From NCBI RefSeq assembly GCF_900187115.1, contig NZ_LT906455.1, positions 1,240,001 to 1,304,000 on the forward strand: DNA of 64,000 nt, in the 5' to 3' direction. A program made the translations under genes and the position numbers. Positions within the stretch are counted from its first letter, which is position 1, and each line of letters begins with the position of its first letter. The DNA comes from Aliarcobacter butzleri. Lineage in GTDB: Bacteria > Campylobacterota > Campylobacteria > Campylobacterales > Arcobacteraceae. Of the stretch, positions 1 to 64,000 are shown in pieces. The notes beneath the pieces are model-generated. The model saw nothing but the letters and a program-made list of their open reading frames with translations, had not been told where the DNA came from and ran no database searches.

Positions 1-1
1 T

Positions 2-805
2 ATTCCTATTTTAGATGAGTTTGAGAATATTATAGAGTTTATTGCAATAAGATATGATATTACAAATGAAGTAATGCTACAACAAAAACTTGAAGAAAAA
101 CAAAAAATCATCTTTTTACAATCAAGAATGGCTAGTCTTGGTCAAATGTTAGCAAATATTGCTCATCAATGGAGACAACCATTAACTGAGCTAAATTTAT
201 GCCTATTTAATCTTAAAAAAGCTTTTGAAAAACAAAATAAAAAAGAGTTTGAAAAGTTATACAATGACAATAAAAATACAATATTCCTAATGTCACAAAC
301 AATAGAAGATTTCACAAACTTTTTTAAACCACAAAAAAATAAGAAAATTTTTTCAGCAAAATCAGTTATAAATGAGACTTTAAAAATTTTATCAAGAATT
401 ATTGAAGATGAAAAAATAGTTATTGAAACTTTTATAGATGAAAAAATAGAGATATTTGGAATAAAAAATGAATTAATCCAAGTAATTCTAAATCTAATAC
501 AAAATTCAAAAGATGCTTTTAATCAAAATAATATAAAAAACAAAAAGATAGTTATAAAGATATATAAAGATAATAAAAATATATTTTTAGAGTTTATTGA
601 TAATGCTTTGGGAATAGACAAAGATTTAATAGATAAAATCTATGAACCTTATTTTACAACAAAACATCAAAGTAGTGGTACAGGACTTGGACTTTTTATC
701 TCTAAAATCATTATTGAAAATAGTTTTGAAGGAGAAATTTTATATGAAAAGCTTGAAAATGGCTCAAAATTTATCTTAAAATTTCCAGTTGGTAGTCAAA
801 AATGA
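2..805 (+). CDS. Sensor histidine kinase, 3' part (gene starts before the window)
   Basis: The reading frame is open from the first bases, so the gene is cut by the window edge. The first 24 visible residues end in RYDITNEV, the typical tail of a PAS domain. A HisKA-type dimerisation segment follows with the H-box IAHQWRQPL (visible residue about 55 is the phospho-accepting His). The ATPase domain shows an N-box (LNLIQNSKDAF), a G1-like DNALGID and a G2-like TGLGLFIS. It should autophosphorylate and pass phosphate to the regulator whose start overlaps its last 4 bases. The sensed signal cannot be told because the sensor part lies outside the window. Confidence 0.9.
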   Translation: MPILDEFENIIEFIAIRYDITNEVMLQQKLEEKQKIIFLQSRMASLGQMLANIAHQWRQPLTELNLCLFNLKKAFEKQNKKEFEKLYNDNKNTIFLMSQTIEDFTNFFKPQKNKKIFSAKSVINETLKILSRIIEDEKIVIETFIDEKIEIFGIKNELIQVILNLIQNSKDAFNQNNIKNKKIVIKIYKDNKNIFLEFIDNALGIDKDLIDKIYEPYFTTKHQSSGTGLGLFISKIIIENSFEGEILYEKLENGSKFILKFPVGSQK

Positions 806-1464
806 AATCATTAAAAGTTCTAATAGTAGAAGATGAAATAAAACTAGCAAATTTGATAAAAGCATCTATAAAAGAGTTATTTTTTAAAGTAAATATTGCA
901 AAAGATGGAATTGAAGGTCTTAAAAAGTTTCAAAGCTTTAAACCAGATATCATAATAAGTGATATTACTATGCCAAATCTTGATGGTTTAGAAATGTGTC
1001 AAAGAATAAGAGAAGAAAGTAATATTCCAATAGTGATTTTGAGTGCTTATAGCCAAAAAGAAAAGCTATTAAAAGCTATTGATTTGGGAATTAACAAATA
1101 TTTTATTAAACCTTTTGATATTGAAGAATTTTTAGAATATCTTAAAAACTTATCTAAAAATATAAAAAAGATTAAAACTTATAAATTAAAAGATAATTTT
1201 GTATTTGATAATAACTCTGTTTGTTTATATAAAGATGAAATTCTAATAAATCTTACAAAAAGAGAAAGAGAATTTTTGAATATTTTGATAAAAAATAAAA
1301 ACTCTTTAGTAAAAAAAGAAGATATCAAAACACTTTTATGGAATGAAGATGTAAGTGACGAAAGACTAAGAACTTTTATTAAAAGATTGAGATTAAAAAC
1401 TTCAAAAGATTTAGTTGAAAATGTATCTTCTCAAGGTTATTTAATTTCGGTATTCGACAACTAA
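802..1464 (+). CDS. OmpR-type response regulator, partner of the upstream kinase
   Basis: An N-terminal receiver domain has the acidic pair E10/D11, the phospho-accepting D54 in IISDITMP and K103 in FIKPFD. Residues about 125-220 form a winged-helix DNA-binding domain of the Trans_reg_C type (LTKREREFLNILI, then RTFIKRLRLKT). The start overlaps the kinase stop by 4 bases, so the two are translationally coupled and form a two-component pair. Its 3' end overlaps by 24 bases, convergently, with the minus-strand activase gene. Target genes cannot be deduced. Confidence 0.92.
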   Translation: MKSLKVLIVEDEIKLANLIKASIKELFFKVNIAKDGIEGLKKFQSFKPDIIISDITMPNLDGLEMCQRIREESNIPIVILSAYSQKEKLLKAIDLGINKYFIKPFDIEEFLEYLKNLSKNIKKIKTYKLKDNFVFDNNSVCLYKDEILINLTKREREFLNILIKNKNSLVKKEDIKTLLWNEDVSDERLRTFIKRLRLKTSKDLVENVSSQGYLISVFDN

Positions 1465-2145
1465 TTTTGAGTTATCTATCAAATTTTTATCCAAACTTCT
1501 TGATTTTTTAATATTTCCAATATTTGATGAGGTTTCTAAGAAATTTTGTATATAGTAAGTATTATTATAACCTATACAATGAACAGTATTTATTATCTCA
1601 TTTATATCATTTTCATCAATCAAGCTTGTATTTACAGTAGTTCTAAGTTCAAAAGAAAAATCTATTTTTAGTAAGTATTTTATTGTCTCAATTAATTTAT
1701 CGTAACTATTTATTGAAGTTATGGATTTAAATTTACTTTTTGGTGCTTTAAAATCAAGAGATATAAAGTCCAAAAGATTATTTGATATTAGTTTTTTGAT
1801 GAGTTTTAGATTTGTTCCATTTGTATCAAGTTTTATTTTATAACCTAACTTTTTTATCTCTTTACAAAAAGGTACAAGGTTGTGTATTGTAGCTTCTCCA
1901 CCAGAAAGTACAACAGCACTAAGTAAAGTAACTCTTTTTTTTAAAAAATCTAAAACTTCATTATGAGAATATTTTCCTATTCTTGAAAATACAAGATTGT
2001 CATTATAACAATAACTACATCTCATATTACAAGAAATATGCCAAACTATACAAGCAATTTCACCTATATAGTCTGTTGTTGTAAATCTTGTAAAATCATA
2101 AACTATTTTTTGATTCAATAAATTTAACTCTTTGTTTGTGTTCAC
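1441..2145 (-). CDS. nrdG: Anaerobic ribonucleotide reductase activating radical-SAM protein (NrdG-like)
   Basis: A radical-SAM protein of 234 residues with the cluster motif CNMRCSYC (C39, C43, C46; CX3CX2C) followed by the SAM-binding SGGEATIH stretch. Enzymes of this type use a [4Fe-4S] cluster and SAM to place the glycyl radical on NrdD. The GTG start at 2145 lies inside the small glycyl-radical ORF (50 bases of overlap), so the three genes form one tight operon in the order nrdD, glycyl-radical ORF, nrdG. The protein is longer than the classic NrdG of about 155 residues and belongs to the longer NrdG2-type activases. The role as activase is inferred from motif plus position. Confidence 0.85.
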   Translation of the reverse strand: MNTNKELNLLNQKIVYDFTRFTTTDYIGEIACIVWHISCNMRCSYCYNDNLVFSRIGKYSHNEVLDFLKKRVTLLSAVVLSGGEATIHNLVPFCKEIKKLGYKIKLDTNGTNLKLIKKLISNNLLDFISLDFKAPKSKFKSITSINSYDKLIETIKYLLKIDFSFELRTTVNTSLIDENDINEIINTVHCIGYNNTYYIQNFLETSSNIGNIKKSRSLDKNLIDNSKLVVEYRN

Positions 2146-2260
2146 CTTTTTTTCCTATATTGAAACTTTCAACTGGTCTATGGTAACCCATAACTCTAGT
2201 ATATACTATACATTTACTTCTTTTTTGCATATTCTTTTCAAGCAATTCTTGATTTGTCAT
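2096..2260 (-). CDS. Separately encoded glycyl-radical domain of NrdD (54 residues)
   Basis: This short ORF encodes the C-terminal tail normally fused to class III ribonucleotide reductase. Residues about 22-44 read TRVMGYHRPVESFNIGKKGE, the family's glycyl-radical signature, where the Gly of RVMGY carries the radical. It begins at an ATG 7 nt after AAGGAG, an excellent ribosome binding site lying inside the nrdD coding sequence. It is in the +1 frame relative to nrdD and overlaps nrdD by 23 bases and nrdG by 50. The same frame has a stop two codons upstream of the ATG, so it looks independently initiated rather than fused. A recent frameshift mutation or a sequencing error is the alternative explanation. 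Confidence 0.8.
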   Translation of the reverse strand: MTNQELLEKNMQKRSKCIVYTRVMGYHRPVESFNIGKKGEHKQRVKFIESKNSL

Positions 2261-4352
2261 TTTTTAACTCCTTTTTTAAAATTTCGTCATCACATTTTGG
2301 GCAATATTCATGCTCACCATCTATATATCCATGAATTTCACAAATAGAAAAAACAGGTGTTACAGTTATATAAGGCAATCTAAAATTTGAAATCACATTT
2401 TTTACAAATTTTCTACAAGCTTCAGTTGATGAAACTTTTTCTCGCATATAAAGGTGAAGCACGGTTCCACCAGTATATTTACACTGTAATTCATCTTGTA
2501 ATTCCAAAGCTTCAAATGGATCATCCGTAAAATCTGCTGGAAGTTGTGAAGAGTTGGTATAATAGATATTTTTATCGAATCCAGCTTGAATAATATCTTT
2601 ATATCTTTTTTTATCCTCTTTAGCAAATCTATACGTAGTTCCCTCTGCTGGAGTTGCTTCAAGGTTGTATAAATTTCCTGTTTCTTCTTGATATTTAATC
2701 ATTTTATTTCTCATAAAATCTAATATTTCGATACAAAATTTATTTCCCACTTTTGTTGAAATATCCACATTTTCATAAAAAAAGTTTTTTAACATTTCAT
2801 TCATACCATTTACACCAATAGTTGAAAAATGGTTATTAAAACTCTTTAAATACCTTTTTGTATAAGGATAAAGACCTCTTTCATACATACTATTTATAAA
2901 TTCTCGTTTTATTTCTAAACTCTCTTTTGCTAAATCCATCAACTCTTCTAATCTTTTTAATAAAGAGTCTATGTCACCTTTATACAAATATCCAAGTCGT
3001 GCCATATTTATAGTTACTACCCCAATACTTCCAGTCATTTCAGCACTTCCAAATAGACCTCCACCACGTTTTAGAAGTTCTCGTAAATCTAATTGTAATC
3101 TACAACACATACTTCTTACATGACCTGGTTTATAAGCTTGTTCATTTTCTACTAAATTTCCTTTTTCATCTTTTGTATATTGATTTCCTATAAAGTTTTG
3201 AAAATATGAACTTCCTATTTTTGCAGTATTCTCAAAAAGTAAATCTGTATTTTCTCCATACCAATCAAAATCTTCAGTTATATTTACTGTTGGAATTGGA
3301 AAAGTAAAAGGTTGTCCTGTTTTATCCCCTTGTGTCATTATTTCATAATAGGCTTTATTTATTAAATTCATCTCTTTTTGAAAATCTTTGTAAGTTAACT
3401 GTTCAAATGAAGTTAAACCTTTTTTTTGAATCTCTAAAAAAAGCTCTTCATCATAAAAATCTTTGAATAAATGCTTTTGATTTCTTGTAGGAATTTGGTC
3501 TTTTAAATCACTTGGAACTGTCCAATCAATAGTAATATTTGTAAAAGGACTTTGCCCCCAACGTGCTGGAACATTAAGGTTATAAATAAAACTTCTAATT
3601 GCTTTTTTTATCTCTTTATATTCAAGTTTATCTTTAAAAACATAAGGAGCAAGATATGTATCAAAAGAGCTAAAAGCTTGTGCTCCTGCCCATTCGCTTT
3701 GAAGTATTCCCAAAAAGTTTGCCATTTGTCCTAAAGCTTCTCTAAAATGATTTGGAGCATTACTTTCAACTCTTCCACGTACTTTGTTAAATCCTTCATC
3801 AAGCAATATCCTTAAACTCCAACCAGCACAATAACCACTCAAACAATCTAAATCGTGTATGTGATAATCACCATTTCTATGAGCATATCCCTGCTCTTTT
3901 GTATAAACTTTATCAAGCCAATAATTTGCGATAATCTTCCCTGCACTATTATTTATAAGCCCAGCATGAGAATATCCTGTATTTGAATTTGCTTTTATTC
4001 TCCAATCACTTCCATTTATATACTCTTCTATAGTTTGAGTAGAATTTATGTAAGTTGTGTCTTTATTTATTTGTAAAATCTGTTCTCTTTGTATTTTATG
4101 CAAATGTCTATAAATCATAAAAGATTTCATAACATCAAAATATCTAGCTTTATAAAGCTCTTTTTCAATAATATCCTGAATATCTTCAACTGCAACTACT
4201 CTTTTACATTTTAGTTCAAACAAAACATTGAAAAAAACTGAAATATCATATTTTATATTTACACTCTTAAATGCTTTTTTTATTGCATCTTCAATTTTAT
4301 ATGATTCAAAACTCTGTTTTGAGCCATCTCTTTTTAAAATATCAACTATCAT
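2238..4352 (-). CDS. nrdD: Anaerobic ribonucleoside-triphosphate reductase, catalytic part lacking the glycyl-radical tail
   Basis: The 704 residues comprise an N-terminal ATP-cone (about 1-90, MIVDILKRDG) followed by the NrdD barrel, including PARWGQSPF, MCCRLQLD and the EMTGSIGVVTINMARLG block. Near the C-terminus are cysteines of the structural zinc site (CEIHGY, CPKC). The protein then stops at SRIA, before the glycyl-radical motif that every NrdD needs; that motif is in the overlapping downstream ORF in the +1 frame. Class III reductase makes deoxynucleotides without oxygen. The enzyme probably works as a two-chain complex activated by the downstream radical-SAM protein. Identity is certain; the split arrangement is read from sequence. 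Confidence 0.95.
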   Translation of the reverse strand: MIVDILKRDGSKQSFESYKIEDAIKKAFKSVNIKYDISVFFNVLFELKCKRVVAVEDIQDIIEKELYKARYFDVMKSFMIYRHLHKIQREQILQINKDTTYINSTQTIEEYINGSDWRIKANSNTGYSHAGLINNSAGKIIANYWLDKVYTKEQGYAHRNGDYHIHDLDCLSGYCAGWSLRILLDEGFNKVRGRVESNAPNHFREALGQMANFLGILQSEWAGAQAFSSFDTYLAPYVFKDKLEYKEIKKAIRSFIYNLNVPARWGQSPFTNITIDWTVPSDLKDQIPTRNQKHLFKDFYDEELFLEIQKKGLTSFEQLTYKDFQKEMNLINKAYYEIMTQGDKTGQPFTFPIPTVNITEDFDWYGENTDLLFENTAKIGSSYFQNFIGNQYTKDEKGNLVENEQAYKPGHVRSMCCRLQLDLRELLKRGGGLFGSAEMTGSIGVVTINMARLGYLYKGDIDSLLKRLEELMDLAKESLEIKREFINSMYERGLYPYTKRYLKSFNNHFSTIGVNGMNEMLKNFFYENVDISTKVGNKFCIEILDFMRNKMIKYQEETGNLYNLEATPAEGTTYRFAKEDKKRYKDIIQAGFDKNIYYTNSSQLPADFTDDPFEALELQDELQCKYTGGTVLHLYMREKVSSTEACRKFVKNVISNFRLPYITVTPVFSICEIHGYIDGEHEYCPKCDDEILKKELKNDKSRIA
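2268..2273 (-). promoter_or_regulatory. Strong ribosome binding site inside the end of nrdD
   Basis: AAGGAG lies 7 nt upstream of the ATG at 2260. It is embedded in the nrdD codons for Lys-Lys-Glu. Its quality and spacing are the main evidence that the glycyl-radical ORF is translated on its own. Confidence 0.75.
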
Positions 4353-4565
4353 AACTCTTTCCTTTGTAATTGTTTTGTAATTTTAGGTGAGTTGTTCTTA
4401 AGTGCTAATGAGCATTTTTGTCACAAAAGTGTCATTTTATAATGCTTTCTTAAATTATAAATTTTAAATTGAATATTTTTTATCAGTAAATTTTAAAAAT
4501 TTTAAGAATTTCTAAAGCTAAATTAAATAGAATGTTTGTTTTTATTGAATTTAGAAAGGAATTAA

Positions 4566-5495
4566 ATGAGACATTTCTTAACACTAACTGACTTTACTAA
4601 AGATGAGATTTTAGAAATCCTTACTTTAGCAAAGCAGATTAAAGAAGAGACAAAAAGAAGAGAATTTAAAGATTATATGCCTAAAAAAGTTTTAGCTATG
4701 ATTTTTGAAAAAAGTTCGACAAGAACAAGAGTCTCTTTCGAAACTGGTATTTATCAGTTAGGTGGAATTGGGCTATTTCTTTCATCAAATGACATTCAAT
4801 TAGGTCGAGGTGAGCCTATGAGTGACACTTCAAGAGTTATTTCAAGAATGGCTGATATGGTGATGATTAGAACTTTTGAACAAAGTAAAATTGAAGAATT
4901 TGCAAAATACTCAAAAGTTCCAGTAATAAATGGTCTAACAAATGAATACCATCCAGTACAACTTATGGCTGATTATATGACTATTCAAGAAGCAGGACTT
5001 GAAAAAGATTTAGTTGTTGCTTATGTAGGTGATGGAAATAATATGGCTCACTCTTGGCTAAATCTAGCAGCAAAACTTGGATTTGAACTTAGAATTGCAA
5101 CTCCAAAAGGTTATGAAGTAGATAAAAATATCTTAAATAATGCTCTTGAAATGGCAAAAATAAGTGGTGCAAAAATCATCATAGGAAATGACCCAAAAAC
5201 TGCTATAAAAGATTCAACTGTTGTTACAACTGATACTTGGGTTTCAATGGGACAAGAAGATGAAAAAGAGAAAAGAGTAAAAGATTTCGCTGGATATATG
5301 GTGGATGCTGATATGATGAAATTAGCTCAAGATAAAGCTATTTTCTTACATTGTTTACCTGCTTATAGAGGTTATGAAGTTAGTGAAGAAGTTATAGAAA
5401 GTTCACAAAGCCTTATTTTTGAAGAGGCTGAAAATAGACTTCATGCTCAAAAAGGTGTTATGGTTTGGTTAGATAGAAAAAGAGATGAAAAATAG
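4566..5495 (+). CDS. argF: Ornithine carbamoyltransferase
   Basis: A 309-residue enzyme that joins carbamoyl phosphate and ornithine to give citrulline in arginine synthesis. Seen motifs are the carbamoyl-phosphate loop [10 protein letters not shown] (about 52-61), HPVQ (about 132), and the ornithine-side HCLPAYRG (about 260). Length matches the family. The ATG follows AGAAAGGAATTAA. hemN begins at the base after its stop, so the two are co-transcribed. argG, the next arginine enzyme in the pathway that is visible here, lies about 32 kb away, so the arginine genes are dispersed. Confidence 0.97.
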
Positions 5496-6863
5496 ATGAT
5501 AGATTTTGCGAAATTTGTAAAATACTCAAAACCAGGTCCTAGATATACTTCATATCCAACTGCTCCTGAGTTTAGTGAAGCTTTTACACAAGATGATTTA
5601 AAAGAATTTTATAAAAATCAAAGTGATGATAGACCATTATCACTTTATATTCACATGCCTTTTTGTAGAAGTGCGTGTTATTTCTGTGGTTGTAATACTA
5701 TTTTTACTTCAAAAGAAGATAAAAAAACTAGATATATTGAGTATTTGAAAAAAGAGTTAAATATTCTAAAAAATCATCTAAATACTAAAAGAGTTGTAAC
5801 TCAAATGCACTTTGGAGGAGGAACTCCAACATTTTTCTCTCCTTCTCAACTTGAAGTTGTAATAACTGCAATAAAAGAGATTTTCCCAAACTTTAGTCCT
5901 GATGCAGAGATTTCTTGTGAAGTAGATCCAAGATATTTTACAGTTGAACATATGAATGTTTTAAAAGCTGGTGGCTGTAATCGTCTAAGTTTTGGAGTTC
6001 AAGATTTAGATGAAGAAGTACAAAAAACTATTCATAGAATTCAACCTTTTGAATTAACTCAAAATGTTATCAAAATAGCTCGTGAAGCTGGTATTCACTC
6101 GATTAATACTGACCTAATCTATGGTTTACCATATCAAACAAGAGAAAGTTTTAAAAAAACGTTAGAGCAGATGATTACACTAAATACGGATAGATTTGCA
6201 GTATTTAATTATGCTCATGTTCCTTGGCTTATGAAAACTATGAGAAAATTTGATGAAACAACATTCCCAAAACCTGAAGTTAAACTAGAGATGTTAAAAG
6301 ATACAATAGATTTCTTTACATCAAATGGTTATAAAATGGTCGGAATGGACCACTTTGCTAAACCTGAAGATGAACTATTTAAAGCTATAGAAAAAGGTGA
6401 ACTTCATAGAAATTTCCAAGGATATACTACTAAAGGTGGAGCTGATTTAATAGGAATTGGGCTAACTTCTATTGGAAATGGTGTTGATTATTATGCACAA
6501 AACTTTAAAGAGTTAGAACCTTGGGAAAATGCTATTGATAATGGAGATTTACCTGTATATAAAGGTTATAGATTAAGTGATGATGATATGCTTAGACAGT
6601 TTGTCATAATGGAACTTATGAGTAATTTTTCTTTAAATATAAAAAGAGTTGAAGAAGAGTTCAAAATAAACTTTAAAGAGTATTTTGATGATGCAATAAA
6701 AGCTTTAAAAGAGTTTGAAGATGCGCAACTTTTAAAAATAACTGATAATAAAATTGAAGTTTCTCAAACAGGTTCTATGCTTATAAGAAATATTTGTATG
6801 CCATTTGATGCATATCTAAACAAAATCCCTGAAGAGAGAAGAAGATTCTCGAAAACTATTTAA
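5496..6863 (+). CDS. hemN: Oxygen-independent coproporphyrinogen III oxidase
   Basis: A 455-residue radical-SAM enzyme that decarboxylates coproporphyrinogen III to protoporphyrinogen IX in haem synthesis under low oxygen. The N-terminal GPRYTSYPTAP and HMPFCRSACYFCGC (CX3CX2CXC) are the hallmarks of true HemN, as opposed to the shorter HemW-like proteins. GGGTPTF follows in the SAM site. Length is that of genuine HemN. It starts directly after argF and is followed by a clear terminator, so argF-hemN is a two-gene unit. Confidence 0.96.
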   Translation: MIDFAKFVKYSKPGPRYTSYPTAPEFSEAFTQDDLKEFYKNQSDDRPLSLYIHMPFCRSACYFCGCNTIFTSKEDKKTRYIEYLKKELNILKNHLNTKRVVTQMHFGGGTPTFFSPSQLEVVITAIKEIFPNFSPDAEISCEVDPRYFTVEHMNVLKAGGCNRLSFGVQDLDEEVQKTIHRIQPFELTQNVIKIAREAGIHSINTDLIYGLPYQTRESFKKTLEQMITLNTDRFAVFNYAHVPWLMKTMRKFDETTFPKPEVKLEMLKDTIDFFTSNGYKMVGMDHFAKPEDELFKAIEKGELHRNFQGYTTKGGADLIGIGLTSIGNGVDYYAQNFKELEPWENAIDNGDLPVYKGYRLSDDDMLRQFVIMELMSNFSLNIKRVEEEFKINFKEYFDDAIKALKEFEDAQLLKITDNKIEVSQTGSMLIRNICMPFDAYLNKIPEERRRFSKTI

Positions 6864-6866
6864 TAT

Positions 6867-6894
6867 TTCCAAGCTAAAGCTTGGAAGTCTTTTT
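6867..6894 (+). terminator. Intrinsic terminator after hemN
   Basis: Perfect 8-bp arms TTCCAAGC and GCTTGGAA around a TAAA loop, with a T-rich tail. It lies 3 bases past the hemN stop and before the convergent minus-strand operon. Confidence 0.85.
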
Positions 6895-6908
6895 AATTTT
6901 TCATTCCA

Positions 6909-7379
6909 TTACCAGCCATATTCGTCTCCCTTTAATACTTTCTTTTCTATTAAAATATCTTTTATTTTCTCTATATTTTCTTCTTTTGTAAGAAATAAAT
7001 CAACTCCAAAACAAAATAATCTTTTAAAAAAATTATGTTTTTTATTTTTAAAAATAAAAGACTTAATTACAAGACCTCTTTTAGCAATTACTACTTTTAG
7101 GTTTTTATATTTAATTTTATTAAAATAAATTTTTCCAAATACTTTCCACTCTTTAATAACACAATGATTTCTAAAAATTACTCTTTTAAAAAACCAAATA
7201 TCAAGAAGTTTATATATAAAAACAATAACAAATAACAAGCCGATTAAAAATGACATAATTTGTTTAGTAAAAAATATCAAATAAAGTCCTAAAAATATTG
7301 CAAAAATACAAATTAATATTCCAACAACTAATCCTTCCGAACTTAGCTTTAATTCTAATTTAATATTCTTATCATTCAT
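6909..7379 (-). CDS. Small membrane protein of unknown function
   Basis: I do not recognise a named family. The 156 residues start with a short polar segment, then two adjacent hydrophobic stretches (about 16-33 and 41-60), then a basic, beta-rich cytoplasmic part of about 90 residues. That architecture resembles small membrane-anchored proteins with a PH-like or DUF fold, but this is a guess. It begins at the base after the stop of the 70-residue protein upstream and is the last gene of the long minus-strand operon. A role in the envelope is only suggested by lpxK nearby. Confidence 0.6.
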   Translation of the reverse strand: MNDKNIKLELKLSSEGLVVGILICIFAIFLGLYLIFFTKQIMSFLIGLLFVIVFIYKLLDIWFFKRVIFRNHCVIKEWKVFGKIYFNKIKYKNLKVVIAKRGLVIKSFIFKNKKHNFFKRLFCFGVDLFLTKEENIEKIKDILIEKKVLKGDEYGW

Positions 7380-7592
7380 TTATAACTCTTTAATTCGCTG
7401 TTTTCTTCCAATAAACAGATATAAAATAGCACCAAAGATAGGAAAACAAAGTATTACAATAATCCAAATAATTTTGTTATATCCCGTAAATTCATGTTTT
7501 AAAATATCAATAATAATAAAAATATATAAAATAAAACAAAAAATCACAAATATGATAAGACTTAAAGACAGAAAAATAGTAAAAAAACTCAT
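7380..7592 (-). CDS. Short PLDc_N-like two-helix membrane protein
   Basis: A 70-residue protein with two hydrophobic helices and the conserved pattern DILKHEFTGYNKIIWIIVI and FPIFGAILYLFIGR. That pattern is typical of the PLDc_N domain (the N-terminal membrane segment of cardiolipin synthases) found alone in many short proteins. No catalytic domain is present, so it is not itself a phospholipase. It sits 8 bases after lpxK and just before another small membrane protein. Confidence 0.75.
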   Translation of the reverse strand: MSFFTIFLSLSLIIFVIFCFILYIFIIIDILKHEFTGYNKIIWIIVILCFPIFGAILYLFIGRKQRIKEL

Positions 7593-7600
7593 CTAAACTC

Positions 7601-8545
7601 CTATTTAAAACTATTTATATAACTATTCATAGAAGAAAAATCTACATTTTCATCTATTTTTATAGATAAGTCCATCAAATATAGATTTTCTAAATTAAAC
7701 TCTTTTAATTTAACCATATCTTTTCCTGTTGTTAAAATAGCATAATCTTTATATTCATTTTGAATATCTAAAATCTCTTCTTTTGTAAAATTATGATGGT
7801 CAGGAAAACTTATCATTTTTATATTTTTAGGTAAAAATTCTAAAAGTCTTTTTGGTTTTGAAATAGCTGTTAATAAAATAGTATAAGAAGGAAGTTCTTT
7901 TATATTTTCATCTTTTTTTATTGTAATTACTCTTTTGAAATCTTTTCCTTCTTGTAAAACAATATTTGCTTTTTTATAAAAACTTTTAGGCTCTCTATAT
8001 CCCCCACTTGGTAAACAAAAGTTATTTGTAGGTTCATTTTTTGGTTTTAAAAGAATATCAAACTTTGAAATACTATATTTTGAAAATCCATCATCTAAAA
8101 ATATAATTTTACTTCCTAATTCTTTTGCTTTTAAGATAGCTTCTATTCGATTTTCACTTACTATTATCGTAGCTTTTTTTAAACTTTTTGCTAAAAGCAT
8201 AGCTTCATCACCACTTACAGTTACATCAACTTTTATATCACCATTTAAAGAGACTATTTGTAAACCTTTTGAACTTCTTCCATATCCTCTTAAAATCACA
8301 CAAGCATTTTCATATTTACTAGCTAATTCAATAGTTATTGGAGTTTTTCCACTTCCTCCAACAATTATATTTCCAATAGAAATAATTGGAATATCAAAAT
8401 CTATTTTTTTAGCTTTAAATCTTTTTGTAAAAATTATAATCAGATAAATAAGAGTTAAAGGAAGAAGTAAAAAAGAGATGATTTTTTGAAAAAATTTGGG
8501 AAAGAAGAGATATTCTTCAATCCATAAATGTATTTTTTGTTTCAA
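7601..8545 (-). CDS. lpxK: Tetraacyldisaccharide 4'-kinase (lipid A synthesis)
   Basis: A 314-residue inner-membrane-associated kinase that adds the 4'-phosphate to the lipid A precursor. After an N-terminal membrane-attachment segment (about 13-40) comes the Walker A loop GNIIVGGSGKTP (about 57-68), then DDGF (about 150) typical of LpxK. Length fits the family. It follows the aminotransferase gene by 6 bases in the same operon. Together with kdsB and lptB elsewhere in the window it shows an LPS-bearing outer membrane. Confidence 0.93.
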   Translation of the reverse strand: MKQKIHLWIEEYLFFPKFFQKIISFLLLPLTLIYLIIIFTKRFKAKKIDFDIPIISIGNIIVGGSGKTPITIELASKYENACVILRGYGRSSKGLQIVSLNGDIKVDVTVSGDEAMLLAKSLKKATIIVSENRIEAILKAKELGSKIIFLDDGFSKYSISKFDILLKPKNEPTNNFCLPSGGYREPKSFYKKANIVLQEGKDFKRVITIKKDENIKELPSYTILLTAISKPKRLLEFLPKNIKMISFPDHHNFTKEEILDIQNEYKDYAILTTGKDMVKLKEFNLENLYLMDLSIKIDENVDFSSMNSYINSFK

Positions 8546-8551
8546 GGATTT

Positions 8552-9688
8552 TTATATCCAATCTTTTGCAACTTCTATAACTTGGTCACAAACATAGTTT
8601 ATATCATCATCTGTAAGTCCTGCATAAATAGGAAGAGATAATATTTGTTGATAGTTATTTAAAGCATTTGGAAATGCTGTAATTTTCATAGAGTATTTAT
8701 TTTTATAATAAGACAAAAGATGCAAAGGAATATAGTTAAGTCCAGTTGCAACTCCTCTTTCTTTTAAAGCTCTTGCAAAAGCATCTCTATTTCTTGATAT
8801 TTTTATAATAAATTGCGTAAAAATATGCTCATCTTTATGAGGTAAAATCGTGATATGTTTTACATTTGATAATCTTCGTTCATAAAGTTTTGCTATCTCT
8901 TTTCTTCTTTTTATAAAACCATCAGTTTTATTAAGTTGTGCAACTGCATAAGCAGCATCAAGTTCAGATAAATCAAACTTATGTCCAATATCAACAACAT
9001 CATAAATATAATCCAAGTTTCCATAACTATCATATGTAGTAGTTATTGCGTGAGATCTTAAAAGTTTTGCTCTTTTTGCAATATCTTCATTGTTTGTTAC
9101 AATAACTCCTGAACGACTAATTGCATATTTTGATGGAGAAGGATTTGTTGAGAATATAGTCATATCAGCTCTTAAATTCCCAACTCTTTGTCCTTTGTAA
9201 GTACTTCCTAAAGCAGCTCTACAATCTTCTATTAAAATAATTCCATATTTTTTTGCAATATCATAAATTCTATCTAAATCAGGAGCTTGACCACCAATAA
9301 AAGTGATTATTGCACCTCTTAGTTTTTTAGAATCATTGTTTGCTAAAGCTTCTTCAAATTTATCAATATCAATATTCATATCTTCCATATTTATATCAAT
9401 AAAAATAGGTTCAGCATCAAAGTGTCTTACAACCTCAGGAAGATTTATAAAAGAGTTAACTGACATTAGTATTTTATCACCTCTTTTAAGTTTAATTGAA
9501 CTAAGAGCAAGATGGATAGCAGCAGTTGAAGTTGAAGTTGCAATAGCATATTTTGCACCTATATATTTTGTCATTTTTTCTTCAAATTCTAAAACTTTTG
9601 ATAAGTCATTTTTTGACTCTAAAACTGATCTTATTTGATTTAACTCTTCGTTATCTAAAGTTGCTTTATATATCGCTATGTTTTTCAT
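8552..9688 (-). CDS. DegT/DnrJ/EryC1-type PLP aminotransferase with an unusual lysine loop
   Basis: A fold-I PLP enzyme of 378 residues of the sugar aminotransferase family. It keeps TSTSTAAIHLAL for phosphate binding and the cofactor-nitrogen Asp in IEDCRAALGSTYKG. The usual loop FSFHxxKxxTTGEGG is replaced by FSTNPSPSKYAISRSG: a Lys is present, but shifted by about two positions, and the GEGG tail is gone. It may aminate a sugar for LPS or a glycan, given nadE upstream (4-base overlap) and lpxK downstream, or it may have another substrate. The family call is firm; the substrate is unknown. Confidence 0.85.
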   Translation of the reverse strand: MKNIAIYKATLDNEELNQIRSVLESKNDLSKVLEFEEKMTKYIGAKYAIATSTSTAAIHLALSSIKLKRGDKILMSVNSFINLPEVVRHFDAEPIFIDINMEDMNIDIDKFEEALANNDSKKLRGAIITFIGGQAPDLDRIYDIAKKYGIILIEDCRAALGSTYKGQRVGNLRADMTIFSTNPSPSKYAISRSGVIVTNNEDIAKRAKLLRSHAITTTYDSYGNLDYIYDVVDIGHKFDLSELDAAYAVAQLNKTDGFIKRRKEIAKLYERRLSNVKHITILPHKDEHIFTQFIIKISRNRDAFARALKERGVATGLNYIPLHLLSYYKNKYSMKITAFPNALNNYQQILSLPIYAGLTDDDINYVCDQVIEVAKDWI

Positions 9689-10449
9689 AAATATTCCCCT
9701 AGTTTTGCTATCGTTGGAAGTTTCCCTTTAAAGGCATTTGCTTTCATTCTATTATTTATTTTATCTATAAAACTAGCTTCAAAACCAAGCTTTAATAATT
9801 CATCTTTTGATTTTTTATCATCAACCATAAGTTTTAATAAATCATCTATTTCTTTATAAGTGTGTCCTAGTTCATCTTCATCGCTTTGACCTTCCCATAA
9901 ATCAGCACTTGGAGCTTTTGTCAAAATCGATTCTGGAACACCTAAAAGTTTAGCAAATTCAAATTCATCACTCTTATAAATTTCACCTATTGGATTTATT
10001 GCACATGCAATATCTCCAAAAATAGTTCCATATCCTAAAAGCAATTCACTTTTATTTGAAGTTCCTACAACTAATGATTTTTCTTTAAAAGAGATATCAT
10101 ATAAAACAGACATTCTCATTCTTGCACTAAAGTTACCAATTCTAAGTTTATCATTATCCATATTTTTTAAAAAGGCACTAACCATTGGTTCTATAGAAAC
10201 AATATCATATCTTATGTCAAATTTCTCACAAACTTCAATGGCGTGTTCAATTGAACTTTGTGATGAAAATTGTGATGGCATCAAAACACAATTTAAATTT
10301 TTTCCGAAAGCTTCTTTACACAAAATAGCCACAACAGCAGAATCCAAACCACCAGATAAACCAACAGTTACTTTTTCAAAACCTGCTTTTGAAACTTCAT
10401 CTTTTAAAAAACTTATTAAATATTGCTTAATTTTTTTCCAATCTTTCAT
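9685..10449 (-). CDS. nadE: NAD+ synthetase, ammonia-dependent type
   Basis: A 254-residue enzyme making NAD+ from deamido-NAD and ammonia with ATP. The PP-loop SGGLDSAVVAILC is at about 31-43, and GTSNKSELLLGYGT and APSADLWEGQSDEDELG are characteristic of NadE. There is no N-terminal glutaminase domain, so it should use free ammonia. Its stop overlaps the start of the aminotransferase gene by 4 bases (ATGA), which implies coupling. Confidence 0.95.
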   Translation of the reverse strand: MKDWKKIKQYLISFLKDEVSKAGFEKVTVGLSGGLDSAVVAILCKEAFGKNLNCVLMPSQFSSQSSIEHAIEVCEKFDIRYDIVSIEPMVSAFLKNMDNDKLRIGNFSARMRMSVLYDISFKEKSLVVGTSNKSELLLGYGTIFGDIACAINPIGEIYKSDEFEFAKLLGVPESILTKAPSADLWEGQSDEDELGHTYKEIDDLLKLMVDDKKSKDELLKLGFEASFIDKINNRMKANAFKGKLPTIAKLGEYL

Positions 10450-10476
10450 TTTTAAACCTTTTCTTAAGAATTTTGA

Positions 10477-10689
10477 TTATAACTCATTTTTTTTTGTTTT
10501 TAGATAAATTTCATCCAAATAATCATTACTTATCTTATTTATTTCTCTTTTTTTAGACTCTAATTTATCTTTAATATTAAGAAGTTCTTCTTCTTCAAAA
10601 TAGTCTAAGTATTTTGGATTTATTTCGACAATTTCATCTTGATTTATCTTTAATAACTCTTTTATCTCTTCTATTAATTGCTTTTTCAT
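10477..10689 (-). CDS. Small acidic helical protein of unknown function
   Basis: A 70-residue charged protein (many E, K, I) predicted to be largely alpha-helical, with an E/K-rich coiled-coil-like stretch at about 30-65. I do not recognise it. It lies 7 bases after the BFD-like gene and 27 bases before nadE, in the same operon. Position and an even charged composition support it as a real gene. Confidence 0.6.
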   Translation of the reverse strand: MKKQLIEEIKELLKINQDEIVEINPKYLDYFEEEELLNIKDKLESKKREINKISNDYLDEIYLKTKKNEL

Positions 10690-10696
10690 TTTTACC

Positions 10697-10921
10697 TTAA
10701 CTAAATTTTTTTAAAATATCTTCTAAATAAAGTTCCATTTTTTCTACACCAATATCACTCTCTTCATTTTTACAAGAACCACAGCAACTTCCTGCATCTG
10801 TAATATCTTCTAAATCTTGTAATCTTTTTGCACCTTTTTCTTTAATTGCATAGATAATTTCACCTAAAGTTACTTGTTTACAGGTACAAACTACATAAGA
10901 GTGAGGAAAACTTTTAGACAC
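10697..10921 (-). CDS. BFD-like [2Fe-2S]-binding protein
   Basis: A 74-residue protein with the four cysteines of the BFD-like domain: CTC (CX1C, residues about 12-14) and CCGSC (about 46-50), spaced as in bacterioferritin-associated ferredoxin and the NifU/NirB middle domain. Such proteins bind a [2Fe-2S] cluster and pass electrons or sense iron. It directly follows the J-domain gene (the ATG is next to that stop). A link to iron-sulfur chaperoning is plausible but only inferred. Confidence 0.85.
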   Translation of the reverse strand: MSKSFPHSYVVCTCKQVTLGEIIYAIKEKGAKRLQDLEDITDAGSCCGSCKNEESDIGVEKMELYLEDILKKFS

Positions 10922-11677
10922 TTATATTCCTCTACTTTTTTTTATAATTTCATAAGCTTCATTTATTTCTTGAAGTTTTTTTGTAGCTTCATCTATAATA
11001 CTTTGAGAAGCTCCTTGCCCTGAAATGATATCTGGATGGTGTTTTTTTACCAAATTTCTATAATTTTTCTTTAAAGTCGCATCATCATCAGTAGAATTTG
11101 ATTCTAAAATCTCATACGATTTTTCTAATGTTAGAGTTTTTTCATTCTCTTTATTTTTATAGAAATTTTCAAAATTTGAAATAAGTCTAAAATAGTCATT
11201 TTCTTCGATTTTTAAAGCTTGAGCTATATCTTCAGTTATCTCTTGTTCTGCTTTTGAAAAATCTGCATCAATAAATGCAAGATTTAACAAATATTCCATA
11301 TATTTCAATCTTTTATTATAATCATGTTTTGTTAAAAGATACAATCTATCACAAATAACTACCAAATTTTCAAATACTTCTTTTTCTTGTTCATATAAAT
11401 TTTTAAGGTTTTCTCTTACTTCTTGTGAATTTTGAAAATGACTTGATATATCTGTAAAAGTGTGTTTTAAAATCTCTGCTTCAAGTTCCCCTATTTTACC
11501 ATCTGCTTTTGCTACTTTTGCTAAAAGAGCTACCAAAAGTCCAGCTTCGTGATTTAATAAATCTCCACTAAAAATCTCTTTTTGTTTTAAATTTATATTT
11601 TTAAATTCTTCTGTTTTATAGTTTTTCCCTATAAAAAATAAAATCACTATAACAACAGCTAAAACTACTAATTCCAT
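10922..11677 (-). CDS. Membrane-anchored TerB/J-domain co-chaperone (DjlA-like)
   Basis: The 251 residues show a single N-terminal membrane helix (about 2-17), a TerB-like helical domain (about 45-165, with AKVAKADGKIGELEAE), and a C-terminal J domain (about 185-251) with the HPD motif in KKHHPDIISGQG. This is the DjlA architecture, which recruits DnaK to the membrane. It is the first gene of the minus-strand operon that runs to lpxK. The partner substrate is unknown. Confidence 0.87.
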   Translation of the reverse strand: MELVVLAVVIVILFFIGKNYKTEEFKNINLKQKEIFSGDLLNHEAGLLVALLAKVAKADGKIGELEAEILKHTFTDISSHFQNSQEVRENLKNLYEQEKEVFENLVVICDRLYLLTKHDYNKRLKYMEYLLNLAFIDADFSKAEQEITEDIAQALKIEENDYFRLISNFENFYKNKENEKTLTLEKSYEILESNSTDDDATLKKNYRNLVKKHHPDIISGQGASQSIIDEATKKLQEINEAYEIIKKSRGI

Positions 11678-11774
11678 ATATTACCTCAAAATTATTCTTT
11701 TAATTTTGGTTGATTTTATCAAAAGTTAGGTAAAACATTGTAAAAGCCAAAAAAAGGTAATCAATTTTATTATA

Positions 11775-11803
11775 TTGACAAACTAAATATATTTTATTAT
11801 AAT
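11775..11803 (+). promoter_or_regulatory. Perfect-consensus sigma-70 promoter
   Basis: TTGACA (11775-11780) and TATAAT (11798-11803) are separated by exactly 17 bp. Campylobacterota promoters normally lack a recognisable -35 box, so a perfect pair is notable. No ORF follows closely; the transcript would start near 11810 and meet a terminator about 90 nt later. Confidence 0.75.
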
Positions 11804-11809
11804 TCTCCC

Positions 11810-11900
11810 AACTTAAAGACAAAAGAAACTTAAATCAGTCTGACTAACTGATTATTTCGCAGAAAGGGAAAAGGTGTAAAAACCTCTTCCCTTTTTTTTT
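11810..11900 (+). ncRNA. Putative small RNA of about 90 nt
   Basis: The stretch lies between a perfect promoter and an intrinsic terminator and has no ORF. It contains a hairpin with 7-bp arms AATCAGT (11833-11839) and ACTGATT (11847-11853), an unpaired linker, then the terminator hairpin. I do not recognise it as 6S, SRP or tmRNA. A short independent RNA is the simplest reading; regulatory function is inference. Confidence 0.55.
11864..11900 (+). terminator. Intrinsic terminator of the putative small RNA
   Basis: Arms AAGGGAAAAGG (11864-11874) and CCTCTTCCCTT (11883-11893) pair with one mismatch around an 8-nt loop, followed by an unbroken T run to 11900. Confidence 0.8.
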
Positions 11901-11966
11901 GCGGGTAGTGTAGCAATTTTAAGGGTGGGAGCGAAATCATAAGGAGTTTCGTTTGTCTCATAAGTT

Positions 11967-12050
11967 AGTAGTATTAATTTTAATATGCTTAATATTCGCT
12001 ATTAAGTTATATTAATAAAAGGGGGAATTAGTCACTCCCCTGATACTACT
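11967..12050. other. Structured intergenic element, predicted three-way junction
   Basis: Outer arms AGTAGTAT (11967-11974) and ATACTACT (12043-12050) enclose two hairpins. One is TTAATATGCTTAAT (11980-11993) against ATTAAGTTATATTAA (12001-12015), loop ATTCGCT. The other is GGGGA (12022-12026) against TCCCC (12036-12040). Between the small RNA and this element a CGAAA/TTTCG pair (11932-11951) is also visible. GC-rich stems stand out in a very AT-rich spacer. No known riboswitch or ribozyme core was recognised; either strand could be the functional one. Confidence 0.5.
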
Positions 12051-12101
12051 TCAAATAAAACATTATAAAAACTAAAAAATATATATTAAAATCAACTCTA
12101 T

Positions 12102-12332
12102 TTATTTAAATACAAACACTTTTTCTATTTTATTTTTTCTTGCAAACTTTATAAGTTTTTCATAAACGAATATAAAATCATTAGAACTTATAGATTTATC
12201 ATCATTTATACGAAAGCATCTTAAATTAATAAACAAATCAATAACTTGAACTTATTCTTCTTATCATTTTTCTTTATTATCCGTAATAATAAAACTTTCT
12301 AATTCAAATTCTATTTGACATTTTATATTCAT
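12102..12332 (-). pseudogene. Decayed small ORF of unknown origin
   Basis: Read on the minus strand from an ATG at 12332, a 77-codon frame looks coding at both ends (start MNIKCQIEFELESF, end KFARKNKIEKVFVFK then TAA) but is broken by a TGA, TAA and TAA cluster in the middle. It may be a remnant of a small accessory gene. The product family is not recognised, and AT-rich sequence can give such frames by chance. Confidence 0.3.
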
Positions 12333-12470
12333 TATTTTTTTGGTTAAAAAATTAATTTTCTTATATTTGCAAAACATTTATAAAATTCATAATATATATT
12401 AAAAATTTATTAAACATTAATTATTTAATACATAATATTTGTAAATAATTACTAAAAGTAACAATATGGA

Positions 12471-12499
12471 TTGACAACACAATAAAATATTGCTAAAAT
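12471..12499 (+). promoter_or_regulatory. Near-consensus sigma-70 promoter for the 12.7-kb gene
   Basis: TTGACA (12471-12476), 17-bp spacer, TAAAAT (12494-12499). It predicts a leader of about 170 nt before the ATG at 12677. Confidence 0.65.
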
Positions 12500-12552
12500 T
12501 TCACTGTTATAATAAATTGGTTGATTAAATTGATTTATTCCAAAAATAAGGT

Positions 12553-12580
12553 GAGTCAACTTCTGGCAAAGTTAACTCAA
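12553..12580 (+). repeat. Inverted repeat in the leader of the 12.7-kb gene
   Basis: TGAGTCAACTT (12553-12563) and AAGTTAACTCA (12570-12580) form 11-bp arms with one mismatch around CTGGCA. There is no T tract, so it is more likely an RNA leader hairpin or an operator than a terminator. Confidence 0.5.
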
Positions 12581-12676
12581 AAAATTGAATTATATTAAGT
12601 CCAATTGAGGTTAAAATATTAAGATAAAATATTTTAATTATTACTTAATATGATTTTTATTTTCAGTGGAAAAAAA

Positions 12677-12991
12677 ATGATAAAAGTAACAACTAAATTT
12701 AGTAATTCTTTTACAAAATTACAAAAAAACATAGAAGAACTTTCTAAGAAAGCTGTTTCTTTTAATGAATTATTTACAACGGATTTTCTAAATAAATGTA
12801 GTTCATTCAACAACATTGATGATTTAATCTCAAATAGTCCATTTAATATTAGAACTAAAGAAGATTTTCTTAATATTATTTCTAATGAAGAATGGGATAG
12901 TTACATAAAATCTGTAACGATATTTAATTCTTGGAAAGATATGCAATTAGCTGCATCTAATTCTTTTGTAAAAAATAAATTAGCTCTCTAA
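12677..12991 (+). CDS. Small accessory protein, phage/ICE-like family of unknown function
   Basis: The ATG at 12677 (MIKVTTKF) is preferred over an in-frame ATG 27 bases upstream because it follows GTGGAAAAAAA and matches the usual start of this style of protein. The 104 residues have an N-terminal coiled-coil-like helix (TKLQKNIEEL), then FNELFTTDFLNKC, FNIRTKEDFLNI and a C-terminal FNSWKDMQLAA. This pattern resembles small proteins carried by phages and conjugative elements, recalled from memory. Nothing is known of its job. It has its own promoter and terminator in a gene-poor islet, which fits an acquired gene. Confidence 0.6.
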   Translation: MIKVTTKFSNSFTKLQKNIEELSKKAVSFNELFTTDFLNKCSSFNNIDDLISNSPFNIRTKEDFLNIISNEEWDSYIKSVTIFNSWKDMQLAASNSFVKNKLAL

Positions 12992-13055
12992 TTTTGTGAA
13001 AAAAGATTTGTTATATTTTACATTTCTTTTTTTCACTTTTTTTATGTTAAATGAT

Positions 13056-13164
13056 AAATATATCTAACTAGATTTTCATTAAGAAAATCTAATTTTTTTA
13101 TAATTTCTTCTTTGTGTTATTTTTCATATTTAACTTTTCAGTTAAATCTTTAATAGATATATTT
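13056..13164. repeat. Inverted 11-bp repeat in the spacer before tatB
   Basis: AAATATATCTA (13056-13066) is exactly inverted as TAGATATATTT (13154-13164). The pair brackets the terminator at 13069-13099. Such AT-rich repeats can arise by chance; I give it little weight. Confidence 0.35.
13069..13099 (+). terminator. Intrinsic terminator after the 12.7-kb gene
   Basis: TAGATTTTC (13069-13077), loop ATTAA, GAAAATCTA (13083-13091), then a run of seven T. It lies 78 bases past the stop and isolates the accessory gene from tatB. Confidence 0.8.
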
Positions 13165-13262
13165 AGTGATAAAATTTGTTACAAGTCAATCAAAAAGGCT
13201 TAATTTTTATTTGGGTTGGAATTAGGTAGAATCTCTCCCTTAATAATATATTGGAGACAAAG

Positions 13263-13619
13263 ATGTTTGGCATGGGTATAACTGAAATATTACTTATTGC
13301 AATAGTTGCTATTATTGCTTTAGGACCTGAAAAATTGCCTGATGCAATGGTACAAATAGCAAAATTTATTAACAAATTTAAAAATGGTCTTGCAGAAGCA
13401 AAAAATACTTTGGATAATGAATTAAATATTGCAGAATTAAAAAATGAAGCAAATAAATTTAAAGCTCAAATTGAAGATACAAAAACATCTTTAAAAGCTG
13501 AAACAAAAGTTGATTTAGGGTTAAATGAGATATTAAATGATGATTTTGAAACTCCTAAAAAAGAAGCCAAAGAGATTAAAGTAGAAAATATTTCATTAAA
13601 AAATGAGGATAAAGCTTAA
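13263..13619 (+). CDS. tatB: Twin-arginine translocase subunit TatB
   Basis: The ATG at 13263 is chosen over an in-frame TTG at 13251 because GGAG sits 6 nt before it and the protein then begins MFGMGITEILLIAIVAIIAL. That is the classic Tat N-terminus: one membrane helix, the GPEKLP hinge (about 21-26) and an amphipathic helix. A long charged tail follows (118 residues in all), which favours TatB over TatA. TatB receives folded twin-arginine substrates with TatC, whose start overlaps its stop. The inner membrane is the site of action. Confidence 0.92.
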   Translation: MFGMGITEILLIAIVAIIALGPEKLPDAMVQIAKFINKFKNGLAEAKNTLDNELNIAELKNEANKFKAQIEDTKTSLKAETKVDLGLNEILNDDFETPKKEAKEIKVENISLKNEDKA

Positions 13620-14359
13620 TGTTTGAAGATTTAAAACCGCATATTGCTGATTTAAGAAAAAGACTTGTAGTATCTTGCATTGCTATTGTTGTGATGTTTT
13701 TTGTATGTTTTACTTTTTATGAACCAATTTTGGATTGGATGATGGTTCCTGTTAAGAATGCTCTTCCAACAGGTTCAAATATGATTGCTGTTTCTATAGA
13801 AGAAACATTTTTTACAGCGATGAAAGTTGCTTTTTTTGCTGGATTTATAGCTTCGCTTCCAGTTATATTTTGGCAATTATGGTTATTTTTAGCTCCAGGG
13901 CTTTATGACCATGAGAAAAAACTTGTAATTCCTTTTGTATTTTTCGCTACTTTGATGTTTTTATTAGGTGCAAGTTTTGCTTATTATGTAGTTGTTCCTG
14001 TAGGATTTGGCTTTTTAATCGCTTTTGGTTCTACTGTTGTTACAGTATTACCTAGTATTGGAACTTATGTTGGATTTTTTACAAAAATTATGATTGGATT
14101 TGGAATAGCTTTTGAATTACCAGTTATCACGTTTTTCCTTGCAAAAATAGGAATAGTTGATGATAGAATGTTAAAAGACTTCTTTAGATATGCAATTGTA
14201 CTTATCTTTATAGTTGCAGCAGTTTTAACTCCACCAGATGTTATAAGTCAAGTATTGATGGCTGCACCATTAGTACTACTTTATGGAATATCAATTTATA
14301 TAGCAAAAGTATTTAATCCTGCTTCAAAAGATGAAGAAGAAGACGATGAGGAAGAATAA
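13619..14359 (+). CDS. tatC: Twin-arginine translocase subunit TatC
   Basis: A 246-residue polytopic membrane protein with the TatC features: N-terminal HIADLRKRLV, about six membrane helices, FWQLWLFLAPGLYDHEKK in the second half of the first periplasmic/cytoplasmic segment, and FELPV in a later helix. The start overlaps the tatB stop (TAATG), so the pair is coupled. The C-terminus ends in a run of Asp and Glu, a harmless cytoplasmic tail. TatC recognises the twin-arginine signal. Confidence 0.95.
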   Translation: MFEDLKPHIADLRKRLVVSCIAIVVMFFVCFTFYEPILDWMMVPVKNALPTGSNMIAVSIEETFFTAMKVAFFAGFIASLPVIFWQLWLFLAPGLYDHEKKLVIPFVFFATLMFLLGASFAYYVVVPVGFGFLIAFGSTVVTVLPSIGTYVGFFTKIMIGFGIAFELPVITFFLAKIGIVDDRMLKDFFRYAIVLIFIVAAVLTPPDVISQVLMAAPLVLLYGISIYIAKVFNPASKDEEEDDEEE

Positions 14360-14362
14360 ATC

Positions 14363-15385
14363 TTGTTAGATCCATTAAAGACTTCAAGTTATGACTATAA
14401 TCTTCCTAAAAATCAAATAGCTACCTATCCTGTAACACCAGCAGATAGTGCGAAGCTTTTAATTTTTAATAGAAGTACTAATACTATTATTCATTCAACT
14501 TTTAAAGATATTTTAGAGTTTTTACCTAATGATTTATCAATATTCTTAAATGATACAAAAGTTATAAAAGCTAGAATTTTTGGTGTAAAAGATAGTGGTG
14601 GTCAAATAGAACTATTACTAAATAAACCTCTATTTATGGATAGATATTTAGTTATGATTAGAGGAAAAGTAAGAGTTGGAACTAAACTTCTTTTTGATGA
14701 AAATCTAAGTGCTATTGTAGAAGAAGTAGATGAAGATGGAAGTAGAATTGTAGAGTTTTTTCAAGATGAAAAAAAACTAGATTTTCTTTCTTTGGTTGAA
14801 ATACTAAATAAAATTGGGCATCTTCCTTTACCTCCTTACATGAATAGAGAAGATGAAAAACAAGATGAACAAAACTATCAAACTTTGTTTGCAAAAAATT
14901 ATGGAGCAGTTGCAGCTCCAACTGCATCACTTCATTTTACACCTGAATTATTAAAAAATTTAGAAGAAAAATATGGATTAAACTATCTTACACTTCATGT
15001 AGGAGCAGGAACTTTTAAACCTGTTGATGTAGAAGATATCTTATCTCATCCAATGCATAGTGAATATTTTGAAATAGGAATTGATGCTAAAAAAAACTTA
15101 GATAAAGCAAATAAAGTTTTAGCAGTAGGAACAACAGTTACTAGAACAATCGAGTATTATGCAAGAACAAATAAGATTCAAGGTGAATGTGATTTATTTT
15201 TAAATCCAGCAAATAAACCTATAAAAGTTGATTATTTACTTACGAATTTTCATTTGCCAAAATCAACTTTGATTATGTTGGTTGCTTCTTTTATTGGATT
15301 AGAAAAAACTTTAGAAATATATGAAACTGCTATAAAAGAGAATTATAGATTCTACTCTTATGGTGATGGAATGTTAATAATATAA
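14363..15385 (+). CDS. queA: tRNA preQ1(34) S-adenosylmethionine ribosyltransferase-isomerase
   Basis: A 340-residue enzyme of queuosine synthesis that transfers the ribosyl part of SAM onto preQ1 in tRNA. The family signatures YDYNLPKNQIATYPVTPADSAKLL near the N-terminus (positions 10-33 approximately), GHLPLPPYM, AAPTASLHFT, HVGAGTFKPV and LTNFHLPKSTLIMLV are all present. It starts with TTG 3 bases after tatC, with GAGGAAG upstream. Length is normal. Confidence 0.95.
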   Translation: MLDPLKTSSYDYNLPKNQIATYPVTPADSAKLLIFNRSTNTIIHSTFKDILEFLPNDLSIFLNDTKVIKARIFGVKDSGGQIELLLNKPLFMDRYLVMIRGKVRVGTKLLFDENLSAIVEEVDEDGSRIVEFFQDEKKLDFLSLVEILNKIGHLPLPPYMNREDEKQDEQNYQTLFAKNYGAVAAPTASLHFTPELLKNLEEKYGLNYLTLHVGAGTFKPVDVEDILSHPMHSEYFEIGIDAKKNLDKANKVLAVGTTVTRTIEYYARTNKIQGECDLFLNPANKPIKVDYLLTNFHLPKSTLIMLVASFIGLEKTLEIYETAIKENYRFYSYGDGMLII

Positions 15386-15395
15386 AGGATAATAA

Positions 15396-16139
15396 TTGGC
15401 TTATTATGTACTATTTGATACAGAAACAACAGGAGCTGCTCAAGAAGATAGAGTTATTCAATTTGGCGCTATGATTGTTGATAATAAAGGAAAAGTTGAA
15501 GCTTTTGATGAGTTATGTTCAGCTCCTATTCCCATAAAACTTGAAGCAATGGAAGTTCATAATATAACTCCTGATTTATTAGAAAATAAACCAAAAGCAG
15601 TTGAAACAAACTTCTATAAAAGATTAGAAGAGTTAAATAGTGATGAAAACTATTTAATAGCTCATAATATAAATTTTGATTTAGATATGATAAAAAAAGA
15701 AGGCTTTGAAAACAGCTATAAATTAATAGATACTTTAAGATGTGCAAAACATCTATTTAGTGATTTACCTTATCATCGACTTCAATACTTAAGATATGCA
15801 CTAGATTTATATAAATTTGAAGAGAATGAAGCTTCTAAATATGGTATAACTATAAAAGCTCATGATGCAATCGGTGATGTACTTGTGATGAAACTATTTT
15901 TATCAAAACTTGTAGGAAAATGTAGAGAAGTTTATCCAAGTTTAAATCCTATGGAAAAACTTGTAGAATTAACTACTACTCCTGTATTTATAAATACTTT
16001 TAAATTTGGAAAATACAAAGGACAAAATATAGAAGAAGTTGCAAAAATAGATGCAAACTATCTAAACTGGATGAGAACTTCTATGAATGATTTAGATGAA
16101 GATATGAAATTTACTTTGGATAAGGTTTTGGGAAATTAG
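15396..16139 (+). CDS. DnaQ-type 3'-5' exonuclease with an extra C-terminal domain
   Basis: Residues about 1-170 form an RNaseT/DnaQ-like exonuclease: FDTETTG (ExoI Asp-x-Glu), LIAHNINFDLD (ExoII) and HDAIGDV (ExoIII with His and Asp), so the metal site looks intact. A C-terminal part (about 185-247) contains FGKYKGQNIEEVAKIDANYLNWM, spread over FGKYKG and DANYLNWM, a DUF3820-like module seen after several exonucleases. It starts with TTG behind AAAGGAT. It may act in DNA repair or RNA turnover rather than as the replicative epsilon subunit; the precise substrate is unknown. Confidence 0.85.
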   Translation: MAYYVLFDTETTGAAQEDRVIQFGAMIVDNKGKVEAFDELCSAPIPIKLEAMEVHNITPDLLENKPKAVETNFYKRLEELNSDENYLIAHNINFDLDMIKKEGFENSYKLIDTLRCAKHLFSDLPYHRLQYLRYALDLYKFEENEASKYGITIKAHDAIGDVLVMKLFLSKLVGKCREVYPSLNPMEKLVELTTTPVFINTFKFGKYKGQNIEEVAKIDANYLNWMRTSMNDLDEDMKFTLDKVLGN

Positions 16140-16142
16140 TTG

Positions 16143-16895
16143 ATGATATTTAGAATTCTTTTCTTAATAATATTTAGCTTTTTATTTGCAAATAGCAATG
16201 AATTTACTAAAGATGATGCAGATATTGAAAAACTTATAAAAGCTTTTCAGGAAAATGATATAGAATATATCTCTAACAGAGCAATAGCTTATCCATTTAA
16301 AAGAGAATACCCTATTCCTAGTATAAAAAACCAAGAAGAGTTTAAAAAAAGATTTTATGAAGTTTTTGATGAGAAGTTAATTGAAAAGATTAAAAACTCA
16401 AAAATAGAAGATTGGGAAGTAATGGGTTATAGAGGTATTATGTTAAACAGTGGGGGTATGTGGTTAAATAGTTATGGTTATATAATAGGTATAAATTATG
16501 AAACCAAATTTGAAGAAAAACTAAGAGAAGATTTAATAAAAAAAGAGAAAGAGCAACTACATTCTTCATTAAAAATTCCTTTTTATCCTGTATATAAGAT
16601 GAAAACAAAAAATTTTTTAATTAGAATAGATAAAGTAAAAGATTCATATAGATATAGTTCTTGGAAAATAGGTAAAAGTGAATCTTCAAAACCAGATTTA
16701 GTTCTAATAAATGGAGAAGTAGATGATTATAGACCCCGCAGCAAAAATCAATTTTTTACTTTTAAGAACAAAAATTATACATATAAGATTGATATAGTTG
16801 ATGAAGGAGAAAATGATATGATTGGAGAATGGCTAGAAGTTCAGAAAGATAATAAAACTATTCTTCTTGAAAAAGGTGAACTTTTAAATCCATAA
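16143..16895 (+). CDS. Exported protein of unknown function
   Basis: I do not recognise the family. The ATG at 16143 gives a hydrophobic signal-like N-terminus (MIFRILFLIIFSFLFANS) with a likely cleavage after about residue 17, so the rest should be periplasmic. The mature part is charged with no cysteine motif. Residues about 98-120 are rich in Gly, Asn and Tyr. It directly follows the exonuclease gene with no spacer and ends in a 12-base convergent overlap with comEC. Confidence 0.65.
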   Translation: MIFRILFLIIFSFLFANSNEFTKDDADIEKLIKAFQENDIEYISNRAIAYPFKREYPIPSIKNQEEFKKRFYEVFDEKLIEKIKNSKIEDWEVMGYRGIMLNSGGMWLNSYGYIIGINYETKFEEKLREDLIKKEKEQLHSSLKIPFYPVYKMKTKNFLIRIDKVKDSYRYSSWKIGKSESSKPDLVLINGEVDDYRPRSKNQFFTFKNKNYTYKIDIVDEGENDMIGEWLEVQKDNKTILLEKGELLNP

Positions 16896-18119
16896 ATACA
16901 TATAAATATTAAATCCTATCATCAAAATATTTAGCAATGTAAAAGCTTTTTTACTCCAAATTGATAAAAATGAAACAAAAAGATATAAAATATAAAAATA
17001 AAGTGGTGTAAAAACTTCATAAACATAGATTTTATGTTCTATAAATATTTTTAAATATTCATCAAAATAACCTGAAAATCCAAAAATATGAGCAAAAATC
17101 TCTGCTGGATAAAAAAAGTTAAAAAATATCGTAATTGGTATAGAATAAAACTGTTCATAAGAAGTTTGAGGAAAATAGTAGTGAACTATTGGATTAAATA
17201 TCAAAAACATCCAAATATTAAAAAAGATAAATAAAAGCCATTTATTATAATTTTTAAAATATTGTATAAACAAGTAAATATAAAAAACTGCAAAAATTGA
17301 AAACCAAAATCCAATAGAAAAAATGTATTTAGGATAAAAAGCAATTACAATCAAAAAAGTATAAAACAAAGTCATATATGAAAGAATTTTTATATTACTT
17401 CTAAGTAAATAAATACCTAAACAAAACATCACAAAAGCTCTTAAAAGCGATGGTACAATATCCGTTAAGATAAGATAATAAAACAAAATAGCAATAGTTA
17501 TAAGTAAAATATCAAGCTTTCTATTTCGATAAGGGAAATATCTATCTTGAAAAAATTTATAAGGAAAATATAAAAGCCAATAAATTACAAAAGATAAAAC
17601 AACTAAGTGAAAACCTGAAAGTGCTACAACATGAGCTATTCCATAAGCTGTAATTACATCTCTTAACTCTTTTGAAACAGGAACGGCTAGAAATAAAGCA
17701 TTAAAAAGTTCAATTATTTTTTCATCTTTATGATTATTTTCTATATTTTTTATGATTTTATCTTTAAAAGTTTGTTCTTTTTGTAATTCATCAAAGTAGA
17801 TAGTTTTTGTATAAAAACCTTTTAAATAATCTATAAAATCAATATTTCTCGAAACTATTAAAATATTTAATAAATCAAATTTTTTTATTTCTTCATTTTT
17901 AGGTATATTTGTGAAAAACTCAAAATTTGAACTTTTTAGTTTTAAAATATCTTTATCATCTTTTTCATAAATATTTAAAACTTCAACTTTTGTTTCAAAA
18001 ACTTCTTCATCAATAAATTCTAAATATTTACTATATTCAAGAAGAATATTGATTAAAAGAGCAAAAAATAAGATAAATATTGTTACAATTTGTTTACTTT
18101 TAATAATTTTTATGAACAT
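16884..18119 (-). CDS. comEC: ComEC/Rec2-type DNA uptake channel (short form)
   Basis: A 411-residue polytopic membrane protein. The signature HVVALSGFHLVVLSFVIYW (about 155-175) and RAFVMFCLGIYLL belong to the Competence domain of ComEC, which forms the inner-membrane channel for single-stranded DNA in natural transformation. The N-terminal part has one helix and a soluble domain. There is no C-terminal metallo-beta-lactamase domain, so this is the short form seen in epsilon-type bacteria. Confidence 0.9.
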   Translation of the reverse strand: MFIKIIKSKQIVTIFILFFALLINILLEYSKYLEFIDEEVFETKVEVLNIYEKDDKDILKLKSSNFEFFTNIPKNEEIKKFDLLNILIVSRNIDFIDYLKGFYTKTIYFDELQKEQTFKDKIIKNIENNHKDEKIIELFNALFLAVPVSKELRDVITAYGIAHVVALSGFHLVVLSFVIYWLLYFPYKFFQDRYFPYRNRKLDILLITIAILFYYLILTDIVPSLLRAFVMFCLGIYLLRSNIKILSYMTLFYTFLIVIAFYPKYIFSIGFWFSIFAVFYIYLFIQYFKNYNKWLLFIFFNIWMFLIFNPIVHYYFPQTSYEQFYSIPITIFFNFFYPAEIFAHIFGFSGYFDEYLKIFIEHKIYVYEVFTPLYFYILYLFVSFLSIWSKKAFTLLNILMIGFNIYMYLWI

Positions 18120-18150
18120 GAGAATTATTATACTTTAAAAAGGAGATTTT

Positions 18151-18627
18151 ATGCAAATTGGTAATACAACTTCAATTTTAGGTACAACTTCGCAAAATAA
18201 CTCTATAAATATTGATGAAAATAGCTCTTCAAGTAATGAATTTGGCGTACTATTAGAAAATAAAACTAAAGAACAAAAAAAAACAGAAGAAGAATCTTTA
18301 AGAAAACAACTTTTAGATGAGTTAAATTTTGTTGCAAAAACTGGCTTTACTAAAGAAGAGTTAGAAGAAATCAAAAAAATCTTAGAAGAATTAGCAAAAC
18401 AAAGAGCTGAATCGGGTCAAACAGCACAAACTCCAGAAGAATACATAAAAAATCTAAAAGCTGATTTACAATATGCTGTAGAAAAAGTAACTGGCAAAAG
18501 AATGGATTTTAATGAAGATATGTTAAGTAATTTTGTTAATTCTCAAAATAGTTCAAGTCAAGTTTTAGCAACAACATCAACAGATGAAGAGTTAAGATTA
18601 ATCGGTGACTTAAAACAGAAAAAATAG
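18151..18627 (+). CDS. Low-complexity helical protein of unknown function
   Basis: A 158-residue soluble protein with a Ser/Asn-rich N-terminus (about 1-30), a highly charged helical middle (about 40-95, KTKEQKKTEEESLRKQLLDE) and a Ser/Thr-rich tail. The N-terminus MQIGNTTSILGTTSQ resembles the starts of flagellar hook-length or hook-associated proteins, but no flagellar gene is nearby, so I do not assign that. It is preceded by AAAAAGGAGATTTT, an excellent ribosome binding site. Confidence 0.6.
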   Translation: MQIGNTTSILGTTSQNNSINIDENSSSSNEFGVLLENKTKEQKKTEEESLRKQLLDELNFVAKTGFTKEELEEIKKILEELAKQRAESGQTAQTPEEYIKNLKADLQYAVEKVTGKRMDFNEDMLSNFVNSQNSSSQVLATTSTDEELRLIGDLKQKK

Positions 18628-18644
18628 AAATTTTTCTATTTTTT
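18619..18644. terminator. Bidirectional terminator between convergent genes
   Basis: AAAAAATAGAAA (18619-18630) and TTTCTATTTTTT (18633-18644) are a perfect inverted repeat. It overlaps the ends of the small protein gene and of ovoA, so it can serve both strands. Confidence 0.65.
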
Positions 18645-20648
18645 CCTCCAAATACTCATCAATAAAGTTTTATTATCATAGTTTTTATTTTTCATTTTTA
18701 TAAAAGATGAAACTTCTATCTTATCAAGTAATTCAAATTTCAAAAATAGATTATTTTCATTTATATGCTCATTAAACCAATTATGTGAACTTAAAAATAC
18801 AAAAAAACCATTTTTGTTTATTCGTCTTGAAACATCTTCTAAAAACTTTTTAGGATAATATAGTTTATCAATTAAACTAGAATAAAATATTAAATCAAAA
18901 TCTTTATAAATCTCTTTTAAATTACAAGCATCTCCTTGCATAAAAGACACTTTATCTTTTACTTTTTCTAAATCAAAATCTTTCAAAGAGATAGCTCTTT
19001 CTTCAAAAGTTTTATCTTCTTTTTTTATTTTATAATTTACGAAATCATAAAGTTTCAGTTTCACCCCAATATTTATATAATTTGCACTAAAATCTATTCC
19101 TAATACTTCATCATATATTTTTGCTAATTCAAAGCTAGTTCGTCCAACACAACAACCCAAATCTAAAGCTTTTGAGTTTTTCAAATCTTTTAAATATGGT
19201 CTTATTAAATCCACATAATTTGTATATAAATTGTCTTTTCCATAATATAAATCACAATATGAAGATATTGATTCATCACTTTCATAAAAGTTGTTGTTTA
19301 ATTGTGTTTTATACTCATTTGATGATTTAACATATCTAAATCCAGCATGTTGGAAAAAGTGTTTTCTAAATGCATATCTTGCACTTCTTAAAGTTTCATT
19401 TCCTAAACTAATAAAAGAACCACCTTTTATAAGTGCATGCCTATCATCAAATGTTGGAGTTGTAAAATCATCATAGATTGGATGTGTTACAAAACCATCA
19501 AAAGGATAAATTGGAGTTAAACTCCACTGCCAAACATTTCCAGCAACATCGTAAAAATCATCAAACTTATATTTGTCAACCCTACTTTGATTAAACTGTT
19601 TTAAACCAATATTTGCTTCTTTATTTTGTGCATCTACAAAATCATAAAGTCTATAATACTCATCTTCACTTGGAAGTCGCACTTCAAAACCTAACTTTTG
19701 ACTTTTATATTTACAAAAAGCTTCAGCTTCATAAAAATTTACATCAACTGGATAATTAAGAGGAAGAGGAACAACTTTATTTATCTCTCTTAGAAAGTAC
19801 TCTTCCTCTTTTTTTATCCAAAATGTTGGATATTTTGCATTTGTATAAATTAACCAGTTTTTCCCTTCTGTTGAAAAGAATTCAGGATTATTATAACCAC
19901 CCTCTTTTACAAACTCCAAAAACTCTCCATTTGAAACCAAATATTTTGAAGCTTGAAAATCTTTTATAAAAGCTTTGTGATTTGAAAATTCATTATCCCA
20001 ACCATAAAATATTGGATTATTTCTATCTTTTTGAAGTAAAACTTGCGCACCTTTTACATCAAGAAGTTCATTTTTTGGATATTCGTTTGAAGCTTCATTT
20101 GAATACTCAAATATCTCATCTTTTATTAGATATTTAATATCAAGTTCTCGAAGTAAAACTGAACTTGTTTCTATATGAATATTTTCATGTTCTATTCCCA
20201 TCAAAATAATCCACATAGCACAATCCCAATTTATAGGAAGTGAAAACTCTATATTTTCAATCAAATCTAAAACTATCTCTTTTACTTTACTTCTATACTC
20301 TTTTATCTCTTCAAAAGTTGGCCATTTGTAATTACTAGAGTTCAAATCATCCCAACTCATTTCATCAACACCAATTGCAAATATTGATTCAAAATCCTTA
20401 TTTAATCTATTTTCTAAAATATTTGCTAAAACTAATTTATTTATAAAAAATGTTGCAGTATGTCCATAATAAAATATAAGTGGATGTCTAAGTTTATTTG
20501 GTTGCTGATACAAAAACTCTTTATCTTTTAATAAATCAAAAAGTTTTTCATCTAATTGATAAGTTTGTAAAAACTGTTTTTTAATCTCAGCTCTTTTTTC
20601 TTCAATTGTACCAGTACTTAAATTTACACTATTTTTTATATAGTTCAT
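18636..20648 (-). CDS. ovoA: 5-histidylcysteine sulfoxide synthase / mercaptohistidine methyltransferase (ovothiol synthesis)
   Basis: This 670-residue three-domain protein makes ovothiol A: it couples cysteine to histidine with oxygen and later methylates the thiohistidine. The N-terminal DinB_2-like domain shows YYGHTATFFINKL and the iron-binding HENIHIE (about 174-180). The middle is a formylglycine-enzyme-like fold ending in AGNVWQWS, then GGSFI. The C-terminal methyltransferase has the SAM loop ALDLGCCVGRTSFELA (about 490-505). Full length of the OvoA fusion is retained, so the gene looks intact. Upstream genes are a TPR membrane protein (10-base gap) and a GGCT-like protein. Confidence 0.93.
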   Translation of the reverse strand: MNYIKNSVNLSTGTIEEKRAEIKKQFLQTYQLDEKLFDLLKDKEFLYQQPNKLRHPLIFYYGHTATFFINKLVLANILENRLNKDFESIFAIGVDEMSWDDLNSSNYKWPTFEEIKEYRSKVKEIVLDLIENIEFSLPINWDCAMWIILMGIEHENIHIETSSVLLRELDIKYLIKDEIFEYSNEASNEYPKNELLDVKGAQVLLQKDRNNPIFYGWDNEFSNHKAFIKDFQASKYLVSNGEFLEFVKEGGYNNPEFFSTEGKNWLIYTNAKYPTFWIKKEEEYFLREINKVVPLPLNYPVDVNFYEAEAFCKYKSQKLGFEVRLPSEDEYYRLYDFVDAQNKEANIGLKQFNQSRVDKYKFDDFYDVAGNVWQWSLTPIYPFDGFVTHPIYDDFTTPTFDDRHALIKGGSFISLGNETLRSARYAFRKHFFQHAGFRYVKSSNEYKTQLNNNFYESDESISSYCDLYYGKDNLYTNYVDLIRPYLKDLKNSKALDLGCCVGRTSFELAKIYDEVLGIDFSANYINIGVKLKLYDFVNYKIKKEDKTFEERAISLKDFDLEKVKDKVSFMQGDACNLKEIYKDFDLIFYSSLIDKLYYPKKFLEDVSRRINKNGFFVFLSSHNWFNEHINENNLFLKFELLDKIEVSSFIKMKNKNYDNKTLLMSIWRKK

Positions 20649-20658
20649 TTTTTTCCTT

Positions 20659-22893
20659 TTATGCTCTTAATAAAACTAATTTATCTAAAAATTCTAATTT
20701 TTTAAGTTTATTATTTTTTGCAAACTCTTTGTATATATTTAATAGTTGTTTCAACTCTGAATCTTGCAAATTTATAATACAATTTTGTAATTTTTCAATT
20801 ATACTCTTTGAATCAATTTCTAATAAACTTCTTGCAATATAATTTTCAATTAAAACCATTCCTAATCTTTTTATAGATTTTGTCTCTTCTAAAATATCCA
20901 AAGCTTCATTCGTTACTTTTAAAACCTCTAAACACTCTTTTTCATCATAAGAATTTAGTATTTTATATAAAATATTCAAAGCAAAATTATGTAAAACAAC
21001 TGGCATTTCATCTCTATCACCAACTGATTCTTTTAAAACTACACCTAATTTTCCTAAATTTATAGCTTTATTTATAGTTTCATCATCTTTTTTTGTTTGT
21101 AAAATATATTTAAATCTATATGATATTGCCATATTTACAAATGTTGCTCCATACTCAAAAGCACCAAGAGCTGGGATTGCTAAACATTTTTGATAAAAAG
21201 TTATTGCTTCATCATAGTTTTCTTCCCATTCACAAAGATTTGCTTTTAAGTTATAAAAATGCCATAACCATAAAGGTTCATTATCTTCATTATGAGAGAA
21301 AAGTAATTCTTCCAATTTTTTTAAAGATTCTAATGCTTCAATTTTTAGTTTTTCATCTCTTTGAGAGATTATTATAAAAGCTGCTTTTCTTTGATAATAT
21401 CTTATTTCAATATCTGATGGTTTTTCATTTTTTCCTAAATTTAACTCTTTTGGTAAAGTATTATAAGCAAGTTCAAATTTTCCCATTCTTTCATATAAAG
21501 ATGAGATATTTAAAATGTATTTATTTGGATTTATCTCATATAAATATTGATTTAAAAGGATTGCTTGTTCAAAATATCCACTTCTTTCAAATAAAAATGC
21601 CAAATCATTTAAACTAGAAATTGAAATCTTTCTATAATAAGATTTATTTGAACTTTCAAAACTATTTATATCACGAGAATCAAACATATTTCCAGCTATA
21701 TCAAACCAATAATCATTTATTAACTCATATTGCTGTTTTTCTTTTATAGAACTTATAAACTTTTCTAAAACTTTAATAACTCTTTTTTCATCTAAAACTA
21801 AATCTTTTACATAATAATATAAAATAAGAAGAGAAATAGGATTTTCAAACCTTAAAACACAATCTTCAAGATGATTTCTTAAATATTGAGATAACTCTTT
21901 TCTTTGAGTATTTAACTCTTTTAAATTTACATTTTGTGTAAAAAAGACTTGTAAAGATTTCTCTTGAGCTAAAAAATTAAAGTCTTGAAAACTTCTATTT
22001 ATAAAGCTTTGGAAACCAAAACTTAGCTGATTTTGTTCATTTGCTTTTATAAAGTTTTTTCCACAATATTCAAAAAGTTCTAAAGAGATAAAAACCTTTT
22101 TTTCTTTACTTTTTACCATAAAAGTAGAACAAATTTGAAGTAAAGAGTAAAAATTCAACTCTTTTTGAGATAATAAAATCTCCAAATCAGAACTATTTGT
22201 AGTTATTGGATTTTTAATAATTTTTATATTTGTAACTCCAAAATTTTTTAAATATTTTTCAATATTTTCAACTTTGTCATTTCTAACATAAAAATATATA
22301 TTTGAAAATTTACTTAAAAGAATTGTCGTAAAAGTACTCCAAAGCCACTCTTTTTCATTTTGTAAATCAAAATTATATAGATGAATTTCCATATCTTTAT
22401 CAAAATTTGAATATGCAAGTTTTAATCTTTTTGCTTTTCTAACTTCTTTATTAAACCAAGAAGTAATAAAATTTTTAAACTCACTTCCTTCTGCATCTAA
22501 AATTTTTGGCATAAAAAGTAATGAAAGAAATAAAAAAATAACAAAAGAAAAAGATATATAATCTTTAAAATCAAAGCTTGTTGGAGTCTCAAGTATAACT
22601 TTTTTCAAAAAATCTTCATAAATAGAGATAGTTAAAAGAGCTATTAAAATAACTAAAACTGAACTAATAGATATGATTAAAGGAATAAATCTTTTATTTA
22701 AAAAATATAAAAATGTTTTATTTTTACCAATAAACATATTTATATCTTCTTCAAATTTATCCAAAGTATCACCTTCACAATAAGTTATGTGTAAAGAGTT
22801 ATTTTCTTTAAAAAGTGAACTATTTTCTTTTTTATCTCTTTTTTTATTTGATAATCTTGAAGTAGAAATAAAACAATTATTAATTTGATTCAT
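20659..22893 (-). CDS. Membrane protein with tetratricopeptide repeats, ovoA neighbour
   Basis: The ATG at 22893 (MNQINNCF) is chosen over an upstream in-frame start because it leaves only a 14-base overlap with the preceding gene. The 744 residues have two membrane helices (about 67-90 and 105-127), a cytoplasmic globular region, and a long alpha-helical second half with TPR-like repeats (YFEQAILLNQYLYEINP, YDEAITFYQKCLAIP, about 450-640). I do not recognise a named family. Location between a GGCT-like gene and ovoA suggests a link to thiol metabolism or transport, but this is only positional. Confidence 0.7.
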   Translation of the reverse strand: MNQINNCFISTSRLSNKKRDKKENSSLFKENNSLHITYCEGDTLDKFEEDINMFIGKNKTFLYFLNKRFIPLIISISSVLVILIALLTISIYEDFLKKVILETPTSFDFKDYISFSFVIFLFLSLLFMPKILDAEGSEFKNFITSWFNKEVRKAKRLKLAYSNFDKDMEIHLYNFDLQNEKEWLWSTFTTILLSKFSNIYFYVRNDKVENIEKYLKNFGVTNIKIIKNPITTNSSDLEILLSQKELNFYSLLQICSTFMVKSKEKKVFISLELFEYCGKNFIKANEQNQLSFGFQSFINRSFQDFNFLAQEKSLQVFFTQNVNLKELNTQRKELSQYLRNHLEDCVLRFENPISLLILYYYVKDLVLDEKRVIKVLEKFISSIKEKQQYELINDYWFDIAGNMFDSRDINSFESSNKSYYRKISISSLNDLAFLFERSGYFEQAILLNQYLYEINPNKYILNISSLYERMGKFELAYNTLPKELNLGKNEKPSDIEIRYYQRKAAFIIISQRDEKLKIEALESLKKLEELLFSHNEDNEPLWLWHFYNLKANLCEWEENYDEAITFYQKCLAIPALGAFEYGATFVNMAISYRFKYILQTKKDDETINKAINLGKLGVVLKESVGDRDEMPVVLHNFALNILYKILNSYDEKECLEVLKVTNEALDILEETKSIKRLGMVLIENYIARSLLEIDSKSIIEKLQNCIINLQDSELKQLLNIYKEFAKNNKLKKLEFLDKLVLLRA

Positions 22894-23455
22894 TGTGATT
22901 TTTTGCCTCTCTTGCAGCTTTATTTTGAATTGGATCTGTAAAACTATAATCACCATCTTTTGAAGGAAATGGAAAATTATTTAAAGTTTCTTTAAAATTT
23001 TCTTTAAATTCTTCATCGTAGTTTTTCAAAGCTTCATTTACAATTTGAATATATTTTTTTGGAATAAAAGTATTAACATCTCCTACTTTTCCTATTTTTT
23101 CTTCTTTTGTTGTCATAAAAGCTATCAAATCTTCTTGTGCATTTTGACTTAAAACATCTTCTTTTTCTATTTTTATACAACTATAATTTTTTTCTCTTAA
23201 TTTCAAAATTTCTAACTCTTCTTGTGTAATCTTTATCATTACACCATATAAAATAGCATCCTTTTTTTCTTGAATATTTAGAAAAACACCATTTACTTCC
23301 ATATTATCTTCAAATTTTATATTTTCAAGTGCATTCCAAACTCTTTTAAACCCTTTAATTTTTACAGGGATTAAATCTTTTTGAGTTAAAACTCTTTTAA
23401 AAGATTTTTGAGCACTAGCTAAATTTATTAATGAACCAAAACCAAATAAATACAT
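22880..23455 (-). CDS. Gamma-glutamylcyclotransferase-like protein
   Basis: A 191-residue protein with the N-terminal YLFGFGSLIN (about 2-11), the substrate loop of the GGCT/ChaC/AIG2 fold. A catalytic glutamate is plausible in the YGVMIKITQEELEIL region. Such proteins cyclise gamma-glutamyl groups, for instance in glutathione turnover. It begins the ovoA operon, so a role in thiol precursor supply is possible. The exact substrate cannot be told. Confidence 0.8.
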   Translation of the reverse strand: MYLFGFGSLINLASAQKSFKRVLTQKDLIPVKIKGFKRVWNALENIKFEDNMEVNGVFLNIQEKKDAILYGVMIKITQEELEILKLREKNYSCIKIEKEDVLSQNAQEDLIAFMTTKEEKIGKVGDVNTFIPKKYIQIVNEALKNYDEEFKENFKETLNNFPFPSKDGDYSFTDPIQNKAAREAKNHNESN

Positions 23456-23526
23456 AAATTAATCCTTTATTTTATAAAAATAATATATTATCTCATTTAG
23501 ACTTTAATTTTTAAAGGATTTATAAT

Positions 23527-24519
23527 ATGAAACTCTTACTTAATATATCTATTCTTTCTTTGATTTTTTTATTTAGTGGTTGTGCTTCAAAAATCACTAT
23601 AAAAGCTTTACAATCTTCAAAAATAGAAAAAGAAAAAATCAACAGTATAAAAGTAGAAAGATTTAGAAATGATGATATAAATCAAACAGAAAGTCTTGCA
23701 AATAAAATAGCAAACAAAGTAGTTGATAATAAAAGAGTTTTTACTTTAAAAAATGATATTTTTGGAACAGATGCGATATTAACAGGAGAAGTTTTACAAT
23801 CATCAGCAACTTATAATGTATATTATAGAAATGAAGTTGATTTTTCAAGATGTAGATATTATAGATATGATGAAAGAACAAGAGTAAAACAGTGTATGGA
23901 GTATTATATAAGATATATTCCTTGTGAAGCAAAAGAATATAATGTAACAACAGCTATAACTTTAATAAAACCAATAAACAATCAAATAATTTTTTCAAAA
24001 ACTTATAGTACAAATACAAGTGATAATGTTTGTTATGATAGATATTTTTATGATTATCCTTATATGCCAGCACATTTAACCGCACATAGTGATAAATTTA
24101 GAGTAAATTCACAATTAGCAGACTCTATATCAAATGCTATTTTAGATGATATTTCTCCTCATTATATCTATTTTGATGTAGAAATTATGGAAGAATTAAA
24201 TGATAATCCAATTTACACAAAAACTCAAAAACAAAGATTTGAAGATAGTGTAGCTCTTATGGAAAAAGGAAATTTAGATTTAGCAAAATACAATTTAGAA
24301 AGTTTAAATCAAGAACTACAAGGAAAAAGTTTTGAAGTTTTATACAATCTAGCTTTGATTTTTGAAGCAACAAATAATCTTCAAATAGCAAATAATCTTT
24401 ACAACCAAGCAAGAACTCTTACATTTAACGTAAAAGATTTAGATTTAATCAATTATGGAATAAGCAGAACTAATTTAAACTTAGAAGAGAAAATAAAAGC
24501 TAAATCTCAACTTCCATAA
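23527..24519 (+). CDS. Outer-membrane-type lipoprotein of unknown function
   Basis: The N-terminus MKLLLNISILSLIFLFSGC has a lipobox with the lipidated Cys at residue 19. The 330-residue protein then has a beta-rich domain (about 40-215, with conserved pairs of Cys and many Tyr) and a helical C-terminal part with TPR-like character (about 235-320). The middle resembles lipoproteins that assemble at the cell surface, but no family name is secure. It is a single-gene unit with its own hairpin downstream. Confidence 0.75.
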   Translation: MKLLLNISILSLIFLFSGCASKITIKALQSSKIEKEKINSIKVERFRNDDINQTESLANKIANKVVDNKRVFTLKNDIFGTDAILTGEVLQSSATYNVYYRNEVDFSRCRYYRYDERTRVKQCMEYYIRYIPCEAKEYNVTTAITLIKPINNQIIFSKTYSTNTSDNVCYDRYFYDYPYMPAHLTAHSDKFRVNSQLADSISNAILDDISPHYIYFDVEIMEELNDNPIYTKTQKQRFEDSVALMEKGNLDLAKYNLESLNQELQGKSFEVLYNLALIFEATNNLQIANNLYNQARTLTFNVKDLDLINYGISRTNLNLEEKIKAKSQLP

Positions 24520-24540
24520 ATAGGGACAAAATCCCTATTT
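24518..24540 (+). terminator. Hairpin after the lipoprotein gene
   Basis: AAATAGGGA (24518-24526) and TCCCTATTT (24532-24540) are perfect arms around CAAAA. The following T tract is interrupted (AACAACTTTT), so it is a weak terminator. Confidence 0.6.
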
Positions 24541-24617
24541 AACAACTTTTAACCAATATTTTTGTATATTAAATTTTTATTATAAATATTAAAAATTTTT
24601 AACCAAAAGGTAATTTA

Positions 24618-25916
24618 GTGGCTATAAGTAAATTTGACTATACAAAAATCTCTGATGATTGTGTAAAATGTGGAAAATGTAAACCAGTATGTACAATTTT
24701 CAATATAAATCAAGATGAAGCAACAAGCCCGAGAGGATTTATCGACCTACTTGGAGCATACAAAAGAGATGAATTAGAATTAGATAAAAATGCAAAAGAT
24801 ATATTTGAATCATGTTTTTTATGTACAAACTGTGTTGAAGTTTGTCCAAATGATTTACCAACAGATATGATTATTGAGCAAGTAAGAAGTGATATTGCTA
24901 AAAAATATGGTATTGCTTGGTATAAAAGGCTGTTCTTTTTTCTTTTAAGACATAGAAAAACTATGGACTTTTTATCAAAATTAGGTTGGGTTTTCCAAAC
25001 TTGTGCTTTAAAATTAGATTCTGCAAAACAATCGGCACTTCCACGATTTTCTTTACCAATAGTAAAAAAAGGAAGAGCCTTACCTTATGCGGATAAAAGA
25101 AGCTTTTTAAATAAATATCCAGAAAATATTCCTGCAATAAAAAAATCTATTGAAGAAAATAAAAAAGGAAAAGTTGCTATTTTTATAGGTTGTATGAGTA
25201 ACTATACTTATACAAATACTGGTGATAGTTTAGTAAAAATTCTAAAAAAATTAAATTTAGATATAACAATTCCAAAAAAACAACTCTGTTGTGGAGCACC
25301 TGCATATTTTACAGGTGCTTTTGATACAGTTGATTATTTAGTAAAAGAGAATATTAAATATTTTGAAACATGGATAGATGAAGTTGATGCTGTTATTATT
25401 CCAGAAGCTACATGTAGTGCTATGATAAATAAAGATTGGGAACACTATTTACATGATCAACCAGAATGGAAAGAAAGAGCTGTTAAATTATCGAAAAAAA
25501 TATTTTTAGCAACAAAATGGCTTGAAAATAATACTGAATTAAAAGAGTTACTTGCTAAAAGTGGTAAAAAATTCGACCAAATGGTAACCTACCATGACCC
25601 ATGCCATGCTAAAAAAATGCAAGGTGTATGGAAAGAACCAAGAGAACTTTTAAAACAAAACTATGTACTAAAAGAAATGAGTGACTCAAATAGATGCTGT
25701 GGATTTGGTGGAGTTACTATGCAAACTGAAAAATATGAGTTTTCTAAAGCAGCAGGTGCACCAAAAGCAGCGATGATTAGAGATACAAAAGCACAAATAG
25801 TAAGTGCTGAATGTAGCGCATGTAGAATGCAAATAACAAACTCTTTATATTTAGCAAATGTTGATGTAGAGTTTAAAAACCCTATTGAGTTAATAGCTCA
25901 AGCTTTAGAGGATTAA
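24618..25916 (+). CDS. GlcF-like (Fe-S)-binding oxidoreductase subunit with two CCG domains
   Basis: A 432-residue cytoplasmic protein with two [4Fe-4S] motifs near the N-terminus (CVKCGKCKPVC, about 15-25; CFLCTNCVEVC, about 66-76) and two CCG domains (CCGAPAYF, about 224; CHAKKMQGVW and CCGFGG, about 325-375). This is the layout of the glycolate oxidase subunit GlcF, GlpC and LutA/HdrD-type proteins. No flavin subunit gene lies next to it, so which dehydrogenase it serves is not clear. GTG start behind AAAAGG. Confidence 0.85.
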   Translation: MAISKFDYTKISDDCVKCGKCKPVCTIFNINQDEATSPRGFIDLLGAYKRDELELDKNAKDIFESCFLCTNCVEVCPNDLPTDMIIEQVRSDIAKKYGIAWYKRLFFFLLRHRKTMDFLSKLGWVFQTCALKLDSAKQSALPRFSLPIVKKGRALPYADKRSFLNKYPENIPAIKKSIEENKKGKVAIFIGCMSNYTYTNTGDSLVKILKKLNLDITIPKKQLCCGAPAYFTGAFDTVDYLVKENIKYFETWIDEVDAVIIPEATCSAMINKDWEHYLHDQPEWKERAVKLSKKIFLATKWLENNTELKELLAKSGKKFDQMVTYHDPCHAKKMQGVWKEPRELLKQNYVLKEMSDSNRCCGFGGVTMQTEKYEFSKAAGAPKAAMIRDTKAQIVSAECSACRMQITNSLYLANVDVEFKNPIELIAQALED

Positions 25917-25920
25917 AAAT

Positions 25921-26739
25921 ATGGAATTTTGGCAAAATATATACTCGCATTTTAATCCTGTTGCTTTCAACTTAGGTTCTATTGCTGTTCACTGGTATGG
26001 AATAATGTATGCATTAGCACTTCTTAGTGCTATTTTTGTTGCAAAGTGGTTTATAAAACATGACAAATTAGCAATTTCTAATGATTTATTTGATTCATAT
26101 ATTTGGTGGGCAGAAATTGGAGTAATTTTAGGAGCTAGACTTGGTTATGTACTATTTTATGATAGTCATACAATGTATTATATAACTCATCCTTGGCAAA
26201 TATTCAACCCTTATATAAATGGAGTTTATGCAGGAATATCTGGAATGAGTTACCATGGAGCATTTTTTGGATTTATAATTGCTTCATATTTATTTTGTAG
26301 AAAAAACAAAGTCTCTTTTTGGTTTATAACTGATATTGCCGTACTTGGTGTTAGTGCTGCATATATATTTGGAAGACTTGGAAATTTTTTCAACCAAGAA
26401 CTAATAGGAAGAGTTACAGATGTTCCTTGGGGAATTTATGTAGGAGGCGTTTTACGACATCCTTCTCAAATTTATGAAGCAATACTTGAAGGGTTATTTG
26501 TATTCTTAATTTTAGCATTTTATAGAAAAAGAAAAACTTTTGATGGACAATTAGCTCTTATGTACGGGATATTATATGCAATAGCTAGAATTATTGCAGA
26601 ATTCTTTAGACAACCAGATAGTCAATTAGGTTTTTTAGTTGGAGAATGGTTAACGATGGGGATTTTACAGTCCCTTATAATATTAATTATTTGTGTAGGT
26701 TTTTATGTAGTTAGAAGAAAGATAATAATTAAAAATTAA
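25921..26739 (+). CDS. lgt: Prolipoprotein diacylglyceryl transferase
   Basis: A 272-residue inner-membrane enzyme that transfers diacylglyceryl from phosphatidylglycerol to the Cys of lipoproteins. The signature GRLGNFFNQELIGR (about 155-168) and WYGIMYALAL near the N-terminus are diagnostic, with about seven membrane helices. It lies 4 bases after the Fe-S gene. The lipoprotein at 23.5 kb is a likely substrate. Confidence 0.95.
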   Translation: MEFWQNIYSHFNPVAFNLGSIAVHWYGIMYALALLSAIFVAKWFIKHDKLAISNDLFDSYIWWAEIGVILGARLGYVLFYDSHTMYYITHPWQIFNPYINGVYAGISGMSYHGAFFGFIIASYLFCRKNKVSFWFITDIAVLGVSAAYIFGRLGNFFNQELIGRVTDVPWGIYVGGVLRHPSQIYEAILEGLFVFLILAFYRKRKTFDGQLALMYGILYAIARIIAEFFRQPDSQLGFLVGEWLTMGILQSLIILIICVGFYVVRRKIIIKN

Positions 26740-26937
26740 TTATTTACCTTTCTTTAGAACTATTTTATAAAACTTAGCGTTTGATATATCGCTTAAAAAC
26801 TTAGGTTCAACTTCGTGCAAAGCTATAATATCAACAAAAAACTCACCTTCCAAAAGCCAACCTTTCCCAGTATCTTCAAGGGTTTTGGATTCAAACAAAT
26901 ATATTAGTTCCTCTTTTGAAACGATAAGTTCTTCCAT
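26740..26937 (-). CDS. Small protein of unknown function
   Basis: A 65-residue mostly acidic protein with no motif I recognise. Its stop abuts the lgt stop on the other strand. It sits 33 bases downstream of the orphan response regulator and may be co-transcribed with it. Confidence 0.5.
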   Translation of the reverse strand: MEELIVSKEELIYLFESKTLEDTGKGWLLEGEFFVDIIALHEVEPKFLSDISNAKFYKIVLKKGK

Positions 26938-26970
26938 ATTTTTTTATAAAATACTATTCATACTTAAAGG

Positions 26971-27663
26971 CTAGTCACCTTTATAAATATCAATAGTATA
27001 TCCTTTACTAGAATGATTTTTAATTATTTCGTAATAAGTTTTTTGTCTTATTTTATTTACAATATTTCTCATAGTATAAATAGACATCTCTTTACCTTTC
27101 CATACTATATCTTTAATCATATCATAATCTGTAACTTCATTTCTTCTTGCTATTAAAAGTTTTAAAAATGATTTTTCAAGTCTTGTGAAATCAATTACTG
27201 TTCCACCTTTTTTAAAGAACTGATCTCTATATTCATCAAAATAAATACCTTGATCAAACTCGATTTTATCAACTCTTTTCATTTGGTTAAGACACATTAA
27301 AATAGCTAGTTTCAAATCTATTACTTTTAAAGGTTTAGCTAAAAATGTATATGCTTCTAAATTTATAGCTGTTGTAACTTTATCATCGCTATCAGAACTA
27401 GAAATAACTATTTTTGGTAATACTACTAATTTTGAAGATAATTCAGCAAAAGAACTATCATCTAAATCAATATCAACAATAGCTAAATCATAATTGTTTG
27501 TAAGAGAAAGTTTTAAAGCTTCCTCATAGCTTGAAGCAAACTTTACTTCTTTAAAATGTTCTACAAAATCATCTTTTATACTATCTTTAGCTGATGAATC
27601 ATCGCTTAAAAATATTATTTTTGTGTTATATAATTTTCTTATATTCTTCATTATTTTTGACAT
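26971..27663 (-). CDS. Orphan OmpR-type response regulator
   Basis: The 230 residues contain a receiver-like domain with an Asp in LAIVDIDLDD (about 64) and the conserved Lys in FLAKPLK, and a C-terminal winged-helix DNA-binding domain (YTMRNIVNKIRQKT, SSKGYTIDIY). The acidic pair of a typical receiver is present as DD near residue 22. No kinase lies next to it, so it is an orphan. The usual Thr/Ser after strand 4 is IVISSSDSDD. A shorter start 12 bases in (MKNIRK) is possible. Confidence 0.8.
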   Translation of the reverse strand: MSKIMKNIRKLYNTKIIFLSDDSSAKDSIKDDFVEHFKEVKFASSYEEALKLSLTNNYDLAIVDIDLDDSSFAELSSKLVVLPKIVISSSDSDDKVTTAINLEAYTFLAKPLKVIDLKLAILMCLNQMKRVDKIEFDQGIYFDEYRDQFFKKGGTVIDFTRLEKSFLKLLIARRNEVTDYDMIKDIVWKGKEMSIYTMRNIVNKIRQKTYYEIIKNHSSKGYTIDIYKGD

Positions 27664-27734
27664 CTTTTACTCTTTATATAATAATTTTAATTGTCAAATA
27701 ATAACAAAAAAACTTTTAATTGTCAAAAAAAAAT

Positions 27735-30425
27735 TTATTTTAAATCTTTCCAAGAGCTACCAACGCTCAATGACACCTTTAGAGGAACATTTAATTTATA
27801 AATATTTTCCATTATATTTTTAATACTAAATGTTATTTCTTCAACAAATTCATCTTTTACTTCAAAAACAAGTTCATCGTGGATTTGTAAAAGTAACTTA
27901 ATATTTTCATTATCTTTATATTTTTGATAAATATTTATCATAGCAAGTTTTATTAAATCAGCAGCACTTCCTTGAAATAAAGTATTTACAGCTTCTCTTA
28001 AATATGCAGCTTTCATCATAGCATTTGCTGAATTGAAATCAAATAATCTTTTTCTATTTAATAAAGTTTTTACATAACCATTTATATGTGCAAAATCTTC
28101 AATAGATTTTAAATAATCTTTTACACTTTTAAAAGCTTCAAAATATGAATCAATATATTGTTTTGCTTCTTTTGAAGGAATTCCTAAAGTTTCACCAAGT
28201 TTTTTGCTTCCCATTCCATACAATAATCCAAAATTTATAGATTTAGCAATACCTCTTTTTTCTTTTGCATTTTCTTCACCAAATATTTTAACAGCTGTTT
28301 GGTAGTGTATATCTAAATCATTTTCAAAAGCTTCTACTAAAGCTTTATCTTGACTAAAATGTGCTAAAAGCCTTAATTCAATTTGAGAATAATCAACTGC
28401 AACAAGTTTATAACCATCTTTTGGTATAAAAGCTTTTCGAATTTGTATAGTTGAATCACTTTTTGTAGGAATATTTTGTAAGTTTGGATTTTTTGAACTT
28501 AATCTTCCTGTTGCTGTTCCTGTATGTAAAAAAGATGTATGAATTCGATTATCATCACTTTTTGAACCAAGTTCTAAAAGTGGTTCAATATATGTTGATT
28601 GTAGTTTATAAGCCTCTCTATATTGTAAAAGTAAAGGTATAACTTCATGCTCATTTATCAAACCATTTAATACAGCTTCGTCTGTACTATATCCTGTTTT
28701 TGTTTTTTTAGCAGTTGGTAAACCTAAAGTTTCAAATAAAAGAGCTCCTAATTGTTTTGGTGAATTTATATTAAACTCAACTCCACTTGTTTGATAAATT
28801 TTTGCTGTCAATTCATTTATATTTTTATTGCTTAACTCTTTATACTCTTTTAATAAATTAACATCAACTTTTATTCCATTCATTTCCATATTTGCTAAAA
28901 CATATATAAAATCAAACTCTACTTCGAAAGCAAGATTTAAAATCTCTTCTTCCTCTTTTTCTTTAAAGATTTCTAACTGTTTTTTAAATAATCTTAAAGT
29001 CATTAAAGCATCTTCAGCTGCATATTCACAAGCTCTTTCTATATCTACATTTGAAAAATTCTCACCTTTTTTTACAACATCTGTAAAACTTATCATTTTA
29101 TGGTCAAAATATTTATCAATTTGATAATCAAGCCCTACTTTTTCATTAGTATTTAAAAGCCAAGATAAAATCATTGTATCAGCATAAAGTCTTAATTCGA
29201 TATCAAAATTGTTTTTAATAATTTCATAATCATATTTAAAATTTTGAAGAACTAATTTGTATCTATTTAATTGAATAATTGCATTTTTTGCAGCTTCTAA
29301 AGAAATTTGATTTCCAACTCCCAAATATACATGCCCTATTGGTACATAATAAGCCTTATTTTCTTCATAAGCAAAAGAGAAACCAACAAGTTTTGCATTT
29401 TTTACATCTAAATCAGAAGTTTCAGTATCAAAAGATACTATAGCATCTCTTGGAATTGTGTTTATTGCCATAGATAAACTATTTTCATTATTAAGTAATA
29501 TATACTCGATTTTTTCTTCTTTTTTTACTTGTTGTAAAGGTATTTGAGTTTGGTATCCCATACCATCTTTATTTATTCTATCAAGAACTCTAGCCATATC
29601 ATATTGAAGTAAAATATCACTAATTCTTAAAATAGGATTTTCTATTGGTAAAATAAACTCTTCTAAATTATCAATATAATGGCAATCATTCATTAAAGTT
29701 ACAAGTTTTTTTGACAAAATTGCATTTTCTTTTCCTTCAATCAATAACTCTTTTGTTCGTTTTTTCTCAATATTGTCTATATTTGCATAAATATTTTCTA
29801 AAGTACCAAACTCTTTGATTAAAGATTCAGCAGTTTTTGCACCTACTCCTTTAACTCCAGGAATATTATCAGCTGTATCACCTAATAAAGATTGATAATC
29901 TGTAAATTGAGAAGGTTTTACTCCATATTTTTCTATACATTTTTCTTCATTTATAATAACTTTTTTTGTTGGATCGAATAAATAAACACTATTTGCATCA
30001 TCAATTAATTGATATAAATCTTTATCATGAGAAACAATTCTTACTTCTAAACCTTTTTGTTTAGCGTCATTTGCAATAGATGCAACCATATCATCAGCTT
30101 CATAACCAGTTCTAATTGCTGTTTTAAATCCCATCTTTTCTATCCAAGAAATAGCAATAGGAAGTTGAGTTAGTAAATCTTCAGGAGCTTCAGGTCTTTG
30201 TGCTTTGTATTGACTATAAAGTTTATTTCTAAATGTTTCACCTTTTGCATCAAGTGCAAAAACTATATAATCAGTTTCAAAATCTTTTCCAATATTTGAT
30301 ATAAAATTTATAAAACCTGTTAATAAACCTGTTGGAAAACCGTCTCTTGATTTTAAAGGAGGTAAAGCAAAATAACTTCTAAATAAAAAGCCAAAAGTAT
30401 CAATAATAGTGATTGTTTTTTTCAT
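27735..30425 (-). CDS. polA: DNA polymerase I
   Basis: An 896-residue polymerase with three domains: 5'-3' exonuclease (about 1-290, FGFLFRSYFA, GYEADDMVA, PGVKGVGAKTA), 3'-5' exonuclease (about 320-490) and polymerase (about 500-896). The proofreading site keeps DTETSDLD, NFKYDYEI and YAAEDA, so unlike some PolA proteins it should be active. The polymerase shows VAVDYSQIELRLLAH, RGIAKSINFGLLYGMG and QIHDELVFEV. It works in Okazaki fragment maturation and repair. It is a single gene with its own upstream spacer. Confidence 0.97.
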   Translation of the reverse strand: MKKTITIIDTFGFLFRSYFALPPLKSRDGFPTGLLTGFINFISNIGKDFETDYIVFALDAKGETFRNKLYSQYKAQRPEAPEDLLTQLPIAISWIEKMGFKTAIRTGYEADDMVASIANDAKQKGLEVRIVSHDKDLYQLIDDANSVYLFDPTKKVIINEEKCIEKYGVKPSQFTDYQSLLGDTADNIPGVKGVGAKTAESLIKEFGTLENIYANIDNIEKKRTKELLIEGKENAILSKKLVTLMNDCHYIDNLEEFILPIENPILRISDILLQYDMARVLDRINKDGMGYQTQIPLQQVKKEEKIEYILLNNENSLSMAINTIPRDAIVSFDTETSDLDVKNAKLVGFSFAYEENKAYYVPIGHVYLGVGNQISLEAAKNAIIQLNRYKLVLQNFKYDYEIIKNNFDIELRLYADTMILSWLLNTNEKVGLDYQIDKYFDHKMISFTDVVKKGENFSNVDIERACEYAAEDALMTLRLFKKQLEIFKEKEEEEILNLAFEVEFDFIYVLANMEMNGIKVDVNLLKEYKELSNKNINELTAKIYQTSGVEFNINSPKQLGALLFETLGLPTAKKTKTGYSTDEAVLNGLINEHEVIPLLLQYREAYKLQSTYIEPLLELGSKSDDNRIHTSFLHTGTATGRLSSKNPNLQNIPTKSDSTIQIRKAFIPKDGYKLVAVDYSQIELRLLAHFSQDKALVEAFENDLDIHYQTAVKIFGEENAKEKRGIAKSINFGLLYGMGSKKLGETLGIPSKEAKQYIDSYFEAFKSVKDYLKSIEDFAHINGYVKTLLNRKRLFDFNSANAMMKAAYLREAVNTLFQGSAADLIKLAMINIYQKYKDNENIKLLLQIHDELVFEVKDEFVEEITFSIKNIMENIYKLNVPLKVSLSVGSSWKDLK

Positions 30426-30502
30426 AATCTTCTTTCAATGTGAGTTTAGAGATTTTATAATATAATAAACTCATTTAAATAAAGACTAAAATAAGAGCTG
30501 GA

Positions 30503-31036
30503 ATGTACATAAAAACTCAAAGATTGTTAATACGCAATTTTAAAACTGATGATTTAAACGATGTTTTTAATATATATAAAGACGATGAAACTTGTAAATA
30601 CTTACTTCACGATGCTTGGAATGAAAATAATAAAAATCAAGAATTCAAATTAAAATTATCAAAAGCTAATTTAGAAAAAGATTATGCTCTCAATTTAGCT
30701 TGTGTTTTGGATAATGTAGTAATTGGTGATATAAATATTTGGCATACTCAAATGAAAGACAGTGTTGAAATCGGATATACTTTTAATCCAAAGTACAGTA
30801 ACAATGGCTATGCAACAGAAGCTTTAAAAGCTATAGTTGAATACCTTTTAACGCAAAAAGGCATTCATCGAATACAAGCAAATATGGATGCAAGAAATTT
30901 ATCATCTGCCAAACTTTGTGAAAAAATTGGAATGAGAAAAGAAGCACATTTTATAAAAGATTTTTGGAATAAAAATGAATGGACAGATAGTTTTATATAT
31001 GGAATGTTAATTTCAGATTTAAAATCATATAATTAA
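30503..31036 (+). CDS. GNAT acetyltransferase, RimJ/RimL type
   Basis: A 177-residue GNAT enzyme beginning MYIKTQRLLIRNFKTDDL, the usual start of the RimJ/RimL (Acetyltransf_3) group. The CoA loop region is GYTFNPKYSNNGYATEALKAI and GIHRIQANMDARNLSSAKLCEKIGMRKEA, spread over about 94-155. It acetylates an amino group, perhaps a protein N-terminus or an amino sugar; the substrate is unknown. It is 22 bases before kdsB. Confidence 0.85.
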   Translation: MYIKTQRLLIRNFKTDDLNDVFNIYKDDETCKYLLHDAWNENNKNQEFKLKLSKANLEKDYALNLACVLDNVVIGDINIWHTQMKDSVEIGYTFNPKYSNNGYATEALKAIVEYLLTQKGIHRIQANMDARNLSSAKLCEKIGMRKEAHFIKDFWNKNEWTDSFIYGMLISDLKSYN

Positions 31037-31058
31037 GGTTAATAAAAGGGGACGGAAT

Positions 31059-31790
31059 ATGATAATTATACCTGCAAGACTAAACTCAAGTCGCTTTGCT
31101 AATAAAATTATGGTTGATATTTTAGGTTTACCTATGGTAATAAAAACTGCAAAACAAGTTAGTAACTTAGATAAAGTCGTAATTGCAACAGATAGTTTAG
31201 AAGTTATAGATTTAGCTTCACAATATGGATTTGACGCTGTTTTAACTTCAACTGCACATAATAGTGGAACAGACAGAATAAATGAATCTGCAAATATTTT
31301 AAATTTAAGTGAAGATGAAATTATAGTAAATGTACAAGCTGATGAACCTTTTATAGAACCAGAAGTTGTACAAGCCGTAATAAACAGAGTAAAACAAATA
31401 AAAGATTCAAATGAAGATATAATGATAACTTCTTGTTTTAAAGAGATAACTTCAGAATTAGCAGATGATCCAAATCATGTAAAAGTAATCTTAGATGAAC
31501 TTTCAAATGCTATATATTTTTCAAGAGCTAAAATCCCATACCATAGAGACCATCACAAAGATGCATCATATTTTGGACATTTAGGAATTTATGGTTTTAC
31601 AAAAAAATCATTAAATGATTTTTGTAAATTAAATTCTTCAAAGTTAGAAAATATTGAAAAACTAGAGCAATTAAGAGCCATTGATAATGGAAAAAAAATT
31701 GCAATGGTAAAAGTTACTTCAAAATCTTTTGGTATTGATACACAAGAAGATTTAAATCGAGCTATCAAGCTTTTTTCAAATGAAAGATAA
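31059..31790 (+). CDS. kdsB: 3-deoxy-manno-octulosonate cytidylyltransferase
   Basis: A 243-residue enzyme that activates Kdo as CMP-Kdo for the LPS inner core. The nucleotide-binding start IIIPARLNSSRFANKIM and the motifs VNVQADEPFI and GHLGIYGFTK are diagnostic. It follows the GNAT gene and precedes, by 3 bases, a c-di-GMP protein, so all three are likely co-transcribed. Confidence 0.95.
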   Translation: MIIIPARLNSSRFANKIMVDILGLPMVIKTAKQVSNLDKVVIATDSLEVIDLASQYGFDAVLTSTAHNSGTDRINESANILNLSEDEIIVNVQADEPFIEPEVVQAVINRVKQIKDSNEDIMITSCFKEITSELADDPNHVKVILDELSNAIYFSRAKIPYHRDHHKDASYFGHLGIYGFTKKSLNDFCKLNSSKLENIEKLEQLRAIDNGKKIAMVKVTSKSFGIDTQEDLNRAIKLFSNER

Positions 31791-31793
31791 CAG

Positions 31794-33728
31794 ATGAATT
31801 GTGATGTTTTTGTCATTAATGAAAATTTGAAATTCGATGAATTAAAAAAAGATTTTTCTAATAGACTTAAAGACATAAATATTCACATATTTTCAACTTT
31901 TAATAATATTCTTGATGAAATTGATTCTGTTGATATAATAATAGTTAATTTTGATCTGTTTGAAAAGTTTGAAAAAATAAAAAAATTTCTTAAAAATAGC
32001 GTAGAAATAATATATATTTCAAATAATGATAAAATAAAAGTTTTAAGAAATGGTATAAATATCAATTATATTTACATTGATAATAACGACAAATTAGTTT
32101 CAATAATTGAAAATTCTTTAAGCAAAAAAGATTTAAAAGAAGAGATAATAAAAGAAGATTTTTATGAATCTTTTATAAATAATATTAATTGTCCAATCTT
32201 TGTAATATCAAAAAATAATCTAATATTTTCAAATAATCATTTTTACAAACTTTTAGATATTTGTTCTATAGAAGAATTAAATAAAAAATATAAAAGTATA
32301 AATAATCTGTTTGAAATTGAGAAAGATTGTATTACAAATTTAGATGAAATTACTGAAAATTCAAAAGTTTGTATAAAAGATGTTTATCAAAATAAAAAGT
32401 TTTTTTCTATACAAAAAATTTTTCTATCTACAAAAGATATAAATATTATCATTTTAACAGATATTTCTCATGTTATAGAACATAGAATTGAACTACAAAA
32501 ACTTCTTTATATTGATAATCTAACAAAACTTCCAAATAGAACAAAATTAATAGAAGATTTACAAAATAATATATTACATATAAAAGCAATTGCATTATTT
32601 AATATCAACTCTTTTAAAGAAATAAATGATTTTTTTGGACACAAAGTTGGAGATATTATTTTAAATGATGTCTCAAAATTAATCTCTCAAATAATAGAAA
32701 ATGATAATAAACTAAAACTATATAAATTTCCAGGAGATATATATTGTATATCAACAACTGATGAATCTAAAGAAAATTTTATAGAATTAGTTAAAAAAAT
32801 ACTCGAATCAATAGATAAAAATGTTTTAATTTATGAGCATAATGAAATATATATAAGAATGTGTGCTGGAATATCTTTTTCTGATAAAAACAATAAACTA
32901 ATCACTGCTGATATTGCACTACAAGGTGCAAAAAAAGACCATAAAGATTATTTAGTATTTTTTGAAAAACTTGATAAACTTCATGAATATGAAAACAATA
33001 TGCTTTGGACAAAAAAACTAAAGACTGCTTTTTTAAATGACAAAATAACAGTATATTTTCAACCAATTATAGATAATAAAACTTTAAAAGTTGACAAATA
33101 TGAGTGCTTAGTAAGACTCATTGATGAAGAAGGAAAAGTTATCTCACCATTTTTCTTTTTAGAAGTAGCAAAAAAATCAGGGCAGTATTCAAAACTTACA
33201 AGAACTGTTATAAAAAAATCTTTTGAAACATTTGAAAATTTGCCATTTGAGTTTTCATTAAATATCTCTTATAAAGATATAATAGAACCTGATTTTTTAG
33301 AATTTATAAAAACAATGTTAAATAAACATAAAGTTACAAATAGAGTTGTTTTTGAAATTTTAGAAGATGAAAGTATCAAAAATTATGATTTATTGATCAA
33401 CTTTATAGAAGAGATAAAAACTTTAGGTTGTAAAGTTGCAATTGATGATTTTGGAACAGGATATTCAAATTTTGAACATCTTTTAAAAATGAATGTTAAT
33501 TATTTGAAAATTGATGCTTCTTTGATAAAAAACATTACAAAAGATGAAAACTCTCGCAAAATAACAAAAACTATAGTCGAATTTGCAAAAAGCCTAAATT
33601 TAAAAACTATCGCAGAATTTGTAGAAAATAAAGAGATTTTTGATATGGCAAAAGATTTAGGAGTTGATTATTCTCAAGGTTATTATTTTTCTGCACCAAT
33701 TGAAAAACCAAATATAAATGAATTTTAG
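31794..33728 (+). CDS. c-di-GMP phosphodiesterase-type EAL protein with degenerate GGDEF
   Basis: The 644 residues appear to be a degenerate receiver-like or unassigned N-terminus (about 1-120), a PAS-like region (about 125-225), a GGDEF domain (about 230-390) and an EAL domain (about 400-644). The GGDEF signature is replaced by FPGDI, so no cyclase activity is expected. The EAL domain keeps the key acidic residues: ECL in place of EAL (the Glu remains), NIS, FEILEDE, AIDDFGTGYS, KIDASLI, AEFVEN and SQGYYFS. It therefore probably breaks down c-di-GMP, possibly with GTP-binding control by the degenerate domain. A signal is unknown. Confidence 0.85.
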   Translation: MNCDVFVINENLKFDELKKDFSNRLKDINIHIFSTFNNILDEIDSVDIIIVNFDLFEKFEKIKKFLKNSVEIIYISNNDKIKVLRNGININYIYIDNNDKLVSIIENSLSKKDLKEEIIKEDFYESFINNINCPIFVISKNNLIFSNNHFYKLLDICSIEELNKKYKSINNLFEIEKDCITNLDEITENSKVCIKDVYQNKKFFSIQKIFLSTKDINIIILTDISHVIEHRIELQKLLYIDNLTKLPNRTKLIEDLQNNILHIKAIALFNINSFKEINDFFGHKVGDIILNDVSKLISQIIENDNKLKLYKFPGDIYCISTTDESKENFIELVKKILESIDKNVLIYEHNEIYIRMCAGISFSDKNNKLITADIALQGAKKDHKDYLVFFEKLDKLHEYENNMLWTKKLKTAFLNDKITVYFQPIIDNKTLKVDKYECLVRLIDEEGKVISPFFFLEVAKKSGQYSKLTRTVIKKSFETFENLPFEFSLNISYKDIIEPDFLEFIKTMLNKHKVTNRVVFEILEDESIKNYDLLINFIEEIKTLGCKVAIDDFGTGYSNFEHLLKMNVNYLKIDASLIKNITKDENSRKITKTIVEFAKSLNLKTIAEFVENKEIFDMAKDLGVDYSQGYYFSAPIEKPNINEF

Positions 33729-33739
33729 AAAAGAGTAGT

Positions 33740-34462
33740 TTAAAAATTAAAACTCTTTCCTAAATAGTGTTTTCTAACTTCTGGGTTATTTTTTATCTCT
33801 GTGCTTGTTCCACTTGCAAGTAAACTTCCTGCTTTCATAACATATGCTCTATCACAAATCTCTAAAGTTTCTCTTACATTATGGTCAGTTATTAAAACCC
33901 CAATATTTATTTTTGTTAATTGGTGAATTATCTCTTGTATATCTTTAACAGCGATTGGATCAACTCCAGCAAAAGGTTCATCTAAAAGTAGAAATTTAGG
34001 TTTAGAAACTAATGCTCTTGCAATTTCTGTTCTTCTTCTCTCACCTCCAGATAAAGAAACTCCTTTTCTTTGACGAATAGGTTCAATATTAAATAATTCT
34101 AATAACTCTTCAACTCTTTTTTGTTGTTCATCTTTATCTTCAGTGATAATTTCAGCAGCAAGCATAAGATTGTCTTCTACTGATAAATCTTTGAAGATAG
34201 AAGATTCTTGAGGTAAATATCCTATCCCTTTTAATGCTCTTTTATGTAATGGATATTCTGTTATATCTTTATCATCAAAATATACAGTTCCACTTGTAGG
34301 TTTTACTAAGCCACAAACTGTATAAAAAGTTGTTGTTTTTCCTGCTCCATTTGGTCCTAGAAGTCCAACAATCTCACCTGATTTTACTTCAAGGGAAACA
34401 CCATTTAAAATTTGTGTTTTTTTGATAGTTTTTGTAATATCTTTTATTTCTAATTTATGCAT
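33740..34462 (-). CDS. lptB: LPS export ABC transporter ATPase
   Basis: A 240-residue ABC ATPase. Walker A GPNGAGKTTT (about 37-46), the signature LSGGERRRTEIARAL (about 138-152), Walker B FLLLDEPFAGVDP and the His switch ITDHNVRET are intact. The short form with VRKHYLGKSF at the C-terminus is typical of LptB, which powers LPS transport with LptFG. It overlaps the end of tsaE by 8 bases. Confidence 0.95.
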   Translation of the reverse strand: MHKLEIKDITKTIKKTQILNGVSLEVKSGEIVGLLGPNGAGKTTTFYTVCGLVKPTSGTVYFDDKDITEYPLHKRALKGIGYLPQESSIFKDLSVEDNLMLAAEIITEDKDEQQKRVEELLELFNIEPIRQRKGVSLSGGERRRTEIARALVSKPKFLLLDEPFAGVDPIAVKDIQEIIHQLTKINIGVLITDHNVRETLEICDRAYVMKAGSLLASGTSTEIKNNPEVRKHYLGKSFNF

Positions 34463-34871
34463 CTATTGTATACAACCTTTTATCATCATTTTTTCTAATT
34501 TCAACTAATACAACTTGAAATCCATAATCTTTTAAAATATCTTCTAACTTTTCATCGCCCCACTCTACAAAATGTACACCTTCAGCTTCAAACTCTTCTA
34601 TCATTCCAAGACAAATGAATTGTTGTAAAGTCTTATTATAAACATCATAATGGAAAATATTATTTGAGTAAACTGCTTGTATAGAAAAAGTAGGAGATGT
34701 AACTAAATCATCTAATCCCAAAGATTTTACATAATGTTTAACAAGAGTTGTTTTCCCACTAGCTAAATCACCTCTTAAAATTACAACACAATTTTTATTA
34801 TTAATAACTTTTTTTAATTCATCAACTACAACATCGACACTATCTAAGTCTAATTCAAATTCTTTTTTCAA
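34455..34871 (-). CDS. tsaE: tRNA threonylcarbamoyladenosine ATPase subunit
   Basis: A 138-residue P-loop protein with Walker A LRGDLASGKTTLVK (about 34-47) and TSPTFSIQAVY downstream, as in TsaE (YjeE). It acts with TsaB and TsaD in making t6A in tRNA. It lies between trpD and lptB, overlapping lptB by 8 bases. Confidence 0.93.
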   Translation of the reverse strand: MKKEFELDLDSVDVVVDELKKVINNKNCVVILRGDLASGKTTLVKHYVKSLGLDDLVTSPTFSIQAVYSNNIFHYDVYNKTLQQFICLGMIEEFEAEGVHFVEWGDEKLEDILKDYGFQVVLVEIRKNDDKRLYTIDA

Positions 34872-34881
34872 TTTTTTTACC

Positions 34882-35865
34882 TTAACTTAACTGCTTTGAT
34901 ACTTTTATAATCTGCCCAAGTTTATTTTGTGCAGCACCACTAATAATCGCCTCTTTTGCCATATCTATACCATCTTTAAAATCTCTTGCTTTTTCATCAA
35001 CTATAAGTGCTGCTGCTGCATTTAACAATACAATATCAAGCTTAGCACCAACGATTTTTTTAGATAAAATATCTCTTGTTAATTTAGCATTAAATTCTGG
35101 ACCTTCTCCAACAATATCTTCTTTACTTGATAATGGTATTCCATAATTTTCAGGATTTATCTCAATATCCGTAATTTTCCCGTTTAACAGAAGTGTTGCA
35201 TGAGTAATATCAGAAACCGATATCTCATCCATTCCATCATTTGAAGATAATATCATAGCTCTTTTGCTATCAAGAATATCTAAAGCAGCTGCGATTTTAT
35301 TTATGTAACTTTTATCAAATACTCCAATTACTTGTTTTTCTACACCAGCAGGATTTGATAAAGGTCCAACTATATTCATAATCGTTCTATGAGGGATTGT
35401 TTTTCTAACGGGAGTTATATATTTCATTGCGGGATGATGATTTGCAGCAAACATAAAAGCAAATCCTGTCTCTTCTAACATTTTTGCTGTATTTTCCAAA
35501 CTCAAATTCAGATTCATACCTAAAGCTTCTAGCATATCTGCGCTTCCACTTTTGCTTGTAACACTTCTATTTCCATGTTTTGCAACATAACAACCACAAG
35601 CACTAAGTAGTATAGAAACTGTACTTGAAATATTAAAACTATAACTTTTATCTCCACCTGTTCCAACAACATCTATTGATTTTTGTCTTAACTCTTCTGA
35701 AATTGGAAGTGGAATAAGATGCTCTCTCATAGCGCTAGCTGCTCCTGCTAACTGAGATGCTGTTTCTCCTACTTCATAAAGATTTAATAAATATTCTCTT
35801 ATTTCCTCTTGCGAAAGTTTGTTTTCAAAAATATCATCAAACTTTAGCTTTGTTTCATTAAACAT
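34882..35865 (-). CDS. trpD: Anthranilate phosphoribosyltransferase
   Basis: The start at 35865 (MFNETKLKFDDI) is chosen over an in-frame TTG 42 bases upstream, because AAAGGAT lies 8 nt before it. The enzyme transfers phosphoribosyl to anthranilate in tryptophan synthesis. Motifs VGTGGDKSYSFNIS (PRPP), KHGNRSVTSKSGSADMLEALG and NIVGPLSNPA are those of TrpD. It is not next to the other trp genes; trpB is about 18.6 kb further on. It leads the tsaE-lptB group on the minus strand. Confidence 0.95.
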   Translation of the reverse strand: MFNETKLKFDDIFENKLSQEEIREYLLNLYEVGETASQLAGAASAMREHLIPLPISEELRQKSIDVVGTGGDKSYSFNISSTVSILLSACGCYVAKHGNRSVTSKSGSADMLEALGMNLNLSLENTAKMLEETGFAFMFAANHHPAMKYITPVRKTIPHRTIMNIVGPLSNPAGVEKQVIGVFDKSYINKIAAALDILDSKRAMILSSNDGMDEISVSDITHATLLLNGKITDIEINPENYGIPLSSKEDIVGEGPEFNAKLTRDILSKKIVGAKLDIVLLNAAAALIVDEKARDFKDGIDMAKEAIISGAAQNKLGQIIKVSKQLS

Positions 35866-36076
35866 TCTTAGTTTATCCTTTATAACAATAGTAAATTGAT
35901 TAGCCAACTTATCTTGACTAATTATAATACAAATATATCTACTAGATTATACAATATATGAACTTCTATATTACTTTTTTGATATTCCTGCAATATTTTA
36001 CTAAAAATAAATATTATCAAATTTATTCAAATATGATATTTGTTATTGTAGAATCACTTTTTAAATAAGGACATAT

Positions 36077-36955
36077 ATGATTATATTAGATAAATCAATA
36101 AGAGAACAATTCAGCATTTTTTGTAAAACAAATAATATAACAGATATGCAAATAGCAATAAAATATTTTACGATATTTGGTGGACTTGATATACAAATAG
36201 ATACAACAAAATCTATAATAGAACTAATAGAAAAACATATTTTAAACAATTACAATCATTTTAGAAGCGAAATAAATCGTTTAACAGGTGGTTATCATGT
36301 TGATAGTGCGATTCTTACAGGAATAGCACTAGGAGATAGAAAAACAACAAATGCTTTTAAAAGAGCTCATGTAAGCTTTGAAGAAGGTATGAAATGCGTA
36401 GAATCACTTTGTGAAAAAGAGATTATAGAAATTGACTCTTCACAAAATTTTCTTTTAGGTAAAAGAAATGATTCTAAAACACCAAAAAAATTAATCTTTA
36501 CAAATCCATTTGTTAGATTTTGGTTTGGATTTATTTCTCCTATTTATAAAGGAATAAAAGAGGGAAATTATGAAGAATTTAAAATAAAATTTGAAGGAAG
36601 AGAGTCTGATTTTAGCGATTTTATATTCGAAGAATTAGCTTTATCTTTTGTAAAAAATACATTTGTTGAAGATAAAATCAAACAACATGGTCAATACTGG
36701 AATGAAAAAATCCAAATTCCTATAGTTGCAAAAACAACTTCAGATAAAACAATAATTGGATTTTGTAAATATACAGATAATAAAATGAAAAAAAGTGAAT
36801 TAAACAAATTTTTAGAAGATTGTAAAAAAGAAGATATATCTGCTGATATCATAGTTATTTTTACTAAAAATGGATATTCAACAGAATTAAAAACTCTAAA
36901 AAGTGAGACTTTAAAACTATTTAATGTTAAAAGTTTGAAAGCTTTGGTTCAATAG
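36077..36955 (+). CDS. DUF234-type protein of unknown function
   Basis: A 292-residue soluble protein resembling the DUF234 part of archaeal/bacterial ATPase-associated proteins, with FTNPFVRFWFGFISPIYKGI (about 140-160) as the best anchor. It lacks the N-terminal ATPase domain that usually precedes DUF234. A winged-helix-like region at about 30-120 is suggested by spacing only. The protein may be a stand-alone DNA-binding or nuclease-like module. It is followed by a perfect inverted repeat. Confidence 0.65.
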   Translation: MIILDKSIREQFSIFCKTNNITDMQIAIKYFTIFGGLDIQIDTTKSIIELIEKHILNNYNHFRSEINRLTGGYHVDSAILTGIALGDRKTTNAFKRAHVSFEEGMKCVESLCEKEIIEIDSSQNFLLGKRNDSKTPKKLIFTNPFVRFWFGFISPIYKGIKEGNYEEFKIKFEGRESDFSDFIFEELALSFVKNTFVEDKIKQHGQYWNEKIQIPIVAKTTSDKTIIGFCKYTDNKMKKSELNKFLEDCKKEDISADIIVIFTKNGYSTELKTLKSETLKLFNVKSLKALVQ

Positions 36956-36982
36956 TACAAAAACTTAATTTAGTTTTTGTAC
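36955..36982. terminator. Perfect inverted repeat between two convergent genes
   Basis: GTACAAAAAC (36955-36964) and GTTTTTGTAC (36973-36982) are 10-bp perfect arms around TTAATTTA. It overlaps the two stop codons and can terminate in both directions. Confidence 0.7.
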
Positions 36983-37213
36983 ATATTCATCTATTTTTGA
37001 TTTTGGTGTTGATTTTGTAGATGGTATTTGTAAAATTTTAAATTTTTCACTTTTTTCAAGATATTTTATCTCTATAATATCTCCAACTTTTACCTCTTTA
37101 GCTTTTTTTACAGCTTGGTCATTTAAAAATACTACTTTATGTTCAAGCATATCTTCAGCAACTGCTCTTCGTTTAGTAATATTAACTGCGTTTAAAAATT
37201 TATCTATTCTCAT
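36965..37213 (-). CDS. S4-domain RNA-binding protein (Hsp15/RqcP-like)
   Basis: An 82-residue protein that is an S4 RNA-binding domain: MRIDKFLNAVNITKRRAVAEDM and VKKAKEVKVGDIIEI, the two halves of the alpha-L motif. Proteins of this size bind rRNA or stalled 50S-peptidyl-tRNA complexes (Hsp15, RqcP). The assignment beyond S4 is tentative. A single gene, convergent with the DUF234 gene. Confidence 0.85.
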   Translation of the reverse strand: MRIDKFLNAVNITKRRAVAEDMLEHKVVFLNDQAVKKAKEVKVGDIIEIKYLEKSEKFKILQIPSTKSTPKSKIDEYVQKLN

Positions 37214-37294
37214 AAGATAGATTATAACTAAAACTGTTTTAATAGATATTTAGATAAAATCGCAAATTAAAATAACCAAAAATAGGATATGTTT

Positions 37295-38536
37295 ATGAGT
37301 AAAAAAGATATAAAAAAAGTTGTTCTTGCATATAGTGGAGGTTTAGATACTTCTATTATTTTAAAATGGCTTCAAGATGAATATAATGCAGAAGTTATCA
37401 CTTTTACAGCTGATTTAGGACAAGGTGAAGAAGTTGAACCTGCAAGACAAAAAGCTATTGCTTGTGGAATAAAACCTGAAAATGTTTTTATTTTAGATAT
37501 TAAAGAAGAGTTTGTTAAAGATTATGTTTTCCCAATGTTTAGAGCAAATGCTATTTATGAAGGTGAATATCTTTTAGGAACTTCTATTGCAAGACCATTA
37601 ATTGCTAAAAAACTTGTAGAAATTGCAAATCAAAAAGGTGCAGAAGCAGTAAGTCATGGAGCAACAGGAAAAGGAAATGACCAAGTAAGATTTGAACTTG
37701 GAGCATTAGCTTTAAATCCAGATTTAAAAGTTATTGCACCTTGGAGAGAGTGGACTTTAAATTCAAGAGAAAGTTTACTTGAATATGCTAAAAAAAATGG
37801 AATTGAAATATCACAAAAACATGTTGATGAAAATGGAAATCCAAAAATCAGCCCATATTCTATGGATGCAAATTTACTTCACATCTCTTATGAAGGTTTA
37901 CACTTAGAAAATCCAGCAAATGAACCAGAAGAATCAATGTGGTTATGGACAAATTCTCCAGAACAAGCACCTGATGAAGCTGAATATATTACTATTGGAT
38001 ATAAAAATGGAGACCCTATTTCTATAAATGGAAAAGAGTTATCACCAGCAACTTTACTTAAAACTTTAAATGATTATGGAAATAAACATGGAATTGGAAG
38101 AGTTGATATTGTTGAAAACAGATATGTTGGTATGAAAGCTCGTGGTTGTTATGAAACTCCAGGTGGAACAATTATGTTAAAAGCTCATAGAGCAATAGAG
38201 TCTTTAACACTAGATAGAGAAGCTGCACATTTAAAAGATGAATTAATGCCAAGATATGCAAAACTAATTTATCAAGGATATTGGTTCTCACCAGAAAGAG
38301 AAATGCTTCAAGCTGCTATTGATGCAACTCAAAAAAATGTAGAAGGAACTGTTAGATTAAAACTTTATAAAGGAAATGTAACTGTTGTAGGAAGAGAATC
38401 AAGTAAATCTCTTTATGATGATGCTTATTCAACTTTTGAAAAAGATGAAGTTTATAACCAAAAAGATGCAGAAGGATTTATCAGACTTAACGCTCTAAGA
38501 TTTATCATTGCAGGTAAAAAAAACAATAAAAAATAA
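37295..38536 (+). CDS. argG: Argininosuccinate synthase
   Basis: The second in-frame ATG (37295) is preferred because AGGA lies 7 nt before it and it gives the usual [16 protein letters not shown] start. The 413 residues have the PP-loop [22 protein letters not shown], and [17 protein letters not shown] near the C-terminus. It joins citrulline and aspartate using ATP. A clear terminator follows. Confidence 0.97.
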
Positions 38537-38544
38537 TCACACTT

Positions 38545-38575
38545 CAAGCTAAGGTTTAAAACCTTAGCTTTTTTA
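38545..38575. terminator. Terminator between argG and dltA
   Basis: AAGCTAAGGTTT and AAACCTTAGCTT are complementary around a small A loop, followed by a T-rich tail. Both convergent genes can use it. Confidence 0.75.
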
Positions 38576-38579
38576 TTTT

Positions 38580-40016
38580 CTACATATTTTTATAAATATT
38601 TATTAACTCATTTTTATCTATTTTATGATTTGCATTATATGAAAACTCATCTAAAATAATAATATCTGATGGAACCATATAATATGGAAGATTTTTTGAA
38701 ATATCTTTTTTTAACTTTTCAATATCTAAATCATTTTTACTAACAATAAATGAGATAAGTTTTACTACTTCATTTCCTCTTTTTAGAGGAATTGTAATAG
38801 CTTCTTCTATAAACTCATTATTTGTAAGTTCTTTATCAATTTCACCTAATTCTATTCTGAACCCATGAAGTTTTATAAGTTCATCTTTTCTATTTGCAAA
38901 AAAGAGTAAGTTATCTTCAAAATATCCAAAATCTCCAGTTCTAAAACTTCTTTTTTCATATTTCTTTTCAAATTTCTGTTTATTTAACTCTTCATTATTG
39001 AAATATCCAATAGATACATTATCTCCAACTATTTCCATTTCACCTATATTTTCACTATCAATATCTAATAGATTTATAACTGTTCCAGGTTTTACATAAC
39101 CAACAGGTAAACTCTTAGAATATTTTTCTAAAATTTCTGGCGTTATTTCTACTATTGTCGTAGCAACAGTAGCTTCAGTTGGACCATAAGTATTTAAAAC
39201 TTTTGAATTTGGAAAATTGTTTTTTATTCTTTTTACAGTAGTTGATGGTAAAACTTCTCCACAAAATAAAAATGTTTTTAAACTTTTTATATTATCTTCC
39301 ACAAATTCACTTGAAAGCAATAATTTACTAATAAATGATGGTGTTGAAACCCAAACATTACAAGCATATTTTTTTAATCTTTCAAAATATTCAAGATGAT
39401 TTTCTATTGTATCTTTACTATTTAAAACAATAGTTCCACCAAAACTTAAAAATCCAACTAACTCATAAACTGATAAGTCAAAACTAAAAGGAGCTTGATT
39501 CATAAAAACACTATTTTGAGGTAATCCAAAATCATTATTTAACCAATTTTGGAAATCTAAAATAGCATTTTGTGTTATTTGTACACCTTTTGGTTCACCA
39601 GTACTTCCTGATGTAAAAATTATATAAATAATTGGGTCATCTAAAAAGTATGTTGTAGAAAGATTTTTTTCATCAAAATCTATTTTATTTTCTATAATAT
39701 CAATAATTATAGATGATTTTACAATTCCAAATATTTTATCAACTCTCTCTTTTGGATAAATAGTATCAATAGGAATATATGGATATCCCAAACTCATACA
39801 AGCAACCATACTTACTATGAATTCTACTTCTTTATGCCCATAAATAATAACTGGATGACCTTTAGGAAGATTATATTTTAAAAGTTTTTCTTTGAAAAGT
39901 TCTACTTCACTTTTAAATTCATTCCAAGTTAAATCTTTATTACTTCCACAAACTGCTAATTTTTGACCATCTTTTTCACACTCAACAAAATCTAAAAGTT
40001 TAAAATCAAATCTCAT
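38580..40016 (-). CDS. dltA: D-alanine--D-alanyl carrier protein ligase
   Basis: A 478-residue AMP-forming ligase. The ATP loop is FTSGSTGEPKGVQIT (about 133-147), with YGPTEATVA (about 275) and GDFGYFEDNLLFFANRKDE (about 355-375) further on. It should adenylate D-alanine and load it onto the carrier DltC. It ends the five-gene dlt operon and overlaps dltB by 4 bases. Another substrate amino acid cannot be ruled out from sequence alone. Confidence 0.9.
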   Translation of the reverse strand: MRFDFKLLDFVECEKDGQKLAVCGSNKDLTWNEFKSEVELFKEKLLKYNLPKGHPVIIYGHKEVEFIVSMVACMSLGYPYIPIDTIYPKERVDKIFGIVKSSIIIDIIENKIDFDEKNLSTTYFLDDPIIYIIFTSGSTGEPKGVQITQNAILDFQNWLNNDFGLPQNSVFMNQAPFSFDLSVYELVGFLSFGGTIVLNSKDTIENHLEYFERLKKYACNVWVSTPSFISKLLLSSEFVEDNIKSLKTFLFCGEVLPSTTVKRIKNNFPNSKVLNTYGPTEATVATTIVEITPEILEKYSKSLPVGYVKPGTVINLLDIDSENIGEMEIVGDNVSIGYFNNEELNKQKFEKKYEKRSFRTGDFGYFEDNLLFFANRKDELIKLHGFRIELGEIDKELTNNEFIEEAITIPLKRGNEVVKLISFIVSKNDLDIEKLKKDISKNLPYYMVPSDIIILDEFSYNANHKIDKNELINIYKNM

Positions 40017-41149
40017 AATGGAACCCTCCCACTAAAAAAATATAAAGCAAAAACTGCACCATTTATCATCAAAAACCTTTTTAAATTTATACTTATAATT
40101 TCAGGGAAAAATGAAAAATAGTCATATCCTCCTTTTTTTACATATAAAACATAAGCATTGTGAATACTTGAATAAATCCCAAATAAAAAACCACTAAAAA
40201 TAAAATACCAAGTTAAACCATTCCACATTCCCATAAGTAAAAAAGTACAAGTTATTGCTATATTTTGTAGAAGCAATTTTCTATTTTTCAAATATGGATA
40301 TTTATGAAGATATTTATATAAAGGTTTAAAGAAATAATCTGTCAACCAAGTTCCTAAAGTAATATGAAATCTTCTCCAGAAATCTTGAGGATTTGGTGCA
40401 AGATATGGATGATTAAAGTTCATTGGGATAAAAATACCTATCATAAAACTCAAACCTACTGCCATCGCACTATATCCAGCAAAATCAAAAAATAGATATG
40501 TTGTGTATGAATAAGCACTATTTGCCATATCAAGAAAATTTGTACTATTTTCATCAATTTTTGCTAGCCAATACATAGCTACTAATTGTGCGATTACAAA
40601 CTTAAATAAAACTCCAACGATTAAAATATCCCAACCTTTACCAACATTTTGTAAAGTTAAATTTTCATAACCTTTTTTCAAATCTTCTTGAAATCTATAT
40701 GACCTATCAATTGGACCTGCTAAAAGTGTTGTTGGAAAAAGTAAAAAAGATGTAAACTCCATAAAAGATAGTTTTCCATAATTTTGACTATCAACAATCG
40801 CTTGAATTGTTCTAAATGTAATATATGAAATACCAATAATTTTGAAGATTGGATCAATATCTAATTTATGCAAAATCATAGGAAAAGCAATAACAATCAT
40901 AGGAAAAATAGTTTCTTGATAGTTGTTTGATACAAAAATCAGATAAATTATATAAACATATAAAAGTAAAAGAAAAAGTTTATAAGAATCTGGTATACAA
41001 ATAGATATATAAATAACAACTGACAAAAATATAACTGTTTTATACGAAATAAATCTTTTTAAAATATTTTTAAATAAATGTAAAAAAAGAATAAAAATGA
41101 AACTTATGGCAAAAAAGCCTATTCCTGAAAAAGGTAAAAAATCTTCCAC
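40013..41149 (-). CDS. dltB: MBOAT D-alanyl transfer protein
   Basis: A 378-residue polytopic membrane protein of the MBOAT family, with about ten helices. NPQDFWRRFHITLGTWLTDY (about 245-265) and LLMGMWNGLTWYF contain the conserved Asn/Trp and His of DltB. It moves D-alanyl from DltC across or onto a membrane acceptor. GTG start, one base of overlap with the small dltX stop. Confidence 0.92.
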   Translation of the reverse strand: MEDFLPFSGIGFFAISFIFILFLHLFKNILKRFISYKTVIFLSVVIYISICIPDSYKLFLLLLYVYIIYLIFVSNNYQETIFPMIVIAFPMILHKLDIDPIFKIIGISYITFRTIQAIVDSQNYGKLSFMEFTSFLLFPTTLLAGPIDRSYRFQEDLKKGYENLTLQNVGKGWDILIVGVLFKFVIAQLVAMYWLAKIDENSTNFLDMANSAYSYTTYLFFDFAGYSAMAVGLSFMIGIFIPMNFNHPYLAPNPQDFWRRFHITLGTWLTDYFFKPLYKYLHKYPYLKNRKLLLQNIAITCTFLLMGMWNGLTWYFIFSGFLFGIYSSIHNAYVLYVKKGGYDYFSFFPEIISINLKRFLMINGAVFALYFFSGRVPL

Positions 41150-41289
41150 TAAAATTCCTCATAGACAAATTCAACATCAGATTCAACATCATTTCCTATT
41201 AAATCACTTATATTTGCATCCATTAAAATATGCAAAAGACCAACTATTAAAAATAAATATATAAAAAAGATTTTTAAAAAATATTTCAA
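41149..41289 (-). CDS. dltX: DltX-like 46-residue membrane peptide
   Basis: A 47-codon ORF between dltD and dltB. It starts with TTG at 41289, behind AAGG and immediately after an in-frame stop, and reads MKYFLKIFFIYLFLIVGLLH, one membrane helix (about 4-22), then an acidic tail ending FVYEEF. Known DltX peptides have the same layout and end in F(I/V)YNEF. The final stop overlaps the dltB GTG by one base. DltX is known to bind DltB/DltD and to be needed for D-alanylation in Gram-positives. It is too short for most gene callers. Confidence 0.8.
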   Translation of the reverse strand: MKYFLKIFFIYLFLIVGLLHILMDANISDLIGNDVESDVEFVYEEF

Positions 41290-41299
41290 TCAAACTACC

Positions 41300-42427
41300 T
41301 TACTTCATAAAATAATCAATAATTTTTTGGTTGACTCTTATCCAACCTAACTCGTCTAAATGAACAATATCTGTTAAGCTATTCATTTCATAATTCTCTT
41401 TCTTATATGTCCACATATCCATATACTCAAAATTATGTTCTAAGACTTTTGACTTTATTATAGCCATTAATTCATTAGCTTCTTCTCTATTACCTACAAA
41501 AACATAAGGGTTCAAATCTTGCATTATGAATAGTGGTTTTATTTTATAATTATCTAAAAAGTCAAGTAATACTAAAAAATCTTGGAACTCTTGGTTTTTA
41601 TCTAATTCAGGGGGTATTATTATTGAAAATGGAAAATTATTTTTCACAATTTCTGGTTCAATATATTTTGAATAGTATTCATTATTGATGCCAAAACTAT
41701 TATTTGAAGAAGGAATTTCTATATTTTTAGCTTCAACTCTTAATTTATCATAATCCAATTTTGGTTTAACATAATTTAGTGTTTCTACTTTTACATTTTT
41801 ATAATCAAAATTTTGAATTATAAATTTTTTGATTTCATTGTTTAAATAATCTTTTTCTAAAACGTTTAAAGGGTATTTATATATAAAACTTGGCTCTTTT
41901 ATTAAAGATACATTCTCTTTTATATAGTCACTTATTAAATATCTATATTTATCATCTGTTTCGCTTTCAAAATATAGTTTATTCATCATTCCTGAATACA
42001 TATATTCCAAAAACTTTGGCATAGTTAAACCATTTTCATTAGAACCTGTAAACCAACTTGGAGATAAAAGAACTACTACTCGTGCATTATTTCTTATCGT
42101 TTCATTATCTAAAGCTGCTAATTGAGACATTATTACAAAAGTTTGATGCCCTTCATTACCTTGAACTCTTAATGGTATGTTTAATTCATTATTGAAAAAT
42201 TTTTGTGGTAAAAATCTTTGGTTGGGATATTTTACTAACTCTGAAGAACCAAATAATACAATCTTTCCACTTTCTAAATCAGTTTGTAAACTTACAGTCT
42301 TTTGTAGTGTATCTTGTAAAGGTTTTGTATAATATTCAAGAATTTCATCTTTAAAAATAAAAACCCCTAAAAAGACAATAAAAGATGAAATAAATAAAGC
42401 AAAAATATTTATAAAAAATTTATTCAC
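41300..42427 (-). CDS. dltD: D-alanyl transfer protein DltD
   Basis: A 375-residue protein with an N-terminal membrane anchor (about 5-25) and a periplasmic SGNH-like domain. The nucleophile is in GSSEL (about 61) and the acid/His pair in DIVHLDELGW (about 354-363). DltD completes D-alanyl transfer to the acceptor. It overlaps dltC by one base and is followed by dltX after 10 bases. Confidence 0.92.
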   Translation of the reverse strand: MNKFFINIFALFISSFIVFLGVFIFKDEILEYYTKPLQDTLQKTVSLQTDLESGKIVLFGSSELVKYPNQRFLPQKFFNNELNIPLRVQGNEGHQTFVIMSQLAALDNETIRNNARVVVLLSPSWFTGSNENGLTMPKFLEYMYSGMMNKLYFESETDDKYRYLISDYIKENVSLIKEPSFIYKYPLNVLEKDYLNNEIKKFIIQNFDYKNVKVETLNYVKPKLDYDKLRVEAKNIEIPSSNNSFGINNEYYSKYIEPEIVKNNFPFSIIIPPELDKNQEFQDFLVLLDFLDNYKIKPLFIMQDLNPYVFVGNREEANELMAIIKSKVLEHNFEYMDMWTYKKENYEMNSLTDIVHLDELGWIRVNQKIIDYFMK

Positions 42428-42654
42428 TAAATTCTACTTTTTATATAATTTACCAATTTTTCTATACTATCAAAATTACTTTCAATAATATCTCTTGTAT
42501 CAATTTTGATATTGAACTCTTCTTCTAACATCATAGCTAAATCAACTGTTCCCATACTATCAATTAAATTTGAAGTATATAAAGGTTCATCTATTTCAAC
42601 TTTCTTAAATGCTATCTCTTCTACTAATGGTTTAATTCTTTCTATAATATCCAT
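42427..42654 (-). CDS. dltC: D-alanyl carrier protein
   Basis: A 75-residue acyl-carrier-type protein. LIDSMGTVDLAMMLEEEF (about 30-47) holds the phosphopantetheine Ser in DSM. As first gene of the operon with its own promoter region it should be loaded with D-alanine by DltA. The gene order here is C-D-X-B-A. Confidence 0.9.
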   Translation of the reverse strand: MDIIERIKPLVEEIAFKKVEIDEPLYTSNLIDSMGTVDLAMMLEEEFNIKIDTRDIIESNFDSIEKLVNYIKSRI

Positions 42655-42693
42655 ATTTCCTCCTATAAAACTTTCATCTGAAAAATATTTGAC

Positions 42694-42718
42694 ATTATAT
42701 AAAATAATTCGGATTATT
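42694..42718 (-). promoter_or_regulatory. Probable dlt promoter with a near-palindrome upstream of the -10
   Basis: Read on the minus strand, TATAAT is at 42699-42694, about 40 bases before dltC. Just upstream, AATAATTCGGATTATT (42703-42718) has 6-bp inverted arms AATAAT/ATTATT. It lies where a -35 box or an operator would be. The regulator is unknown. Confidence 0.45.
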
Positions 42719-42767
42719 AAGCAAAAAATTAAAATTTTTTTGTAATTTTAATGCTATATTCTTTTAT

Positions 42768-42773
42768 TATAAT
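42768..42773 (+). promoter_or_regulatory. -10 element of the carbonic anhydrase gene
   Basis: TATAAT with a T-rich stretch before it, about 27 bases before the ATG at 42800 and upstream of AATAAGGAG. It is divergent to the dlt promoter. Confidence 0.55.
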
Positions 42774-42799
42774 CCCAATTTACAATAAGGAGTTTTTTT

Positions 42800-43300
42800 A
42801 TGATATTAAAATTTAAAGAATTTTACCCAAAAATTGACCCAAGTGCTTGGATTGCACCAAGTGCAGATTTAATAGGAAACATCGAAATTGGCGAGGATTC
42901 TTCTATTTGGTTTGGTTGTGTTATAAGATCAGATATAAATGAAGTTAAAATTGGAAAGAATACAAATATTCAAGATTTATCTTGTATTCATACAGATACA
43001 AATAGTAAAACTATAATTGGTAATAATGTAACAGTTGGACATAAAGTTATGCTTCATGGATGTATTATTGAAGATAATTGTCTAATTGGTATGAGTGCAA
43101 CTATCTTAGATAATGCTGTAATTGGAGAAGGAAGTATCGTTGGAGCAAATTCACTTGTAACTGCTGGAAAAGTTTTTCCACCAAGAAGTATGATTATGGG
43201 AAGTCCAGCAAAAGTAGTAAAACAATTATCTCAAGAAGATGTTGATAAACTTATAGCTCATGCAGGTCGTTATGTAGAATATAAAAATGAATATAGATAA
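42800..43300 (+). CDS. Gamma-class carbonic anhydrase-like protein
   Basis: A 166-residue left-handed beta-helix protein built of hexapeptide repeats (IGNIEIGEDSSIWFGCVI, TIIGNNVTVGHKVMLHGC). The metal-ligand His positions of gamma-carbonic anhydrase are matched by HTDTN, VGHKVMLHGC. It may hydrate CO2 or be an acyl-transferase-like relative. It lies 380 bases upstream of a SulP transporter, which may be a bicarbonate carrier. Confidence 0.85.
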   Translation: MILKFKEFYPKIDPSAWIAPSADLIGNIEIGEDSSIWFGCVIRSDINEVKIGKNTNIQDLSCIHTDTNSKTIIGNNVTVGHKVMLHGCIIEDNCLIGMSATILDNAVIGEGSIVGANSLVTAGKVFPPRSMIMGSPAKVVKQLSQEDVDKLIAHAGRYVEYKNEYR

Positions 43301-43324
43301 AATAATAGGGTCTAAAGCCTATTA

Positions 43325-43356
43325 GAGATTGCTCATAATTTTGTGTCAATAAGATA
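43325..43356. repeat. Possible solo IS end, left of the SulP gene
   Basis: From 43325 the sequence reads GAGATTGCTCATAATTTTGT and continues GTCAATAAGATA. It shares TTTGTGTCAAT, then GATA two bases later, with the IS end at 46676-46646 on the other strand. The two face inward. In AT-rich DNA this could be partly chance. Confidence 0.35.
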
Positions 43357-43464
43357 ATAGTATGTGCTAATATGATATACAAGTTTATTGCACATTTAAT
43401 TTTATTAAAATTTGGTTACAATTCCAAATAACTTCTAAAAAGGCGAAATAAAAAAATGTGATTA

Positions 43465-43540
43465 TAACAAATATAAGAAAAATATTTTTGAAAATAGATA
43501 TTTTTAAACAACTATTTTAGTATTAATCTTATATTTGTTA
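43465..43540. repeat. Long nested inverted repeat upstream of the SulP gene
   Basis: TAACAAATATAAGA (43465-43478) is perfectly inverted at TCTTATATTTGTTA (43527-43540). An inner pair AAAATAG (43491-43497) and CTATTTT (43512-43518) is nested inside. The 379-base spacer 43301-43679 has no ORF; apart from this, a short AT hairpin after the carbonic anhydrase gene (TAATAGG/CCTATTA, 43303-43324) is all I see. Confidence 0.6.
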
Positions 43541-43679
43541 TTCTGCCATACATAAACTACAATCATAATTATTACTTAGTTTATTTTTTCTATAACAAAT
43601 TATTTTATATCTAATCTATTAACTCTATTTATTTTCAAAATATTAACTAATCAAAAAAATTAAATTAATAAGGAACTAA

Positions 43680-45176
43680 ATGGTAAAAACATATTTTAAA
43701 AAAGAGGAATGGTTTGGAAATATAAAAAATGATACTTTAGCAGGTATCGTTGTTGCACTTGCACTAATACCTGAAGCAATAGCTTTTTCAATTATTGCAG
43801 GAGTTGACCCAAAAGTTGGATTATATGCTTCATTTTGTATTGCAGTTGTAATTTCATTTGTAGGAGGACGTCCTGGAATGATTAGTGCTGCAACTGGAGC
43901 TATGGCTCTTTTAATGGTTACACTTGTAAAAGACCATGGTTTGCAATATCTTTTAGCAGCAACACTTTTAACTGGAGTATTGCAAATAATAGCAGGTTAT
44001 TTACAACTAGGAAGATTTATGAGTTTTGTTCCAAGAGCAGTTGTTGTAGGATTTGTAAATGCTTTGGCAATTTTAATATTTATGGCTCAATTACCCGAAC
44101 TTACTAATGTAACTTGGCATGTATATGCTTTAACTCTTGCAGGTCTTGGTATAATCTATCTTTTCCCATATATTCCAAAAATTGGAACAATGCTTCCATC
44201 ACCTCTTGTAACTATTGTAGTTCTAACCCTTGTTGTATTTTTTATGGGAATAGATGTAAGAACTGTTGGAGATATGGGACAACTTCCTGATACTTTACCA
44301 ATATTTTTATTTCCTGAGATTCCTTTGAATCTTGAAACATTATGGATAATTTTGCCCTATTCTGTATCTTTTGCTGTTGTAGGATTACTTGAATCACTTA
44401 TGACTTCAACTATTGTTGATGATTTAACAGATACTACAAGTGATGCAAATAGAGAGTGTAAAGGTCAAGGAGTTGCTAATATAGCTTCAGGTTTAATCGG
44501 TGGAATGGCAGGATGTGCTATGATTGGACAATCTGTAATTAATGTAAAATCAGGTGGAAGAGGAAGATTATCAACTTTTTTAGCTGGTTTTTTACTACTA
44601 ATAATGGTTGTTTTTTTAAGTGATATTATCTCTATTATTCCTATGGCTGCACTTGTGGCTGTTATGATAATGGTTTCTATTGGTACATTTGATTGGGGAA
44701 GTATTAAAAAACTTCAAACACTACCACTATCTACAAATATTGTAATGCTAACAACTGTTGCAGTTACAGTTTATACACATAATTTAGCCCATGGAGTATT
44801 TGCAGGAGTTCTTTTAGCTTCACTATTTTTTGCTAATAAAATATCTCACTTTATGTATTGTGAAACTTCATATAATGAAGATAATACAATTAAAACTTAT
44901 AAATTTGTTGGTCAAGTATTTTTTAATAGTGCAGATAAATTTTATAAAACATTTGATTTTAAAGAAGTTGTTGATAAAGTAGTAATTGATTTAACAAGAG
45001 CTCACTTTTGGGATATATCAGCTGTTTATGCACTTGATAAAGCAGTTATAAAACTAAGACGAGAAGGAACAGAAGTTGAAGTTATTGGACAAAATGAAGC
45101 AAGTTCGACTATAATTGATAGATTTGGAGTTCATGATAAACCAGAAGAGATTGAAAAAGTAATGGGAGGACACTAA
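43680..45176 (+). CDS. SulP-family inorganic anion transporter
   Basis: A 498-residue membrane protein of the SulP/SLC26 family: about 11-12 helices, with [19 protein letters not shown] near the start and [15 protein letters not shown] in the middle, and a C-terminal STAS domain (about 405-490, [21 protein letters not shown]). It may carry sulfate or bicarbonate in symport. The Usp gene starts 2 bases after its stop, so they are one unit. The substrate is not decided by sequence. Confidence 0.93.
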
Positions 45177-45178
45177 AA

Positions 45179-46018
45179 ATGAATAAAGTATTAGTTTGCC
45201 TTGATGGCTCAAACCTTTCAAAAGCAGTTTGTGATTATGGAATAGATATAGCAAAAAAACTTAATCTACCTTTGGTTTTATTAAATGTAATAGAACATTC
45301 TAATATTTCTAAGAAAGTTAATCTTTCTGGAAATATTGGACTTGGTTCTAAAGATGATTTATTAGAAGAATTAGCCAATGAAGAGATGAATGAGAGTAAA
45401 CAGCTAATTTTAAAAGGTAAAGCTATTTTAAAAGAGATGGAAGAGTATGTTAAATCTCAAAATTTAACAAACTATGCTACTTTACAAAAACATGGAACTT
45501 TATATGAAACATTAGATGAACTCTCAAGTAATTTAAGAATTGCAATTATAGGCTTAAATGGTGAGAACAGTAAAGATATAGGATCAAACGTTGAAGAGCT
45601 AATAAGAACATTGAATATTCCAATTTTACTTGTAAATAGTGAGTTTAAAGAGGTAAATTCTATTTTAATGGCTTATGATGGAAGCTCTTATGCTAAAAAA
45701 TCAATTGATATTGCGGTAAAAAATCCAATATTTCCAAATACAAAGAGATATATTGTAAATGTAAATAGCAATGAAAATGAGTCACATAGAATTTTAAATG
45801 AAGCTAGTTTGATATTTAAAAATGCAAATATAGATGTTGAGACTTCATCTTTAAATGGAGATAGTGTTGAATCTATTTTACAATATCAAAAAGAAAAAAA
45901 CTTAGATATTATTGCTATGGGCGCTTATAGTCATAATAGATTTAGAAGTGCAATATTTGGGAGTTTTACAACAAAAATGTTGTTAAATTCTAAAGTTCCA
46001 TTGTTATTGTTTAGATAA
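45179..46018 (+). CDS. Tandem universal stress protein
   Basis: A 279-residue protein made of two Usp domains (about 1-150 and 155-279). The second domain ends with the ATP-binding-type MGAYSHNRFRSAIFGSFTTKML and PLLLF. The first has lost most of that loop (GLNGENSKDIGSNVEELI). It probably regulates or couples to the SulP transporter before it. A hairpin follows. Confidence 0.88.
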   Translation: MNKVLVCLDGSNLSKAVCDYGIDIAKKLNLPLVLLNVIEHSNISKKVNLSGNIGLGSKDDLLEELANEEMNESKQLILKGKAILKEMEEYVKSQNLTNYATLQKHGTLYETLDELSSNLRIAIIGLNGENSKDIGSNVEELIRTLNIPILLVNSEFKEVNSILMAYDGSSYAKKSIDIAVKNPIFPNTKRYIVNVNSNENESHRILNEASLIFKNANIDVETSSLNGDSVESILQYQKEKNLDIIAMGAYSHNRFRSAIFGSFTTKMLLNSKVPLLLFR

Positions 46019-46040
46019 GAATATTAGTAATAATTACCAG

Positions 46041-46070
46041 TAGCCATCATTAAATACAAGATGATGGCTA
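46041..46070. repeat. Hairpin after the Usp gene
   Basis: TAGCCATCAT (46041-46050) and ATGATGGCTA (46061-46070), perfect 10-bp arms around a 10-base loop. No T tract follows, so it is a weak terminator at best. It is adjacent to the truncated transposase. Confidence 0.55.
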
Positions 46071-46079
46071 TAAGTTAAA

Positions 46080-46622
46080 TCAGTTTTTAAATATCCAAAG
46101 TGAATTTTCATTTAGAAAAGTTCCTTTGGTTTTAGCCAATTTTCTAAACTGGCAATGAACTGATTCAATAATATTTGTAGTATAAATAATTTGTCTTATA
46201 TCTTCAGGGTATTTAAAATAAGCAGATAGGTTTTTCCATTTATTTTTCCAAGATTGAATTACAATAGGATATTTTTTCCATTTTTCTTCAAGGTTATCAA
46301 ACTCTATTTTAGCAGCTTCTTAGAGATGGATTAATAAATAAGTTTTAAATCTTTGATAAACTCATTCTAATTTTTAGAGACCACATATCTTATTTAATGA
46401 ATAATACAAAGTTGCACTTCAGTATTTGGAAAAATTGCTTTTATAGCTTCAGAAAATCCTTTTAAACGATCAACAAATTTACCATTAAGTCCCAAACTCT
46501 AAAAATAGTATATACAGCTTTGAAAATATATCTACATTCTCTTTTATTTTATAATGTATTACATCATGTTCCGATATTTGAGAGTAACTATTATCAAGAG
46601 CATAATCAAGTGTTTGTCTCAT
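46080..46622 (-). pseudogene. Broken IS256-family (Mutator-type) transposase
   Basis: Pieces of the transposase are recognisable in changing frames: DRLKGFSEAIKAIFPNTEVQ then CIIH followed by a stop; further stops after VSKN and KLIY; then, in another frame, NLEEKWKKYPIVIQSWKNKW and DIRQIIYTTNIIES with CQFRKLAKTKGTF, the characteristic IS256 C-terminal region. It ends prematurely after NSLWIFKN. At least three stops and a frameshift, plus loss of the N-terminal half of the catalytic domain, make it non-functional. The first 45 codons (from the ATG at 46622) are not recognisably transposase. Confidence 0.85.
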
Positions 46623-46676
46623 TGTTCATCCTTTAAAATAAATTCTATCAGATTGACACAAATTTTTAACACTCCC
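46080..46676 (-). mobile_element. Decayed, 3'-truncated IS256-family insertion sequence
   Basis: The minus strand from 46676 starts with an IS256-type terminal repeat (GGGAGTGTTAAAAATTTGTG, then TCAATC) and runs through a broken transposase gene to 46080. No matching right end follows, so the distal end is deleted. The element end is 5 bases from the trkA stop. The remains show it inserted and then eroded. Confidence 0.8.
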
Positions 46677-46681
46677 GTCTA

Positions 46682-47332
46682 TTATTTTACCCTTGATAGA
46701 AAATCATTTACATATTTTACTTCACAAATAAAAACTAATAAATCATCTTTTTTTATCACATATGATGAATCAATATTTATAAACCAATTTCCTTGACTCT
46801 TATAAGAGACCATTTTTATATTTTTATATTCTTCTTCTATTTGAGAAATTTTTTTATCTATAAAATTATCATTTGCAAAAAGTTTTACCATCTTAATCGT
46901 ATTACTTATATCTATCTCTTCAACAGTTATGGTATCAAGAAGTTTTTTAACTAACATTCTTCCAGCTATTTTTTCAGGATAAATAACTTTATATGCTCCA
47001 ATTTTTGATAATATATCTCCATGTGTCGAATTTATTGCTTTTGCAATAATTACTTTATTATTCAAATCTTTTAAAGCCATTACAGTTAATATACTAGCTT
47101 CTATATTCTCTCCAATACTTACAATTACTGTATCAAGATTGTAAATACCTACTTCTTGTAAAGCTTGTTTACTCATACTATCAACAATATAAGCATCATC
47201 AATAAATTCACTTATTTCTTGAACTTTTTTTTCATCATTATCAACTGCAATAACTTTTACATCTAATCTTGATAAACTCTTTGCAACATAAAATCCAAAT
47301 TTTCCTAAACCTATAACTGCTATTGTTTTCAT
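46682..47332 (-). CDS. Potassium uptake regulatory subunit (TrkA/KtrA type)
   Basis: A 216-residue cytoplasmic protein with an RCK-N Rossmann domain (VIGLGKFGFYVAKSL, about 5-19, binding NAD or ATP) and a C-terminal TrkA_C domain (about 135-216). Single RCK length points to the KtrA form. It gates the TrkH-type pore, whose gene overlaps its start by 4 bases. Confidence 0.92.
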   Translation of the reverse strand: MKTIAVIGLGKFGFYVAKSLSRLDVKVIAVDNDEKKVQEISEFIDDAYIVDSMSKQALQEVGIYNLDTVIVSIGENIEASILTVMALKDLNNKVIIAKAINSTHGDILSKIGAYKVIYPEKIAGRMLVKKLLDTITVEEIDISNTIKMVKLFANDNFIDKKISQIEEEYKNIKMVSYKSQGNWFINIDSSYVIKKDDLLVFICEVKYVNDFLSRVK

Positions 47333-48657
47333 ATTACTATCTTTCCTACTGGATATTTAAAATGTTTAGTTTTTGCTTTTCCTAATAAAATAATTCCAAA
47401 AGCAAAAACACCTAATCTTCCACCTATCATTAAAACAATGATTAAACTTTTTCCAAAACTATCAAACTGTTCAGATAAACTCAAAATTCCACCATTTCCA
47501 GTAGATACACCAACTGTTCCAAAAGCTGAAACTACTTCAAAAAGTATTTTTATAAATGGTAAGTTTTGAGTTTCAACTAAAAGCAATGTTGCAAATAAAA
47601 CAAAAAAAGATGAACTTATAATAATTGCCAAAGCTTTATTTATATGTTTTTGTTCAATTGTTCTTTTGAAAATACTTGGTTGTTGATTGCTATCTTTTAA
47701 AATATAAATAACTGAAATTATCAAAATTGCAACAGTTGTTATTTTCATACCACCTGCTGTTCCTCCTTGACCTGCTCCAATCATCATAAATATAGTTGAA
47801 AAAAACAAAGATGAATCTTTTAAAGATGATAAATCTATACTATTAAATCCACTTGTTCTAAAATTTACAGATAAAAAAAATGAGTTTAAAATCTTTTCAA
47901 AAAAGTCTAATTCTCCAAAAGTTTTTGCATTATTCCACTCGATTGATAAAAATAAAAACATTCCACCAATTATCAAAATAAGTGTTCCATAAAGCATAAT
48001 TCTTGTATGAATCGAAAATCTTTTTGAAAATTTTCTATTTTCATAAATCTCAATTAAAACAAAATAACCCAAACCTCCAAAAATAATTAACATTGATAGA
48101 GTAAAAAGAGTGATAAAATCTCCTTGATAAGATATTAAACAATCTGTAAAAAGAGAAAAACCTGCATTATTAAAAGCACTGATACTATGAAATATTCCAT
48201 ACCAAATAGCATCTTTTAATTCATATTTTTCCAAGAATTGAAAAGATAATATAGTTGCACCAATTAATTCAATCAAAAATACAACTAAAATAATCTTTTT
48301 TACAAACTCTTTTGCATCTAAATTTGGTAAATCTAAAGATTGTTTTATAGCTCTTTTAGCATCAAAGTTTATATTTTGTTTTAAAGACAAAAAGAAAATA
48401 ATAACTAAAGTCATATACCCTATTCCACCTGATTGAATTAGAATCAAAATAACTAATTCTCCCCAAAAAGTAAAATCTTCAGAAGTACTTTTTACAATCA
48501 ATCCCGTTACGCTTGTGGCACTTGCTGAAGTAAAAATGGCATCAATAAATTTTAACTCTCCAATATGACAAATAGGTAAACTTAAAATTAGTGCACCTAA
48601 AAATATAATAAGTACATAACCTAAAAAGATTGATTTTACGTATCTATGATCCATCAT
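47329..48657 (-). CDS. Potassium uptake pore protein (TrkH/KtrB type)
   Basis: A 442-residue membrane protein with four pore-loop repeats whose filters are visible: SATSVTGL (about 48), FNNAGFS (about 165), RTSGFNS (about 270) and GTVGVSTG (about 385). It carries K+ (or Na+/K+). It lies between the regulator pair and the RCK gene in one operon. Confidence 0.93.
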   Translation of the reverse strand: MMDHRYVKSIFLGYVLIIFLGALILSLPICHIGELKFIDAIFTSASATSVTGLIVKSTSEDFTFWGELVILILIQSGGIGYMTLVIIFFLSLKQNINFDAKRAIKQSLDLPNLDAKEFVKKIILVVFLIELIGATILSFQFLEKYELKDAIWYGIFHSISAFNNAGFSLFTDCLISYQGDFITLFTLSMLIIFGGLGYFVLIEIYENRKFSKRFSIHTRIMLYGTLILIIGGMFLFLSIEWNNAKTFGELDFFEKILNSFFLSVNFRTSGFNSIDLSSLKDSSLFFSTIFMMIGAGQGGTAGGMKITTVAILIISVIYILKDSNQQPSIFKRTIEQKHINKALAIIISSSFFVLFATLLLVETQNLPFIKILFEVVSAFGTVGVSTGNGGILSLSEQFDSFGKSLIIVLMIGGRLGVFAFGIILLGKAKTKHFKYPVGKIVI

Positions 48658-48663
48658 ATATTC

Positions 48664-49350
48664 CTAAAAAGAAAACCTATAACCAATACCAGATTCTGTT
48701 TTGATATATTTTGGTCTTGTACTATTTTCTTCAATCTTTTTTCTTAATGTATTTACATAAGTTCGTAAATAAGGCATCTCGTTTTGATAAGCAGTTCCCC
48801 AAACTTCTTGAAGTATTTGTTTATGAGTTAAAGTTTTATTTGCATGTAACATAAAATATTTTAGTAATTCGTACTCTATTGGCGTTAGTTTCAATTTCTC
48901 TTTTTTTAAAAAAATATCTCTTGAGACAATATCCAGTTCAAGTTCATCACAAATAAATCTATTTGCTGATTCAATTTCAACATTTGCAATTCTTCTTAAA
49001 TTTGCTCTAATTCTAGCAAGTAGTTCATTTACTGAAAATGGTTTGGTTATATAATCATCAGCACCAACATCAAGAGCTGCGATTATCTCTTTTTCATCAT
49101 GACGTGCAGTTAAAACTATAATTGGAACTTTTGAAATCTCTCTAATTTGTTTTATTAAATCTTTTCCATCGCCATCTGGCAATCCCAAATCTACAACTAA
49201 TAAATTTGGATTATGGCTTAAAAACATTAATAAAGCATTCTTTTTATTTTCACTTGAAATAAATTCAAATTCAAACTCTTTAAAAGCGATTTCTAAAAGT
49301 TTTTTTACAGATTTATCATCTTCAATTATTTGTATCAAATTTTTTATCAT
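48664..49350 (-). CDS. KdpE-like response regulator
   Basis: A 228-residue OmpR-type regulator. The receiver has the acidic pair ED near residues 10-11, D54-like Asp in LLVVDLGLPDGDG, Thr in ILTARHDEKE and Lys in ITKPFSVNEL. The C-terminal domain has the winged helix (LTPIEYELLKYF, YLRTYVNTLRKKIE). Family resemblance is to KdpE. It is coupled to the sensor (4-base overlap) and probably controls the K+ genes. Confidence 0.88.
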   Translation of the reverse strand: MIKNLIQIIEDDKSVKKLLEIAFKEFEFEFISSENKKNALLMFLSHNPNLLVVDLGLPDGDGKDLIKQIREISKVPIIVLTARHDEKEIIAALDVGADDYITKPFSVNELLARIRANLRRIANVEIESANRFICDELELDIVSRDIFLKKEKLKLTPIEYELLKYFMLHANKTLTHKQILQEVWGTAYQNEMPYLRTYVNTLRKKIEENSTRPKYIKTESGIGYRFSF

Positions 49351-50375
49351 AGATTTACTCTTTTTACTATTGGTAGTTCAATCTCTATTAAAATTCCATT
49401 ATCTTTTGAAACAGCTTTTATCTCTCCATTATGAAGTTTTACTATACTTTTACAAATAGCCAATCCAATACCACTTCCTGAAATATCGTTTGTATCTTCA
49501 AGTCTATAAAATTTATCAAAAATATTTTTTAACTTTTTTTTATCAATATATTCTGTTTCATTAAATACTTTAATTCTTATAAAATTGTTTAAATTTTCTA
49601 CCTCTAAATCTATTTTTGAATCACTTTTTGAATATTTAAAAGCATTATCAAGTAGATTTACAATTAATTGAGTCAAAAGTATATTGTCTCCCCAAAAAAG
49701 TGCTAGTTCATCTATTTTTATATTTAATTTTTCATCATTTTGTTTTTGAGAAAATTCATTTAAAGCAACTCCAATAATATCTTCAAAATCACACCATTCT
49801 TGTTTTAAATCAAAATTTTTATTTGATAATCTTGTACTATCCAAAAGATTTGTTATCAATCTTTTCATACTTATTGAAGCGTAATTTATATCTTCTAAAA
49901 GTGGATATAAACTCTTAGAATCTAACTTGTCATTTGACAAAATAAGATTTATAGTTCCGTGAATTGTTGAAAGTGGTGTTCTTAAATCATGAGAAATAAT
50001 ATGTAATAAACTCTCTTTTAATTCATTTTGTTTTTTTTGTGTGATTAAATTTTTAGCTTGAATCGTAATAATCAATCCAACAACTCCAAAAATTAAAAAA
50101 CTCCAAAGATATAACTCATTGTTTACATTAAAACTATATAAAGGAGGAATATATAAAAAGTTTAAAAATAAAACACTCAAAAAAGTCATAAAAAAAGTAG
50201 CTTTTATATTTCCATGAATTGCTACAACGATAACAGGAATTATATGAATCAAAGCAATATTTATAATACCTAAATGTTCTCTAAATATATGACAAATTAT
50301 AGTTATAAAAGTCAATATAGCCAAAGCTTTGAAGATATAAGAATACTCTTTATATTTAATAAATATTTTTTTCAT
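49347..50375 (-). CDS. KdpD-like sensor kinase lacking the N-terminal sensor domains
   Basis: A 342-residue kinase. The N-terminus is a four-helix DUF4118-like membrane block (about 13-110), then HisKA with H-box HIISHDLRTPLSTIHG (about 126-141) and a HATPase domain (LIVNLLDNAFKYS, SGSGIGLAICKS). It matches KdpD from the membrane block onward but has none of the N-terminal KdpD/Usp domains of about 400 residues. It probably senses K+ or turgor. Start is 1 base after the microprotein stop. Confidence 0.87.
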   Translation of the reverse strand: MKKIFIKYKEYSYIFKALAILTFITIICHIFREHLGIINIALIHIIPVIVVAIHGNIKATFFMTFLSVLFLNFLYIPPLYSFNVNNELYLWSFLIFGVVGLIITIQAKNLITQKKQNELKESLLHIISHDLRTPLSTIHGTINLILSNDKLDSKSLYPLLEDINYASISMKRLITNLLDSTRLSNKNFDLKQEWCDFEDIIGVALNEFSQKQNDEKLNIKIDELALFWGDNILLTQLIVNLLDNAFKYSKSDSKIDLEVENLNNFIRIKVFNETEYIDKKKLKNIFDKFYRLEDTNDISGSGIGLAICKSIVKLHNGEIKAVSKDNGILIEIELPIVKRVNL

Positions 50376-50376
50376 T

Positions 50377-50457
50377 TTATGCTTTTGGTAATTTAAATAA
50401 TAAAATTAAAGTTAAGATACTTAAGATAGAGAGCATTATAATATTTGGAACTGACAT
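50377..50457 (-). CDS. KdpF-like 26-residue membrane peptide
   Basis: From an ATG at 50457, 27 codons encode MSVPNIIMLSILSILTLILL, then FKLPKA. It is a single hydrophobic helix with a short polar end, as in KdpF, a small subunit that stabilises the KdpABC pump. The ribosome binding site AAAGGAGG, 5 bases before the ATG, is the strongest in the window. It is the first gene of the K+ uptake operon. No kdpABC is present here, so its partner is unknown; it may act on the kinase or on TrkH. Confidence 0.7.
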   Translation of the reverse strand: MSVPNIIMLSILSILTLILLFKLPKA

Positions 50458-50558
50458 AACAACCTCCTTTTAGGTTTGTTATATCAATTATATTTCATTT
50501 ATTATAAAGAGAGAATCAAAAAAACTATTAGAAATATAAAAATTTTATAAAGAAAAAT

Positions 50559-51485
50559 TTATCTATTTTTAGAGTACTCTTCTTTTAATTTTGAATATAA
50601 GTCATCAAAACTTACATCTTCCATTTTTTCTAGTAAATCTACCATTACAACATTATCTTCATTTCCATTCCAAACTTTTATATAAGTTCCTTCTTTATAA
50701 CCATTGTCTTGTCTAAATTGATTTAAACAATTTTTTCCAATATAAAGTTTTTGTAACCAAGTAAATGATAAACCAGAAATTTTACAACATCTAAAGAATT
50801 GGTCAATAAATCTTTCAATTCCACTAAATGAAGGCATATTTCCTGTATCTATTGCTAAAGAGATATAAGATAGTTTTTCAGCTTCTCTTACCATAAGTCT
50901 TACATCGATATTTGAAGATGCTTCATAAATACAATGAGTATTTACCAAAGATACTGCTTTAGGAACATTTGTTTCTTGTAAAATATAAGACATTAAAAAG
51001 TGCCAAATATCAACAAGTTCAACATGAATATTATTCATATCTGGATTTGCATTGATATTTTTCCAGTGTTTCCAAGGAGTTGATTCAATAAGTTCAGCTA
51101 CTTCCATATGAATACATCTAAGCCAATTTATCTCTTTTCCGTACTTATTAACACCTAATTCCCAATTATTTCCATTTGTTGAATCATTTAATTTTTTTTG
51201 TAATAAAAACATCTCTTCAAGTTTATGAGGGAAAGATGAAGCTTCTTCTAAAAGTGTCGCTAAAGGGAAACACTCTTCTACAAGGCTATCTAAAGCTAAA
51301 TTTGCTGGTAAAACTTCTTTTTCACCTTTTATAAGATGTAAAAGTAATGAAATAACATAAGGAACCTCATTTTTTTCTTCCCAATTTAAAATTTCATTAG
51401 ATGAAACACCTGAATAATTTATAAAATCTTCAATAGTTAAAAAACCTAAAGTTTTTATACTCTCTTTAAAATCTTTATACAACAA
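50559..51485 (-). CDS. dut: Dimeric-type dUTP diphosphatase, with an N-terminal extension
   Basis: A 308-residue protein. The C-terminal two-thirds carry the dimeric dUTPase (all-alpha NTP-PPase) motifs: WLRCIHMEVAELIESTPWKHW (two acidic residues binding Mg, about 123-143) and HVELVDIWHFLMS (about 156-168). It cleaves dUTP to dUMP and keeps uracil out of DNA. The first ~90 residues are helical and not part of the core fold. Dimeric dUTPase is the form used in Campylobacter. It runs with a small Cys-rich gene and recR. Confidence 0.9.
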   Translation of the reverse strand: MLYKDFKESIKTLGFLTIEDFINYSGVSSNEILNWEEKNEVPYVISLLLHLIKGEKEVLPANLALDSLVEECFPLATLLEEASSFPHKLEEMFLLQKKLNDSTNGNNWELGVNKYGKEINWLRCIHMEVAELIESTPWKHWKNINANPDMNNIHVELVDIWHFLMSYILQETNVPKAVSLVNTHCIYEASSNIDVRLMVREAEKLSYISLAIDTGNMPSFSGIERFIDQFFRCCKISGLSFTWLQKLYIGKNCLNQFRQDNGYKEGTYIKVWNGNEDNVVMVDLLEKMEDVSFDDLYSKLKEEYSKNR

Positions 51486-51487
51486 AT

Positions 51488-51670
51488 TTAACTCCTATTA
51501 GCTTGATTTTTTGGACTAAAAAATTTACAATCTTCACCACTACTATTTTTCACAACCATCGATGGTATCATCCTTGATTTAAATCCATAAGATTTACAAC
51601 CATGAGGTTTACTAGGTTCCCAAGTTACAAAATAATAAATACATTTTTGGCAAATTATTCTGTTTTGCAT
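51488..51670 (-). CDS. Small Cys-containing protein of unknown function
   Basis: A 60-residue protein with CQKC (about 8-11), HGC (about 23-25) and a later Cys (about 48), a possible zinc site. I do not recognise a family name. It starts 6 bases after recR and stops 2 bases before dut, so it is in their operon. A repair role is suggested only by neighbours. Confidence 0.6.
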   Translation of the reverse strand: MQNRIICQKCIYYFVTWEPSKPHGCKSYGFKSRMIPSMVVKNSSGEDCKFFSPKNQANRS

Positions 51671-51676
51671 TATATC

Positions 51677-52249
51677 TTAAATCTCAACTTTGCTTTGTAT
51701 TGCTTTCGATAATGATAAAATATCTACGTTTTCTAAACTAACTCCAGTTGGAACACCTTGCGCAATTTTTGTAAATTTTATATCAAAATCTTTTAATTTA
51801 TCTTCAATAAATAAAATAAAAGCATCATTTGCAATAGACGGAGTTATAGCAAAAAGAATAGTTTTTACTCCATTATTTAAAATAAATCTTTGCAAAGAGT
51901 CTAAAACATCTTGGTCTAACTCTTCTATTACAAAATATCTTCCATCAAATTGATTTGAATCTTCTATTACAAAAATATCTTTTGCACTTTGAACAATACA
52001 AAGCTTTTCGTTATCTCTATTTTCATCTAAGCAAAATTCGCAAATTTCATGCTCGCTCATAGAACCACATCTTGAACACTTTGTGATATTTTTCAAAGCA
52101 TTTTCTATACTGTGCGCAATTTTTATACCACAATAATTGTCATTCATAACGATATGATAAGCAAGCCTTAATGCCGATTTTTTACCTATTGTTGGTAAAG
52201 ATTCGAAAGCTTCAACAAGTTCATAAAATTTTTCTAGTCCTTTATTCAT
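51677..52249 (-). CDS. recR: Recombination protein RecR
   Basis: A 190-residue protein with a helix-hairpin-helix start (LPTIGKKSALRLAYHI), a C4 zinc site (CSRCGSMSEHEICEFC, about 57-72) and a Toprim-like middle (VIEDSNQFDG). RecR works with RecO and RecF in gap repair. It begins the minus-strand recR-dut unit. Confidence 0.95.
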   Translation of the reverse strand: MNKGLEKFYELVEAFESLPTIGKKSALRLAYHIVMNDNYCGIKIAHSIENALKNITKCSRCGSMSEHEICEFCLDENRDNEKLCIVQSAKDIFVIEDSNQFDGRYFVIEELDQDVLDSLQRFILNNGVKTILFAITPSIANDAFILFIEDKLKDFDIKFTKIAQGVPTGVSLENVDILSLSKAIQSKVEI

Positions 52250-52348
52250 TTTGGGATTATATCTAAGATTTATAATAATTTTAATTAAGCTTTAGATAAA
52301 ATACACGCTTGTTAAATTTTTATTATATTTTTTTTACGGAGTACAAAA

Positions 52349-53467
52349 TTGACTGAAATTGATTATTATGAACTATTAGAAATTAGCAGAAATTCAGATA
52401 AAAGTACCATTAAAAAAGCTTATAGACAAATGGCTATGAAATATCATCCTGATAAAAACCCAGGTGATAACGAAGCAGAAGAAAAATTTAAAGCTATAAA
52501 TGAAGCTTATCAAGTTTTAAGTGATGATGAAAAAAAATCTATTTATGATAGATATGGAAAAGCTGGACTAGAAGGACATGGTCAAAGAGGTGGTGGTTTT
52601 TCTGGTGGATTTGATGATTTAGGTTCTATTTTTGAAGAGATGTTTGGATTTGGAACAAGTTCAAGAAGCAGAAGAGAAAGAAAAACTTACAATTATAACT
52701 TAGATGTTACTATTGAAGTAAAACTTGAGTTCAATGAAGCTGTTTTTGGTTGTAACAAAGAGATAAACTACAAATACAAAACTGCTTGTAAACCTTGTGA
52801 AGGAACTGGTGCAAAAGATGGAAAACTATCAACTTGTCCTACGTGTAAAGGGCAAGGACAAGTTCACTCAAGACAAGGATTTATGACTTTTGCTCAAACT
52901 TGCCCAAGATGTGGTGGAACTGGTCAAGCAACAACTGACTCTTGTAAATCTTGTAAAGGTACTGGTTACGAAGAGGTAAAAGATAACTTTAAAGTTGATA
53001 TTCCTGAAGGTGTAAATGATGGAATGAGAATTAGAGTATCAAATAAAGGAAATATTGCACCAAATGGACAAAGAGGAGATTTATACCTACAAGTTTCTGT
53101 AAAAGAAGATTCTCACTTTGTAAGACATGATGATGATATTTATTTTGAAGCTCCAATATTCTTTACTCAAGTTGCTTTAGGAGGAACTATAAAAGTTCCA
53201 AGCCTAAGAGGAGAACTTGAACTTGAAATTCCAAAAGGAGCGAAAGATAAACAACAATTTACTTTTAAAGGTGAAGGTGTTAAATCTGTTCAAGGTTATG
53301 GAAAAGGTGATTTAATTATTCAAATAAAAATTGAATATCCAAAAGCTTTAAATAATGAACAAAAAGAACTTTTAGAAAAACTACAAGATAGTTTTGGAAT
53401 AGAAAGTAAACCTCATGAAACAACTTTTGAAGGAATGTTTGATAAAGTAAAAAAATGGTTTTCATAA
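52349..53467 (+). CDS. dnaJ: Chaperone protein DnaJ
   Basis: A 372-residue full-length type I Hsp40. J domain (about 1-68, HPD in YHPDKNPGDN), Gly/Phe-rich linker (about 75-105), four CxxCxGxG zinc repeats (CKPCEGTG, CPTCKGQG, CPRCGGTG, CKSCKGTG; about 145-210), and the substrate-binding C-terminal domain. TTG start behind ACGGAG. It activates DnaK. TAGATAAAAT about 60 bases before the start is a plausible -10 region. Confidence 0.97.
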   Translation: MTEIDYYELLEISRNSDKSTIKKAYRQMAMKYHPDKNPGDNEAEEKFKAINEAYQVLSDDEKKSIYDRYGKAGLEGHGQRGGGFSGGFDDLGSIFEEMFGFGTSSRSRRERKTYNYNLDVTIEVKLEFNEAVFGCNKEINYKYKTACKPCEGTGAKDGKLSTCPTCKGQGQVHSRQGFMTFAQTCPRCGGTGQATTDSCKSCKGTGYEEVKDNFKVDIPEGVNDGMRIRVSNKGNIAPNGQRGDLYLQVSVKEDSHFVRHDDDIYFEAPIFFTQVALGGTIKVPSLRGELELEIPKGAKDKQQFTFKGEGVKSVQGYGKGDLIIQIKIEYPKALNNEQKELLEKLQDSFGIESKPHETTFEGMFDKVKKWFS

Positions 53468-53498
53468 AAATTTTATAAATATATTTAGGGGAAAATAA

Positions 53499-54716
53499 AT
53501 GAACAAATCATATTTAGAAAGTATGCCTGATGCTAATGGTTTTTTTGGTAAATTTGGAGGTTCCTTTATTCCTCCTGAATTAGAAAAACCTTTTGAAGAG
53601 ATCAAAAAAGCTTATGAAGAATTAAAAAATTCTCCTAAATTTATAGAAGAGTTAAAATATGTTAGAAAACACTATCAAGGAAGACCAACTCCAATCTCAT
53701 TTGCAAAAAATCTAACACAATTTTGTGGTGGAGCAAAAATTTATCTAAAAAGAGAAGATTTAAATCATACTGGTGCTCATAAATTAAACCATTGTATGGC
53801 TGAAGTAATCTTAGCAAAACATCTTGGAAAGAAAAAAGTAATAGCTGAAACAGGAGCTGGTCAACACGGTGTTGCACTTGCAACTGCTGCGGCTTATTTT
53901 GGGCTTGAATGTGAAATTCATATGGGTGAAGTTGATATTGCAAAAGAGCATCCAAATGTTGTTAGAATGAAAATTCTTGGAGCAAAAGTAGTTCCAGCAA
54001 CTCATGGACTTAAAACTTTAAAAGAAGCTGTTGATTCAGCATTTGAAGCATATTTGGCTGATACAAAAAACTCTATTTATTGTATTGGTTCTGTTGTTGG
54101 TCCACATCCATTTCCTATGATGGTAAGAGATTTCCAAAGTGTTATTGGATTTGAAGCACGTGAGCAATTTTTAGAACATGAAGGGAAACTTCCAGATGCC
54201 GTTGCCGCTTGTGTTGGTGGTGGAAGTAATGCTATGGGAATTTTCTCTGGATTTATTGATGATAAACAAGTTGAACTTTATGGTGTTGAACCAATGGGAA
54301 AAGGTAATAAAATAGGTGAACACTCAGCATCTTTAACTTATGGAGAAGAAGGAATTATGCATGGATTCAACTCTATTATGTTAAAAGATAAAGATGGAAA
54401 CCCAGCTCCTGTTTACTCTATTGGAAGTGGAATTGATTATCCAAGCGTTGGACCAGAACACGCTTATTTAAAAGAAACTGGAAGAAGTAAAGTTGGACTT
54501 TGTAATGATAATGAAGCTGTTGATGCATTTTATAAATTATCTCAACTAGAAGGAATCATTCCTGCTTTAGAGTCAGCTCATGCAGTTGGATTTGCTATGA
54601 AATTAGCAAAAACTTTAGATAAAGAAAAAACTATTTTAATAAGTCTTAGTGGTCGTGGGGATAAAGATATTGATTTTGTTATTAATAACTACCCTATTCC
54701 CAATTCAAAATTTTAA
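53499..54716 (+). CDS. trpB: Tryptophan synthase beta chain
   Basis: A 405-residue PLP enzyme condensing indole and serine. [16 protein letters not shown] (about 84-99) contains the PLP Lys in HKLNH, and [19 protein letters not shown] and GRGDKD follow. This is the canonical TrpB. No trpA neighbour; trpD is far away, so the pathway is dispersed. It lies 31 bases after dnaJ. Confidence 0.95.
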
Positions 54717-54726
54717 AGGTTAAAAA

Positions 54727-55317
54727 ATGAAATTAGAATATGCTGGTTTTAGACCAATTATAAGTCAACATGGAATATCTTTTAAAAGAGGAAAAGATGA
54801 TAAATTTATCTATCTTCCTTTTGCTTATGAAATTCTAAATGCTTTAAATAATGACTATGATTCTACAAAAAATCACTCTCATTCAATAAAAATAGAAGAA
54901 CTAAATATGGAAAAGATATTAAAAATAATCTCTTCTATTTATTCAAAAATAGATACTGAATTAGATGAAAAAGTTAAAAGTTATATAAAACATTTAGATG
55001 AGGAAGAAAAAGAAGTAGAAAATAGAACAACTTTGAGTGATATTGAAAAAAATATATATTTAGAAAATCTAAAACTAATGAGAACTTACAAAATTCAAAG
55101 AGCAAAAAATAAAATCTTTTATTATTATTGTGTCTCAGCTATTGTTGAAATCATCAAAAAAAATAAAATAAGAAAAATTGATTTACCATTTAACGAAAAA
55201 TTTTGGCATATTCTAAAATCTATTCAAAGTAAACTTCAATCTCAAAATATCTCTTCAACTATAAAAGTAGATGAACTTGAAGGTTTAAAAATCAAATTTA
55301 CTGTGAATATTTTCTAA
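54727..55317 (+). CDS. Conserved-looking protein of unknown function
   Basis: A 196-residue soluble protein. The start YAGFRPIISQHGISFKRGKDDKFIYLPFAYEIL is well structured (residues 5-37), then a long charged helix region (about 55-150, IEELNMEKILKIISSIYSKI) and a hydrophobic segment (FYYYCVSAIVEIIKK). I do not know a function. It starts 10 bases after trpB with AAAGGTTAAAAA upstream. Confidence 0.65.
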   Translation: MKLEYAGFRPIISQHGISFKRGKDDKFIYLPFAYEILNALNNDYDSTKNHSHSIKIEELNMEKILKIISSIYSKIDTELDEKVKSYIKHLDEEEKEVENRTTLSDIEKNIYLENLKLMRTYKIQRAKNKIFYYYCVSAIVEIIKKNKIRKIDLPFNEKFWHILKSIQSKLQSQNISSTIKVDELEGLKIKFTVNIF

Positions 55318-55977
55318 CTAAAACTGCTTAATTAAATTTGTATTGTAGTTATCTAACTCTTTATATTTAGTTAGCAGTTCTTCATATTTTAAACTATAAT
55401 CTTCATATAAAAATGAATATCTATCATCTTTGTTTTTATATTTATTATAACCATCTTTTGAAGTTTTAGAAAAACTGCTCATAAAATCAAAAGAGTTTAT
55501 CTCTAAAAGTATGTTATCTAGCATATCTTGAGATATTACCTCTGTATTAGAAGTGTTTTGATTCACTTTATTTGTAATTGATTGATGTAACAAATTAAAT
55601 AAAGATGAATTTCCATATTTTGACTTAAAATAACTATTTTTATCACTATATCTATCAGTTAAATATTCAAATCCAACCGTAAAGGGTTGACCTAAAATTA
55701 CGTTAAATAAAGCTTTTGATAGATTCTCATCTTTTGAAAATAGTGTAGCAAGTCTTAAATTCTTTGCCATATTTTTATCATCTTCATTTTGAAACAATTT
55801 TTCTATCTCTTCTAAAGTTATACCTTTTATATTTTCATAACTTAAATCAGCTGTTTTAGAAGATTTATTTTCATTGTTCACATCAACTAAAGTATGCAAA
55901 AATTTATCAACTTCTTGATTTGAACTTTGTTGATTATAAGCTTTTGCTATTGCTATTTCGTAATTTGAATTTATCAT
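55318..55977 (-). CDS. Protein of unknown function
   Basis: A 219-residue helical, Asn/Ser/Lys-rich protein with no signal peptide and no motif I recognise. It includes FNVILGQPFTVGFEYLTDRYSD as the best-conserved-looking stretch (about 92-115). It directly follows the DUF455 gene with no gap and its stop abuts the previous gene's stop on the other strand. Confidence 0.55.
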   Translation of the reverse strand: MINSNYEIAIAKAYNQQSSNQEVDKFLHTLVDVNNENKSSKTADLSYENIKGITLEEIEKLFQNEDDKNMAKNLRLATLFSKDENLSKALFNVILGQPFTVGFEYLTDRYSDKNSYFKSKYGNSSLFNLLHQSITNKVNQNTSNTEVISQDMLDNILLEINSFDFMSSFSKTSKDGYNKYKNKDDRYSFLYEDYSLKYEELLTKYKELDNYNTNLIKQF

Positions 55978-56796
55978 TTAGTTACAATCTTCTTTTTTTG
56001 ATAATTTTTTTAGCTCATTACAAGAAAAACCTGCCTCTTTTCTAGCAATAAAGTTCAAATCCATCTTTCTACTCGTACTTCCTGGAAAAACTTCTTCTAT
56101 TATTTCTAAATAAGTTGATTCAGGCTCTAAGTTCAACCTTTCACACTCGTATTTAAACCAAAAATCACCTTTTTTTACATGACTTACTTCTTCTTCTAAA
56201 ATAAGCTTTAAAGCTTCAATGAATCTTACATTAAATTCATCTTTGTTTGAATTTAACTTTTCCATAATTTTTGGATTTTGATCAAGTCCATTAGCTTCAA
56301 GATATCTAGGAACTGCTGCCATTCTTCTTAAAAAATCAGGAGTTTGCTCCATAGCTTCAAATAAATTTTTATGTACAGGAAAATCCCCATAAGTTCCTCC
56401 AAGTTCAGTAAGTAACTCTTCAAGCATCAAAAAGTGTCGTATTTCATCTTCTGCTACTTCTAACCAATCTTGATAATATTTTAAAGGTAAATTATGAAAT
56501 CTAAGTGCTGCATCTAAAGCTAAGTCAATCGCTGAATATTCAATGTGTAAAATAGTATGAACTAAATATTTTTTACCTTCAATAGTTTTAAAGTTTTTTA
56601 TAGGAGGTAAAGCTGTTGGTTTAATTATTTCTAAAAAAGATGAATAAGAAGGCTCTTTTAGGCTTAAAGCTTTATAGTTATCATCAAAAATAAGTTTATT
56701 ATCCAAAAAAAGTTTATAAAATTTATAAAATTTTTCAATTTTATCTTTTGGTTTGCTTGTTAATAAAACTTCTTCAAGCATAGTAAAATAATACAT
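55978..56796 (-). CDS. DUF455 ferritin-like protein
   Basis: A 272-residue helical protein of the DUF455/MiaE-like ferritin superfamily. HTILHIEYSAIDLALDAALRF (about 80-100), EDEIRHFLMLEELLTELGG (about 117-135) and EEEVSHVKKGDFWF (about 212-225) give E, EXXH and EXXH, the di-iron ligands. Such proteins occur widely in proteobacteria, possibly as tRNA or lipid hydroxylases. Function is not established. It leads a two-gene unit. Confidence 0.85.
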   Translation of the reverse strand: MYYFTMLEEVLLTSKPKDKIEKFYKFYKLFLDNKLIFDDNYKALSLKEPSYSSFLEIIKPTALPPIKNFKTIEGKKYLVHTILHIEYSAIDLALDAALRFHNLPLKYYQDWLEVAEDEIRHFLMLEELLTELGGTYGDFPVHKNLFEAMEQTPDFLRRMAAVPRYLEANGLDQNPKIMEKLNSNKDEFNVRFIEALKLILEEEVSHVKKGDFWFKYECERLNLEPESTYLEIIEEVFPGSTSRKMDLNFIARKEAGFSCNELKKLSKKEDCN

Positions 56797-56850
56797 TAAT
56801 TAACCTCTTTTTTGATATAATGAAAGAATTTTATCAAACTAAGGTTTAAA

Positions 56851-57444
56851 ATGGAAATTAAACTACATCCTATGGGCGATTATCAAACAAACTGTTACAT
56901 TGTAACTATTGATAATAAAGATATTATTATTGATCCAGGAGTAGGCGCTTTGTCTTGGATAGAAGCAAATGCGAAAAATCCAATTGCCGTTTTAAATACT
57001 CACGGACATTTTGACCATGTTTGGTCAAATCAAATAGTAAAAGAAACTTTTGATATCAAATTGTATACGCCAAAAGATGATAGTTTTATGCTTACATTAA
57101 ATCCATATAATATGGGAATGCCACCTTCTTATGCAGATGTTTTAGTAAATCCAGATGAAGAGATAGAACTTGAAGGTATAAAAGTAAAATTTCATCATTT
57201 TCCAGGTCATACACCAGGCTGTAGTGTAATTGAGATAGAAAACAGTTTATTTAGTGGCGATTTTATTTTTAAAGGAACTATTGGAAGATTTGATTTCCCA
57301 AACTCTGATGCAAAACTAATGAAACAAAGTATAAATAAAATATTAACATGGAAAAACAACTTTCATGTTTATCCAGGACATGGAGATAAAACAACTTTAC
57401 AAAACGAAATTGAAACACTTAAACAGTGGGAAAGACATATTTAA
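56851..57444 (+). CDS. Metallo-beta-lactamase-fold hydrolase (glyoxalase II-like)
   Basis: A 197-residue metal hydrolase with NTHGHFDHVWS (HxHxDH, about 49-59), FPGHTPGCS, GDFIFKGTIGR and VYPGHGD, typical of the short GloB-like YcbL class. It may cleave S-acyl-glutathione-like thioesters. TATAAT is about 30 bases before the start. Its stop overlaps the ATG of the GGDEF gene by one base. Confidence 0.9.
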   Translation: MEIKLHPMGDYQTNCYIVTIDNKDIIIDPGVGALSWIEANAKNPIAVLNTHGHFDHVWSNQIVKETFDIKLYTPKDDSFMLTLNPYNMGMPPSYADVLVNPDEEIELEGIKVKFHHFPGHTPGCSVIEIENSLFSGDFIFKGTIGRFDFPNSDAKLMKQSINKILTWKNNFHVYPGHGDKTTLQNEIETLKQWERHI

Positions 57445-58346
57445 TGAACAAATCTTGTGAAGAAGTTTTAGCAAAAAGCCAGGAATTAAGGTTATTAGGA
57501 TTAGAGGATTATTCTTTAAATATTTTTAATTATTTAAATACAAACTATCAAATTAATTTTCTAAAAATATATATAAAAAAGCAAAATGATATTGAAAACT
57601 TATTTGATAATTCACAAAAAAATGAAAACTATTTATTTAATACATTAAAATTCAAACAAAACAATGAATATGAAGTTATTTTTAGTCTTCTTTCTACAAC
57701 ACAAAAAGAGTTTGAAGATATAAAAAATAGACTAAATTTTATAAAATTAGCACTAGAGATTTTTTCACAATCTTTATTTAGTAAATATTTAGAAAAAGTT
57801 ATAGAAGACATATCTATAATTGATTCTCTAACAGGAAATTATAACCGTCACTATTTATATCATTATATTGAGCCTTTGTTTAGTTTATCAAATAGAAAAC
57901 AAGAAAAGATTGCTTTTTTAAGAATTAGTATTGATCACTTCAAAGCAGTAATTGATGAATTTAACTATAAAATTGGAGATAAAGTCATCAAGGTTTTATC
58001 TAAAACAATAAAAAGTAGTATTAGAGACTCTGATACAGTTATAAGAATGACAAATGATGGACATTTGATAATTTTGCCAAATATTACAAACTCAGACAAT
58101 GCCGTTTTAGTCGCAAATAAATTAATAGATAAATTTAGTAAAGAAAAAATTGTTGTAAACGAAGATACAAAACAAACTTTGATGAAAACTATTTGTGTTG
58201 GTATCACAATATATCCTGATGATGGTGTAGATATTGATACAATAATTAGAAAATCTGATATAGCTTTATACGAAGCAAAAAATATGGGAAGAAGTACAGT
58301 ATTTGTATTTAATGAAGAAGAAACAAACAAAGTAGAACTTTTTTAG
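57444..58346 (+). CDS. Degenerate GGDEF-domain protein (first of a tandem pair)
   Basis: The start at 57444 overlaps the previous stop (TAATG). A 300-residue protein with a helical N-terminal half (about 1-125) and a GGDEF fold from DSLTGNYNRHYLYHYIEP on. The active-site stretch reads RMTNDGHLIILP; the GGDEF motif is NDGHL, so c-di-GMP synthesis is not expected. The rest (ISIDHFKAVIDEFNYKIGD) is well kept, so a receptor or scaffold function is likely. The C-terminus ends EETNKVELF. Confidence 0.85.
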   Translation: MNKSCEEVLAKSQELRLLGLEDYSLNIFNYLNTNYQINFLKIYIKKQNDIENLFDNSQKNENYLFNTLKFKQNNEYEVIFSLLSTTQKEFEDIKNRLNFIKLALEIFSQSLFSKYLEKVIEDISIIDSLTGNYNRHYLYHYIEPLFSLSNRKQEKIAFLRISIDHFKAVIDEFNYKIGDKVIKVLSKTIKSSIRDSDTVIRMTNDGHLIILPNITNSDNAVLVANKLIDKFSKEKIVVNEDTKQTLMKTICVGITIYPDDGVDIDTIIRKSDIALYEAKNMGRSTVFVFNEEETNKVELF

Positions 58347-58353
58347 GTAAATA

Positions 58354-59322
58354 ATGAGCAGTATTTTAGAATTAATAAAACAATCAGCTACAGATGAAAA
58401 TGCTTTCAAATCATTAGAAAGTATTTTCAATTTTTATGAACAGTTACAATATGCAACTAATATTAAACAAGTAGCAGAAGATATTTTTATTTGGTTAAAT
58501 AAAGATTTTGATGTAAATAATCTCATTTTTTCACTTTTTGATATAAATAAAAGTATAAAAGAAGATATTCTTATTAAAGGAAAAGAGTTCTATTTAGATG
58601 ATGATTTATCTCATTTTTTTATAGTAAATACTCATACAAACTTAAATGCAACAGTATCATTTTGTGCAACTTCACAAGAACATTCAAAATTTTTAGAAGA
58701 AAAATATCAAACAATTGAAGCTGCTTTTTCTCAAGTTTCACCAATTATTCAAAATAGTATTCTAAAGAAAAACTTTATAGACTCATTATCTTTAGACTCT
58801 GTTACAAATGTTTATACAAGAGACTATTTAATAAAAATGTTATCTGAAAGAATTAGACTTTTAGAAAGTGAACAAAATGAAATGTATTTATTAATGATAG
58901 GAATAGATAGATTTAAAGCTATTATTGATGAATTTAATTATGAAATAGGTGATAAAGTTTTAATTGAATTAGCACGAGTAATTCACTCAAATATCAGTGA
59001 ATTTGATATGGTAGGAAGATTAAATGCTGATATGTTTTTAGTTTCATTAAATGATTGTAATGAAATACAAGCTTGTAATATTGCAAAAAAGATTATTTCT
59101 GATTTTTCTGAAATTGATATTTTAGTAGATAAAAGAAGTGGTCAAACTTTGAAAAAAACTATTTGTATTGGTTTAGAAAGATATCTACCAAATTATAATA
59201 TTTCATTAGATGACTCTATAAAAAATGCAGATACAGCGCTTTACGAAGCAAGAAATAAAGGACGAGGTCAATTTTTTAAATTTAGCGATTTAAAATCTGA
59301 AGATAACATAGAGTTATTTTAA
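58354..59322 (+). CDS. Degenerate GGDEF-domain protein (second of a tandem pair)
   Basis: A 322-residue paralogue of the preceding protein, with the same order: an N-terminal helical/GAF-like region (about 1-140) and a GGDEF fold (SLDSVTNVYTRDYLIKML, GIDRFKAIIDEFNYEIGD). The signature is replaced by LNADMF, so it too should lack cyclase activity. The C-terminus again ends in NIELF. Likely derived by duplication, and 8 bases downstream of its partner. Confidence 0.85.
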   Translation: MSSILELIKQSATDENAFKSLESIFNFYEQLQYATNIKQVAEDIFIWLNKDFDVNNLIFSLFDINKSIKEDILIKGKEFYLDDDLSHFFIVNTHTNLNATVSFCATSQEHSKFLEEKYQTIEAAFSQVSPIIQNSILKKNFIDSLSLDSVTNVYTRDYLIKMLSERIRLLESEQNEMYLLMIGIDRFKAIIDEFNYEIGDKVLIELARVIHSNISEFDMVGRLNADMFLVSLNDCNEIQACNIAKKIISDFSEIDILVDKRSGQTLKKTICIGLERYLPNYNISLDDSIKNADTALYEARNKGRGQFFKFSDLKSEDNIELF

Positions 59323-59324
59323 AC

Positions 59325-60239
59325 CTACATTATCTTTCTAGCTTTTACATAAACTCTTTTAGGAGCTGGATAACCTTCTACTGTTTTACTACTATCATTT
59401 GGGTCTAAAAAGTCTTCTAAACTCTCATCAAAAGACCAAGGAGTTTTTCTTTGTTCTTGTGAAGTTGTAATAGTTGTTGCTAATACTTCTATATTCTCAA
59501 ACCCTGCTCTTTCCAACCAATTTTTAAGTGCAGGAATTGTTGGAATAAAATAGATATTTGGAATTTTAGAATATCTTTTATTTGGAGTTAAACAAATCTC
59601 TTCTTCTCCATCAATCATAAAAGTGTCAATTAAAATTTCACCTTTACTATTTAATCCACGTGCTAATGATTTTAAAGTTCCAACAGGATCAGGTCTATGA
59701 TATAAAACTCCAAGCATAAAAATAAAATCAAATTTGTGATTATAAAATTCTAAATGTTCAACTCCAAGCATTTCATAAACAATATCTGATTTTACAAAAT
59801 GATTTACAAACTCAAATTGATGTAAAGTTAATGGTGATGGATCGAAACCTATCAATCTTTTAGGACAATCTTCTAACATTCTAAACATATAATAACCATT
59901 GTTGCAACCAATATCAGCAACTACTTTATCTTTTAGATTAAAATATGGACGAATTAAATTATATTTGATATTACTTTGCCATTCACTATCAATTTCTAAA
60001 TCAAAAATTTTAAAAGGACCTTTTCTCCAAGGAATAAGTTTTTTAGCTGTTTGAACTATTATTTCATACTCTTCATCACCCAAATCAGCCCTATTTCCTA
60101 TACTAAACCAATCTCCATAATCTATTTTTAGATTTGATTTTTCTATTTTACAAGCTTCTTTTAGTTGTAAAAACCAAGGTTCAACATTTTTCCAAGTTCG
60201 ACACTCTTCTTTTTTCTTTTGTAATATTTCTAAATTCAT
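59325..60239 (-). CDS. cmoB: tRNA U34 carboxymethyltransferase
   Basis: A 304-residue enzyme that transfers a carboxymethyl group to 5-hydroxyuridine at the tRNA wobble position. VVADIGCNNGYYMFRML (about 115-131) is the SAM/Cx-SAM binding loop. WRKGPF and VLYHRPDPVGTLKSL are conserved in CmoB. It is convergent with the second GGDEF gene, with 2 bases between stops. Confidence 0.93.
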   Translation of the reverse strand: MNLEILQKKKEECRTWKNVEPWFLQLKEACKIEKSNLKIDYGDWFSIGNRADLGDEEYEIIVQTAKKLIPWRKGPFKIFDLEIDSEWQSNIKYNLIRPYFNLKDKVVADIGCNNGYYMFRMLEDCPKRLIGFDPSPLTLHQFEFVNHFVKSDIVYEMLGVEHLEFYNHKFDFIFMLGVLYHRPDPVGTLKSLARGLNSKGEILIDTFMIDGEEEICLTPNKRYSKIPNIYFIPTIPALKNWLERAGFENIEVLATTITTSQEQRKTPWSFDESLEDFLDPNDSSKTVEGYPAPKRVYVKARKIM

Positions 60240-60307
60240 GGGCAGTATTATAGATATTTAAGCTAAAATTCCATCTTAAATTACCATATTTAAAAAGGAA
60301 AATTAAA

Positions 60308-60805
60308 ATGAAAATCCTAAAATTAGATAAAAAATATAAAAATGATTTTATACATATAAACAATACAACAAAAGAATATTTATCAAATCCAAGTTTTTTT
60401 ATAGGATTTTTTACAGAAAATGAAATAAATAGCTTTTTAGAGACTGAAGATAAAGCTATTTTTTATGGAGTAATAGAAAATGAAAAGTTAGTTGCAATTT
60501 CAGGACTATTTTTTGAAATTGAAGATTTTTTAGATGAATTAAAGTTACTTAACATAAATCCAAAAGATGTAGCAGAAATCGGAGCTTGTATGACATTACC
60601 AACTTCTCGTTCAAAAGGTTATATGCTTAACTTAAATAAAAAATTATTAGAAATTGCAAAAACAAAAAAAATAAAATATATTTTAGCAACTGCTCATCCA
60701 GAAAACATTTCTAGCAATAAATCTTTACAAAATTTAAAAATGAAATTTATAAAAGAGTTTACTAGACATAATTTTCCTAGAAATCTGTATATTTTAGAAC
60801 TCTAA
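60308..60805 (+). CDS. GNAT-like acetyltransferase
   Basis: A 165-residue GNAT-fold protein. The strand/loop EIGACMTLPTSRSKGYMLNLNKKLLEIA (about 95-122) fits the acetyl-CoA site, with RSKGYM in place of the usual Q/RxxGxG. It follows AAAAGGAAAATTAAA, a good ribosome binding site. The substrate is unknown. Confidence 0.75.
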   Translation: MKILKLDKKYKNDFIHINNTTKEYLSNPSFFIGFFTENEINSFLETEDKAIFYGVIENEKLVAISGLFFEIEDFLDELKLLNINPKDVAEIGACMTLPTSRSKGYMLNLNKKLLEIAKTKKIKYILATAHPENISSNKSLQNLKMKFIKEFTRHNFPRNLYILEL

Positions 60806-60908
60806 AACTTCATATTTTTTAAAAAATATATGATAGAATACTGCCTTTATTAACGATGAGTTAACCTCTTTTTAATACAATTTGAAAAAATTTTTTAAAG
60901 GATATTCT

Positions 60909-63656
60909 TTGAAACTATCTAACGTCTTATTTTCATTTAAGACTACGCTTATTTTACTTAGCTTTTTAGCTATTGGAGCAGGAGTTGCCACATTTATTGA
61001 AAATGATTTTGGTACATCATCTGCTAGAGTTTTGGTTTATAACAATATTTGGTACGAAACTATTTTAGTCTTAACTACTATAAATTTAATTGGAATAATT
61101 TTTAAATATAAAATGTGGAGAAATAAACCTAGATTTATATTTCACTTTGCATTTGTTGTGATTTTAATTGGTGCAGGAATTACAAGATATATTGGATATG
61201 AAGGTATTATGCAAATTCCTGAAGGTCAAACAGAAAATAAAATGCTATCACTAGAACCTTATTTACAAATTACAATAAAAGATGGTGATAAAACATATTA
61301 TCAAGAGTATCAAAAAGAGTTTACATCTTTACTTCCAATTTTCAATAATTTCTCTCATGATATTCATTTTGGGGACAAATCTATAAAAATCAACTATAAA
61401 GATTATGTATTTGCAAAAAAAGAACAAGCTTCTATGGGATTGTTAAGTGTTGAAGCTATTTACAACGGTCAAACTCAAGCTGTTAGATTACCTGGTCAAA
61501 GAGGACAACAAGGAGTTGAAAGAGATTTAGATTTTGGTGATATATCAGTAAATTTAGTATATGGTTCAAAATATGTTGAACTACCTTTTGCTATTAAATT
61601 AAATGATTTTCAACTTGAAAGATATCCAGGAAGTATGTCTCCATCATCTTACGCTTCTGAAGTTACAGTTATAGAACAAGATGGAAAATCGTATGATTAT
61701 AGAATATTTATGAATAGAACTCTAAATGAAGGAAATTTCTTATTTTTCCAAAGTTCATATTTTCCTGATGAGACAGGAACTGTACTATCTGTAAATAATG
61801 ACCCAGGAAAATGGCCAACTTATTTAGGATATTTTTTATTAACTTTAGGATTACTTTTAAATTTCTTTGATGAAAAATCAAGATTTAGAAAACTTACAAA
61901 ATATGTAAGTGGTAAAAATTTAGCTATTTTTCTTTTAACTGCTGCCTGTTTCTTCTCTCCATCTTTACAAGCAAATCAAAATATCGAAGATGAAAATCTA
62001 CAACAAACAGTTGATTACTTAAATAATTTAAAAGATTCTTCAGCTGTAACTGCTGATAAATTTGGAGAATTAGCCGTTCAAAGTAATGGTGGAAGAATGA
62101 AACCACTAGGTACACTTAATAGAGAAATTATTCAAAAATTAAGTGGAAAAGCTTCATTTTTAGGAATGGATGCAAACCAACTAATCATTGGTATGTTATC
62201 AAATCCAAATGTTTGGAAAGATGTAAAAATAATCAAGATACAAACTCCAAAATTAAAAAAATTTTTAAATATTGATACACATGAAAACTATATCTCTTTT
62301 TCTGAAGCATTTGGAAGCGATGGAACATATTTATTAGCACAAGAAGCTGAAAAAGCTCTTCTTACAAAACCTATTGAAAGAGGAACTTATGAAAAAGATG
62401 TTATCAAAACAGATGAAAAATTAAATATTATTTATTCTGTATTTAATGGAACATTATTTAACATTTACCCTAAAGTAAAAGATTTAAATAACCTTAATGA
62501 TGATAACTATAAATGGTACTCTCCTCTTGAAGCAATAGAGACTTTTGAAGGGGAAAACCAATTTGCAATAGATTCTATTACAAGAGGATTAATCAACTCT
62601 ATTATTGAGAATAAATGGGAAGATGCAAATAATTTTATAGATATGATAGCTTTATATCAAGACAAAATTGGTAGCGATGTAAAACCATCAAAATCAAAAA
62701 TTGATGCAGAGATTATGTTCAATAAAATTGATATTTTCTTCAAATTAACTATTGCTTATATGATTTTAGGGTTAGTTATGTTGGTTGTTGCATTTATTAT
62801 AATCTTTAAACCAGAATTTAAACCTAAAAAGACAACTACAATATTTTTTATTATTCTAGCTACACTTTTTGCTTTACACACTTTTGGTATGGGTTATAGA
62901 TGGGTACTTTCAGGACATGCACCTTGGTCAAATATCTATGAAACTTTAGTTTATATATCTTGGTCAGCAGTTTTTGCAAGCGTTATTTTCTTTAGAAAAT
63001 CTCTTTTAGCTTTAAGTGCAGGTGTTATAATCGCAGGAATATTTATGTTTACTGCCCATTTAACAGATGTTGATCCTCAAATTACAACTTTAGTTCCAGT
63101 ATTAAAATCTTATTGGTTAACTATTCACGTTTCTATTTTGACTGCATCTTATGGATTCTTTGGACTTAGTGCAATTTTAGGGTTTTTAACTTTAATAATG
63201 TTCATTTTTAGAGATAAAAAACCACACCTTAATGATATAATTAAACATGTTTCAGCAATTAATGAAATTTCATTAATTATTGGTCTTGCAGCTATCACAG
63301 TTGGAAATTTCCTTGGAGGAGTTTGGGCAAATGAGTCTTGGGGAAGATATTGGGGATGGGATCCAAAAGAGACTTGGGCTTATGTATCAATAGTTGTTTA
63401 TGCTTTAGTATTACATTTAAGATTTATAAAATCTTTAAATACACCATTTGTTTTAGCAACAGCTTCACTATTAGCATTTAGTTCAATATTAATGACATAT
63501 TTAGGAGTAAATTTCTATTTATCAGGAATGCACTCTTATGCTACAGGAGATCCTGTTCCAATTCCAACTTGGGCTTATATGACTTTTGCTTTAGTTGTAA
63601 TTACTATTATTCTTGCAATAAAAAATAGAGATTTAAAAGACTCTATCTCAAACTAA
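60909..63656 (+). CDS. ccsBA: CcsBA fused cytochrome c haem lyase (System II)
   Basis: The TTG at 60909, 6 bases after AAAGGA, is preferred to the upstream in-frame TTG. The 915-residue protein fuses ResB/CcsB (N-terminal; helices about 10-30, 50-65 and 75-95, a large periplasmic part, later helices) with CcsA (about 620-915). The CcsA haem loop WGRYWGWDPKETWAYVS (WWD motif) and RWVLSGHAPWSN show it moves and attaches haem. Fused CcsBA is the form in Helicobacter and Campylobacter. It serves the abundant c-type cytochromes of these organisms. Confidence 0.94.
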   Translation: MKLSNVLFSFKTTLILLSFLAIGAGVATFIENDFGTSSARVLVYNNIWYETILVLTTINLIGIIFKYKMWRNKPRFIFHFAFVVILIGAGITRYIGYEGIMQIPEGQTENKMLSLEPYLQITIKDGDKTYYQEYQKEFTSLLPIFNNFSHDIHFGDKSIKINYKDYVFAKKEQASMGLLSVEAIYNGQTQAVRLPGQRGQQGVERDLDFGDISVNLVYGSKYVELPFAIKLNDFQLERYPGSMSPSSYASEVTVIEQDGKSYDYRIFMNRTLNEGNFLFFQSSYFPDETGTVLSVNNDPGKWPTYLGYFLLTLGLLLNFFDEKSRFRKLTKYVSGKNLAIFLLTAACFFSPSLQANQNIEDENLQQTVDYLNNLKDSSAVTADKFGELAVQSNGGRMKPLGTLNREIIQKLSGKASFLGMDANQLIIGMLSNPNVWKDVKIIKIQTPKLKKFLNIDTHENYISFSEAFGSDGTYLLAQEAEKALLTKPIERGTYEKDVIKTDEKLNIIYSVFNGTLFNIYPKVKDLNNLNDDNYKWYSPLEAIETFEGENQFAIDSITRGLINSIIENKWEDANNFIDMIALYQDKIGSDVKPSKSKIDAEIMFNKIDIFFKLTIAYMILGLVMLVVAFIIIFKPEFKPKKTTTIFFIILATLFALHTFGMGYRWVLSGHAPWSNIYETLVYISWSAVFASVIFFRKSLLALSAGVIIAGIFMFTAHLTDVDPQITTLVPVLKSYWLTIHVSILTASYGFFGLSAILGFLTLIMFIFRDKKPHLNDIIKHVSAINEISLIIGLAAITVGNFLGGVWANESWGRYWGWDPKETWAYVSIVVYALVLHLRFIKSLNTPFVLATASLLAFSSILMTYLGVNFYLSGMHSYATGDPVPIPTWAYMTFALVVITIILAIKNRDLKDSISN

Positions 63657-63657
63657 A

Positions 63658-63682
63658 GGCTAGATTTTCTAGCCTTTTTTTA
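63658..63682 (+). terminator. Intrinsic terminator after ccsBA
   Basis: GGCTAGA (63658-63664), loop TTT, TCTAGCC (63668-63674) and a T tract to 63682. Confidence 0.8.
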
Positions 63683-63694
63683 TTAGGACAAAAA

Positions 63695-64000
63695 ATGAAA
63701 ACTATTTTAGATATTTTTAAAGAAATAACAGCAATTCCTAGATGTTCAGGAACTCATAATCCATTCATTTCTTATATGCAAAATTTGTCAAAAGAATTAA
63801 ACTATTTATGTTTAGTTGATGAAAACAACAATATTTTATGTAAAAAAGAGAATAGTAAAGCGAAATTAGCTTTCCAATCGCACTATGATATCGTTTGTTT
63901 AACTGATAATTGTATTCCAAAAATTATTCAAAATGGTGATATTTTGACAGCATTTGATTCAACACTAGGAAGTGATAATGGAATTGGTTGTTCATATATG
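63695..64000 (+). CDS. pepD: M20-type aminoacyl-histidine dipeptidase, 5' part
   Basis: The ORF runs off the right edge; 102 codons are visible from the ATG at 63695 (behind TTAGGACAAAAA). MKTILDIFKEITAIPRCSGT is the family's typical start. FQSHYDIVC (metal His and Asp) and FDSTLGSDNGIG (the second metal/catalytic stretch) identify PepD/DUF-type cytosolic non-specific dipeptidase. It follows the ccsBA terminator, so it is transcribed separately. Confidence 0.88.
   Translation, partial: MKTILDIFKEITAIPRCSGTHNPFISYMQNLSKELNYLCLVDENNNILCKKENSKAKLAFQSHYDIVCLTDNCIPKIIQNGDILTAFDSTLGSDNGIGCSYM

Follow-up and report, generated by a model that had tools for sequence, protein, structure and literature searches.

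Introduction

The locus at positions 38580-42654 of the window (the whole 64,000-nucleotide stretch of Aliarcobacter butzleri DNA analysed here) raises the question of whether a Gram-negative member of the Campylobacterota encodes a complete dlt-type D-alanylation pathway, and how such a pathway might operate with the acyltransferase, DltB, that is found there. A preliminary description had assigned to this Gram-negative host a complete dlt-type operon at the site, with an easily overlooked DltX, in the order dltC-dltD-dltX-dltB-dltA. We have examined the five genes, their relatives and their genomic setting, with the outcome that the operon is confirmed and that its DltB lacks the histidine on which MBOAT acyltransferases are held to depend.

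Organisation of the operon

All five pathway ORFs are found at the locus, on the minus strand of a host genome that consists of a single contig of 2.35 Mb, and the order dltC-dltD-dltX-dltB-dltA stands as described. The further statement that the genes are contiguous, with overlaps of 1-4 bases, holds for three of the four junctions (dltC/dltD, 1 base; dltX/dltB, 1 base; dltB/dltA, 4 bases) and fails for dltD/dltX, which are separated by a gap of 10 bases. A terminator-like hairpin of 11 pairs lies between the convergent ends of argG and dltA (38546-38570); one was found where shuffling predicts 0.8, and its reading as a terminator between the two genes is suggestive only.

DltA, DltB, DltC and DltD are encoded together. 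The D-alanine activating enzyme DltA (38580-40016, minus strand, 478 residues) matches D-alanine ligase models with an E value of 3e-133, its closest solved relative being B. cereus DltA (3fcc, E 1.8e-93). The D-alanyl carrier protein DltC (42427-42654, minus strand, 75 residues) matches PF00550 (E 1.7e-6) and, under its cut-off, the DltC model NF003464 (E 4e-8); the carrier serine, in NLIDSMG, occupies an alignment column common to six other DltC proteins. DltD (41300-42427, minus strand, 375 residues), an SGNH-type transferase with one N-terminal membrane helix, matches PF04914 (E 5.6e-59) and carries Ser62 (in GSSEL), Asp353 and His356 in columns that do not vary between it and the DltD of Gram-positives and Klebsiella; a sequence search of the PDB with DltD gave no match. 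The NCBIfam equivalog cut-offs are missed by DltA (445 bits against 476 for the subfamily model, and 439 against 560), DltB (227 against 375), DltC (33 against 68) and DltD (98 against 150) alike, which marks the Aliarcobacter set, at the level of sequence, as a homologous but divergent lineage.

DltB carries asparagine in place of the catalytic histidine

The MBOAT acyltransferase DltB (40013-41149, minus strand, 378 residues, C-terminus FSGRVPL) matches TIGR04091 with an E value of 4e-67, under the cut-off, and S. thermophilus DltB (6bug) with 2.8e-37, and in a phylogenetic tree it groups with the DltB of Gram-positive bacteria and away from PatA-type MBOATs. The most surprising feature of the Aliarcobacter operon is the altered active site of this protein. 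The S. thermophilus motif GFWHGITWYY reads GMWNGLTWYF in the window, placing Asn310 (codon 40220-40222, minus strand) at the position of the catalytic His336, and there are further changes of Tyr345 to Ser319 and of His349 to Phe323. S. thermophilus His289 is retained as His262 (codon 40364-40366, minus strand), which is kept in all aligned sequences. His336 has been termed invariant in DltB, and Tyr345 forms part of the m-AMSA pocket (PMC11035591); the equivalent of His336 has been termed universally conserved in MBOATs (PMC12148441). Histidine stands at that position in 10 Gram-positive DltB proteins and in five other MBOATs, one of them the host's own second MBOAT (WHG), which has a fused FLYFNF end. 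Asn310 occurs in every Aliarcobacter DltB read, and sequencing error as its source is ruled out by its presence in every genome. The preliminary description remarked neither on this residue nor on the low equivalog scores of the set.

Asparagine is also found at the His336 position in the DltB of a dlt operon on plasmids of Klebsiella electrica and Enterobacter cloacae (NZ_CP041250.1, NZ_CP071862.1), where the genes run D-X-B-A-C with insertion sequences on both sides; a plasmid of K. pneumoniae likewise matches part of this operon, and none of the E. coli genomes carries it. In addition to the asparagine, it shares with the window the D-X-B-A core and a short protein ending FEYQKF (40 residues, ending HFEYQKF and annotated as hypothetical only). 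It differs in that DltC comes last, in that its DltB is 31% identical to that of the window, and in that its DltA has isoleucine at the selectivity cysteine. An Asn-type DltB together with a D-X-B-A core is accordingly not peculiar to Aliarcobacter, and, whilst the gene order is indeed unlike Gram-positive dltXABCD, as had been claimed, its core is not confined to this genus. In the tree the Asn-bearing DltB proteins lie on one branch (97/93), that of Klebsiella being very long and flagged by a tool warning.

Eukaryotic MBOATs pair an asparagine (ACAT1 421, DGAT1 378, PORCN 301) with the helix-7 histidine. The pair in the window DltB reads His...Asn, and on this we base the proposal, a guess from sequence, that His262 takes over as the base. 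The Gram-negative-type DltB may then be a working MBOAT without the TM helix 7 histidine, in which the pair is reversed to His262...Asn310 and His262 serves as base, a reading that we advance tentatively and rate at slightly below an even chance. AlphaFold models built from 11-row genus alignments were poor (mean pLDDT 43 for DltB and 55 for DltD), and so no His262-Asn310 distance is claimed. It is conceivable instead that DltB has lost its catalytic activity as an MBOAT and serves as a scaffold or channel, with acyl transfer to DltX or DltD accomplished otherwise; this would accord with the requirement for the histidine in both PatA and Gram-positive DltB (PMC12148441), and with the replacement of histidine by asparagine alongside changes at two neighbouring active-site positions. 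We consider this unlikely, however, given that few proteins of the operon are as well conserved as DltB (mean column identity 87%), in which neither Asn310 nor His262 varies, that DltX, which is sensible only as an MBOAT acceptor, is retained in every case, and that the Asn form is common to an operon from another phylum. Should the reading of DltB as a working enzyme be correct, it would constitute a natural and conserved exception, in two phyla, to the rule that MBOATs need histidine. His-less DltB proteins, as natural enzymes without a residue held essential by current MBOAT mechanisms, render the role of that histidine directly testable.

Amino acid specificity

In a pocket alignment Asp180 and Cys252 of the window DltA correspond to B. 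cereus Asp197 and Cys269, the residues that bind the amino group and favour D-alanine over L-alanine (PMC4176424). That the operon might transfer another small amino acid to the surface, e.g. glycine or L-alanine, is suggested by its divergence, by the related logic that places glycine on LPS in Vibrio cholerae (described in PMC3783018), and by the related Klebsiella DltA with isoleucine at the selectivity cysteine, a substitution that makes the substrate of the plasmid operon less certain. Nevertheless, Asp180, Cys252 and the surrounding motifs are retained in all Aliarcobacter copies aligned, and the genome encodes an alanine-racemase family protein that could supply D-alanine; transfer of a different amino acid is accordingly improbable.

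The DltX microprotein

Between dltD and dltB lies dltX (41149-41289, minus strand), encoding 46 residues from a TTG start. Its product reads as a membrane microprotein with an N-terminal lysine, a single hydrophobic, putatively transmembrane, segment and an acidic tail, and ends at its extreme C-terminus in FVYEEF (41152-41169, minus strand). This fits the published FXYXXF acyl-shuttle motif, the tyrosine of which carries D-alanine from DltB to DltD and, in Gram-positive DltX, is acylated and required (PMC12148441); the corresponding residue here is Tyr43 (codon 41161-41163, minus strand).

Amongst the 414 window ORFs of at least 25 residues this is the only one to end in F-x-Y-x-x-F. The report of such an ORF between dltD and dltB can be extended to the genus, as all 18 complete genomes of the genus with DltD have it at the same position. 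Copies are 60-96% identical amongst the first 11 aligned, the C-terminus being the most conserved part, with FVYE[E/A]F in every copy and Tyr43 invariant, and non-synonymous changes per site are fewer than synonymous ones in every comparison. A profile built for DltX matches exactly the 12 DltD-positive genomes among 397 Campylobacterota (E < 1e-24, with the next match at 5e-4). Its unique ending, its conservation, the synonymous excess and the exact co-occurrence with DltD together argue that the ORF does not arise by chance, and on this sequence evidence it is a real gene. The notion of a chance frame within a four-gene dltCDBA operon, for which the lack of a family match and the TTG start could be cited, is scarcely tenable against its conservation, strongest at the C-terminus, throughout the dlt-positive genomes, the dominance of synonymous changes, the exact co-occurrence with DltD and the equivalent ORF of the Klebsiella plasmid operon.

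A match to the DltX family, put forward in the preliminary description as a check, was not obtained: the Pfam DltX model PF12459 matches neither the 46-residue protein nor anything else in the host genome, whilst it does match Gram-positive DltX from S. aureus, Niallia and Listeria. In a profile-profile comparison with Gram-positive DltX, the membrane segment and motif align with a probability of 49, a moderate value, as expected at 46 residues. In all other respects examined the protein conforms to a DltX. The putative identity of the protein as DltX is accordingly based on motif, position, conservation and co-occurrence rather than on a family match.

Distribution and genomic site

In the sample of 397 Campylobacterota genomes true DltD is found only in Aliarcobacter, and within this genus it is present in 18 of the 28 good genomes. 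A search of genome contigs with DltA returned almost only Aliarcobacter, the patterns falling on lineage-specific stretches, and no relative came to light when viral contigs were searched with DltB and DltA. The operon is flanked by argG and a gamma-carbonic-anhydrase gene in the window and in three relatives (L015, L016, L024). In five sisters that are without dlt the same two genes adjoin, with approximately 110 bases between them, indicating that gain or loss has affected the operon as a whole, and in five other species both of its neighbours differ, indicating that it has also moved. Two weak DltD matches in other genera (L013, L014) were set aside; they adjoin MBOATs of the PatA type with fused motifs, with no dltA or dltC nearby, and are partners of other MBOAT systems.

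Proposed pathway

We consider it probable that this chromosomal, Gram-negative-type dlt operon places D-alanine on an anionic polymer of the envelope, by way of a relay through DltX Tyr43 and DltD and with a His-less DltB. DltA would activate D-alanine and load it on to DltC, from which DltB would move it across the inner membrane on to Tyr43 of DltX. For this first transfer DltB would use its remodelled site (Asn310, Ser319, Phe323), most likely leaning on the retained His262. DltX would hand the D-alanine to the DltD serine, and DltD would esterify a periplasmic acceptor, for which lipooligosaccharide or a different phosphate-bearing glycan is our likeliest guess. The DltB-DltX-DltD relay is transferred by analogy from work on Gram-positive Dlt and PatA. 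This pathway is favoured by the five contiguous genes, the kept residues of DltA, DltC and DltD, the FXYXXF end of DltX and its co-occurrence with DltD, the grouping of DltB with Gram-positive DltB, the core and asparagine shared with the enterobacterial plasmid operon, the gain or loss of the whole operon at one site and the polymyxin sensitivity of a Dickeya dltB mutant; counting against it are the DltB without histidine, the lack of a PF12459 match and the DltX profile probability of 49.

As regards the acceptor, no TagF-type polymerase was found in the host genome, which encodes EptA together with, at 1.80-1.82 Mb and near glycan genes, two proteins that distantly resemble phosphoglycerol transferases. 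These make a phosphate or phosphoglycerol group on lipooligosaccharide a candidate acceptor and no more. D-alanylation would lower negative surface charge and, we guess, probably raise tolerance of cationic peptides, a role drawn by analogy from a polymyxin-sensitive dltB mutant of the Gram-negative Dickeya (PMC3544676) and from Gram-positive work. D-alanine on lipooligosaccharide, if confirmed, would be a further charge-masking device in the genus.

Relation to other acylation systems

The Aliarcobacter operon shares with dltXABCD of the Bacillota (S. aureus, B. thuringiensis, S. thermophilus) all five components, with FXYXXF on a separate membrane microprotein, as well as the D-alanine-selecting residues of DltA, the Ser/Asp/His of DltD and the DltC serine. 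It differs in its C-D-X-B-A order, in a DltX unmatched by PF12459, in having Asn310, Ser319 and Phe323 for DltB His336, Tyr345 and His349, and in residing in a host without a TagF-type polymerase.

That Gram-negative dlt systems are already known, as the preliminary description noted, is borne out by the literature: dlt genes have been reported in Bordetella, Erwinia, Photorhabdus, Dickeya and Pectobacterium, the Dickeya substrate being unknown (PMC3544676). Compared by their descriptions, these systems (in Dickeya and Pectobacterium, dltBAC plus dltD) resemble that of the window in belonging to LPS-bearing hosts, and differ from it in phylum and in having DltC last and not first. The Aliarcobacter operon is accordingly a further variant, with an altered DltB active site; it extends the range of dlt operons to the Campylobacterota, with a Gram-negative DltX that annotation has missed. 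The literature searched held no paper naming dltA together with Arcobacter and, with the main acyl-shuttle paper outside that search, no description of a Gram-negative DltX form or an Asn-type DltB. PatA-PatB and other MBOAT-SGNH pairs are similar in relaying the acyl group through a tyrosine of a C-terminal hexapeptide (PMC12148441), but in these an MBOAT with the catalytic histidine carries the hexapeptide as a fusion, as does the host's second MBOAT.

Genomic setting of the dlt operon

The dlt operon occupies a presence/absence site (window positions 38536-42800; loci L076, L077, L080, L081 and L082) flanked by argG and a gamma-carbonic-anhydrase gene, which lie about 110 bases apart in the sister species without dlt. 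Within this site the convergent argG and dltA are separated by a symmetrical, terminator-like hairpin (38546-38570); other species have hairpins at the same position, but these differ.

Plasmid-borne dlt genes

An operon of order D-X-B-A-C, with insertion sequences on both sides, is carried by enterobacterial plasmids (L037:4481-8533, NZ_CP041250.1; L038, NZ_CP071862.1), the Klebsiella and Enterobacter copies being near-identical across species. Its DltX is annotated as hypothetical, and in its DltA an Ile replaces the Cys associated with D-Ala selectivity. Lone plasmid dltB genes were found twice (L058:2525-3933 and L062:2707-3906), one, in Ligilactobacillus murinus, immediately following the gene for the bacteriocin bactofencin A, and the other in Enterococcus faecalis, without further dlt genes.

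DltB and related MBOATs

A second His in DltB, residue 330 (40160-40162, minus strand), is invariant among the Asn-type DltBs and is found in four of five PatA-like MBOATs and none of ten Gram-positive DltBs. The organism's own PatA-like MBOAT (L043:251-2610, at ~1.808 Mb), which carries a fused FLYFNF motif, is encoded beside an unnamed partner protein. Its region (L055, L056, L057), which probably represents a surface-glycan locus, contains three sulfatase-fold genes resembling phosphoethanolamine or phosphoglycerol transferases.
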